Positions 1-39,128 of a stretch of DNA of 39,128 nt are shown in pieces (positions within the stretch are counted from its first letter, which is position 1; each line of letters opens with the position of its first letter). The translations under genes and the position numbers were made by a program. The notes beneath the pieces were generated by a model. That model ran no database searches and had not been told where the DNA came from. It worked only from the letters and a program-made list of their open reading frames with translations. The stretch lies in assembly GCA_013154375.1 (NCBI GenBank), contig JAADCR010000026.1:1-39128 (forward strand), given 5' to 3'. This stretch comes from Aquificota bacterium. Its GTDB lineage: Bacteria; Aquificota; Aquificia; Aquificales; Aquificaceae.

Positions 1-618
1 GACGAGTCGTGGCGGAACATAAACGCGATAGACGACGCGTGCGAGGAGCTGCTCCTTACGGCCGACAAGCTCACCGTAGCGGCCCTTACGGCCGCCGCGG
101 GAGCCGGGGGGTTCTACCTCGCCCTCGCGTGCGACCTCGTTTACGCCCGTAAGGGCGTCGTTTTAAACCCTCACTACAAGAACGTGGGTAACCTCTACGG
201 CTCGGAGTTCTGGACGCTTACGCTCCCGATGCGTACGGGCAGCTGGGAGAAGGCCTTAAGCGTTATTAACTACCGCCTTCCGCTTCTGGCCGAGCAGGCG
301 CTCGAGCTTAACCTCGTGGACGGGGTTTTCGGGAGCAGTTACGCGTCGTTTTTAGAAGAGCTACACGGACGCCTTACGGCGTTTTTAGACTCTAAAGAGG
401 GGAGGCTTTTTCTCGAGCAAAAGAGAAAAGAGCGCTCGGGCGGCGCGTGGCGGGAGAAGCTTAAGCGCGCGCGGGAGCACGAGCTGGAGCGGATGAGGGT
501 AAGCTTTTACGGGTTTGACACGAGCTATCACGTGGCACGCTACTACTTCGTCCACCGCGTCCCGCCGTACCGCACGCCGCCGTATCTGGCCAAGCACCGC
601 CGGCTCAGACCACCCTGA
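1..618 (+). CDS. hypX: HypX, C-terminal part (hydrogenase maturation, CO ligand synthesis)
   Basis: Partial gene: the reading frame is open from base 1 and ends at TGA 616-618, giving 205 residues. The visible part is a crotonase (enoyl-CoA hydratase)-like domain with an Ala/Gly-rich stretch near residues 30-40 and the HypX-type ending FYGFDTSYHVARYYFVH followed by a basic tail ending in [10 protein letters not shown]. HypX is a cytosolic enzyme; in the family the missing N-terminal part holds a formyl-tetrahydrofolate-type transferase domain and the protein makes the CO ligand of NiFe-hydrogenase from a formyl group. It converges on pncB and overlaps it by 14 bases. The missing upstream DNA should hold other hydrogenase genes, but this cannot be seen. 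The identification rests on recalled family features. Confidence 0.82.
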   Translation, partial: DESWRNINAIDDACEELLLTADKLTVAALTAAAGAGGFYLALACDLVYARKGVVLNPHYKNVGNLYGSEFWTLTLPMRTGSWEKALSVINYRLPLLAEQALELNLVDGVFGSSYASFLEELHGRLTAFLDSKEGRLFLEQKRKERSGGAWREKLKRAREHELERMRVSFYGFDTSYHVARYYFVHRVPPYRTPPYLAKHRRLRPP

Positions 619-1849
619 CCTCGTAGCGGGCCTTCTCGAGCCTTTTAAGCTCGTCCGGCAGGCGGCGCAGCTCTTCGTTAAGCAGCTCGCGGGCCTCCTT
701 AAGCGAGGGCGGGGAGGTGACCTCTTTCACGAGCGGCTCGCCGTCGCGCTTCTGGTTAAAGGGCACCACCTCGTCGTAGACGGCCTTACCGTCGCGGTAG
801 TATCGGTAGACCTGACGCTTGTACGGGAAGGTTCTCTTGCCCGGGCTCAGCTTGTAGGTGGGTCTGCCGTCGTACTCGACGAGCTTGTAGGCCATGTCGA
901 GGTAGGGCGCGTCGGCGGAGGTGAGTACTTTAGTCCCTACGCCGAAGGCGTCTACGGGTACGCCTTTCGAGAGCCAGTCGTCTATGGCGTACTCGTCCAC
1001 GCCGCCGCTTACGATGATTTTTACCTCCTTAAGGCCCGCCTCGTCGAGAAGGCGTCTGAGCTCGGGCACCAGCGCGGCGACGTCGCCGCTGTCGACGCGT
1101 ATGCCTAAGACGGGGTAGCCCTCGCGGGCAAGCTTTATCACCTTCCGTACGGCCTTAATAGGGTCGTAGGTGTCTACTAAAAAGACGGCGTTGTTGGGGT
1201 AGCTGCGGGCGAAGGCCTTAAAGGCCTCCTCTTCGCCGAAGACCATAACGAACGAGTGGGCCATGGTGCCCACGGGCGGGATGCCGAAGCGGCGGCAGGC
1301 CTCGAGGTTGGAGCTGCCGTAAAAGCCGGTAAGGTAGCACGAGCGCGCGCCGTAAAGACCGGCCTCGAGACCGTGGGCCCGCCTAAGCCCGAAGTCGACC
1401 ACGCGCCGGCCCCGCGCGGCCAGCACGCACCTTACGGCCTTCGAGGCTATCACCGTCTGGAGGTGGAAGGTGTTTATCGCGAGCGTCTCGAGAAGCTGGG
1501 CCTCGGGCAGGGAGGCCTCCACCTGCAGCACGGGCTCGTTCTGAAACACGACGCGCCCCTCGTCCACGGCGTAGAGCTTCCCTTTAAACTCGAACTCCCT
1601 TAGGTAGTCTAAAAACCACTCCTCGAACAGGCCCGTGGAGCGGAGGAACTTAAGCTCCTCGTCGCCGAAGCGGAACCGCTCGAGCCGCTCTAAAAAGGTG
1701 GCCAGACCGGCGTTTACCAAAAAGTTCCGCTGCTCGGGCAGCTTCCGGACGAATAGGGAGAACACCGCGTTAGCGGTCTTTCCTTCTTTTAGGTAAACTT
1801 GAGCCATGGTAAACTCGTACAGGTCGGTATACAGGCCCAGACGCGTCAT
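605..1849 (-). CDS. pncB: Nicotinate phosphoribosyltransferase
   Basis: A 414-residue protein of normal family length that makes nicotinate mononucleotide from nicotinate and PRPP in the NAD salvage pathway. Visible motifs are the N-terminal [21 protein letters not shown] (about 152-160), GTMAHSF with the family's phosphorylated histidine at about residue 198, RVDSGD (251-256) and AFGVGTKV (301-308) in the phosphoribosyl site. The frame is open 58 codons further upstream, but that extension has no family similarity and would run through the start of purN, so ATG 1849 is chosen. A TAAACT hexamer lies exactly 7 bases before this ATG and there is no ribosome binding site, which fits a leaderless transcript. 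It is divergent from purN with a 24-base gap. Confidence 0.93.
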
Positions 1850-1873
1850 AGTAAACAGTTTAAAATTACACCC
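1850..1873. promoter_or_regulatory. 24-base divergent promoter between pncB and purN
   Basis: The start codons of two divergent genes are 24 bases apart. On the plus strand TAAAAT (1861-1866) is followed by 7 bases and then the purN ATG. On the minus strand TAAACT is followed by 7 bases and then the pncB ATG. Transcription starting at the usual distance from a -10 element would begin at or within a base or two of each start codon. Any -35 elements would lie inside the opposite gene; none was convincingly seen. Confidence 0.55.
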
Positions 1874-2524
1874 ATGCTGAGAATCGGGGTGCTCGTCTCG
1901 GGCAGGGGCTCTAACCTCCAAGCGCTTATAGACAACGTAGAGGCCGGTAAGCTGAAGGCGCGGATAGCGCTCGTAATATCGGACAACCCGGAGGCGCAGG
2001 CTATAAAGCGGTGCCAGAAGCACGGCGTGCCGTGTAAGGTGCTCCGCAGGGAGGACTTCCCGTCTAAGAAGGCTTTTGAGGAGGAGATGGTAAGGGCTTT
2101 AAAGGAAGCGGGCGTGGAGCTGGTGGTGCTGGCGGGCTTTATGAGGATTCTCTCTAAGCACTTTATCGAGCACTTTCCCGAGCGCGTAATAAACGTCCAC
2201 CCCTCGCTTCTGCCCTCGTTTAAGGGGCTCGAGGCCCAGAGGCAGGCCGTGGAGTACGGCGCGCGCTTTAGCGGCTGTACGGTACACCTCGTGGACGAGA
2301 CGGTGGACGGCGGGCCGGTAATAGTGCAGGCGGTGGTGCCCGTCCTGCCCGAGGACACGGCCGAGAGTCTGGCCGAGCGGATACTTAAGTGGGAGCACCG
2401 GATACTGCCGCAAGCGGTCCAGTGGTTTGCGGAGGGGCGCGTGAGCGTAGAGGGTAGAAAGGTGCTCGTGGAAGGGGCGCGCTACGGGACGCTCCCCGTA
2501 AATCCCGAGCTGGAAGGATTTTAA
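1874..2524 (+). CDS. purN: Phosphoribosylglycinamide formyltransferase
   Basis: A 216-residue GAR transformylase that uses 10-formyl-tetrahydrofolate in purine synthesis. The phosphate-binding segment [11 protein letters not shown] sits at about residues 8-18. The catalytic triad of the family is present: Asn107 and His109 in INVHPSLLP, and Asp145 in VDETVDGGP. The start is ATG 1874, where the family sequence [14 protein letters not shown] begins; the frame continues 25 codons upstream without similarity. TAAAAT lies 7 bases before the ATG. The stop codon TAA (2522-2524) forms the first half of a TAAAAT hexamer in front of hslO. Confidence 0.95.
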
Positions 2525-2527
2525 AAT
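2522..2527 (+). promoter_or_regulatory. TAAAAT -10 element for hslO, overlapping the purN stop codon
   Basis: TAAAAT begins with the purN stop codon TAA and ends 6 bases before the hslO ATG (2534). No ribosome binding site lies between. This fits a leaderless hslO start independent of purN transcription. The same arrangement recurs at 3503-3508, 20585-20590 and 33377-33382. Confidence 0.5.
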
Positions 2528-2533
2528 GTATAT

Positions 2534-3505
2534 ATGCTTATAAAGAAGCTCGACGAGCAGGTAAAGAAAGACCTTAAGGACTACTTCCAAGAGCGCGACT
2601 ACATGGTCATAGCCGTCCCCAAGAAAGAGCCCGTCCGCGTTTACGCGCTTAAGGCCACCAACACCGTCGAGACGGCCCGGCGCGTTCACGACCTCTCGCC
2701 CGGCGCCGCCGTGGCCATGGGCAGGGCCATAGCGGGGGCGCTCCTGCTTACCTCGCTGCTTAAGCACGGGACCAACCAGAAGCTGCTTCTTAAAATCGAG
2801 GGCGACGGGCCTATAGGGACCATAGTGGTAGAGGCGGACGCTAAGGGAAGGGTTAGGGGCTTCGTCCAGAACCCGGACGTGCCGCTTTACACGAGAGAGG
2901 AGAACGGGAAGGTTAAGGTCGACGTGGCGCGGATAGTGGGTAAGAACGGCACGCTTACGGTCGTAAAGGACCTCGGGACGGGTAAGCCCTACACGGGCGT
3001 GGTCCCGCTTATATCGGGCGAGATAGGGAAGGACATAGCTTACTACCTCTACCAGTCGGAGCAGATACCCTCGGCCGTGGCGGTGGGGGTTAAGCTTAAC
3101 GAGGACGGGAGCGTAAGACACGCGGGCGGGTATCTGGTACAGACGCTGGGCGGCAGCTCGGACAAAGTTAAAGAGCTTTTAGAGAAGCGCGTGCTCGAGC
3201 TGCCCTCGCCTACGGAGATGTTCGAGCAGGGGTTAAGGCCCGAGGACGTGGCTACGGAGATACTAAAAGACATGGAGCCCCAGCTGGTGGGGCTTAAGGA
3301 GGTGGAGTACTACTGCCCGTGCGACGAGGAGGTGGCCAAGGCCTCGCTGCTTATGCTGAGCGAGGACGAGCTTAAGGAGCTGTTTAAAGAGCAGGAGCTG
3401 GCTACGGTGAGCTGCCGCTTCTGCGGGAAAGTTTACAAGTTCGACGAGAAGGTCATAGAAGAGAAGAAGAAAAAAGGGGAGGACGAGAAGAAGAAGGAGG
3501 ATTAA
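2534..3505 (+). CDS. hslO: Redox-regulated chaperone Hsp33
   Basis: A 323-residue cytosolic holdase that in the family is switched on by oxidation of a zinc-bound four-cysteine centre. The zinc motif is intact: CPC at Cys261/263 and CRFC at Cys294/297, in the family's C-terminal redox domain. The N-terminal fold shows the expected GDGPIGTIVVEADAKGRVRGF-type core at about residues 90-110. A Lys/Glu-rich tail of about 20 residues after the zinc domain makes it slightly longer than usual. It follows purN by 9 bases. Its TAA stop is part of a TAAAAT hexamer that may serve rpsB. It matches the other oxidative-stress genes in the window (ahpC, bcp), though they are not in its operon. Confidence 0.95.
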   Translation: MLIKKLDEQVKKDLKDYFQERDYMVIAVPKKEPVRVYALKATNTVETARRVHDLSPGAAVAMGRAIAGALLLTSLLKHGTNQKLLLKIEGDGPIGTIVVEADAKGRVRGFVQNPDVPLYTREENGKVKVDVARIVGKNGTLTVVKDLGTGKPYTGVVPLISGEIGKDIAYYLYQSEQIPSAVAVGVKLNEDGSVRHAGGYLVQTLGGSSDKVKELLEKRVLELPSPTEMFEQGLRPEDVATEILKDMEPQLVGLKEVEYYCPCDEEVAKASLLMLSEDELKELFKEQELATVSCRFCGKVYKFDEKVIEEKKKKGEDEKKKED

Positions 3506-3508
3506 AAT
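3503..3508 (+). promoter_or_regulatory. Candidate -10 element for rpsB within the hslO stop codon
   Basis: TAAAAT overlaps the hslO stop codon TAA. A start about 7 bases on (near 3515) would give an rpsB leader of nearly 90 bases. No clear -35 was found. A perfect 7-bp inverted repeat, GTTCTTC-GGT-GAAGAAC (3511-3527), straddles the predicted start and lacks a T-tract, so it is not a clear terminator. Confidence 0.35.
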
Positions 3509-3515
3509 TAGTTCT

Positions 3516-3602
3516 TCGGTGAAGAACGCACCTTCCCCGCTTCGGGTTGCCCCTTAAGGGGTCCTCGGGGAAGGGAGGCAAAACCCGAAGGAGGTGTTAG
3601 CT
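3516..3602 (+). ncRNA. rpsB leader RNA with two mutually exclusive stems (candidate autoregulatory element)
   Basis: Two perfect 9-bp stems are visible. Stem A pairs CCTTCCCCG (3531-3539) with CGGGGAAGG (3566-3574). Stem B pairs CTTCGGGTT (3540-3548) with AACCCGAAG (3582-3590), and can be lengthened by GCC (3549-3551) with GGC (3577-3579) across a 2-base bulge. A small hairpin CCCC-TTAA-GGGG (3550-3561) lies between. The stems cross each other, so they are alternatives or a tight pseudoknot. Stem B takes up the first bases of the ribosome binding site AAGGAGGTG (3588-3596), so it could reduce translation. Feedback by S2 itself is the natural hypothesis, since S2 regulates its own leader in other bacteria, but it is an inference here. 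Confidence 0.5.
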
Positions 3603-4427
3603 ATGCCCGTAGTTTCTATGAAGGAGCTCCTCGAGGCGGGCGTGCACTTCGGCCACTCGAAGTCGCGCTGGAACCCTAAGATGGCGCCCTACATATACGG
3701 CGTGCGCCACGGCATTCACATCATAGACCTCAACAAAACGCTGGTGCTGCTCGAGGAGGCTTACCACTTCGTCTCGGACGTGGTGGCGCAAGGCGGCGAG
3801 GTGCTCTTCGTCGGGACCAAGAAGCAGGCTAAAGACATCATCAAAGAAGAGGCCGAGCGGTGCGGCGCTTACTACGTTAACGAGCGCTGGGTGGGCGGCC
3901 TGCTTACGAACTTCCAGACGGTCAGGAAGTCCATCTTAAGGCTTATGACGCTCGAGCGGATGGAGGCCGACGGGATATTCGACTTCCTGCCCAAGAAAGA
4001 GGTGCGCCGTCTTAAGCGCGAGATGGAGAAGCTCCAGAAGCTTTACAACGGCATAAGGAACATGAAGCGGCTGCCCGACGTTATATGGATAGTCGACACG
4101 GTGAGGGAGAAGATAGCCGTCCGGGAGGCGAGAAAGCTCGGCATACCCATAGTGGCCATAGCCGACACCAACTGCGACCCGACGCTCATAGACTACCCGA
4201 TACCGGGTAACGACGACGCGATAAAGTCCATAAAGCTGCTCACCTCTAAAATTGCCGACGCGGTTATAGAGGGTAAGCAGCGCCGTAAAGGTGAGGGCGA
4301 GGTGGCTCCGCCTACGACGAGGAAGCCCGTAGAGATTACCGAGCGCGAGCGCCAGCTCTTCGAGCAGGCCGTGGAGATGAGCGAGAAGTACGAGGAGCTC
4401 GACAAGGACTCGACGGAGTACGAGTAA
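3603..4427 (+). CDS. rpsB: 30S ribosomal protein S2
   Basis: A 274-residue S2 protein with the N-terminal signature [33 protein letters not shown] and the late DTNCDP motif. An acidic extension follows the core, ending in about 30 charged residues. The start is ATG 3603, seven bases after the strong ribosome binding site AAGGAGGTG; a GTG at 3594 in the same frame lies inside that site and is rejected. In many bacteria rpsB is followed by tsf (EF-Ts). Here purA follows after 4 bases and no tsf is present in the window. Confidence 0.98.
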
Positions 4428-4431
4428 TAGT

Positions 4432-5724
4432 ATGCGCAAGCTCGTCGTTCTGGGCGCCCAGTGGGGCGACGAGGGTAAGGGGAAGATAGTAGACCTGCTT
4501 TCCGAGCGCTACGAGCTGGTGGCCCGCTTCCAAGGCGGGAGTAACGCGGGCCACACCGTAGTGGCCAACGGAAAGAAGTTTATCCTCCACCTGCTGCCCA
4601 CGGGCGCCCTCCACCCTCACGCCCGCTGCGTCATAGCGCAGGGCGTGGTCGTCGACCTCGAGGTGCTTACGCAGGAGGTTAACGCGCTCGAGGAGGCGGG
4701 TCTGCCCGTAAAGGAGCGGCTTATCTTAAGCGACAAGGCCCACCTCGTGCTGCCTTACCACAAGCTCTTAGACGGTCTTTTTGAAAAAAAGAAGGGGATA
4801 GGTACCACGCTCCGGGGCGTAGGCCCGGCGTACATGTTTAAGTACGCCCGTAAGGGGATAAGGGTCTGCGACCTGTTTAACGAGAAGAGGTTTTTCGAGC
4901 TCGTGGAGGAGAACGCGGAGTTCGTAAAGGAGCTGTGCGAGAAGGTCTTCTGCGAGAAGTTCGAGCTTAACGCCCGCGAGCTTGCCGAGAGACAGCTCGA
5001 GCTGTTTGAGCCTTTTAAGTCTTGCGTAAAAGACGCTTCGCGTTACCTCTCTTCGTTTGAAGGCAGGCTGCTTTTTGAGGGCGCTCAGGGCACGCTGCTG
5101 GACGTGGACGCGGGTACTTACCCTTACGTGACGTCTTCCAACTCTTCGGCTTTAGGGCTTACGAGCGGCACGGGGCTGCCGCCGCGCTTTTTCGCCGACG
5201 CGTACAGCCTCGGGATATCTAAGGCCTACGCTACGCGCGTGGGCGAGGGGCCGTTCCCTACCGAGGCTAAGGGCGAGGAGGGGGAGCTGCTGAGGCGGCT
5301 GGGGAACGAGTACGGCTCGACGACGGGCAGGCCCCGCAGGTGCGGCTGGCTCGACCTCGTAGCCTTAAGGTACGCCAAGCGCGTAAACGAGTTCGACGGT
5401 CTGGCCTTGACGAAGCTCGACGTGCTGGACCACTTTGACCGGATAAAGGTCTGCGTGGCTTACCGGTACGAGGGGAGGGTCGTGGAGGAGTTCCCGGCCT
5501 GCGGCGAGGAGCTCTGGCGCGTCGAGCCCGTCTACGAGGAGCTGCCGGGCTGGAGGAGAAGCACGCGCGGGATAACGCGCTTTGAGGAGCTTCCCGAGGA
5601 GGCTAAGCGCTTTATCGAGTTCGTAGAGGAGTTTACGGGCGTGCCCGTGGTTATGCTCTCGACGGGCCCGGGACGGGAAGAGGTGGTATGGAGAGAGACG
5701 GGTCTAAGCGCGAGCTCTTTATAA
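4432..5724 (+). CDS. purA: Adenylosuccinate synthetase
   Basis: A 430-residue enzyme that condenses IMP and aspartate using GTP in AMP synthesis. The GTP-binding loop WGDEGKGKIVD (residues 11-21) carries the catalytic Asp13, and GSNAGHTVV supplies the catalytic His41. YGSTTGRPRRCGW and TKLDVLDHFD mark the IMP and guanine sites. It starts 4 bases after rpsB, so it is probably co-transcribed with it. Its last 37 bases overlap the start of the next membrane-protein gene. Together with purN it gives the left end of the window a purine theme. Confidence 0.97.
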   Translation: MRKLVVLGAQWGDEGKGKIVDLLSERYELVARFQGGSNAGHTVVANGKKFILHLLPTGALHPHARCVIAQGVVVDLEVLTQEVNALEEAGLPVKERLILSDKAHLVLPYHKLLDGLFEKKKGIGTTLRGVGPAYMFKYARKGIRVCDLFNEKRFFELVEENAEFVKELCEKVFCEKFELNARELAERQLELFEPFKSCVKDASRYLSSFEGRLLFEGAQGTLLDVDAGTYPYVTSSNSSALGLTSGTGLPPRFFADAYSLGISKAYATRVGEGPFPTEAKGEEGELLRRLGNEYGSTTGRPRRCGWLDLVALRYAKRVNEFDGLALTKLDVLDHFDRIKVCVAYRYEGRVVEEFPACGEELWRVEPVYEELPGWRRSTRGITRFEELPEEAKRFIEFVEEFTGVPVVMLSTGPGREEVVWRETGLSASSL

Positions 5725-6113
5725 AGCGGGCGAGGGAGTTCGGGTACGCGGTGCTTGCCGGCTACACGCTTATGCTCGTGGGCGCCCTCGTGCTTTATCC
5801 TTACTTTAAGCTGCCGGTCTCGGAGCGGCTGGTGCGTTACGTTTACGCGCTCGAGCTCGGCTCGGCGGCCTTTGCCTACGCTCTGGCTTACGCCGTAAGG
5901 CGTCTTTTTCTTCCCGTAAAGGCCGAAGGGGAGTACTGGGGCTTTATAGCTATGCGCCGCTACTTCTGGAGCTACGCGTTTATAACGCTACCTTACCTTA
6001 TAGGCTACGCTATGTTCGTCTTCTCGGGACACCTGCCGAGCCTGCTCCTCGGCTACGCCCTGAGCGCCTTGGGCGTTATAATCTTCCTCCCTAAAAAGGG
6101 CGACGTGGTATGA
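5688..6113 (+). CDS. Small four-helix membrane protein, function unknown
   Basis: A 141-residue protein I do not recognise. It starts at ATG 5688 inside purA, preceded by a GAAGAGGTGG-like binding site, and overlaps gspD by 4 bases. After a basic N-terminus it has four hydrophobic segments at about residues 18-38, 50-70, 88-110 and 114-135, a polar loop with VKAEGEYW between the second and third, and a short charged tail KKGDVV. The translational coupling to gspD suggests it belongs to the secretion operon, perhaps as an accessory inner-membrane protein, but no secretion-family motif is visible. It has no cysteines or obvious catalytic residues. Confidence 0.75.
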   Translation: MERDGSKRELFIKRAREFGYAVLAGYTLMLVGALVLYPYFKLPVSERLVRYVYALELGSAAFAYALAYAVRRLFLPVKAEGEYWGFIAMRRYFWSYAFITLPYLIGYAMFVFSGHLPSLLLGYALSALGVIIFLPKKGDVV

Positions 6114-7975
6114 GGCGTCTGCTTGCGCTTCTGCTGGTTCAGCTCGTCTTTGCGGGCGTTCTGCTTAACTTCGACGAGGTCGAGATTAAGGTGGCCGCGG
6201 AGCAGATTGCCCGCTTGCTGGGTAAGAACGTGGTGGTGGACCCGCGCGTCCGCGGGAAGATAACGCTCATATCCGTAAAAGAGGTAAGCCCTAAGGAGGC
6301 TTTCGAGCTTTTCTCGCAGGCTCTGGCGGCTCAGGGTTACGCGGTTATAGACGAGGGTAAGGTTATAAAGGTCGTGCCTACGGCCCAAGGCGTGGCTTTT
6401 ACGCGCTTAAAAAGCGGCGAGGGGGGCGAGTTCGTTACCATGGTCTTTAAGCTTAAGCGCGTGAACGCCTCCCAGACGCTGAGCGCGATTAGGCCTTTCT
6501 TGTCGCCTTACGGGAAGGCTACGGTCCACGCGCCCTCCAACGCCGTCATAGTTACCGACTTTGCCGACTCGGTGGAGAAGGTTAAAGAGATTCTCGCGCT
6601 GCTCGACAGACCCTCCTCGGCCGGTCAGGTCCGCGTCTACGAGCTTAAGTTCGTAAGCCCCTCTTACGCGCTTAAGCTCCTCTCGCCGGTTTCCACGCTG
6701 TCGACGAAGCGCTACGGCGAGCCCGCGGTCTTTAGCGCGGTGGAGGAGCTAAACAAGCTCGTCGTCTACGCCCGGCCCGAGGTGCACGAGGTGGTTAAGC
6801 GCGTGCTCGAGGAGCTCGACACGCCCGAGGCGGCTCAGGCGGAGCGGAGCTTCTACATTTTACCTTTAAGCTACATCTCGGCCGAGGAGCTCTACGAGAG
6901 CCTAAAGAGCCTATTTCAGGGCGTAAAGACGACGGGTAAGAAGGGCCGGAGCAAGACCGCCCCGTCGATAACCACCGAGAGCGGGATGCGGATAGGCATA
7001 GACAAGCGGACGAACGCTCTTATTCTGTTTGCCACGCGTCAGGAGTACGAGGCGGTTAAGCGTTTCGTCGAGAAGCTCGACGTTAGGAGAAAGCAGGTGC
7101 TTATTACCGCTACGGTGGTGGAGGCTTCGGCTAAGAAGGTGCTCGAGTCGGGCGTAAGGTGGCAGATACTCGGCACGCAAGGGGGCGCCGCCTTTAAGGG
7201 CTCGTCTCTGCAGGACGTTTACAACGCCTTTAAGTCGGGGCAGCTCGTTATAGGCGCTTTCTCTACTTCGGGGACGACGGTAAACGTGGCGGGCGTGGAG
7301 CTCTTCTTCCCGGACCTCGTGTTTCTGTTCTCGCTGCTCGAGACGGGAACGGGCTTCAGGGTGGTGTCTAACCCTAAGGTTCTTACGCTGGACAACCAGC
7401 CGGCGCTTATAAAGGTCGGTCAGGTGGTTCCCTTCCCGACGGGGATAAAGTACGACGTTAACGGAAACCCTATAATAACTTACGACTACAAAGACGTGGG
7501 GCTTAAGCTTAACATAACGCCGCGGATAACCGGCTCGACGGTAAGGCTCGTTATAGACCTGACGCTCCAAGAGATTACGGGCTACCTTACCAATCAGGTG
7601 GCGGGCGTTAACTACACGGTGCCCATAACCTCCAACCGGGAGCTGAACTCCGACGTGGTGGTGGAGAACGGGCAGACGGTGGTCATAGGCGGTCTTATAA
7701 GCCGTAAGACGCTAAAGACCGTAGAGAAGGTGCCGGGCTTGGGCGACGTGCCGCTCGTGGGCAGGCTCTTCCGCTACGACCGCGACGAGAACGACCGGAC
7801 GAGCCTCTTTATCTTCTTAACGCCCTTCGTCGTCTCCTCGCCCGAGGAGCTCTCTAAGATAACGCAGGCCCACCAAGAGCTCGCGCGTAAGCTCGTCGAG
7901 CTCTCTAAAAAGAGGGAAGAGCCGCAGGTAGAGGTGGAGGACGACGACTTTTTCGAAGATGAAGAGCTTTTCTAA
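6110..7975 (+). CDS. gspD: Type II secretion system secretin GspD
   Basis: A 621-residue outer-membrane secretin. A signal peptide occupies about residues 1-17. It is followed by the N0 domain (VEIKVAAEQIARLLGKNVVVD, then VAP-like VIKVVPT near residue 85), three repeated N domains to about residue 345, and the secretin core. The core ends in the family motif VPGLGDVPLVGRLF (541-554) and a FIFLTPFVV strand. The last 20 residues are strongly acidic. No lipoprotein or pilotin motif is visible. The gene overlaps its upstream neighbour by 4 bases and the gspN-like gene by 17. A type IV pilus secretin is less likely because gspK follows. Confidence 0.93.
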   Translation: MRRLLALLLVQLVFAGVLLNFDEVEIKVAAEQIARLLGKNVVVDPRVRGKITLISVKEVSPKEAFELFSQALAAQGYAVIDEGKVIKVVPTAQGVAFTRLKSGEGGEFVTMVFKLKRVNASQTLSAIRPFLSPYGKATVHAPSNAVIVTDFADSVEKVKEILALLDRPSSAGQVRVYELKFVSPSYALKLLSPVSTLSTKRYGEPAVFSAVEELNKLVVYARPEVHEVVKRVLEELDTPEAAQAERSFYILPLSYISAEELYESLKSLFQGVKTTGKKGRSKTAPSITTESGMRIGIDKRTNALILFATRQEYEAVKRFVEKLDVRRKQVLITATVVEASAKKVLESGVRWQILGTQGGAAFKGSSLQDVYNAFKSGQLVIGAFSTSGTTVNVAGVELFFPDLVFLFSLLETGTGFRVVSNPKVLTLDNQPALIKVGQVVPFPTGIKYDVNGNPIITYDYKDVGLKLNITPRITGSTVRLVIDLTLQEITGYLTNQVAGVNYTVPITSNRELNSDVVVENGQTVVIGGLISRKTLKTVEKVPGLGDVPLVGRLFRYDRDENDRTSLFIFLTPFVVSSPEELSKITQAHQELARKLVELSKKREEPQVEVEDDDFFEDEELF

Positions 7976-8600
7976 GCTTTTAGGGCTTTTAGGCCTTACT
8001 TTTTTACTGGTGCTGCTTTCTCTTTTCGTCTGGGTGCCTAAGTTCGTTCTGCTGGACGCGAGGGCTTCTAAAGAGGGGCTCTTTTTGCTGCCTGCGGAGG
8101 TTAAAGAGCAGTTTACGGGCTTTACGGCCCGTAAGGGCCGTCTTTTTTTTAAGGGGAGAGAGCTTTTAAGGTTTGACGAGCTTAGGCTTAAGCTGCTGCC
8201 GCTCCAGAGGCTCGAGCTCGTCTGCGGGGAGGGCCGTCTTAGCCTCGTTTTCTTTTTAAAGCGTTTTAGGGCTTTAGAGGCGGAAGGCTACCGATGTCTT
8301 AGCTTTGCCGAGGAGGTTAGCGGACGCGTGAGGGCCGTCGGGGACGGGTTTGAGGGCAGGCTGGTGGTAAAGGGGTTGGTTACGGACGGGACTAAAGCCG
8401 AGAGGCTGGAGCTCGTTTTTGAGGGTAAAAGGTTCCGCGGGAAGGTGGTGCTGGCGCCGGGCCTGACGCTTACGGGCGGGGGGAGCTTGAAGCCGGGAGG
8501 GGAGCTCTTAGATACGCGCGTGGAGGGGAGCTTCCGCGGGAGCGCGGGCGGGTTTAGGTTAAGCGGGACGCTCGGGCGGTTAAGGGTGGAGCCGTTGTGA
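7959..8600 (+). CDS. GspN-like type II secretion protein
   Basis: A 213-residue protein with one N-terminal membrane anchor (about residues 7-28) and a periplasmic, beta-strand-rich remainder with many short charged strands and Gly-rich turns. The size, topology and position between gspD and gspK fit GspN (a component made by some type II systems), but sequence similarity is low, so the assignment is tentative; GspC is an alternative for the position. It overlaps gspD by 17 bases and gspK by 4. Codons 56-64 contain a strong intrinsic-terminator-like hairpin with eight T residues (listed separately), which would lower expression of the genes after this point. Confidence 0.6.
   Translation: MKSFSKLLGLLGLTFLLVLLSLFVWVPKFVLLDARASKEGLFLLPAEVKEQFTGFTARKGRLFFKGRELLRFDELRLKLLPLQRLELVCGEGRLSLVFFLKRFRALEAEGYRCLSFAEEVSGRVRAVGDGFEGRLVVKGLVTDGTKAERLELVFEGKRFRGKVVLAPGLTLTGGGSLKPGGELLDTRVEGSFRGSAGGFRLSGTLGRLRVEPL
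8124..8150 (+). terminator. Intrinsic-terminator-like hairpin inside the gspN-like gene
   Basis: ACGGCCC (8124-8130), loop GTAA, GGGCCGT (8135-8141) forms a perfect 7-bp GC-rich stem. It is followed by C and eight consecutive T (8143-8150). In the frame it encodes TARKGRLFF, so the amino acids could have been encoded without it. It lies about 150 bases after the gspD stop codon. If active it would separate high secretin expression from lower gspK and gspF expression; translation across it could suppress it. Confidence 0.5.
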
Positions 8601-9430
8601 TAGTGGCGTTGGTGCTGGTGCTTTTTCTGAGTCTTTCGTACGAGGCGGCGGGGCTGCTGGAGGAGGTCACGGCCCTTAACCGGACCTTTACGACCGTCTA
8701 CCGTAAAGAGCAGGCCTTCTTACTTACCGAGAGCTTGCTGCCTAAGGCGCTCGAGCTGCTTACTCAGGAGGACGGCTCTTACGACGCGCTTACCGACGCG
8801 TGGGCCAGACCCTTCTCTTACGAGACGCCCTTAGGCACGCTGGAGGTAACCGTAGTAGACAAGGAGCGGTTTCTAAACCCTAACCTTCTGGGCTCTTCGC
8901 GGGCTTACGACGAGGCGTTCGAGCGGCTGCTGAGGCTCTTAGGCATAGACCCTATTCTGGCTTACTACATAAAAGTCTGGATAGGTAAGGCCGAGGGAAG
9001 CCTCCCGACGGACTACCCGCCCAAGCGTAAGCCCATGGACTCTATTTACGAGATTGAGCTCTTCTGGCCGGACCGCGAGGAGCTTTACGGGAGTAAAGAC
9101 AAGCCCGGGCTTTACGAGTTTATAAGCGTTTTTGCCGGCCCTAAGGTAAATATTAACACCGCCCCGCCGCTCGTTTTAATGGCTCTCGACGAGCGGATAA
9201 CGCCGCATCTGGCACGGGCCGTGGCGCGGGCCCGTAGCGAGCGGCCCTTTAAGACGCTTAAGGAGCTTCTGCGCGTCGAGGGCGTGACGCTGGACCTGCT
9301 TTACCGGCTCGAGCGGCTCGCGGGCGTAAAGAGCGAGAACTTCCGCTTAGTTTTTAAGCTCGAGGGGTTTGAGGAGCGCGTCTACTTTAACCGGCCTAAG
9401 CGTAAGCTCCTTCTTAAGGAGATTTACTGA
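8597..9430 (+). CDS. gspK: Type II secretion minor pseudopilin GspK
   Basis: A 277-residue pseudopilin that in the family caps the pseudopilus tip. It has an N-terminal hydrophobic helix (residues 2-20), the motif DAWARPFSYETPLGTLEVTVVD (starting near residue 67) and the highly typical NINTAPPLVLMAL (185-197) followed by the GspK helix-hairpin-type repeat. The GTG start overlaps the upstream stop codon (GTGA). The in-frame codons just before this GTG read RAVKGGAVV, which resembles the prepilin cleavage context, but no standard start codon exists in that extension before the stop at 8555. Either the leader is shortened or translation starts at an unusual codon. Confidence 0.88.
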   Translation: MIVALVLVLFLSLSYEAAGLLEEVTALNRTFTTVYRKEQAFLLTESLLPKALELLTQEDGSYDALTDAWARPFSYETPLGTLEVTVVDKERFLNPNLLGSSRAYDEAFERLLRLLGIDPILAYYIKVWIGKAEGSLPTDYPPKRKPMDSIYEIELFWPDREELYGSKDKPGLYEFISVFAGPKVNINTAPPLVLMALDERITPHLARAVARARSERPFKTLKELLRVEGVTLDLLYRLERLAGVKSENFRLVFKLEGFEERVYFNRPKRKLLLKEIY

Positions 9431-10602
9431 TGGAGTTCAGGTACGAGGGTCTGGCGGAAGGGCGGCGCGTAAGGGGCGTAGTAGAGGCGGCCAGCCGGGC
9501 AGAGGCGGTTAAGAAGCTAAAGAGCGAGGGGGTAAAGCCCTTAAAGGTGGAGCCGGTAAAGAGGCGGCTCTTTAGCTTTAGAAGGGGGCCCTCGGAGGAG
9601 GAGCTGGCGTTCGCCCTCGTACAGCTGGCGACGCTCCTCTCGGCGGGGCTGCCGCTGCCTAAGGCGCTCGAGCTGGCGGCCCGTCAGGTCGAGAGTAAGG
9701 AGCTCTCGAGCGCTTTCTTGACGGTCAAGAAGGCCCTCGAGCGGGGCGAGCCGCTGCCCGAGGCCTTTAGGAAGGCGGGCGTGTTTCCGGAGTACCTTAC
9801 GCACATGCTCTCGGCGGTCCAGCGGGGGGAGAACCTCGAGTTTATCCTCCGTACGGCAGGCGAGTACCTGCGTAAGGTGGCCGCTTTTAAGGCCCGCGTG
9901 CTTAACGCCCTTATATACCCGACGGTGGTAATTCTGTTTAGCTTCGTCTCGCTGCTGGTGACGGTTACCGTGGTGGTGCCTAAGGTGGCGGGCGTGCTCG
10001 AGAGCTTGGGCAGGGAGCTGCCGCTGGCCACGCGGGCGGTGCTGCTGCTTTCTAAGCTCCTCTCGTCCGCTCTGCCGCTTCTGCCTATGGCCGTAGCCGC
10101 CTTTCTGTGGCGCGAGCGGCTCTTAGGGCCCGAGCGGGCGGGGGCGCTTCTTCTTAAGCTGCCCGTTTACGGTAAGGTGAGCTTCTACTTTAATCTGGCG
10201 CGCTTTGCCCGCACGCTGGCCATGCTCTTAAGGGCGGCCGTCCCGCTGCCTCAGGCGGTGCTTTTAGCGTCTAAGAGCGTCACGAACGCCTTTATAAGGA
10301 AGAAGCTCGAGCAGCTCGTGCCCGAGCTCGAGCGGGGTAAGAGCCTCTCGGAGCTGCTTAAAAGGACGAGCGTATTTCCCGAGACCTTCGTGAACTTGGT
10401 AGAGACCGGCGAGGCGAGCGGGGAGCTGGAGAGGATGCTCGAGCTGCTGGCGGACACTTACGAAGAGCTTGCCGAGCGCGTGGTGGAGTTCTGGCTCAGG
10501 GTGGCCGAGCCGCTGGCCATCCTCGTTATAGGCCTCGTGGTGGGTCTGGTGGTCGTAAGCGTGCTGCTGCCGCTTACCGAGGTTAGCGCGGGCTTAGGCT
10601 GA
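9430..10602 (+). CDS. gspF: Type II secretion inner-membrane platform protein GspF
   Basis: A 390-residue polytopic protein with the family's duplicated cytoplasmic domain and three membrane segments (about residues 160-185, 205-225 and 355-378). The N-terminal FRYEGLAEGRRVRGVVEA strand, LATLLSAGLPLPKALELA and the second-copy FARTLAMLLRAAVPLPQAV with ETGEASGELERML are typical. It shares one base with gspK (TGATG). No gspE ATPase, gspG pseudopilin or prepilin peptidase is seen nearby, so the rest of the secretion system must be elsewhere. Its 3' end overlaps the convergent pabC gene by 20 bases. Confidence 0.95.
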   Translation: MEFRYEGLAEGRRVRGVVEAASRAEAVKKLKSEGVKPLKVEPVKRRLFSFRRGPSEEELAFALVQLATLLSAGLPLPKALELAARQVESKELSSAFLTVKKALERGEPLPEAFRKAGVFPEYLTHMLSAVQRGENLEFILRTAGEYLRKVAAFKARVLNALIYPTVVILFSFVSLLVTVTVVVPKVAGVLESLGRELPLATRAVLLLSKLLSSALPLLPMAVAAFLWRERLLGPERAGALLLKLPVYGKVSFYFNLARFARTLAMLLRAAVPLPQAVLLASKSVTNAFIRKKLEQLVPELERGKSLSELLKRTSVFPETFVNLVETGEASGELERMLELLADTYEELAERVVEFWLRVAEPLAILVIGLVVGLVVVSVLLPLTEVSAGLG

Positions 10603-11320
10603 GCTCTTTTTTAAGAAGAAGCTCGTTAAGCTCGGCGGCGAGCCCGGGCTTAGGCGCGAGCGTCTGCTGCTCAAGCCTAAAGACGGGCAGAAAGCCCGTA
10701 AGTGAGTTAACTAAAAAGAGCGCGCCCGAGCGTAGCCGTTCGGGCTTTAACGGCTCGTAAACGAGGCTTAGCTCCCGTTCGAGGAAGCTCAGGGTGGTGC
10801 TCGGGAGGGCGCCCTCTTCGGGCGGCGGGGCGTAGAAGCGTCCGCTTTTGTAAAGCAGCAGGGCGGCGCTCGAGCTCTCGCAGAGCCGTCCCTTCTCGTT
10901 AAGAACGAGCGCGTCGTAAAAGCCGCGGCTCGTCGCGTGGCGCTTAACGAGGGCGTTAAAGAGGTAGGAGGTGGTTTTGTGGCGCGTAAGCGGGTCGGTG
11001 GAGTGGCGTCTGTAGGGCGAGAAGCAGAGCGCGGCTTTAAGCGGGACGGCCGGCAGGGGCCGCGTAAGCAGTAGTAGCTCGTAGCCTTCGGGCCTCTCCC
11101 AGTAGAGGGGGCTGCCGCGGAAGGTAAGCACGAGCTTAACGGCCAGAGGGCCTTTGAGCTTTTTTATAGGCTTCGTAAACTCCTCGTAGCTGGGGCAGGG
11201 CAGGCCCAGCTCGTCCGCCGAGCGGCGGAGCCGCTCGTAGTGAAGGGGTAGCTTTGCGCTGCGGCCGAGCCACCTTACGGTCTCAAAAAGCCCTTCGCCG
11301 AACTGGAGGGTCCGGTTCAC
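10583..11320 (-). CDS. pabC: Aminodeoxychorismate lyase / class IV PLP aminotransferase
   Basis: A 245-residue fold-type IV PLP enzyme. The PLP lysine is Lys115 in RHKTTSYLFN, and the family's YDALVLNEKGRLCESSSAAL segment includes Glu148. The N-terminus QFGEGLFETVRW and the short length favour 4-amino-4-deoxychorismate lyase, which makes p-aminobenzoate for folate, over branched-chain aminotransferase (normally about 300 residues). A D-amino-acid transaminase-like role cannot be excluded. It starts inside the end of the DprE1-like gene (4-base overlap) and is the last gene of the minus-strand cluster. It may be there only by operon packing, since folate has no clear link to the sugar-lipid genes upstream. 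Confidence 0.8.
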   Translation of the reverse strand: MNRTLQFGEGLFETVRWLGRSAKLPLHYERLRRSADELGLPCPSYEEFTKPIKKLKGPLAVKLVLTFRGSPLYWERPEGYELLLLTRPLPAVPLKAALCFSPYRRHSTDPLTRHKTTSYLFNALVKRHATSRGFYDALVLNEKGRLCESSSAALLLYKSGRFYAPPPEEGALPSTTLSFLERELSLVYEPLKPERLRSGALFLVNSLTGFLPVFRLEQQTLAPKPGLAAELNELLLKKELSLSPR

Positions 11321-12567
11321 AGGCCTAACCTCGTGCTCAGGTACGACTCGAAGCGGCCGGCGGCGCCGAGCTCTTTGCGGAGCTTTTTAAACTCGTCCGC
11401 CTGCTCGCCGTAAGCCCCGTAGAAGGCCCGGCGGCTTAGAAAGGCGTCTTTTACCAGATAGTGTCTCCCGCCGTAGCCGAGCACGAGCCGCTCGAGCCTG
11501 CGCATAAGCTCGGGCAGGCCTTCCGTAAGCGGGAAGTCGAGCGCTAAAGAGAAGCCGCGCCTTATAAAGCTTAAAAGGCCCTCGCCGCCGCCGCGGTGGT
11601 ACTTAAGGACGGCCAAGTACGGCCTTAGGCCCGAAGAGCTTAAGAGCTTAAGTACCTCGCTTAAGGCCTCGGGGGCTTTCTCTTCGGGCAGGAGAAACTG
11701 CGTCTGCGTAAAGCCCTCGGGCAGGTAGAAGCGGTTCCAGCCGCGCCAGCGGTCGAGCGGGAAGAAGAAGCGTGCGTAGCACTCGAGCGTCTCTCCTTCG
11801 CCCCGGGCGTAGTAGAGGGCGTCGTAGAGCCGGACGAGAAGCTCCCTCGGGAGCGGGGGCTTTAAGAAAGGTAAGGGCTTTAGGCGGCAGGGCCGGTTTA
11901 GCTCGGTAAACGAGCCGGTGAGGACTATGCTTCTGTTGCCCGTAGGGTCGTTAAGAAGGTCGAGCCAAGCCACGGAGTACTCGGCGGCCGGCTCTTTTAG
12001 GAGCGTAAGCAGCTCGTCGAGGTCTTTCGGCTTTAAGCGTTTTACTTTAAGAAAGGCTCCTTTTACGCGCCGCAGGCGCGTCTTTACTCTTAAGATAAAG
12101 CCTAAAAGGCCTAAGCCTCCGCAGAAGGCTTTAAAGAGCTCGTCGCCCTTCTTTACGGTCAGCCGCTCGCCCGAAGGGAGAAGCACCGTAAGCTCTTCTA
12201 CGAACGAGCAGAAGGTTACGGGCTCGTCGTTTTTGCCGTGGACATCGGCGCTTACGGCTCCGCCTAAGGTGACGCCCGCCGTGCCCGGTACCACGGGCGG
12301 GAAGAAGCCGCGCGGGAGAAAGAGCTCTACAATCTCGCCGAGCGTAACGCCCGCCTGCGCTTCGAGCAGACCCGTCTTCTCGTCGAACGACAGGAGGTAG
12401 CCGAGCCGTTCGCTTTTTAACAGGCGGGGCGAGAGACAGGCGTCGTTGTAGCAGCGGCCTCTGCCGTAAGGCAGCAGAGGGGTCTCTTTAAGGGCGGCCG
12501 CGACGGCCTGCTCGTTAGGCGGCGTCTCGGCGTAGACGGGCAGACGGGGAAAGTAGGTCCAGTTCAT
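11317..12567 (-). CDS. DprE1-like FAD-dependent polyprenyl-phosphoryl-ribose oxidase
   Basis: A 416-residue FAD-binding PCMH-type oxidase. The first FAD-contact motif is YGRGRCYNDACL (34-45), and GTAGVTLGGAVSADVHGKN (95-113) is the strongest sign of the DprE1 family, in which the following residues pack against the flavin. A C-terminal D-arabinono-lactone-oxidase-like part shows YLPEGFTQTQFLLP and YHRGGGEGLLSF. In mycobacteria DprE1 oxidises the 2'-OH of decaprenyl-phosphoryl-ribose as the first half of its epimerisation to the arabinose form. It overlaps the ubiA-like gene by 4 bases, and that partner makes exactly this substrate class. No recognisable DprE2 reductase is adjacent. Confidence 0.78.
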   Translation of the reverse strand: MNWTYFPRLPVYAETPPNEQAVAAALKETPLLPYGRGRCYNDACLSPRLLKSERLGYLLSFDEKTGLLEAQAGVTLGEIVELFLPRGFFPPVVPGTAGVTLGGAVSADVHGKNDEPVTFCSFVEELTVLLPSGERLTVKKGDELFKAFCGGLGLLGFILRVKTRLRRVKGAFLKVKRLKPKDLDELLTLLKEPAAEYSVAWLDLLNDPTGNRSIVLTGSFTELNRPCRLKPLPFLKPPLPRELLVRLYDALYYARGEGETLECYARFFFPLDRWRGWNRFYLPEGFTQTQFLLPEEKAPEALSEVLKLLSSSGLRPYLAVLKYHRGGGEGLLSFIRRGFSLALDFPLTEGLPELMRRLERLVLGYGGRHYLVKDAFLSRRAFYGAYGEQADEFKKLRKELGAAGRFESYLSTRLGL

Positions 12568-13406
12568 GCTCGGAGTAGATGATAGCAGGCGAGCCAGAGT
12601 AAGACAACCAGCTGGAGGAAGCGGTCTTTAAAGATTAAGGCTACGGGGTTGCCGCCCATCTTGCCGTAAAAGACGGCCCAGAAGTAGCGGAGAAAGCCGA
12701 GAACCACGAGGGGAGTGGTAAGGTATAGCTTGCTCCCGCTGTGCTCGACGACGGTGAAGATGGCGTAAAGCGTCACGGTTATAGAGGCGGTAAAGAGGAC
12801 GGCCGAGTAGAGAAACCGCTCGTCGTAAAACTTTAAGACCTTCCGCGTGAGGATGCCTTTTTTAAGCAGGCGGGCGTCCTCGTAGCGCTTGGCCAGCGCT
12901 ATAAAGAGCGCCAAGTGGAAGGTAATAAGCAGTATCCAGTCCGAGAGGGGTACGGCCGAGGCCTCCGCTCCGGCCCAGAGGCGCAGAAGAAAGCCCGAGC
13001 TTACGATAAGAACGTCCAGCAGGGGCAGGTTCTTAGCCCAGAACGAGTAGAGGAGGTTTAAAAGTAGGTAAAGAAGCGTTACGGCCGCAACGCCCGCCGC
13101 AAAGCCAAAAAGCAGTCCCGAGAGGGCTAAAAAGGCGGCGTGCAGGAGCGCCTCCTCGGGCTTAACCTCGCCCGAGGCTATAGGGCGTTGCCGCTTCTCC
13201 GGGTGTAGGCGGTCGAGGCGGCGGTCCGCAAGGTCGTTAATAACGTAAACGGCGCTCGAGACGAGGCTAAACGCCAGAAAGGCTAAAAAAGCCCTAAAGA
13301 GCCCTCCGGGCTCAAAGACGCCGGCAAAAAAGGGCGGGGCGAAAACTAGTAGGTTTTTAACCCAGTGCCGGACGCGGTAGAGCCTTGCGTAGACGCGTAA
13401 ACGCAC
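12564..13406 (-). CDS. UbiA-family polyprenyl-phosphate phosphoribosyltransferase
   Basis: A 280-residue membrane prenyltransferase with eight or nine predicted helices. The signature NDLADRRLDRLHPEKRQRP (57-75) holds the Asp-rich metal site and the HPxKxxRP extension that is typical of decaprenyl-phosphate 5-phosphoribosyltransferases (Rv3806c group) rather than of quinone-pathway UbiA. The second motif is AKRYEDARLLKK. The family transfers phosphoribose from PRPP to polyprenyl phosphate at the inner membrane. The next gene encodes the DprE1-like oxidase that would act on the dephosphorylated product. The start (ATG 13406) fits the RVRHWVKNLLVFAP N-terminus but lies 61 bases inside the glycosyltransferase gene. 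Confidence 0.85.
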   Translation of the reverse strand: MRLRVYARLYRVRHWVKNLLVFAPPFFAGVFEPGGLFRAFLAFLAFSLVSSAVYVINDLADRRLDRLHPEKRQRPIASGEVKPEEALLHAAFLALSGLLFGFAAGVAAVTLLYLLLNLLYSFWAKNLPLLDVLIVSSGFLLRLWAGAEASAVPLSDWILLITFHLALFIALAKRYEDARLLKKGILTRKVLKFYDERFLYSAVLFTASITVTLYAIFTVVEHSGSKLYLTTPLVVLGFLRYFWAVFYGKMGGNPVALIFKDRFLQLVVLLWLACYHLLRA

Positions 13407-15022
13407 GAGCTTCTCCTGTCGTTTACGAGAAAGACCGCGTCGTTATCTTTTAAGCTTATCTTTATTTTAAACTCCTCAACCCGGCACGAGGGCTTGAGCT
13501 CTTTACACTCCTTCGCAAGCTTTATCTCGTAAACCACGCCCTCTTTCTTTACGCGTAAAGTCCGCCCGTCGCGCTCGGCCCTTTTAAAGACGCGCTCGGG
13601 CGACATGTTAGCCGTATGCCCGAAAAACTCGGCCAGAGAGCGGAGCTTTACCCGCAGCTCGAGCCCGTCGTTTTTAAGCTTTAAAAGCTCGTACGCGGGT
13701 TTACGCGTAAGGAAGTTAAACACGGGCACCACTTCTCCTCTAAGCCCCAGCACCGCCGCCACGCCCTTAACGCCGTAGTTAAAGCAAGCGTCCTTGCCAA
13801 TAAGGTAAACGCGGCCGCCCCTCGAGCATGCCTTAAGCTCCTCCGCCAGAACGCGGCACTCCTCGCGGAAAGCCGCGTAAACAGAAGCCAGACCACTAAA
13901 CCCGCCGAGTAAAAACAGCGTGTGTAGCTGCACCAGCAGCACCGCGGCCAGAAAGCCGTAAAGGAGCGCCGGCCGGCTTTTAAGAAGCTCCGCCACGGCT
14001 GCGAGCGTGAAAAACCGGCCGTAGAGCACGAACCTCAGGTTCACGCCCCCGAGGCTCGTTTTCACCAGAAGCGGAAAGGCGTCGTAAACGACGGCAAAAC
14101 CGCCCAGAAACGGGCTTACCCTCCTGAGCGCCAGCCCGGCGATGAGCATAAAAAGGCTAAGGGCGTTTAATATAAGACCCAGCTTGTCAAAAACCGAGGA
14201 GTTCTCCCAGACGAGCTTTACCGTCTCGGTGAGACTAAAGCCGTGGAAGAAGTAGAGCTCCAAGTTAACGAGCACCAGCGGGACGAACGGGAGCTTAGAC
14301 GGGGCCGAGCCGTCGAGGCCTACCGTCTTCTCCGAGCCCACGGCGCCGAAAACGGCGAGCTTGTAAAGCACGTAGACGGCGGCGCTGAGCAGAAAGGCCG
14401 CCGCCCAGCCGTAGCGGCGTAAAAACAGCTCCCTAAGGCCCGTAAGCACCGGGAAGAGGAGAAACTGCTCTTTCGTTAACAGCCCTACGGCGTTAAGCGC
14501 GAAGGCGAGCCCCTTCCGGCCGCTTAGGTAAAGCGTCAGGGCCGCCAGCAGAAGCGTAAAAGCTATGGTGTCCTGAGCAAAGTCCCAGCTGTAAGCAAGA
14601 CCCGCGCCCTCGGGAAAAGTAAAGACTATAAAGCTTACGAGCAGCGCCGGCCCCCGCGAGCCCGTGACGAAACGGCGGACGAAACCGTAAGCCAGCGCGG
14701 ACGAGAGGGCGTGAAAGAGCAGCCCCGCCACCGGAAACAGGTAGAACCTGCCTCCCGACAGCTCGTAGAGCAGCCAAGTAAGAAAGTTAAAGACGGGCCG
14801 CACGTAGTGGTAAACCTGATAGCTGAGCTCGCCGTGGAGCGTAAAGTACTCGCGGTAGCCCTCTAAAAACCACGAGCCGGGATTAAACGACTGCGAGTGG
14901 GCCAGAATCACCCAGAGGTCCGTGGCCGGGTAGAACTTCGTTATGGCGTCTTTAAACGAGACGAGCAGCACAAGTGCGTAAAAGACGAAGAGCAGAAGCC
15001 CCTCTAATAAAACTTTAGACAT
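13346..15022 (-). CDS. Polytopic GT-C-type glycosyltransferase (putative)
   Basis: A 558-residue inner-membrane protein. After a first helix (about 6-23) the periplasmic loop carries the acidic-Trp motif ATDLW (Asp35), as expected for the catalytic loop of GT-C enzymes. YHYVRPVFNFLTWLLYEL and LLFHALSSALAYG resemble the O-mannosyltransferase/TMTC-type core. About ten further helices follow to about residue 385, then a soluble, Lys/Arg-rich domain of about 170 residues. GT-C enzymes use lipid-phosphate sugars, so the adjacent UbiA/DprE1 pair could supply its donor. The acceptor (protein, lipopolysaccharide or lipid) is not visible. Its start is 20 bases from the divergent dehydrogenase gene, with TATATT 7 bases before the ATG. 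Confidence 0.65.
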   Translation of the reverse strand: MSKVLLEGLLLFVFYALVLLVSFKDAITKFYPATDLWVILAHSQSFNPGSWFLEGYREYFTLHGELSYQVYHYVRPVFNFLTWLLYELSGGRFYLFPVAGLLFHALSSALAYGFVRRFVTGSRGPALLVSFIVFTFPEGAGLAYSWDFAQDTIAFTLLLAALTLYLSGRKGLAFALNAVGLLTKEQFLLFPVLTGLRELFLRRYGWAAAFLLSAAVYVLYKLAVFGAVGSEKTVGLDGSAPSKLPFVPLVLVNLELYFFHGFSLTETVKLVWENSSVFDKLGLILNALSLFMLIAGLALRRVSPFLGGFAVVYDAFPLLVKTSLGGVNLRFVLYGRFFTLAAVAELLKSRPALLYGFLAAVLLVQLHTLFLLGGFSGLASVYAAFREECRVLAEELKACSRGGRVYLIGKDACFNYGVKGVAAVLGLRGEVVPVFNFLTRKPAYELLKLKNDGLELRVKLRSLAEFFGHTANMSPERVFKRAERDGRTLRVKKEGVVYEIKLAKECKELKPSCRVEEFKIKISLKDNDAVFLVNDRRSSCVYASTQGSTASGTGLKTY

Positions 15023-15042
15023 TAACTACAATATATACCGTC
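15023..15042. promoter_or_regulatory. 20-base divergent promoter between the glycosyltransferase and MDR genes
   Basis: The gap contains an alternating A/T core (AATATATAC). On the minus strand TATATT is followed by 7 bases and then the glycosyltransferase ATG. On the plus strand TATATA lies 5 bases, or TACAAT 10 bases, before the MDR ATG. No ribosome binding site is present on either side, so both genes are candidate leaderless transcripts. Confidence 0.45.
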
Positions 15043-16071
15043 ATGAAAGCGGTACTGCTGACCGCCTTCGGCGGTACGGATAAGCTTAAGCTATCCGAGC
15101 TGCCCGAGCCCGAGGTGGGCCCCTGCGAGGTGCTCGTCCGCGTTAAGGCCGTGGCGCTCAACCACCTCGACCTCTGGGTAAGGAAGGGAGCCCTGCCCGT
15201 AAAGCCCGAGCTGCCGCACGTGCTCGGCTCGGACGTTGCGGGCGTGGTGGTAAAGACGGGGCCGGGCGTAAAGAAGTTTAAAGAGGGCGACGAGGTGGTG
15301 GTTATGCCCGGCCTCTCGTGCGGCCTGTGCGAGCACTGCCAGAGCGGCGACGACAACCTCTGTCCCGAGTACGACATTCTCGGCCTTAGAAGCAGAGGCG
15401 GCTACGCCGAGCTCGTAAAAGTACCCGAGCGGAACCTCCTTAAAAAGCCTAAAAACCTCTCGTTTGAGGAGGCCGCCTCTTACCCGCTTACCTTTCTAAC
15501 CGCTTGGAACGCCCTCGTGGACAAGATACGGATAAAGCCGGGCGAGCGCGTTTTAATATGGGCCGGAGGCTCGGGCGTGGGCGTGGCCGCCGTCCAGATA
15601 GCCAAGCTCTTTAACGCCTTCGTAATTACCACCGTAGGCAGCTCCGAGAAGGCCCAAAAGTGCAGGCAGCTCGGCGCCGACGTCGTTATTAACCACTACG
15701 AAGAGGACGCGCTTACGCGCGTAAAGGAGCTCTTCCCGGAAGGGATAGACGCGGTGGTGGACCACGTGGGCAGCAAGACGCTGCCTACGGGACTTAAGCT
15801 GCTTAAAAAAGGCGGGCGGCTCGCCTTCTTCGGCACCACCACCGGGAGCGAAGTAGGCGTTAACCTCCGCGAGCTGTTTACGCGCGAGATAAAGCTCTAC
15901 GGCGTTTACATGGGACGGAGGGGCAGTCTGTTTAAGATAACGCGGCTGTTTGAAGAAGGTAAGCTGAGGCCCGTGATAGACCGCGTCTTTAGGCTCGAGG
16001 AGGCGGCGCGGGCGCACGAGTACCTCGAGAGCTCTAAGCACTTCGGTAAAGTGGTTCTGAAGGTGGACTGA
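15043..16071 (+). CDS. MDR-family zinc-containing oxidoreductase (quinone reductase/alcohol dehydrogenase-like)
   Basis: A 342-residue medium-chain dehydrogenase. The four structural-zinc cysteines are present (Cys93, Cys96, Cys99 and Cys107 in CGLCEHCQSGDDNLC). The catalytic-zinc cysteine seen in true alcohol dehydrogenases is replaced in NHLDLW (residues 40-45), which points to a quinone-oxidoreductase or enoyl-reductase-like activity. The nucleotide-binding loop WAGGSGVGVAAVQIA is at about residue 173. The substrate cannot be told from the sequence. It shares one base with murC (TGATG), so it is the first gene of a dehydrogenase, murC, acyltransferase operon, without an obvious functional link. 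Confidence 0.85.
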   Translation: MKAVLLTAFGGTDKLKLSELPEPEVGPCEVLVRVKAVALNHLDLWVRKGALPVKPELPHVLGSDVAGVVVKTGPGVKKFKEGDEVVVMPGLSCGLCEHCQSGDDNLCPEYDILGLRSRGGYAELVKVPERNLLKKPKNLSFEEAASYPLTFLTAWNALVDKIRIKPGERVLIWAGGSGVGVAAVQIAKLFNAFVITTVGSSEKAQKCRQLGADVVINHYEEDALTRVKELFPEGIDAVVDHVGSKTLPTGLKLLKKGGRLAFFGTTTGSEVGVNLRELFTREIKLYGVYMGRRGSLFKITRLFEEGKLRPVIDRVFRLEEAARAHEYLESSKHFGKVVLKVD

Positions 16072-17429
16072 TGCTGAGGGAGCGCGTTAAGAGGGTACAC
16101 TTCGTAGGCATCGGCGGGATAGGGATGAGCGGTCTGGCGCAGATACTCCTAGAGATGGGCTACCGCGTCACCGGCTCGGACCTAAAAGAGAGCAAAACCG
16201 TAGAGCTTTTAAGAAAAAAGGGCGTCCGCGTGTTTATAGGCCACAGGCCCGAGCACGTCCGCGACGCTCAGGTGGTCGTCTACTCGTCGGCGGTAAAGCC
16301 CGACAACCCCGAGATAGTAGAGGCCAAGAGGCTGAACCTCCCGGTGGTGCCGCGCGGCGAGATGCTGGCCGAGCTTTTTAAGCTCAAAGAAGGGATAGCC
16401 GTAAGCGGGAGCCACGGTAAGACCACCACCACTTCCATGATAGCCGAGGTGCTCATAAACGCCGGCTTAGAGCCTACGGTGCTCGTAGGCGGTAGGCTTA
16501 AGCGTCTGGGCACGAACGCCAAGCTCGGACAGGGCGAGCTCCTCGTCTCGGAGGCCGACGAGAGCGACGGCTCGTTTCTAAAGCTCTCCCCCGCCGTGGC
16601 CGTGGTTACCAACGTAGACCGCGAGCACCTCGACTTTTACGAAAGCTTCGAGGCCATTAAGAAAGCCTTCGAGAGCTTCGTAAACGCCGTACCCTTTTAC
16701 GGCTTTGCCGTCCTTAACGCCGACGACGAGGCGCTAAGAGAGATAAGAAGCCGGACGCACGAGCGCGTGATAACCTTCGGTCTTAGTAAAGACGTCCACG
16801 CGCGGGCCGAGGAGCTTAAGCTCGAGAACGGCCGGTACGCCTTTAACCTCGTCTGGAAAGGCCGGCCCTTAGGACGCGTAAAGCTCGGCATAGCGGGCAG
16901 GCACAACGTCTACAACGCGCTGGCCGCCGCCGCCGTCTGTCTCGAGCTGGGCGTGCCCTTTACGACGATAAAGCGCTCGCTCGAGGAGTTTAAAAACGCC
17001 GAGAGGCGTCTCGACTTTAAAGGCTACTACGGGAGCGCCCCCGTCTACGACGACTACGGCCACCACCCTACCGAGATAAAGGCCGTGCTAAGCTCGCTTA
17101 AGGAGCTCTACCCCGACAGGGAGCTCGTGGTGCTCTTCCAGCCCCACCGCTACTCGCGGACGCACTACCTGTTTGACGAGTTCGTCCGCGTGCTTAAAGG
17201 CGTGCCCCACCTTATAGTTACCGACGTCTACCCGGCGGGAGAGAGAAACCTCTGGGGCGTCAGCGCCGAGCGTCTGGCCCGCGAGGCGGGCGCCTACTAC
17301 GCGCCTACTAAAGAGGAAGCGCTTAAGCTCGTTAAAAAGCTCGCGCGTAAAGACCGCGTCGTTCTCTTTTTAGGAGCCGGGAGCGTCTCGCGCTGGTGCG
17401 AGGAGCTGCTTAGCGATGAGAAAGCTTAA
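16071..17429 (+). CDS. murC: UDP-N-acetylmuramate--L-alanine ligase
   Basis: A 452-residue Mur ligase that adds L-alanine to UDP-MurNAc in the cytoplasm at the start of peptidoglycan stem-peptide synthesis. VHFVGIGGIGMSGLAQILL (about 10-28) is the UDP-substrate Rossmann loop and VSGSHGKTTTTSM the ATP P-loop. Further Mur motifs are SEADESDGSFL, NVDREHLDFY, AGRHNVYNALAA and the C-terminal DDYGHHPTEI with FQPHRYSRT, which is specific for MurC. It overlaps both neighbours (1 and 14 bases). No other mur gene is in the window, so this one sits outside any dcw cluster here. Confidence 0.97.
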   Translation: MLRERVKRVHFVGIGGIGMSGLAQILLEMGYRVTGSDLKESKTVELLRKKGVRVFIGHRPEHVRDAQVVVYSSAVKPDNPEIVEAKRLNLPVVPRGEMLAELFKLKEGIAVSGSHGKTTTTSMIAEVLINAGLEPTVLVGGRLKRLGTNAKLGQGELLVSEADESDGSFLKLSPAVAVVTNVDREHLDFYESFEAIKKAFESFVNAVPFYGFAVLNADDEALREIRSRTHERVITFGLSKDVHARAEELKLENGRYAFNLVWKGRPLGRVKLGIAGRHNVYNALAAAAVCLELGVPFTTIKRSLEEFKNAERRLDFKGYYGSAPVYDDYGHHPTEIKAVLSSLKELYPDRELVVLFQPHRYSRTHYLFDEFVRVLKGVPHLIVTDVYPAGERNLWGVSAERLAREAGAYYAPTKEEALKLVKKLARKDRVVLFLGAGSVSRWCEELLSDEKA

Positions 17430-18027
17430 GTACAAGCTCCTGCTCGCGCTTACGCCCCTTTTAGGTAGGCTGTTGAGGCTGCTGGCGCGTACCGTAAGGT
17501 GGGAGAACCGGCCCGAGGTTCAGAAGGGCGTCGTTTACGCCCTCTGGCACGGCCACGCGCTGGGGATGGCCCTTTACGGTAAAGACCGCGGCATCGTGGT
17601 GCTCGTCAGCCGCTTCAGAGACGGCGAGCTGGCGGCGCGGCTGCTGAAAGAGCTGGGCTTTGAGACGGTAAGGGGCTCGGCCGAGGAGGGTCGGCCCGAG
17701 AAGGGGGGCCGCAGCGCCGCTAAAAAGCTCGTGGCGCTCTTAAAGTCGGGCAGGAGCGTGGCCGTAACCGTCGACGGGCCCAAGGGGCCGGCTTACGAGG
17801 TAAAGAGGGGGGTGGCCTTTTTAGCGAAGGCGGCGGGCGTGCCCGTGGTACCCGTGGCCGTTAAGTTCGACCGCTACTGGCGGCTAAACACTTGGGACGG
17901 GACCGTCGTGCCCAAGCCCTTTACGCGGGGCCGCGTTCTCGTGGGAGAGCCTCTTGAGTTTGAAGGCTCTGAGGAGGCGTTTCTTTTAAAGCTGAAGGAG
18001 CGCCTGACGGCGCTCTCTTCTTCTTGA
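17416..18027 (+). CDS. DUF374-type lysophospholipid acyltransferase
   Basis: A 203-residue member of the lysophospholipid acyltransferase superfamily, DUF374 branch. An N-terminal hydrophobic stretch (7-24) probably associates with the inner membrane. ALWHGHALGM (about 42-51) supplies the catalytic histidine, FRDGELAARLLKELGFETVRGS the substrate-binding segment, and VDGPKGPAYEVKRGV the conserved DGP motif. It may acylate lipid A precursors or phospholipids; the acceptor cannot be decided. It overlaps murC by 14 bases. Its last 107 bases lie antisense to the end of khtU, and since its own terminus (VLVGEPLEFEGSE) is family-like, the overprinted part is more likely the khtU tail. Confidence 0.85.
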   Translation: MRKLKYKLLLALTPLLGRLLRLLARTVRWENRPEVQKGVVYALWHGHALGMALYGKDRGIVVLVSRFRDGELAARLLKELGFETVRGSAEEGRPEKGGRSAAKKLVALLKSGRSVAVTVDGPKGPAYEVKRGVAFLAKAAGVPVVPVAVKFDRYWRLNTWDGTVVPKPFTRGRVLVGEPLEFEGSEEAFLLKLKERLTALSSS

Positions 18028-19192
18028 GCTTCCTGCGGGGGCGGCGCGGCCTTTTGGGCGGGTAGAGCTTGTCCGCTATCTTAGGCGCCAGCACGAAGAG
18101 GATGCTCCCTATAAAGGCCGTGAGCATGATAAAGGGTATGGTTATCGTCTTTAAAGAGGGCTGGAGCGAGCTCATGACCACCGAGAACTCGCCCCTCGGG
18201 ACGAACGAGAGGGCGGCCCTCACGCGGGCACGCTTCTTAAGCCCGTATATAGAGGCCGCCAAGTAGGTAGAGACTACCTTAAGCACCACCGCCAGCACCA
18301 CCAAAAGGGCTAAAAAGGCCGGGTTCTCCGGCAGCGCCAGCTCCGTCTCGTAGGCGAAGAAGAAGAAAAACAGGCCTATGGAGAGCTCCTTAAGGTCGGA
18401 GAGCTTCTTCTCTATGTTCTCAAACACGCGCGTCTCGGGCACCACCACGCCCAGCAGGAACGCCCCCAGCGCCTCGGACACGCCCATAGCGTGGAAACCC
18501 ACGCCCACGCTGAGCACGAGCCCTAAGATGAAAAAGACGAAAACGTCCTCCTCGGATATCTCGTCGAGCCAGCGGTTTATCCTCGGTACGACGAAGCGGT
18601 GTAGCAGATAAAAGCCCAAAAAGGCCCCCGCTACCTTGGCTACGCTAAGCGGCAGAACGGATACGTCTACGGTGCCCGCCTCCTTTAAAGGGATAAGCAG
18701 CGCCAGCAGCATTATGGCCACGAGGTCCTCAAATATCAGTATCCCTATAAGCAGCTCGGCCTCGGGCGTGGCTATGCGCTTAAAGTCCATAAGGAGTTTG
18801 GCGATAATGGAGGTCGACGAGGGGTAGAAGACCGAGGCGAGCACGAGCGCGGAAAAGAGGTCGAACCCGAAGGCGTAAGCCAGCAGAAACGGCGGGACGA
18901 AGTTAAAGATAAAGTCGACGCTCCCGGTCTTCCAAGCGCCGAACATCGTCTTGAGCTTCTCAAACGAGTACTCGAGACCTATAAAGAAAAACAGCAGGAT
19001 TATCCCGGCGTGCTTAAACAGCTCGAACTGCTCCACCTGCTCGGGCTTTACGAAGAACTTCGCCAGAAAGCCCACGAGCATAAAGGCGATTATGGAGGGT
19101 ATGCTCAGCCGCCTCAGAATAACCGAGGCGAAGAACATGGCAAGAAGCAGCAGATAAGGGGCCAGCTGCGACAGGACCGAGTGGTGCTCCAT
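17921..19192 (-). CDS. khtU: KhtU-like K+/H+ antiporter (CPA2 family)
   Basis: A 423-residue CPA2 antiporter with about 12 helices to residue 375. Typical segments are PSIIAFMLVGFLAKFFV, LLFFFIGLEYSFEKL, ILIFEDLVAIMLLALL and GVSEALGAFLLGVVVPET, with the ion-binding acidic residues in FED. It has no C-terminal RCK domain of its own. The adjacent khtT gene, 6 bases upstream, supplies that domain as a separate subunit, as in the KhtTU system. The last 50 residues are basic and Pro/Ala/Gln-rich. About 35 of them are encoded opposite the end of the acyltransferase gene, an unusually long convergent overlap of 107 bases. Confidence 0.88.
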   Translation of the reverse strand: MEHHSVLSQLAPYLLLLAMFFASVILRRLSIPSIIAFMLVGFLAKFFVKPEQVEQFELFKHAGIILLFFFIGLEYSFEKLKTMFGAWKTGSVDFIFNFVPPFLLAYAFGFDLFSALVLASVFYPSSTSIIAKLLMDFKRIATPEAELLIGILIFEDLVAIMLLALLIPLKEAGTVDVSVLPLSVAKVAGAFLGFYLLHRFVVPRINRWLDEISEEDVFVFFILGLVLSVGVGFHAMGVSEALGAFLLGVVVPETRVFENIEKKLSDLKELSIGLFFFFFAYETELALPENPAFLALLVVLAVVLKVVSTYLAASIYGLKKRARVRAALSFVPRGEFSVVMSSLQPSLKTITIPFIMLTAFIGSILFVLAPKIADKLYPPKRPRRPRRKLKKKRAPSGAPSALKETPPQSLQTQEALPRERGPA

Positions 19193-19198
19193 CGCCGC

Positions 19199-19690
19199 TT
19201 AGGTGTGGCAGTCGCCGCAGAGCTCTAAGAACTTAATGAGCTGCTCGCGCGTACCGACTACGATAAGTACGTCGCCGGGCTTTATCCGCTCCTTCTGCGG
19301 GTCGGGGCTGGGTATCATGGTACCGTCTCGGATAATGGCTATAATGGACACGCCCGTCTTTTTCCGTATCTCAAGCTCGGCTATGGTCTTGCCCACGAAG
19401 TTGGAGTTCTCGCCCACCTTCACCCACTCCATTACTATCTCTTTCATAAGGAGCTGCATCTTCTCCGTGCCCACCGTCTGGTAGTGCGTGCCCGCCAGCA
19501 GAAAGCCGAGCTCCCGGGCCTCCTCTTCGGTTAACGAGAACGAGCAGACGGGCTCGTCGTCGTCCTCGTCCATGAGGTATATCTCCCGTCTGCCCGTGTT
19601 GTGGATTATGACCGTAAGCTGCCCGCCTTCCTCGAGCTCTATCGTGTACTTCTTCCCTACGCCCGGGAGCTCCGTCTCCTTTATCCTCAT
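19199..19690 (-). CDS. khtT: KhtT-like regulatory subunit (TrkA-C/RCK_C domain)
   Basis: A 163-residue cytosolic protein. Its N-terminus, RIKETELPGVGKKYTIEL followed by IIHNTGRREIYLM, matches the KhtT N-terminal domain, and the second half (about 75-155) is a TrkA-C domain with VGKTIAELEIRKKTGVSIIAI and PGDVLIVVGT. In Bacillus KhtT gates the KhtU antiporter and its TrkA-C domain binds cyclic di-AMP; whether this one does is unknown. The C-terminus ends in CGDCHT, a chance CxxCH since the protein has no export signal. TAAAAT lies 8 bases before the ATG, suggesting its own leaderless promoter at the end of the preceding GTPase gene. Confidence 0.88.
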   Translation of the reverse strand: MRIKETELPGVGKKYTIELEEGGQLTVIIHNTGRREIYLMDEDDDEPVCSFSLTEEEARELGFLLAGTHYQTVGTEKMQLLMKEIVMEWVKVGENSNFVGKTIAELEIRKKTGVSIIAIIRDGTMIPSPDPQKERIKPGDVLIVVGTREQLIKFLELCGDCHT

Positions 19691-19696
19691 TAGAGA

Positions 19697-20578
19697 CTAT
19701 TTTATCACCACCAGAAAGGGCTCGCCCTCAAACCCTTCCGCCGGGTTGAGGTAGTCGTAGTCGCCGAAAACGTAGTGGACGAACGTCGGGTAAGGGAAGC
19801 CCTCTACCCGCGCCACGCCCTTGGCCCTTATAACCCCTTCGCGCTCGAACTGCTCAAAGAGCTTAAGAAGCTCCTCCTCTTTTACTACGGCCGGGAGCTT
19901 AAGAAGGCGCGCCTCGCGGCACTGCTCGTGGAGGTGAGGAAGCTCCTCCGGCAGCTCCAGCGTCCGGCCCGCCCCGGCGAAGAGCTCGGGCGGCACCTCG
20001 CCCCGGACCGCCTCGTAAAGCGCGTAGGGCTTCTCTTTCCCGTCGGGGGCAAAGAGGTTCACCAGCCTGTGCTCCTTCTTTATCCGTCTGACCTCCTCCT
20101 TTACGCGCTCGAGCTCTTCTTTACTAACGAGGTCCACCTTGTTAACGACGACGGCGTTCGAGCCGGCCAGCTGGTAGACGGCCGTCTCGTCGTCCTTGTA
20201 GCGGAGGAAGTTCTTCGCGTCCACGACGCAGATAACCGCCTCTACGGCAAAGCCCAGCGTTTTAAGCGAGAAGACCACGGGGAATGGGACCGCGTCGCCG
20301 GAGGTCTCCACCAGCAGCACCTCCGGGTCGTACTCGCGGACTATCCGGCTTACCCCCTCTTCAAACGCTCTCGTGAGCTTGCAGCAGACGCAGCCCTCGG
20401 GCAGCTCGAGCACCTCACCGTAAGCTTTAGAAAGAATGCGGCCGTCAAGGCCCGTCTGGCCCACCTCGTTCACCACCACGGCTACGCGCTTGCCGCTTAG
20501 GTGCTTCCGGGCGGCGTTTAGAAGGAGCGTCGTCTTACCGCTGCCTAAGTATCCCGTAACGACGAAAGCCGAGCGCAT
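19697..20578 (-). CDS. COG0523 (CobW-like) GTPase, putative metal chaperone
   Basis: A 293-residue G3E-family GTPase. The P-loop is GYLGSGKTTLL (9-19), the metal-binding CxCC motif is GCVCCKL (Cys63, 65, 66), and VVNKVDL is the G4 guanine motif. The C-terminal CobW domain ends in FVHYVFGDYDYLNP. There is no His-rich tail. Family members deliver zinc or other metals to target enzymes, and some work in cobalamin or nitrile hydratase assembly; the client cannot be named. It lies between a FolM-like reductase (9 bases upstream) and khtT (6 bases downstream). TAAAAT, overlapping the reductase stop codon, is 6 bases before its ATG. Confidence 0.88.
   Translation of the reverse strand: MRSAFVVTGYLGSGKTTLLLNAARKHLSGKRVAVVVNEVGQTGLDGRILSKAYGEVLELPEGCVCCKLTRAFEEGVSRIVREYDPEVLLVETSGDAVPFPVVFSLKTLGFAVEAVICVVDAKNFLRYKDDETAVYQLAGSNAVVVNKVDLVSKEELERVKEEVRRIKKEHRLVNLFAPDGKEKPYALYEAVRGEVPPELFAGAGRTLELPEELPHLHEQCREARLLKLPAVVKEEELLKLFEQFEREGVIRAKGVARVEGFPYPTFVHYVFGDYDYLNPAEGFEGEPFLVVIK
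19699..19704 (-). promoter_or_regulatory. TAAAAT -10 element for khtT
   Basis: On the minus strand TAAAAT spans the end of the COG0523 gene and overlaps its TAG stop codon. It is followed by 8 bases and then the khtT ATG. No ribosome binding site lies between, so the element fits a leaderless start within the operon. Confidence 0.45.
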
Positions 20579-20584
20579 AGCCTT

Positions 20585-20590
20585 ATTTTA
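20585..20590 (-). promoter_or_regulatory. TAAAAT -10 element for the COG0523 gene, overlapping the upstream stop codon
   Basis: On the minus strand TAAAAT begins with the TAA stop codon of the FolM-like gene and lies 6 bases before the ATG of the COG0523 gene. This repeats the arrangement seen in front of hslO. Confidence 0.45.
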
Positions 20591-21298
20591 AGCGCCCGGG
20601 CCCGCGAGGTGGCGCCCCCCGTCGAGCCGCACCAGCTCGCCCGTCGTGCCCTCCGTCTCGAGCAGAAAGAGCGTAAGCTTAACTACCTCTTTTAAGGGCA
20701 CGGGCCGGCCTATAGGCGTGCGCCTTATCACGCGCTCCCACTTCTCCTCGTCGTACTGCTCGGCCTTTAAGACGGGCCCTAAGGCTATACCGTTAACGAG
20801 CACTGAGGGAGCGAGCTCTTTGGCGAGCACTTTCACCGCCCCGTGGAGGGCCGCCTTGGCCACGAAGTAGGGCGCGTAGCCGCGGTAAGGGCAGTCGACC
20901 GCCCAGTCGCCGAAGGCCACCACCCTACCTTTAACCGCCCCTTCGTTCTTACTCATAAGCTTAGCCGCCTCGACGGTTATAAAAAAGAACGAGCGCGTTA
21001 CGGCGTTAAAGTAGCCCTCCAGCATCTCGGGCGTTACGCGCTCGAGGGGCAGCTCTTCGTACGGCGAGGCGAGGTGGACGAACGCGTCGAGCCGGCCGAA
21101 GCGCTCCTTTACGGCCTCTACGGCCTTAACGCCCGTCTCTTTAGACAGGTCGGCCTTTACGGCCAGCACCTTCCCTTCGAGCTCTTTAGGCAGCGAAGAG
21201 CGGTAGACGGCAGCCACGCGGTAGCCGCGCCTTAGAAGCTCGAGGGCCAAGGCCTTTCCTATGCGGCGGACGCCGGTAAGAAGTACCACCTTTCCCAT
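20588..21298 (-). CDS. Short-chain dehydrogenase, pteridine reductase (FolM)-like
   Basis: A 236-residue SDR. The NADPH-binding motif is TGVRRIG (8-14), with arginines as in pteridine and dihydromonapterin reductases. The active site has FGDWA, where Asp replaces the usual catalytic Ser, followed by Tyr and Lys in YFVAKAAL. An Asp-Tyr-Lys arrangement is a feature of PTR1/FolM enzymes, so reduction of dihydropterins or dihydrofolate is the best guess; other SDR activities remain possible. ATG 21298 is chosen because the Rossmann motif follows directly and TATAAG lies 7 bases upstream. The frame is open 56 codons further, across the divergent modE-like gene, without similarity. Confidence 0.75.
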   Translation of the reverse strand: MGKVVLLTGVRRIGKALALELLRRGYRVAAVYRSSLPKELEGKVLAVKADLSKETGVKAVEAVKERFGRLDAFVHLASPYEELPLERVTPEMLEGYFNAVTRSFFFITVEAAKLMSKNEGAVKGRVVAFGDWAVDCPYRGYAPYFVAKAALHGAVKVLAKELAPSVLVNGIALGPVLKAEQYDEEKWERVIRRTPIGRPVPLKEVVKLTLFLLETEGTTGELVRLDGGRHLAGPGA

Positions 21299-21313
21299 GT
21301 TAAAACTTATACT
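21299..21313. promoter_or_regulatory. 15-base divergent promoter between the FolM-like and ModE-like genes
   Basis: Only 15 bases (GTTAAAACTTATACT) separate the ATG of the reductase from the GTG of the regulator. On the minus strand TATAAG is followed by 7 bases and ATG. On the plus strand TAAAAC is followed by 7 bases and GTG. This is the tightest divergent gap in the window, and both transcripts would be leaderless. Confidence 0.45.
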
Positions 21314-21658
21314 GTGAAGCTCCGCTTTAAGGTCTGGTTCGAGAAGGAAGGCGAGCCGGTTATGACGGAGCTGAAGCTCCGTCTCCTTAAGGGCATAAAA
21401 GAAGAGGGCTCGCTGGCGAGAAGCGCCGCGCGTCTGGGCATATCGTACAAAAAAGCCCTCGGCCACCTGAGGGCCATGGAGGAGAGGCTCGGCTACAGGG
21501 TCGTAGAGCGTAAAAGGGGTGCCGGGGCCCGGCTGACGGAGGAAGGGGAGAGGCTGCTGAGGCGCTACGAGCGCGTGCTTAAGGCCTTCTCCGAGCTTGC
21601 CGAGCGGTTAGACGAGGAGGAGGGCGTTGGCGGCGGTGGCGGCGTAGCGGCGCGGTAG
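21314..21658 (+). CDS. ModE N-terminal-domain-like transcription regulator
   Basis: A 114-residue protein with a winged helix-turn-helix of the ModE/LysR type: LKLRLLKGIKEEGSLARSAARLGISYKKALGHLRAMEERLG (about 20-60), with the ModE-like ISYK recognition helix, then VVERKRGAGARLTEEGERLL as the wing. The molybdate-binding C-terminal domains of full ModE are absent, so the signal it senses is unknown. Such short forms often accompany molybdenum or tungsten genes, but none is seen here. The start is GTG 21314, where the family sequence begins. The last 51 bases overlap the HgdB-like gene and encode a Gly-rich tail that may be dispensable. Confidence 0.8.
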   Translation: MKLRFKVWFEKEGEPVMTELKLRLLKGIKEEGSLARSAARLGISYKKALGHLRAMEERLGYRVVERKRGAGARLTEEGERLLRRYERVLKAFSELAERLDEEEGVGGGGGVAAR

Positions 21659-22966
21659 GCTAAGGTCGGCCCGCGCGAGCCTCTTACTCGCTTCTTCTAT
21701 CCGGCGGTCCGTTAGGTTTAGCTCGCGCTTGGCCCGCTCGTACTCCTCGCGCGCAAGCTCTTTAGCCTCGTAGAGCTTCATAAGGACTCTACTCTTGGCG
21801 TTTGCCTCCGCGTCGCCCGTCGTCTCGACCGAGACGAAGAGGCTTCCCTTTAGATCTTCCACGACCTTAGCCTGCACGCCGTCGCTCTGCGTAGAGGGCA
21901 TGCAGCCGAAGGGCTTTACCGAGACGACGAGGTGGGCGAGCTTGTGCTTAACGGCGTAAACGTGCTTACCCACCTCCATGTGCCCCTCCCCGCCGGCTAT
22001 GCGCGGGTCGTAGTAAGGCTCGGCGTAACGGGCGAGCTTTTTCTGGCTTTTTAGCGGGTCGGGCTTACCGCCTAAGGCCCTCCGGTACAGCTCGTAGAGC
22101 GACCTGAGGTAAAGACCGAAGGCCTTAAGCGCTAAAAGCTCTTTTACCGCCTTCAGGCGGTCTTTAAAGGCTCTCTCTTTAACCGAGAGCTGACGGACGA
22201 AGACGAGGTAGTCTATCCAAGTGGCCACGGGCTCGACGACGGGCTCGGCCCCTTCCTCTATAAGCCACGCGGCGAGACGGTAGTTCCCGTCTCCTTCCGT
22301 CGTCTGGGCGAAAAACTCGCCCGTTATCTTTACCTTGGGCTTAGGTGTAAAGTAGTTGACCCTTACGGCCGAGAGCTCGCGCTTTACGCGTCTTAGGGCC
22401 TTAAGTACGGACGAGCCGCGCTCGAGCGCCTCGGCGAGCAGGCCCAGCGCCCGCTCCTTCCAGAGGTCCGTAGCGCCCTCTTTAAGCTCGTAGGGCTTTA
22501 CCTTGTAGTAGAGGTCGTTTATCAGGTCGCCTAAAAAGACTGCCTTTATAACGCTTAAGAAGAAGCGGCGGTCGAACCTCAGGGGCCCTTCCTGCTCGTC
22601 GGTTAGAGCACGCGCCTGCTCGAAGGTCACGACCTTAAAGTCCGGGAAGCCCGCCTCTTTTAAGGCTCTCCTGTACTCGGCTTCGTACATGCCGAAGCGG
22701 CACGGCCCGCACGAGCCGGCGGTGACGAAGACGAACTCTCTCTCCACCTCCAGACCTTCCTCGCGCTTTTTAAAGAGGAACTTTAAAAGGTTACCTACGG
22801 TGTAGTAGGTGGGGTTACACTGGCCTTTGTTGCAGAACTCTTTACCTATCCGGAGCGCCTCGTTGTCGGGCGTGGGAAGCGGCAGGGCCTCGTAGCCGAG
22901 GGGTTTAACCGCGGCACTTATGAGCGTCTCGTGGGCTTGCGTAAGGCCGCCGAAGAGCACCTTCAC
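21608..22966 (-). CDS. HgdB/COG3581-like iron-sulfur protein (split activase system, third part)
   Basis: A 452-residue protein of the 2-hydroxyacyl-CoA dehydratase beta-subunit-like superfamily (COG3581 type). Likely cluster ligands are Cys45 and Cys50 in EFCNKGQCNP, Cys86 and Cys89 in SCGPCRFG, and Cys355 in KPFGCMPST. GEGHMEVGKH and TTEGDGNYRLAAWL are further superfamily-like segments. In many anaerobes this region is the C-terminal part of a very large fused protein; here it is a separate gene overlapping the previous one by 4 bases. The substrate is unknown. True dehydratase genes are accompanied by CoA-transferase genes, which are absent here. Confidence 0.78.
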   Translation of the reverse strand: MKVLFGGLTQAHETLISAAVKPLGYEALPLPTPDNEALRIGKEFCNKGQCNPTYYTVGNLLKFLFKKREEGLEVEREFVFVTAGSCGPCRFGMYEAEYRRALKEAGFPDFKVVTFEQARALTDEQEGPLRFDRRFFLSVIKAVFLGDLINDLYYKVKPYELKEGATDLWKERALGLLAEALERGSSVLKALRRVKRELSAVRVNYFTPKPKVKITGEFFAQTTEGDGNYRLAAWLIEEGAEPVVEPVATWIDYLVFVRQLSVKERAFKDRLKAVKELLALKAFGLYLRSLYELYRRALGGKPDPLKSQKKLARYAEPYYDPRIAGGEGHMEVGKHVYAVKHKLAHLVVSVKPFGCMPSTQSDGVQAKVVEDLKGSLFVSVETTGDAEANAKSRVLMKLYEAKELAREEYERAKRELNLTDRRIEEASKRLARADLSLPRRYAATAANALLLV

Positions 22967-24357
22967 CTTAACACCTCCTCTTCGTAGCGCTTTAGAAAGT
23001 AGTCGAGCGTCTCGACGCGGAGCTTAATAGAGCCGGCGGGGCGGTTCTCGTCCAGCTCGTGGAAGGTAAAGAAGGGTCTTCCGGTAGAGGCGAGGAGCTC
23101 TTCTATAAGGCCGTAGATGGGCGCGTCGTGCCCGCAGCGGAACGACGAGAGCTCGACGGCACTTAAGTAAGGAACTTTAGAGACGAAGCGGGCGGCCCAG
23201 ACTTTCAGAGAGGAGTTCTCGCTGTAGCACTTGGGCCAGACGTCGGTAATCTCGAGCGGGCTCTTTATCCGGCCGCTCTTTAGCTCTTCTTTAAACAGCT
23301 CGTTCAGGAGCGCCTCGTCGCGCGGGAGCGCGTCTACGGGCAGAACCGCGTAGCCCCGGTCGTTTATCTCGTCGGGTATCCCGTGGTTAAGCCCCGGGTC
23401 GTTGTGGTACGGCCGGGCCAGCAGCACCACCCCCACGCGCTTTTCCCGTTTTAGCTTCTCTAGCAGCTCCGCCCCCCGACGGCGGAGCTTCTCTTTGTAA
23501 GTTTTTAAAGCCCCGAGCGCCTGCTTAAGCGCCAGCTCGTGCTCTTTACGCGTAACGCCGAAAAGCGGGCCCACCGCTTTAAAGAGCTGTCTCGAGAGCA
23601 GCTCCTCGTCCTCGAAGTCTAAAACCGGGTTTAGGTACTTAACGCCCCGCTCGGCAAACTCGTCGCGCTCTTTCGTAAAGGCCGCCTTTACCACCTCGGG
23701 CGTGGCCGTCACCGTAGGGCAGGCCCAGTGGCCCTCCGCGTTCTCCACCTCTTTAGGCAGCGTCCTTACGCAAGGGAAAAAGACGACGCTTACGCGTTTC
23801 TCGTAGATGAGCTCGTGAACGTGGGCCAAGGCCACCTTTGACGGGTAGCACGGGTCTATAGAGCCGCGCTTAGCACCCTTCCGGTAGAGCTCCTCGCTCG
23901 TGTAGCTCGAGAAGACGACCTTCTTAACGCCCAAGGCCTCGAAGTAGGTACGGAAGAAGGGAGCCAGCGAGTAGGCGTTAAGTACGCGCGGCACGCCCAC
24001 CACCGCCTCGCGGAGCGTCCGGCGTTTTTTCCGGTTTAAAAGCGCCGACAGACCTCCTTGTAGCACCACCTCGGGCCGGTACGAGCTAAAGAGCAGCTCG
24101 TTAGCCTCTCTCACGAGGTTAGGAAACTCGTCCTTAAGCCGGCTCTTTTTCCTAAGCAGAGCTCTAAGCTCTTCTTTCGTCTCGACGGTGCCTTTCTCGC
24201 ACGGGGCTACTATAAAGCGCTTTTTGCTGCCTTTTACCGAGAGGTCTATAAAGGTGCGGACGCAGTAGTTGCTGCAGAAGCTGCAGCGCGTCTCTTCGCC
24301 GCGCTTCGTCTCGTAGGTAAGCGCGTCTACCGCGTCGAAGCCTATAAAGCTGCTCAC
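22963..24357 (-). CDS. DUF2229/COG3580-like iron-sulfur protein (split activase system, second part)
   Basis: A 464-residue protein matching the middle section of the large fused CoA-activase-type proteins. The N-terminal cysteine group CSFCSNYC (Cys25, 28, 32) with Cys53 in APCEKG resembles the family's CxxCxNxC start. GVPRVLNAYSLAPFF, SIDPCYPSKVALAHV (Cys170), FFPCVRTL (Cys196), ARPYHNDPGLNHGIP and SFRCGHDAP (Cys408) are all characteristic. The many conserved cysteines suggest one or more Fe-S clusters. It overlaps both partners by 4 bases, so the three subunits are translationally coupled and probably form one complex. The catalysed reaction is unknown. Confidence 0.8.
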   Translation of the reverse strand: MSSFIGFDAVDALTYETKRGEETRCSFCSNYCVRTFIDLSVKGSKKRFIVAPCEKGTVETKEELRALLRKKSRLKDEFPNLVREANELLFSSYRPEVVLQGGLSALLNRKKRRTLREAVVGVPRVLNAYSLAPFFRTYFEALGVKKVVFSSYTSEELYRKGAKRGSIDPCYPSKVALAHVHELIYEKRVSVVFFPCVRTLPKEVENAEGHWACPTVTATPEVVKAAFTKERDEFAERGVKYLNPVLDFEDEELLSRQLFKAVGPLFGVTRKEHELALKQALGALKTYKEKLRRRGAELLEKLKREKRVGVVLLARPYHNDPGLNHGIPDEINDRGYAVLPVDALPRDEALLNELFKEELKSGRIKSPLEITDVWPKCYSENSSLKVWAARFVSKVPYLSAVELSSFRCGHDAPIYGLIEELLASTGRPFFTFHELDENRPAGSIKLRVETLDYFLKRYEEEVLR

Positions 24358-26168
24358 GCCCTAACCCCTCCCGCCACGCGCATGGCCTCCACGGCGGCAC
24401 CGTAGGCGCCCGCCACGCTCCCGAAAGGGTGGACGAAGACCTTAGCGTCGGGAACTTTACTCTTTATGTAGTCGAGCTGGGCCTTTACGACGGCGAGGTT
24501 GCGGTGCGTCCCGCCTTGAAGGACGAAGACCTTTCCTAGTCTCGCCAGATTGGGCTCTTGGGCCACGTAGAGCCAGACGTTGAGCGGGAGCACCTTAGCA
24601 AGCCCGGCCATAATCTCCTCCGCGGTCCAGCCCAGACGCTGGAAGTTAACCACGTCGGCCTCTAAAAAGACGGCGCAGCCGAAGTTAAACGACGGGCAGT
24701 AGCGGGCCTTAAAGGCCGCCTCCGCGTACTCTTCTACGCGGTAGCCGAAGCGCTCGGCCGTGGCCTGTAGGTAGTAGCCGTTACCCGCGGAGCACTGCGT
24801 GTTTAGCTTAAAGTCCTTTACCTTACCTTCTCTTATCACAATTATCTTTATGTCTTGGCCGCCCACGTCGCAGACGACCTCCGCGTCGGGGAAGAACTTA
24901 AGCGCCCCCAGCGCGTGGGCCACCGTCTCGACCACCGCCGTCTCGCCGCCGAAGGCCTCGAGCAGCAGCTCCTTGGCGTAGCCCGTGTAGCCCGCACCTT
25001 CTACCTGTGGCTCTATGCCGAGCTCTTTAGCCTTCCGCTCGAGCTCCTTTAGCACGAGCGCGGCGTCCTTTAGCGGGTTGCCCGCCGAGAGGCGGTAGGC
25101 GCTTACCAGCAGCCTCCCCTCCTCGTCGAGAAGCACGGCCTTGGTTGAGGTCGAGCCGCCGTCGAGGCCTACAAATACGGGCAGCCTGCCCGAGACGGGG
25201 GGCGGGTTGTAGGGCTCGGGGGCGTAGGTTTTTAGAAACTCTTTAAGCTCCTCTTCGGTCCTCCAGAGGGCCGGCTGGCCGCTCTCGCGCTTTATCTTCT
25301 CCCGCTCCTCTAAAAAGCGGTAAAGCGGCGTAAGGTCTTCTACGACGAACCTCCCGGGCTCTTCCAGCTCGGCCGAGAAGGCCGCCCCGAGGGCCACGAA
25401 GTACAGCGCGTCCTCGGGCAGCAGCACGGGACCCTCGGTAACGCCGCGCTCGCGCCAGAGCTCCTTAAGCCTGTACTCCCACGCCTGACGGAGGCCTAAA
25501 AAGTAGGCGTTCGGGCCGCCTAAAAGGAGCACGGGCGGGCGGGGCGTGTAGCCGCGCGTAAGCACCGTAAGGTTCTGCAGCACGACCGCGTCGAAGAGGG
25601 AGATAAGCAGCTCCTCCTCGGGCACGCCCTTTTTCTGGAGCGAGTTTACGTCCGTCTCGGCAAAGACGCCGCACTTACCCGCCACCGGGTGGACGCGTGC
25701 AGGGTCGTAAGCTACGCGTGCGGCCTCCTCGGGCTTGAGGCCCAGCTTGGCCAGTATCCGGTCTATCGTCGCGCCCGTGCCGCCGGCACACTTGTCGTTC
25801 ATAGAGGCGAACTTTCTTACGCGGCCGTTCTCGCGCATCCAGAGGACGAACTTCGCGTCTTGGCCGCCGAGCTCGAACAGGCTACCGGCCTCCGGGTAGA
25901 GCCGCTCGGCCGCCAGCGTAACGGCGTTCACCTCTTGGACGAACTTACCTTTAAGCAGCTCCGCTACGGTCTTGCCGCCGCTCCCGGCGCAGAAGAGCGT
26001 AAACCTGTCTACCGACAGGTCTTTTTTTATCTGCTCTAAAAACTCTATAACCTTCTCCGTCTGACGGGCGTAGTGCCGCTCGTAGCGCTTCCAGAGCACC
26101 CTCCCTTTCTCGTCGAGCACGACCGCCTTTACGGTGGTCGAGCCCGCGTCGAGCCCTACCCTAATCAC
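24354..26168 (-). CDS. Tandem-domain ATP-dependent activase (BcrAD/BadFG, HgdC-like)
   Basis: A 604-residue protein with two ASKHA-fold activase domains. Domain 1 (about 1-265) has DAGSTTVKAV (7-16) as the phosphate loop and Cys127 and Cys166 in KCAGGTGAT and GKCGVFAETDV. Domain 2 (about 330-595) repeats this with DGGSTSTKAV (336-345), Cys459 in QCSAGNGYY and Cys498 in FGCAVFLEADV. In HgdC such cysteines from two subunits hold a bridging [4Fe-4S] cluster that passes electrons to a partner upon ATP hydrolysis; here one chain could provide both halves. It starts 8 bases inside tetR and is followed by its two putative electron-accepting partners. Confidence 0.88.
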   Translation of the reverse strand: MIRVGLDAGSTTVKAVVLDEKGRVLWKRYERHYARQTEKVIEFLEQIKKDLSVDRFTLFCAGSGGKTVAELLKGKFVQEVNAVTLAAERLYPEAGSLFELGGQDAKFVLWMRENGRVRKFASMNDKCAGGTGATIDRILAKLGLKPEEAARVAYDPARVHPVAGKCGVFAETDVNSLQKKGVPEEELLISLFDAVVLQNLTVLTRGYTPRPPVLLLGGPNAYFLGLRQAWEYRLKELWRERGVTEGPVLLPEDALYFVALGAAFSAELEEPGRFVVEDLTPLYRFLEEREKIKRESGQPALWRTEEELKEFLKTYAPEPYNPPPVSGRLPVFVGLDGGSTSTKAVLLDEEGRLLVSAYRLSAGNPLKDAALVLKELERKAKELGIEPQVEGAGYTGYAKELLLEAFGGETAVVETVAHALGALKFFPDAEVVCDVGGQDIKIIVIREGKVKDFKLNTQCSAGNGYYLQATAERFGYRVEEYAEAAFKARYCPSFNFGCAVFLEADVVNFQRLGWTAEEIMAGLAKVLPLNVWLYVAQEPNLARLGKVFVLQGGTHRNLAVVKAQLDYIKSKVPDAKVFVHPFGSVAGAYGAAVEAMRVAGGVRA

Positions 26169-26721
26169 GCCACAGACCTCCCACCGAGAAGCTAAGGAGT
26201 TTCTCCGACAGCTCCTTAGGGTCGCCGCCTTCTTCTATGAGCCCCGCCACGGTCTCCTTTACGGCACCCACGACGGCACGCGCCACCGCGTGTGGGTCGT
26301 GCTCTTTTAAAAGGCCCATCTTTATCCCCTTCTTCAGGCTATCTTCTGTAAGCTTTACGATGCTGTTTAGAAACTCGCGGACCGGGCCGCTGAGCTCGGG
26401 CTCGCAGGCTCTAAAGAGGACTATCCGCGCCAGCTCCTCGTTCTCAAGCGCGTAGCGGAGAATCCGCTCGAGGTTCTCCCTTACCTGCTCCTTTGGGTCC
26501 CGGCTAAGCTCGACGGGCTTTATAAGCTCGCGCAGCTCGCTTACGGTCTTTAGCAAGAGCTCTTTAAAGAGCTCCTCTTTGCCTTTAAAGTAGAGGTAGA
26601 AGGTGCCGCGCGCCACGCCCGCACGCTCTACGATGTGGCTTATCTGCGTGCGGTAGTAGCCGCGTCTAGAGAACTCCTCTTTAGCAGCCTTCAGTATCCT
26701 CTCGCGCGTACCGACTGACAC
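26161..26721 (-). CDS. TetR-family repressor of the activase operon
   Basis: A 186-residue TetR-type regulator. The N-terminal domain TRERILKAAKEEFSRRGY with the helix-turn-helix ISHIVERAGVARGTFYLYF (about 28-46) is typical, and the C-terminal all-helical domain is acyl-CoA/drug-sensor-like in size. The start is GTG 26721; no ATG fits. A perfect 7-2-7 inverted repeat covers the start codon and a TAATTA hexamer lies 7 bases before it, so the gene is probably autorepressed from a leaderless promoter. It is first in the operon and overlaps the activase gene by 8 bases, so its ligand is likely related to the activase substrate. That last step is inference. Confidence 0.85.
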   Translation of the reverse strand: MSVGTRERILKAAKEEFSRRGYYRTQISHIVERAGVARGTFYLYFKGKEELFKELLLKTVSELRELIKPVELSRDPKEQVRENLERILRYALENEELARIVLFRACEPELSGPVREFLNSIVKLTEDSLKKGIKMGLLKEHDPHAVARAVVGAVKETVAGLIEEGGDPKELSEKLLSFSVGGLWRD

Positions 26722-26728
26722 GTCAGTC
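26713..26728. promoter_or_regulatory. TetR operator candidate overlapping the tetR start codon
   Basis: GACTGAC-AC-GTCAGTC is a perfect inverted repeat of 7-bp arms with a 2-base spacer. It spans bases -7 to +9 of the tetR coding strand, directly downstream of the TAATTA hexamer at 26729-26734. Binding there would block transcription start. It is 50 bases upstream of the -35 of the divergent DUF5335 promoter, so it may not affect that gene. Confidence 0.65.
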
Positions 26729-26777
26729 TAATTAAAGACGGAAAGCCGGCGGAGCCATGACGGAGCTCACCCTTCGC

Positions 26778-26806
26778 TTGACAGCTCTACGCTCAAGAAA
26801 TATTAT
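26778..26806 (+). promoter_or_regulatory. Consensus sigma-70-type promoter for the DUF5335 gene
   Basis: TTGACA (26778-26783) is followed by a 17-base spacer and TATTAT (26801-26806). This is the best full promoter in the window. A start near 26813 gives a leader of about 25 bases that contains AAAGGAGGTGG before ATG 26838. Confidence 0.8.
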
Positions 26807-26837
26807 AAGGAAAACTCTAAAAAAGGAGGTGGAACGG

Positions 26838-27173
26838 ATGCCTACGGTAGAGCTACCTAAAGAGGAGTGGGAGCGCTACTTTGACGAGCTTTCTAAAAAC
26901 CTGCCGGCGCTCGAGGCCCAGCTGGAGGTAGTAGACCGCGAGGTGGGAGACCAGATAGAGGTGGAGTACTCGCCGCTTACGGGCCTCTCGTACGACCCTA
27001 AGGACGACGTTTTCGAGATACAGTTTACCGAGAAGCACGACCACCTTATATACCACCCTCAGAAGATTTACCTCGAGCAAGAGGACGGTAAGCTCGTAGC
27101 CATAGAGGTCGTCGACAAGGACGGGACGCGCCACATCCTCCGCCTTAAGCCTGCCCTCCCGCTTCCCGGCTGA
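26838..27173 (+). CDS. DUF5335-like small protein
   Basis: A 111-residue cytosolic protein of unknown function. The pattern WERYFDELSKNLPALEAQLEV, then GDQIEVEYSPLTGLSYDPKDD, then HLIYHPQKIYLEQ and a closing strand ILRLKP resembles the DUF5335 family. It is acidic and looks like a single alpha/beta domain. The start is ATG 26838 because a strong binding site (AAAGGAGGTGG) precedes it; an in-frame ATG at 26757 lies upstream of the promoter and would add an unrelated 27 residues. The consensus promoter and strong binding site predict high expression. The gene converges on the histidine kinase with a 29-base overlap. Confidence 0.72.
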   Translation: MPTVELPKEEWERYFDELSKNLPALEAQLEVVDREVGDQIEVEYSPLTGLSYDPKDDVFEIQFTEKHDHLIYHPQKIYLEQEDGKLVAIEVVDKDGTRHILRLKPALPLPG

Positions 27174-28221
27174 AGCGGACCGTAAGCCGGAAGCGGCCCT
27201 TCTCGTAAGAGGCCCTCACCTCCCACCCGAGGGCCTCGCTCAACTTTTTCACTATCGAGAGACCCAATCCCATGCCCCTCTGAGACTCGCGGTAGAACCG
27301 CTCGAACAGCCTCTCGGGATGCTTTACGGGCTTAGAGGGGTTCTCGACCACGAGCGCCTCGTCGGTAAGTACTACTTTTACGGGTCCTTTACCGCCGTAG
27401 TGTTTAAAGGCGTTAGAGAGGGCGTTAGAGACTATCCGCGTCACCGCGTGTAGGTCGGCCGTTACGCGTACGGGCTTTAGTGAGCTCTCGACGGGCACGC
27501 CGGGGTAGAGTTTTTTAAGCTCTTCGAGCTCTTTTTTTACTAAAGAAGAGAGCTCAAGCTCTTCGAGCTTGAGCTGGACCTCGCGGTCGAGCGGCGAGAG
27601 GTTGTCGCGGAGGCTCTCGAGCTGTTTAAGCGCGAAGCTTAGCCGCTCGTACTGCGCGGGCGTGAGCTTCCCTTTAGCCATGGCGAGGTTTATCTTGAGC
27701 GTGGTAAGGGGGGTGTTCATGTCGTGGATGATGTCGCGCGTTACTTCTTCTATAAGGTCGAGGGCCCTGCGGAGGGGCTTTAACGCGTAGCGGGCAAAGA
27801 GGGCCGAGATGACCAAGGCCGCTAAGCTGGCAAGCAGGAACTTCGTCAGGAGCTTTTTAAGCACGCCGAAGGCGTCTTTCTTAAACGCTTCTTTAGGGTA
27901 GTAAATCTTTATAGCTTCTTTCTCTACGCCCGGGATGGGGACGAGGATGTAGTAGCTCTGCTCGTCTTCTAAAAGCTCGTAAAAGGGCTCGGAGCGGCGG
28001 TAGACGACGTCGACGGGAAACTCGTCACCCTCGAGCGATAAGCCGTAGTTTTTAAGCTCTAAAAAGAGGGCGTACCTGCGGTGCTCGAGCTCGGATTTGT
28101 ACAGAAGCGCGAATACAGCTAAAAGCGACAGCTCTAAAACGGCAAAAAATAGTAAGAATGCCTTTAGAAACGACTCGCGCTCGTAGCGGTTACGCGGGAG
28201 AAGCTTCTTAATCGAGAACAT
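27145..28221 (-). CDS. Sensor histidine kinase with a degenerate G1 box
   Basis: A 358-residue inner-membrane kinase. Two membrane segments (about 19-41 and 122-143) enclose a periplasmic sensor of about 80 residues with no recognised fold. The H box is RDIIHDMNTPLTTLK (His166). The ATPase domain has the N box with Asn266 and Asn270 in VSNALSNAFKH, an F box FERFYRES and the G2 box GMGLGLSIVKKL (316-327). The usual DxGxG G1 box is replaced by VENPSKPVK (292-300), as in some epsilonproteobacterial ArsS-type kinases. It overlaps its response regulator gene by 14 bases. The signal is unknown. Confidence 0.88.
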   Translation of the reverse strand: MFSIKKLLPRNRYERESFLKAFLLFFAVLELSLLAVFALLYKSELEHRRYALFLELKNYGLSLEGDEFPVDVVYRRSEPFYELLEDEQSYYILVPIPGVEKEAIKIYYPKEAFKKDAFGVLKKLLTKFLLASLAALVISALFARYALKPLRRALDLIEEVTRDIIHDMNTPLTTLKINLAMAKGKLTPAQYERLSFALKQLESLRDNLSPLDREVQLKLEELELSSLVKKELEELKKLYPGVPVESSLKPVRVTADLHAVTRIVSNALSNAFKHYGGKGPVKVVLTDEALVVENPSKPVKHPERLFERFYRESQRGMGLGLSIVKKLSEALGWEVRASYEKGRFRLTVRFSREAGGQA

Positions 28222-28825
28222 AGCCCGCGCCTTTTACCGCCTTTATGGGCAGGCCCGTCTTTTTCTTGAGCTTAGACATAAGGACGCGGAGGGCAAGCGG
28301 GGAGGGGTTCCGCATGCAGTTGTAGAGAAACTCTTTGTCGACAACCTTAGAGCGGTTTTTAAGAAGCTTTAAAAGGACGCACCGCTCCACCTCTCCCAGC
28401 TCGAGCTCCTCGCCGTTTAGGTAAAACCGGCCGTCGCGGTAAGTAAGCGGGCCGTAGGTAATCTCGTCGGCCGAGAGGCGGGCCTTAAGCCGTACGAAGA
28501 GCTCCTCCGGGTCGAAGGGTTTTTTTAGGTAGTCTTCGGCACCGGCGGCAAAGCCGCGCGCTACGCTCTGGACGTCGGTAAGGGCGCTTATTATAAGCGT
28601 GGGCGTGTCGTCTTTCAGGCTCCTTAGGGTTTTAAGGAGCTCCACGCCGTCCCCGTCGCCGAGGTTAACGTCTATAAGGTACGCGTCGTAGCGGTTCTGC
28701 TCGAGCTTCTCGAGCGCCTCGTCGTAGCCGTAGGCCACGTCCACCGAGAGGCCTTTCTCGGTAAAAAACTCCGCCAGACTGTCGGCAAGAACGCGGTCGT
28801 CTTCTACGATAAGCACCCGGTGCAT
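28208..28825 (-). CDS. OmpR-type response regulator
   Basis: A 205-residue response regulator. The receiver domain (1-115) has the acidic pair Asp9/Asp10, the phosphorylated Asp52 in LIDVNLGDGDG and the conserved Lys in YLKKPFDPEEL. A winged-helix DNA-binding domain of about 85 residues follows, ending in IKAVKGAGYVLD. It is paired with the overlapping histidine kinase gene. It follows thiD by 10 bases, and the signalling pair may therefore be read from the same transcript as thiD and the c-di-GMP protein. Its targets are not evident, and no phosphorylation-linked binding repeats were recognised. Confidence 0.92.
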   Translation of the reverse strand: MHRVLIVEDDRVLADSLAEFFTEKGLSVDVAYGYDEALEKLEQNRYDAYLIDVNLGDGDGVELLKTLRSLKDDTPTLIISALTDVQSVARGFAAGAEDYLKKPFDPEELFVRLKARLSADEITYGPLTYRDGRFYLNGEELELGEVERCVLLKLLKNRSKVVDKEFLYNCMRNPSPLALRVLMSKLKKKTGLPIKAVKGAGYVLD

Positions 28826-28835
28826 AGTATTTAAT

Positions 28836-29579
28836 CTACGGGACGAGGACGGGTCTGCACGCGCCGAGCTTTACGGCTCTCTTTAAGGCCTCCGTGAGCG
28901 CCCTTTTAGCTTCCTCCACGGCCCGCTCTAAAGGCAGACCTTTAAGCAGGTATCCCAGTAGGGCCGAAGATAGGAAGCAGCCGGTCCCGCGCGCGTCGAC
29001 GGGTAGCCGCTCGGCGCTAAAGGCGTAAACCTTCTTCCCGTCGTACAGGTAGTCCGTGGCTTTCTCCCCGCTCAGGTGGCCGCCTTTAAGGAGGACGGCT
29101 CCGTCGGTGAGCTTCTTTAGACACTCTAAAAGCTCGCGGACGGACCGGCCGCGGCAGAAAGCCCTCGCCTCTTCGGCGTTGGGCGTAAAGAGCGTAACGC
29201 GCCTTATAAAAGGCAGAAGCTCCTCGGGCTTACCGTTAAAAAGCGGGCTGCCGGAGGAGGAGCGGAGCACCGGGTCGTAGACGAGGGGCCCGTTAAACTG
29301 CTCGAGCGCCTTTAGAAGCTCGCGGGCGTGGGCGGGCGTAGGGAGGACGCCGACTTTTACGCCTCTAACGGGCAGGTCGGTAAGCACGGCCTTAAGCTGA
29401 AGGCTAAACTGCCCGAGCGGGACCGGGAAGAGCCCCTCCACGCGGCAGGTGTTCTGGGGCACTAAGGCCGAGACGACGGCGGCCGGGTGGTGGCCGAGCT
29501 TAGACAGGACGCGCGCGTCGAGGAGCGTGCCCGAGGCGCCCGAGGGGTCAAACCCCGCTACCGTGAGGGCTACCTTCAT
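28836..29579 (-). CDS. thiD: Hydroxymethylpyrimidine (phosphate) kinase
   Basis: A 247-residue ribokinase-fold enzyme of thiamine synthesis that phosphorylates HMP and HMP-phosphate. It has the family N-terminus VALTVAGFDPSGASGTLLD, the middle motif VYDPVLRSSSGSPLF, TPNAEEARAF and the anion-hole/catalytic segment ARGTGCFLSSALLGYLL. The length is normal for the single-domain form, without a ThiE fusion. It starts 32 bases inside the preceding c-di-GMP gene. The pairing of a thiamine gene with signalling genes has no obvious logic and may reflect operon packing. Confidence 0.93.
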   Translation of the reverse strand: MKVALTVAGFDPSGASGTLLDARVLSKLGHHPAAVVSALVPQNTCRVEGLFPVPLGQFSLQLKAVLTDLPVRGVKVGVLPTPAHARELLKALEQFNGPLVYDPVLRSSSGSPLFNGKPEELLPFIRRVTLFTPNAEEARAFCRGRSVRELLECLKKLTDGAVLLKGGHLSGEKATDYLYDGKKVYAFSAERLPVDARGTGCFLSSALLGYLLKGLPLERAVEEAKRALTEALKRAVKLGACRPVLVP

Positions 29580-32070
29580 ACCTTTTTACGAACTTTACCA
29601 CCTCCTCGGGCGGGAGGGGAGGGGCGTAGTAGAAGCCCTGAGCGTAGTCGCAGCCCATCTCTTTTAAGACGCGCTCCTGAGCTTCGCGCTCGACGCCCTC
29701 GGCTACGGTCTTAAGCTGGAAGCTTTTAGCCAGCGAGATTATGGTTTTTACTATCTCGGCGTTCTCGCGGTCCTCGGGTATGTTGTGTACGAATGCCACG
29801 TCTATCTTAAGCCCGTAGACGGGGAGCTTTTTAAGGTACACGAGCGAAGAGTAGCCTTTACCGAAGTCGTCTATGTAAGAGCGGACGCCGAGGTCGGCCA
29901 GAGAGCTTAAAAATACCTGCGAGAGGGTGAAGTTCTCCACCACCGCCGTCTCGGTTATCTCTACCTCGAGGTAGCGGTGGAGAAGCTCGCAGGACCTTAT
30001 CTTCTGCATTAAGGCCCTCACGTGGGAGGTGGAGCGGAGCTGGGCGGGCGAGACGTTAACGGCCACCTTAAGCTCGAGCCCCTCGTTAAGCCACTGCTCG
30101 AGCTGGCTACAGACGCGGTTAAGCGTCCAGAGGCCGAGCTCGCCTATAAGACCCATCTCCTCGAGGATGGGTATAAAGTAAGCCGGGGGGACGAAGGCGT
30201 CGCCTTTCTTCCACCTCAGGAGCGCCTCAACGCCCACCACCGTGCGGTCTTTTAACGAGACTTTAGGCTGGTAGTAGAGCGTAAACTCCTCGCGCTCGAG
30301 TGCCTTTTTAAGCTCGTGCTTTATCCGGATTTTCTCCCTTATCTCGTGCTCGGGGAAGCGGTAGAACGAGAAGGTACCGCCGCCGAGCTTCCGCGCCTCC
30401 ATCATGGCCGTGGTGGCGAACGAGAGGAGCTCCTGAGGCTTCTCCCCGTCGTCGGGAAAGACTGATATCCCGAAGGAGAAAGTAAGGTACACCTCGTACC
30501 CGTTTACCTTAACGGGCTTTGAGAAAAGCCGTTGGACCTCTTTTATAACCTCCAGAACCTCCTCTTTAGAGTAGGCAAACTCGACGGCGAAGGCGAAAGT
30601 GTCGCCCGATATGCGCGCGAGCGAGCCCCCGAGCTGGGGCAGCTCCGAGAGCCGGCGGGCTACCTCTTTAAGCACCTCGTCGCCCACGCCGTGGCCGTAG
30701 ACGGTGTTTATCTCCGTAAAGTAGTCTATGTCGAAAACCACCACCGCTACCTTTCGGCCTTTAAGCCGGGCGCTCTTAAGCAGGTCTTCTAAGTGCCTTA
30801 AGAAGAAGCTCCGTCCGTAAAGGCCCGTAAGCTCGTCGTAGGTGGACTTCTCGGCGAGCTTTTCCGAGAAGCGTCTCGTCTCGAGGTGGTGGATAAGGTC
30901 GTTAAAGAACTCCTGAAGGGCGTTAATCTCACCTTTAAAAAACGGCTCGTTTTTAGACAGCACTAAAACGAGACAGTCTTCGTTACAGTAGCTTCTAAGG
31001 CACGCGGAGTAAGGAGCCTCGTCGGCCGTGCCGTGCCAGTAAAGCGGCCTTTCCGTCTCGTTGCGGTAAAGGCCGGCAAAGCGGTAGCCGCCCTTCTCTA
31101 CGAGCAGACGGACGAAGGTCTCGAGGCTCTTCCGGTAGTCGGGCTCGCTCTTTACGGCCTTGTCTATCTCGGTTATGACCGAGTGGACGAACGAGACGAG
31201 CTCGTACTCCCGTTGAGCTTTTAGGCGTTCGGATATGTCGCGGATGTCTAAAACGACGAACCTCTCGTCCTGCAGCCGGAGCTTGTTAAAGGCTATCTCG
31301 ACGGGCACCCTTACGCCCGTAAGGGCGTTCGTAAAGTAAACCGGCTCCTCGAGCGTACCCGTCTCTTCGTTTCTCACGCGCTCGAGAAGGTGTGTGCAGA
31401 GCTTTTGCTGGTCTTTAGGTATAAGCTCGCAGAGCTCTTTACCCTCTACCTGCTCGGGCTTAAGGCCCGTAAGACGGTAGAAGGTTTTGTTGGCAAACGC
31501 GACCCTAAAGTCGGGCGTAAGCAGCACTATGGCGTCCACGTTTTTGTCCAGAAACTCTTTAAACTTCTCAAACGTCTCGTAAACGTAGGCGTCTACTATA
31601 AGCGCCACGTCGAAGAAGAAGGCTTTAAGGACCGAGAGAAACAGCTCCGACGCTTCGCGTTCGGGGAACTTCTCGCGGAGCTTCTCGAGAAGCAGCTCCG
31701 TCAGCTTACCCAGACTGCCTATAAAGTAGTCGAGCGTTACCTTGGCCTCGCTGTGAAGCATCCCTACGCGGAGGCGGCTCTCGAGGTACTCCTCGTCGTA
31801 GCGGTCTTTTAAAAGGCGGAGAAAGTATTCGGCCCGTCGCTTTCTGAGCTCCTCTAGGTCTACGCCCCGCTCCTTAACGGCCCGCTTAAACTCGTCGAAC
31901 TTTAGCAGGTGCTCTGAGAAGCTCTTAAACAGCTCGTAAGCGTCTCGGAAAGAGAAGCGCTCGGCTACCCTCTCGAGGTTCTTCAGGTCTTTATCGGTGA
32001 GGTTTATGTAAGCACGGATTTTCTCGAGCTTCTCCGGCGGTAAGAACTTCCCGCCCCCCTTCCGAGTCAT
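29548..32070 (-). CDS. Globin-coupled sensor with PAS, degenerate GGDEF and EAL domains
   Basis: An 840-residue soluble signalling protein. Residues about 35-175 resemble a sensor-globin domain with the proximal-His motif RVGMLHSEAKVTLDYFIGS (His106), so it may bind haem and sense oxygen. A PAS domain (about 178-285) and a GAF-like segment (about 310-395) follow. The GGDEF domain (405-570) has SGDTF (488-492) in place of GGDEF, so it is probably not a cyclase. The EAL domain (585-830) keeps EALLRW (615), VNVSPAQL, ITET, DDFGKGYSSL (734), LKID and AEGVE, so it should be an active c-di-GMP phosphodiesterase. No membrane segment is present. It heads an operon with thiD and the two-component genes. 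Confidence 0.87.
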   Translation of the reverse strand: MTRKGGGKFLPPEKLEKIRAYINLTDKDLKNLERVAERFSFRDAYELFKSFSEHLLKFDEFKRAVKERGVDLEELRKRRAEYFLRLLKDRYDEEYLESRLRVGMLHSEAKVTLDYFIGSLGKLTELLLEKLREKFPEREASELFLSVLKAFFFDVALIVDAYVYETFEKFKEFLDKNVDAIVLLTPDFRVAFANKTFYRLTGLKPEQVEGKELCELIPKDQQKLCTHLLERVRNEETGTLEEPVYFTNALTGVRVPVEIAFNKLRLQDERFVVLDIRDISERLKAQREYELVSFVHSVITEIDKAVKSEPDYRKSLETFVRLLVEKGGYRFAGLYRNETERPLYWHGTADEAPYSACLRSYCNEDCLVLVLSKNEPFFKGEINALQEFFNDLIHHLETRRFSEKLAEKSTYDELTGLYGRSFFLRHLEDLLKSARLKGRKVAVVVFDIDYFTEINTVYGHGVGDEVLKEVARRLSELPQLGGSLARISGDTFAFAVEFAYSKEEVLEVIKEVQRLFSKPVKVNGYEVYLTFSFGISVFPDDGEKPQELLSFATTAMMEARKLGGGTFSFYRFPEHEIREKIRIKHELKKALEREEFTLYYQPKVSLKDRTVVGVEALLRWKKGDAFVPPAYFIPILEEMGLIGELGLWTLNRVCSQLEQWLNEGLELKVAVNVSPAQLRSTSHVRALMQKIRSCELLHRYLEVEITETAVVENFTLSQVFLSSLADLGVRSYIDDFGKGYSSLVYLKKLPVYGLKIDVAFVHNIPEDRENAEIVKTIISLAKSFQLKTVAEGVEREAQERVLKEMGCDYAQGFYYAPPLPPEEVVKFVKRYEGSPHGSGV

Positions 32071-32134
32071 CCCTAAGGTATTAATATAACCGTAGGTCTA
32101 TTTACCCTTACTAAAATCTTACTTATAGGTAATA
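32071..32134. promoter_or_regulatory. AT-rich 64-base gap upstream of the c-di-GMP gene
   Basis: This gap between the lysC stop and the c-di-GMP gene is much richer in A/T than its surroundings. On the minus strand TATATT lies 12 bases before the ATG, which fits a 5-base leader and no ribosome binding site. Two elements of the form GGT-N-ACC are present, at 32077-32091 and 32095-32106, and a near copy of the first (GGTAATATTAAT) starts at 32128. They could bind a regulator, but none is identified. Confidence 0.4.
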
Positions 32135-33364
32135 TTAATCGGTCTGGAGCTCTTCGAGCTCTTCTATAAACTCCTCGTGCAGGGCCCTGACGGCCAGCTC
32201 GGCGTACTTCTCGTCTATAAGACACGAGATTTTTATCTCGGAGGTGGAGATGGCCTTTATGTTGACGCCGTTTCTGGCCAGAATGTCGAACATCCGCCCG
32301 GCAACGCCGTAGGCGCTCCTCATACCTATGCCCACTATGGATATCTTGGCCACGCGGTCGTCGCGGACGACCTCCTTAGCGCCTATCTTCTGGGCGATTT
32401 TCCTGACTATCTCCTCGGCGCGGTCGGCGTCGTTCTTACTTACCGTAAAGGACATGTCGGTAAAGCCGTCGTGCGAGACGTTCTGGACTATCATGTCCAC
32501 GACGATGTGGGCGTCGCCGAGGGCTTTAAATATCTCGGCGGCTATCCCGGGCCTGTCGGGCACTTTTACTACGGTAAAGCGCGTCTCGCCCGTGTCCATG
32601 GTTATGCCCCTTACCGCCAGCTTCTCCATAACCTCCTCCTCCGGCACTATCCAAGTCCCCTCCTCGGGCGAGAAGGTGCTCCTGACGTGTATTCTAACGC
32701 CGTACTTGGCCGCAAACTCCACGCTCCTTATCTGCATAACCTTAGCGCCCAGCGAGGCGAGCTCGAGCATCTCCTCGTAAGAGATGCGGGGTATTTTACG
32801 GGCCGTGGGTACCACGCGCGGGTCGGCCGTAAAGACGCCCGGCACGTCGGTGTTTATCTCGCAGTCGGCCTTAAGCGCCGCGGCCAGCGCCACCGCCGTC
32901 GTGTCCGAGCCTCCCCGGCCGAGCGTGGTAACCTCCCCGTCCTCCGTAACGCCCTGAAAGCCCGCCACCACCGGTACGTACCCGTCTTCTAAAAGCTTAA
33001 GGAGCTTACTTTTACCCACCTTCTTTATCCGGGCCTTCGTGTGTACCGCGTCCGTAACTATGGGCACCTGCCAGCCGCAGAGGCTCACCGCCGGGTAGCC
33101 CAAGCGGTTAAGCGTCATGGCAAAGAGGGCTACGGCTTTCTGCTCGCCCGTGGCCAGCAGGGCGTCCAGCTCGCGCTCGGGCGGCCTCGGGTGGGCCTGA
33201 CGGGCCAGCTCTATAAGCGCGTCCGTCTCTCCCGCCATGGCCGACGAGACGACCACGGGTCTGTAGCCCTTCTCTATGGCTTCTATAACGCGGCGGGCAC
33301 AGAGCTCCATCTTCTTTAGGTCCGCCACGGAGGTCCCGCCGAACTTCTGAACCAGTATTTTCAT
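32135..33364 (-). CDS. lysC: Aspartate kinase
   Basis: A 409-residue monofunctional aspartokinase, first step of the Lys/Thr/Met family. The N-terminal KFGGTSV (7-13), [35 protein letters not shown] and [15 protein letters not shown] mark the kinase domain. Two ACT domains follow after about residue 265, where [13 protein letters not shown] and [19 protein letters not shown] are typical, so allosteric control by lysine and/or threonine is likely. It follows nth by 13 bases. A TATAAT hexamer that includes the nth stop codon lies 12 bases before its ATG, so a short 5-base leader is plausible. Confidence 0.96.
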
Positions 33365-33376
33365 CGCGAGAGTTTT

Positions 33377-33382
33377 ATTATA
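33377..33382 (-). promoter_or_regulatory. TATAAT -10 element for lysC, overlapping the nth stop codon
   Basis: On the minus strand a consensus TATAAT contains the TAA stop codon of nth and lies 12 bases before the lysC ATG. A -35 element at 17 bases is not convincing. It repeats the pattern of a stop codon reused in a -10 hexamer. Confidence 0.5.
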
Positions 33383-34073
33383 CCTGCGGGCAGACGCTTA
33401 AAAAGTAGTCGCAGAGGTCCGTAAGCGGGCAGCTCCCGCAGTCGGGCTTGCGCGCCTTACAGATGCGCTTACCGTGCGTCATTAAAAGCAGCGAGAACTC
33501 CAGCCAGTAGCGCTTGGGGACTATCTTCCTGAGCTCCTCCTCGGCCTTGTCGGGGTTTTTCTCTTTCGTAAGGCCCAGCCGCAGCGAGACGCGGTGGACG
33601 TGCCGGTCTACTATAAGCGCCGGCGTCCCGTAGGCACAGCCGGCTACCATGCTCGCGGTCTTCCTGCCCACGCCCGGCAGCTCCTCGAGCTTCTCCACCT
33701 CCTTAGGCACCTCTCCGTCGTAAAGCTCCACGAGTCTGCGTGCACACTCTATAACGAGCTTGGCCTTCCGCCTGTAGAAGTTAATGCTCTTTATAAGCTC
33801 CTCGAGCTTCTCCTGACGCGCCCGCGCCATCTCCCGGGCCGTAGGGAAGGCCGCAAACAGGGCGGGCCTTACCTCGTTTACGCGCTTGTCGCTCTCCTGA
33901 GCCGCCAAGATGGCCATAACGAGAAGCTCAAAGGGCGTGCTGAACTCCAGCTCCAGCTTAGGGCTCTCGTAAAGCGGCCTGAGCCGCTTTATAACCTCTA
34001 AGGCCTTTTTTCTTAACTCTTTAAGGTCTTTAGAAGACGCTCCGCGTGACCTTTTGCCTTTACGTTCCGCCAT
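33378..34073 (-). CDS. nth: Endonuclease III (DNA base-excision glycosylase/AP lyase)
   Basis: A 231-residue DNA repair enzyme that removes oxidised pyrimidines. The helix-hairpin-helix [12 protein letters not shown] carries the catalytic lysine, and the catalytic aspartate is in VDRHVHRV. The C-terminal [4Fe-4S] site has the exact C-x6-C-x2-C-x5-C spacing (Cys205, 212, 215, 221). A basic N-terminal extension of about 20 residues precedes the core. That extension overlaps the end of bcp by 61 bases, so the true start could be later, but no ATG is available before the core begins. Both this gene and bcp deal with oxidative damage. Confidence 0.95.
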
Positions 34074-34483
34074 GCCCGTACCAGCCTACCCTCCTCGTCT
34101 ATAAGAAAAGTACTCCTAATTATCCCTTCCGTAACCCTCCCGTAAGACTTTTTCTTCCCGTAGGCGCCCAGCGCTCTTGCCAGCTCCTTGTTAGGGTCGC
34201 TTAAAAGCGGGAACCTGAGCCCGAGCTTCTGCTTAAACTTAAGGTGCGACGCGGGCGCGTCGGGGCTTACGCCCACCACCTCGTAGCCCAGCCTCCTAAA
34301 CTCGTCTAAAAGCTCGTTAAACTCTTTAGCCTCCGTCGTGCAGCCGGGCGTGTTGTCCTTAGGGTAGAAGTACAGAACGAGCTTCTTACCTTTAAAGTCG
34401 TTAAGGGAGAACTCCCTTACCTTACCTTCCTCGTCCACGCCCTCGAGACGGAACTCCGGCAGCCGGTCACCCTCTTTAATCAT
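34013..34483 (-). CDS. bcp: BCP/PrxQ-type peroxiredoxin
   Basis: A 156-residue thiol peroxidase. The peroxidatic cysteine is Cys48 in YPKDNTPGCTTEAKEF. The resolving cysteine found five residues later in many PrxQ proteins is absent (Lys53), and no other cysteine is visible, so it should act as a 1-Cys enzyme needing an external thiol. The start is ATG 34483, where the family sequence begins (MIKEGDRLPEF); the frame is open 34 codons further but that part would overlap mlaD. TAAAAT lies exactly 7 bases before the ATG. It is divergent from mlaD with a 25-base gap and overlaps nth by 61 bases. Confidence 0.93.
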   Translation of the reverse strand: MIKEGDRLPEFRLEGVDEEGKVREFSLNDFKGKKLVLYFYPKDNTPGCTTEAKEFNELLDEFRRLGYEVVGVSPDAPASHLKFKQKLGLRFPLLSDPNKELARALGAYGKKKSYGRVTEGIIRSTFLIDEEGRLVRAWRNVKAKGHAERLLKTLKS

Positions 34484-34508
34484 GCCGATTATTTTAAAAT
34501 GGGTTTTG
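34484..34508. promoter_or_regulatory. Palindromic divergent promoter between bcp and mlaD
   Basis: The 25-base gap is centred on the perfect 10-bp palindrome ATTTTAAAAT (34491-34500). Read on the minus strand it gives TAAAAT, 7 bases and the bcp ATG. Read on the plus strand it gives TAAAAT, 8 bases and the mlaD ATG. One symmetrical element can thus serve as the -10 in both directions for two leaderless genes. Confidence 0.6.
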
Positions 34509-36077
34509 ATGGGCAGGTCCGTAGAGTTCAAGCTTGGGCTATTCGTAGTAGCCGTATCTTTAGCCTTTGCGTTTTTAGTTATCACCTTCGGCGAGATACC
34601 GCTCTTTAAAGAGAAGACGAAAGACTACTTAGTCTACTTTGACGACGTGGCGGGCCTGTCTAAGGGGGCCGAGGTACGCGTCTCGGGCGTGCGTGCAGGC
34701 GAGGTGAAAGAAATCACGCTCGAAGAAGGTAAGGTAAAGGTCGTCTTTTCCGTCTACGAGAAGATAAAGCTCTACAGAGACGCCGAGGCGTCTATAGGCA
34801 CTTTAGGCCTTATGGGTGACAAGTACCTCGCGGTAAAGCCCGGCAGCCCTTCGGCGGGCGAGCTGCCGCCGGGCGGCGTTATAAGACGCGTCTCGGTCGT
34901 TAGCGACACGGACAGGCTCGTGGCCGAGCTTACCAAAACCGCGGCCGAGTTCGGTAAAGTGGCCCGGAATCTTAAAGAGATACTTGCGGAGAACCGCGAG
35001 AGCGTACGCCGGACGCTCTACAGCCTGAGCGTCCTTACCGAGACGCTCCAAGAGCTGGCGGTAGAGAACAAAGAGAACCTGAACCGTGCGCTGGACAACC
35101 TCACGGCCCTTACCGAGACGCTCCGCAAGGACCTGCCCGTACTTATGGCTAACCTTAACCGCCTGCTACGCGACGTCGACGCGGTGGTAGCCGAGAACCG
35201 TAAAGAGGTACGCGAGATAGCGTACAACTTGGCCGTTATTACCGAAGAGCTCCGGAGGGAGCTCCCTTCCCTCGTTACTAACCTCGAGGAGCTCTCGGCC
35301 AACCTGAACGCCATAGTTAAGGGCAACCGCGAGGAGATAGAAAGAAGCATAGCCGGCTTCCGCCAGACGACGGAGAACCTCGCGGTGGCCTCGCGTAAGC
35401 TGAGCCTCATTCTGGCGCGGCTCGAGCGCGGAGAGGGCACGCTCGGGAAGCTCCTTACCGACGAAGAGCTCTACGAGAGCGTCACCAAAGGCGTCAAGTC
35501 GTTTAGCAAAGTCGGCGAGGTGGTCGAGCGGACGCACCTATACATAGGCATGAGGGGCGAGCTGTACCGCGAGGGCGACAGCAAAGGCGTCCTTACGGTC
35601 AAACTCGAGCCGGACGACAGAAAGTACTACCTGCTCGAGGTGGTGGGCGACTCGCGCGGGCGCGTGTACCGCGAGGAGTACCTCGACGGGCGGGAGCTCG
35701 TAAGAAAAGAGTTCAAGCCCGAGTTTACGCTCCAGTACGCGCGCAACTTCAAGCTTAAGGGCCGCACGCTCACGCTAAGGGGCGGTCTTAAAGAGAGCAC
35801 GGGCGGCGTAGGCGCCGACCTACACCTCGGTCCCGGCAGGTATCTCTTTGCCGACCTCTGGGACTTCGGCAGGAAAGACCGGCCGCAGGACGACAACCTC
35901 AAGCCTAACCTACAGGTGGGCATACACTGGCACCTTACCAAGACCTTCTTCGTCCGCTTCGGCGGCGACGACCTGCTTAACGACAACCTCAGAGGCTTTT
36001 TCGGCGGTGCGGGCTTCCTCTTTAGGGACGACGACCTGAAGTACCTCCTCGGCGGCGTAGGCGTCCCCTTACCCTAA
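34509..36077 (+). CDS. MlaD-like MCE protein with predicted C-terminal beta-barrel (trans-envelope lipid transport)
   Basis: A 522-residue envelope protein. An N-terminal membrane anchor (9-28) is followed by one MCE domain (about 37-113, with GLSKGAEVRVSGVRAGEVKEI and GLMGDKYLAVKPGS). A long helical region (130-310) contains repeats around LTETL and AENR and ends in the GEGTLGKLLTDEELY motif. The last 180 residues (about 341-522) are alternating hydrophobic/aromatic strands such as NLQVGIHWHLTKTFFVRFGG with acidic turns, as in a small outer-membrane barrel. Ordinary MlaD has about 180 residues. The layout matches the long MlaD of Veillonella, described as a bridge for phospholipid movement between membranes. 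No mlaE or mlaF lies nearby. ATG 34509 is preferred over 34482. Confidence 0.82.
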   Translation: MGRSVEFKLGLFVVAVSLAFAFLVITFGEIPLFKEKTKDYLVYFDDVAGLSKGAEVRVSGVRAGEVKEITLEEGKVKVVFSVYEKIKLYRDAEASIGTLGLMGDKYLAVKPGSPSAGELPPGGVIRRVSVVSDTDRLVAELTKTAAEFGKVARNLKEILAENRESVRRTLYSLSVLTETLQELAVENKENLNRALDNLTALTETLRKDLPVLMANLNRLLRDVDAVVAENRKEVREIAYNLAVITEELRRELPSLVTNLEELSANLNAIVKGNREEIERSIAGFRQTTENLAVASRKLSLILARLERGEGTLGKLLTDEELYESVTKGVKSFSKVGEVVERTHLYIGMRGELYREGDSKGVLTVKLEPDDRKYYLLEVVGDSRGRVYREEYLDGRELVRKEFKPEFTLQYARNFKLKGRTLTLRGGLKESTGGVGADLHLGPGRYLFADLWDFGRKDRPQDDNLKPNLQVGIHWHLTKTFFVRFGGDDLLNDNLRGFFGGAGFLFRDDDLKYLLGGVGVPLP

Positions 36078-36101
36078 GCGGGAGTATTATTAAATATAGA
36101 A

Positions 36102-37181
36102 ATGCTTGACAACGCTCTGCTCAACCTCCTTCACACGAACCTCCGCCTCTCACCTGACGACGAGCTGCTCGTCTTTACCGACGACGAGAAGCCCTTCCCG
36201 AGAGCCGCGGCCGAGCGGCTGGCCGAGCTTGCCCGCCAAAACGGCTACGCCGTTAGGTTTCTCGTCTACCCTTCCTTAAAGGGCCACGGGAAAGAGCCGC
36301 CCGAAGAGCTCTGGAGGCTCACCTTCGGCGACGAAGCCGTTAACGAGCTAAAGTCGCGCGGCCTGCTTAAACCGCTTTTAAACAAAGAGCCTTACGACGA
36401 GAAGACCGTAAGAGAAGTACTGTTAGAAAAGACCAAAAGACCGCCTACGGCGGTAGTAGCTTTAGCCTACTACTCGACCACGCACACCGCCTTCCGGAGG
36501 TTTTTAACTGACCTGTTTAAAGCCCGTTACGCCTCCATGCCTTTGTTTGACGAGGAGATGGTAAAGCCCCTAAACGCCGACTGGGAGGAAGTAGCCAAGC
36601 TATCTAAGGCCGTAGCGGAAGCGCTTACGGAGGCCGAGTACGCGGAGCTCTACTGCCCGCACGGGACGCGGCTCGAGCTCTCGCTTAAAGACCGCAGAGC
36701 CGTTGCCGACACGGGCCTTCTGCACGAGCCGGGCTCGTTCGGCAACCTACCCGCGGGCGAAGGCTTTATAGCACCCTTAGAAGAAGAAGCACAAGGTACG
36801 CTCGTTACCTTTTACGGACCGGACGAGAAGCTACCCGAGCCTTTAAGGTTTACCTTTAAAGACGGCGAGGTGGTAAAGGTAGAAGGCGGAGGCGAGCTGG
36901 GCAGAAAGCTCGTCAAGCTCTTTAACGAGACGCCCGCGGCCCGCAAGGTGGCCGAGCTGGGCGTAGGGACCAACCCGGAAGCCCGCCGCCCGTACAACGT
37001 ACTGGAGGCCGAGAAGATAATGGGCACCTTCCACGTGGCGGTAGGAGACAACCACACCTTCGGAGGCAAGACGGTGGCTCCTTTCCACGTAGACTTCGTC
37101 GTCTTCGGAGGAGACGCGGTTTTAGGAGGCAGAGGATGGCGGACAAAGCTTTTAGAAAAGGGCAGACTGAAGACGCCGTAA
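36102..37181 (+). CDS. M29-family aminopeptidase
   Basis: A 359-residue metallopeptidase-like protein. The C-terminal part has the M29 (AmpS/PepS) features GNLPAGEGFIAPLE, which supplies a metal-binding Glu, ELGVGTNPEA, and the late MGTFHVAVGDNHTFGG and FHVDFVVFGG segments with His, Asp and Tyr-type ligands. Members remove N-terminal residues from peptides using two divalent metals. The N-terminal half is less conserved. It is slightly shorter than typical members (about 370-410 residues). It begins 24 bases after mlaD, with AT-rich TATTAT 11 bases before the ATG, and overlaps the downstream regulator by 46 bases. Confidence 0.8.
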   Translation: MLDNALLNLLHTNLRLSPDDELLVFTDDEKPFPRAAAERLAELARQNGYAVRFLVYPSLKGHGKEPPEELWRLTFGDEAVNELKSRGLLKPLLNKEPYDEKTVREVLLEKTKRPPTAVVALAYYSTTHTAFRRFLTDLFKARYASMPLFDEEMVKPLNADWEEVAKLSKAVAEALTEAEYAELYCPHGTRLELSLKDRRAVADTGLLHEPGSFGNLPAGEGFIAPLEEEAQGTLVTFYGPDEKLPEPLRFTFKDGEVVKVEGGGELGRKLVKLFNETPAARKVAELGVGTNPEARRPYNVLEAEKIMGTFHVAVGDNHTFGGKTVAPFHVDFVVFGGDAVLGGRGWRTKLLEKGRLKTP

Positions 37182-37858
37182 AGCTCGAGCTTCTAAAAAA
37201 AACGCCCCTGTTTGAGGACCTGCCCGAGGAGGAGCTAAAAGAGGCGGCCCGTTACATACGCGTTAAAGACTACGCTAAAGGCGAGTACATCTTCTTCGAA
37301 GAAGAGGCCGAGCCGGGCATCTTCGTCCTGCTCGACGGGCTGGTAAAGCTAATAAAAGAGACGGCCGACGGACGGAACGTTATAGTCCGTCTGGTCTTCC
37401 CCGGCGAGGTCTTCGGCTGGCTCGAGTGGGGCGGGAGCGGGCCTAAGTTTAAGTACACCGCCATGGCTGCCCTGCCCTCCCGGCTTCTGTACGTGTCTAA
37501 CAAAGACTTTATAGAGATGGCCATAAAGTACCCGGCGCTGGCTATAAAGCTCACCTGCGACGCTACGCACAACCTCCTGCAGACTTACGAGATGCTAAAA
37601 AGCCTTGCTTCGGGCAAAGTAGAGGAGCGGATAGCGCGGTTACTGCTCCAGCTTGCCGAGAAGGTGGGCCAGAAGAGAAACGGCTCTATAGTTATACGCC
37701 TACCTTTAACGCGCCAAGACATAGCCGAGATGACGGGCACCACCGTAGAGACGACCATAAGGGTTATGAGCAAGTGGAAAAAGCAAGGCATTATAAACAC
37801 CGAGCGCGGTTACATAGAGATTCTTAAAAAAGAAGAGCTTGAGAAGCTCCTCCGGTGA
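37136..37858 (+). CDS. Crp/Fnr-family transcription regulator
   Basis: A 240-residue regulator with an N-terminal cyclic-nucleotide-binding-fold sensor (about 20-140, with YIFFEEEAEPGIFVLLDGLVKL and FPGEVFGWLEWGG) and a C-terminal winged helix. The recognition part is LTRQDIAEMTGTTVETTIRVMSKWKKQGII (about 191-220). It lacks the N-terminal cysteine cluster of Fnr (only Cys141 is visible) and the cAMP-contact pattern of Crp is not obvious, so its ligand is unknown; haem/NO types such as Dnr remain possible. The start at ATG 37136 is supported by GGAGG just upstream. It directly precedes ahpC, whose promoter region contains a motif shared with 38998-39014. Confidence 0.9.
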   Translation: MADKAFRKGQTEDAVKLELLKKTPLFEDLPEEELKEAARYIRVKDYAKGEYIFFEEEAEPGIFVLLDGLVKLIKETADGRNVIVRLVFPGEVFGWLEWGGSGPKFKYTAMAALPSRLLYVSNKDFIEMAIKYPALAIKLTCDATHNLLQTYEMLKSLASGKVEERIARLLLQLAEKVGQKRNGSIVIRLPLTRQDIAEMTGTTVETTIRVMSKWKKQGIINTERGYIEILKKEELEKLLR

Positions 37859-37866
37859 CGCAGGTC

Positions 37867-37896
37867 ATGAAATTAGTTACCGCGGGCGTGTATAAT
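37867..37896 (+). promoter_or_regulatory. Promoter of ahpC
   Basis: A perfect TATAAT (37891-37896) has a weak -35, ATGAAA (37867-37872, four of six consensus bases), at an 18-base spacing. The start would be near 37903, giving a leader of about 33 bases that contains AAAGGAGGTG (37921-37930). The -35 lies inside the motif AGGTCATGAAATTAG (37862-37876), which resembles the inverted repeat at 39000-39014. Confidence 0.65.
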
Positions 37897-37935
37897 ATCT
37901 GCAACGAAAATAGTTATTAAAAAGGAGGTGTTAGC

Positions 37936-38595
37936 ATGAGCATGGAAGTAGTCAGGGAAGTGGCTAAGAAGATACTCGAGGAGTGCCCGGTAAGGGTGGG
38001 CCAGAAGGTACCCAACTTCGAGATGGAGACCTACGAGCCCGCCACGGGTAAGTTCGGTAAGGTGGTTTTAGAAGAGCTCCTTAAGCAAGGCAAGTGGGTA
38101 ATTCTCTTCTTCTACCCTGCGGACTACACCTTCGTCTGCCCCACCGAGCTGGCCGACCTTGCGGAGAAGTACGACGAGCTTAAAGAGCTCGGCGCCGAGG
38201 TTATATCCGTCTCCACGGACACGAAGTTCGTCCACCTCGCTTGGCACAAAGACGAGCCTCTGCTTAAGAACGTTAAGTTCCCCATGGGCGCCGACCCGAC
38301 GGGTAAGGTATCGAGGCTCTTCGGCGTTTACGACGAGAACACCGGTCTGGCACTGAGGGGCACCTTTATTATTAACCCCGAAGGCGTTCTCGTAGGCAGC
38401 GAGGTTAACTTCTACAACGTAGGCCGTAACGCCGACGAGCTCGTACGGAAGATGAAGGCTAACGTTTACCTTATGGAGCACCCCGACGAGGCTTGTCCCG
38501 CCAAGTGGGAGCCCGGCAAGAAGACGCTCAAGCCCTCCGAGGAACTCGTCGGCCGCGTGGGCGAGGTTCTCTCGATAGACGAGATAGAAAAGTAA
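37936..38595 (+). CDS. ahpC: 2-Cys peroxiredoxin (AhpC/Prx family)
   Basis: A 219-residue thiol peroxidase that detoxifies hydrogen and organic peroxides in the cytoplasm. The peroxidatic cysteine is Cys68 in FYPADYTFVCPTEL and the resolving cysteine is Cys187 in DEACPAKWEPGKKTLKPSE. The C-terminal extension is longer than in AhpC of E. coli (187 residues) and resembles the Prx1/Prx6-mixed forms of thermophiles. Cys17 is an extra cysteine. The strong binding site AAAGGAGGTG, TATAAT promoter and terminator suggest a highly expressed single-gene transcript. Translation probably starts at ATG 37936, though ATG 37942 is also in frame. No partner AhpF is present. Confidence 0.95.
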   Translation: MSMEVVREVAKKILEECPVRVGQKVPNFEMETYEPATGKFGKVVLEELLKQGKWVILFFYPADYTFVCPTELADLAEKYDELKELGAEVISVSTDTKFVHLAWHKDEPLLKNVKFPMGADPTGKVSRLFGVYDENTGLALRGTFIINPEGVLVGSEVNFYNVGRNADELVRKMKANVYLMEHPDEACPAKWEPGKKTLKPSEELVGRVGEVLSIDEIEK

Positions 38596-38601
38596 AAACT
38601 T

Positions 38602-38628
38602 AAGGGGGCGTCAGCCCCCTTCTTTTTC
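38602..38628. terminator. Bidirectional intrinsic terminator after ahpC
   Basis: AAGGGGGC (38602-38609), loop GTCA and GCCCCCTT (38614-38621) form an 8-bp stem followed by a T-rich run, TTCTTTTT. In the opposite direction the stem is followed by AAGTTTTTA, so it can also end the convergent gene. The stop codon of that gene is TGA at 38613-38611, in the hairpin loop. Confidence 0.9.
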
Positions 38629-38913
38629 TTCTACCTTCTTTAAAACTTCCAGCAGCTTCTGAGCAGCTTTCTTAACCTCTTCAAGATTCGCCATCTCCCT
38701 AAACTCTCTAACCATAACGCTTAAAGGCTCTAAAAGCTCTTCTTTTAAAGGTCCCTCCCCCTGTTTAATCCGGTAAGCCGCGTTTCTAATAGGCTCCTTC
38801 ACCGTCTCTATAAGCTCCTTTAACTCCTCCTCCGACGCCCGTGCCATCCTCTCGAGGTACTCTTTAAACCGCTTTAGAAGCTCCAGACCTAACTTGTAGT
38901 CGGCGTTTCCCAT
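38611..38913 (-). CDS. Small helical protein, function unknown
   Basis: A 100-residue, highly charged protein that I do not recognise. It is almost all predicted helix, with Leu-rich heptad-like repeats: YKLGLELLKRFKEYLERM, then EELKELIETVKEPI, then EEVKKAAQKLLEVLKKVEEKEGG. It has no cysteine, membrane segment or signal peptide, so a cytosolic coiled-coil or small bundle is likely. The start is ATG 38913, six or seven bases after AAGGAGGTG; the frame can be read from a GTG inside that binding site, which is rejected. A TATAAT lies upstream. The strong translation signal implies it is abundant. Confidence 0.8.
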   Translation of the reverse strand: MGNADYKLGLELLKRFKEYLERMARASEEELKELIETVKEPIRNAAYRIKQGEGPLKEELLEPLSVMVREFREMANLEEVKKAAQKLLEVLKKVEEKEGG

Positions 38914-38937
38914 GCGTCCCACCTCCTTACATACCCG

Positions 38938-38943
38938 ATTATA
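38938..38943 (-). promoter_or_regulatory. TATAAT -10 element for the small helical gene
   Basis: On the minus strand a perfect TATAAT lies 24 bases before the ATG (38913), giving a leader of about 17 bases with the binding site AAGGAGGTG in it. No good -35 was found at 17 bases; TTGTTT is present but too close (13-base spacer). Confidence 0.6.
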
Positions 38944-38994
38944 CCGCGCCTTTGATAAACAAAAGAGTCGCGCTTCGGATAAAGTTTTAATTTC

Positions 38995-39020
38995 CTTAGG
39001 TCATAAATTATGACTTAGGT
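38995..39020. repeat. Inverted repeat GTCATAA-A-TTATGAC flanked by direct repeats CTTAGGT
   Basis: GTCATAAATTATGAC (39000-39014) is a perfect 7-1-7 dyad. CTTAGGT occurs at 38995-39001 and again at 39014-39020, overlapping each end. A related motif occurs over the ahpC -35. The size and symmetry fit an operator for a dimeric regulator, perhaps of a gene beyond the right end of the window. Confidence 0.6.
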
Positions 39021-39128
39021 TCAGTTTAAAATTTACCCTGACGAAAATCATAAAAATTTTGGCGCTTTTTACGAAAGTGTTTGAGGTTTCGTGAGGTTTT
39101 TAACATACAAGTTTGTGACAGAGTTGTC
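39021..39128. promoter_or_regulatory. AT-rich, apparently non-coding end of the window with tandem 10-base repeats
   Basis: No credible gene was seen from 38930 to the end on either strand, and the composition changes sharply to A/T-rich. TTGAGGTTTC and GTGAGGTTTT (39081-39100) are tandem 10-base units sharing TGAGGTTT, so they fall on the same face of the helix. The final GACA-GAGT-TGTC (39117-39128) is a short inverted repeat at the window edge. The stretch may be the upstream regulatory region of a gene outside the window. Confidence 0.4.

Follow-up and report, generated by a model that had tools for sequence, protein, structure and literature searches.

Probable glycerol ester reductase of the Ger/PlsA type, encoded as three subunits in a TetR-linked operon of an Aquifex relative

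The operon described here most probably codes for glycerol ester reductase (Ger, PlsA-type) in its Aquifex version, divided into three subunits under a local TetR regulator. The window, i.e. the whole stretch of 39,128 nucleotides that was analysed, belongs to a 1.19 Mb draft genome, and Aquifex MAGs are the nearest named relatives of the operon locus. Four genes, all with GTG as start codon, were called on the minus strand from 26721 down to 21608 in the order tetR, activase (ACT), DUF2229 protein and HgdB-like protein, with overlaps of 8, 4 and 4 bases between neighbouring genes. The open reading frames and Pfam thereby confirmed the layout of the original prediction. Its lower end at 21608 was also correct, but the tetR start lies at 26721, and the predicted upper end of 26728 corresponds only to the border of an operator-like palindrome. 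The features are as follows:

26161..26721, minus strand: TetR-family regulator, 186 aa, first gene of the operon (PF00440, E 8.8e-19)
24354..26168, minus strand: tandem activase ACT, 604 aa, two ASKHA/BcrAD_BadFG domains (PF01869, two stretches)
22963..24357, minus strand: DUF2229 protein, 464 aa, reductase half 1 (PF09989, E 9e-61)
24058..24357, minus strand: N-terminal Cys4 module of the DUF2229 protein, residues ~1-100 (Cys25, 28, 32, 53), from cysteine conservation
21608..22966, minus strand: HgdB-like protein, 452 aa, reductase half 2, predicted fold of the DCCP/BzdN/HadB type
26713..26728, no strand: palindrome GACTGACGTGTCAGTC spanning the tetR start codon, likely TetR operator; core ACTGACNNGTCAGT shared with relatives

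Searches of Pfam and NCBIfam gave no match for the HgdB-like protein. Since full-length homologues of each operon protein were found in the same genus (63-72% identity, gene order kept) and also spread over many phyla, the reading frames are not due to chance. In a complete Aquifex genome, which we take to be Aquifex aeolicus VF5, the order of the operon was identical at 64-71% identity. A ModE/LysR-type HTH gene on the plus strand (window 21314-21658) runs towards the operon and shares 51 bases with the final part of the HgdB-like gene; a relative occupies the same position in other Aquifex genomes (loci L034, which is that of the complete genome, L036 and L037/L062). The short-chain dehydrogenase ORF at window 20588-21466 (minus strand) is similar to pteridine reductases from about residue 57 onwards only, and its listed start is probably too early. 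Furthermore, a protein of ~99 aa (MFDHEKTMFEIYREGGYGRTYRVVYYTEL...) was observed near the operon in ten loci from several phyla, e.g. at L083:6008-6307.

The assignment to Ger/PlsA starts from fused homologues. In Listeria, Acetoanaerobium and Haliovirga, the order ACT, DUF2229, HgdB-like was found within one chain of 1446-1484 aa, and in Fusobacterium it was divided between two genes (985 + 404 aa). The succession of two BcrAD_BadFG domains, DUF2229 and HgdB-like is the same over the three genes of the operon, which bears out the prediction of a TetR-linked split form of the fused protein. The identity of the operon proteins to these homologues was 22-35%. The DUF2229 protein matched the Listeria protein with an E of 6e-33 over 95%, and compared to PlsA-type proteins ACT showed ~33% and the HgdB-like protein ~22% identity. 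We assign the homologues of all four genera to the PlsA family. Two of the records used are labelled 'plasmid' but are chromosomes by their size (Listeria NZ_CP030101.1, 2.9 Mb; Acetoanaerobium NZ_CP154629.1, 2.6 Mb).

In Clostridium perfringens, anaerobic plasmalogen synthesis was traced to PlsA/PlsR (PMC9702350; PMC12838417). As described in PMC9702350, PlsA orthologues exist in Listeria and Enterococcus, plasmalogens have been reported for Listeria, and a TetR/AcrR-like regulator lies directly upstream of pls in E. faecalis and other facultative anaerobes. Ger, known from Thermotoga maritima and Desulfatibacillum alkenivorans, is homologous to PlsA; its expression in E. coli gave alkyl glycerol ethers and, for the D. 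alkenivorans enzyme, diethers too (PMC11150832; PMC8788747; PMC13274423). For both PlsA/PlsR and Ger, a reduction of membrane-lipid esters to vinyl or alkyl ethers is described (PMC11150832; PMC13274423). The fused protein had been called one of unknown function and its reaction possibly new; with experimentally tested ether-lipid enzymes as homologues, the function has been assigned since 2021-2022 and is probably not new.

Ger (T. maritima Tmari_0479, D. alkenivorans SHJ90043) can be set beside the operon by description. Like the operon, it comprises two activase domains and two reductase halves; the PF09989 family was found in the genome of T. maritima, an organism that makes alkyl glycerol ethers. 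D. alkenivorans Ger is one chain of ~159 kDa (PMC11150832), whereas the operon encodes three chains. PlsA/PlsR consists of two genes in C. perfringens and of one gene in Enterococcus, Listeria and Lactococcus, compared to three genes here. It has the order ACT-ACT-DUF2229-HgdB-like, all 14 invariant cysteines described below and, in facultative anaerobes, the upstream TetR in common with the operon, but differs in the low identity, in a deep split in the tree and in the saturated ether expected as product of the operon. In the tree, which covers the Aquifex-type subfamily and four PlsA-type proteins, long branches lie between the two.

The lipids of Aquifex are consistent with such an enzyme. 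The membranes of Aquifex are rich in dialkyl glycerol ethers. Such diethers were reported for cultures of Aquifex aeolicus and A. pyrophilus, and glycerol monoethers are given as further Aquificales markers (PMC4339782). The A. aeolicus-type complete genome comprises a single PF09989 gene and a single HgdB-like gene, which both belong to this type of operon. It also encodes the ester-lipid acyltransferase PlsY and therefore makes ester precursors. An archaeal-type ether route was rejected for this genome, in which only partial cross-matches to PF01884 and no full-length GGGPS were found. The reductase domain PF07993 (ElbD type) gave only generic matches in every genome, including all 14 controls, so that alternative routes to the ether lipids of Aquifex were ruled out in part only. 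PF09989 was present in 4 of these 14 control genomes, T. maritima and Lactococcus lactis among them; L. cremoris, a close relative of the latter, has a tested PlsA.

The deep split from the PlsA-type sequences could also point to a related ATP-driven reductase of the superfamily, which acts on another substrate (acyl-CoA, acyl-ACP or a small molecule) instead of membrane-lipid esters. The occurrence of the subfamily in many phyla, soil bacteria included, would be compatible with this, and the recurrent neighbours of the operon across the loci are TetR and small local genes only, with no lipid pathway gene. Nonetheless, we regard another substrate as rather unlikely, since the PlsA-type proteins share the domain order and the invariant cysteines, and in Aquifex, which produces diethers (PMC4339782), no further PF09989/HgdB-like set was found in the genome. 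The literature searched gave no characterised family member with another function.

It appears improbable that the enzyme is a PlsA producing vinyl ethers (plasmalogens) instead of a Ger producing saturated alkyl ethers. PlsA and Ger are held to be indistinguishable by sequence in the passages concerned of PMC13274423 and PMC11868695. In PMC13274423, an architecture with two activation domains ('BB') is associated with alkyl as opposed to vinyl ethers. In our sample this does not discriminate, because four Pls-type proteins tested also showed two activase stretches each, and the domain number was rejected as a criterion, with two stretches in every protein tested. The lipids of Aquificales cultures, however, are glycerol mono- and diethers, and plasmalogens go unmentioned in the sections of PMC4339782 that deal with them.

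The DUF2229 protein and the HgdB-like protein co-occurred in 62 of 136 Aquificota genomes, even where unlinked, while DUF2229 alone was found in 2 and the HgdB-like protein alone in 7 genomes, most of them incomplete (Fisher p 5e-28 over the 136 genomes, kinship ignored). One genome (G122, locus L054, G122:C1:104000-120000) contained a further DUF2229-like match, weak (E 3.5e-5) and located far away from the main one, which is perhaps a distant paralogue.

Across the Aquificota the system is divided in different ways. In Aquifex, tetR, ACT, DUF2229 and HgdB-like lie together in one operon. A second Aquificaceae genus keeps tetR, ACT and DUF2229 together, with the HgdB-like gene elsewhere. Other Aquificaceae have the HgdB-like gene followed by an ACT with a C-terminal Cys4 module (~720 aa) and then a DUF2229 core (~390 aa); two genomes with this arrangement are presumably Thermocrinis. 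In another genus, with a complete member that we take to be Hydrogenobacter thermophilus, HgdB-like and ACT are found at one site and the DUF2229 core at another. The Desulfurobacteriaceae comprise a fused ACT-DUF2229 (~1060 aa), in several cases after tetR, and a separate HgdB-like gene elsewhere. In many other phyla, the HgdB-like gene adjoins a fused ACT-DUF2229; this pair occurs frequently in Acidobacteria, Ignavibacteria, Planctomycetota and others (L065-L140), among them soil lineages that are not considered to be strictly anaerobic. At one locus (L038:4171-8828, genome G108), the DUF2229 gene runs opposite to its flanking genes ACT and HgdB-like, which looks like an inversion in situ and reflects either a real inversion or an assembly error.

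The three-gene form and the other splits across Aquificota are new, as are the two cut positions that isolate the Cys4 module. The split had been expected to define the domain borders naturally. It does provide borders, but relatives of the same phylum are cut at a different point, which separates the Cys4 module from the DUF2229 core. Depending on the lineage, the module is located on the activase or on the reductase, and therefore it would fit a relay between the two.

The four candidate cluster cysteines predicted for ACT (Cys127, 166, 459, 498) were invariant in 91 of 91 homologues in the family alignment, and so were the paired glycines of the nucleotide motifs in both halves. In the DUF2229 protein, Cys25, 28, 32, 53, 170, 213 and 408 were invariant in all 98 homologues; the first four form the Cys4 module (4/4 in 98/98) and the last three belong to the core. 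For the HgdB-like protein, Cys50, 89 and 355 were invariant (56/56). Altogether, this results in 14 invariant cysteines (4 + 7 + 3), PlsA-type rows included. Both partners had been described as rich in cysteines, which holds true for the DUF2229 protein (9, of which 7 invariant), but the HgdB-like protein has just 5 (3 invariant). Neither nucleotide loops nor cluster cysteines were lost in the family alignments, and ATP-driven low-potential electron transfer stands as the family precedent.

With its ASKHA motifs and two cluster cysteines per domain, ACT corresponds to the CoA-enzyme activases of the HgdC type. Its second half aligned with HgdC (1hux), HadI (4eht) and MbdPQ, its first half with the DCCP reductase. 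For both reductase halves, sequence searches against solved structures found no relative, and the likeness became visible by fold comparison only. The single-chain AlphaFold2 model of the HgdB-like protein (pLDDT 86.6) matched DCCP, 3-methylbenzoyl-CoA reductase and HadB as well as the BzdN type, and that of the DUF2229 protein (pLDDT 90.7) matched HadB (3o3m_B), DCCP and BzdNO, with Foldseek probabilities up to 1.00 and TM-scores of ~0.4. A profile-profile comparison of the DUF2229 half with the HgdB-like half gave no significant match.

BzdO binds a catalytic [4Fe-4S] cluster with three cysteines (95, 128, 380), whereas BzdN binds a double-cubane cluster with six (PMC11971306). A double-cubane cluster, which the original prediction had considered for the partner, is very unlikely because six cysteines are needed in one chain, and the HgdB-like protein has 5 in total with 3 invariant and the DUF2229 core 3 invariant ones. 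Based on these three invariant cysteines per half and the precedent of BzdO, one [4Fe-4S] cluster on three cysteines is expected in each reductase half. The operon resembles DCCP and its reductase (7yyl, 6eno) in the activase and reductase folds, but it is without the double-cubane cysteine set, carries a tandem instead of a single activase and has an extra Cys4 module. With HgdC/HadI + HgdAB/HadBC and BcrABCD/BzdNOPQ/MbdNOPQ it shares the ASKHA activase, the bridging [4Fe-4S] cysteines and two reductase halves; it differs from HgdAB/HadBC and the benzoyl-CoA reductases by the extra Cys4 module, by not belonging to PF06050 and by having no CoA-substrate pathway genes. A classical HgdB/BCR/DCCP partner elsewhere in the genome was ruled out, since no PF06050 protein was found in the source genome and four relatives, including the complete Aquifex genome (E. 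coli and M. jannaschii controls positive). Although the activase family and the reductase fold are shared, a genuine system of the 2-hydroxyacyl-CoA dehydratase, benzoyl-CoA reductase or double-cubane protein kind is hardly plausible, given this absence of PF06050, the insufficient number of cysteines for a double-cubane cluster and the lack of CoA-substrate genes near the operon.

For a Ger-type enzyme, the three subunits would form a complex, which is supported by the natural fusions in the same order. The tandem activase would act as a pseudo-dimer holding one [4Fe-4S] cluster on Cys127, 166, 459 and 498, and would accept an electron from a ferredoxin-like donor. Driven by ATP, the electron would be passed on at very low potential via the N-terminal Cys4 cluster of the DUF2229 protein, a putative [4Fe-4S] relay, and would then reach the two three-cysteine [4Fe-4S] clusters of the DUF2229 core and the HgdB-like protein. 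At these clusters, a completed phospholipid may be reduced stepwise at its acyl ester with loss of water, giving a vinyl ether and subsequently the saturated alkyl ether of Aquifex membranes.

Concerning the regulation, TetR relatives adjoin the operon in 13 loci. The palindrome core ACTGACNNGTCAGT was found at the tetR start in the window as well as in loci of Aquificaceae and Desulfurobacteriaceae, extending up to CTGAACTGACNNGTCAGTTCAG in the latter. Among 30 genomes searched, 12 contained the palindrome, once each, and in 11 of these 12 it was located at the tetR of this system (tetR-ger); in the twelfth (G024) the copy lies elsewhere. The A. aeolicus copy is imperfect. This palindrome at tetR, present once per genome where found, is new, and its pattern makes it the likely candidate for a local, self-regulating TetR operator. 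TetR would bind the palindrome that covers the start codon of its own gene and switch the operon, presumably in response to a ligand. Since no operator copy was found at the unlinked HgdB-like genes of Desulfurobacteriaceae and other relatives, TetR seems to act locally.

It is conceivable, although we consider it unlikely, that the Aquifex/Acidobacteria subfamily represents a separate second class of ATP-driven ester reductase. Such a class would have its own substrate or position preference, e.g. for dialkyl instead of sn-1 monoalkyl ethers, and a free Cys4 relay module moving between subunits by lineage.

Bacterial ether lipids are relevant to the 'lipid divide' that separates bacteria from archaea and to biomarker studies, and the diethers of Aquificales are classic hot-spring biomarkers. 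In the searched portions of the Ger/PlsA literature, no enzyme was named for these diethers, and the texts searched made no mention of an Aquificota Ger. Fused Ger expressed in E. coli was found mostly in inclusion bodies (PMC11150832). The three-piece form would help the study of this hard-to-handle ether-lipid enzyme, and the three-subunit version of a thermophile could permit reconstitution subunit by subunit, assignment of the clusters and a first structure. Furthermore, the cysteine analysis yields a testable electron path over four clusters without a double-cubane cluster.
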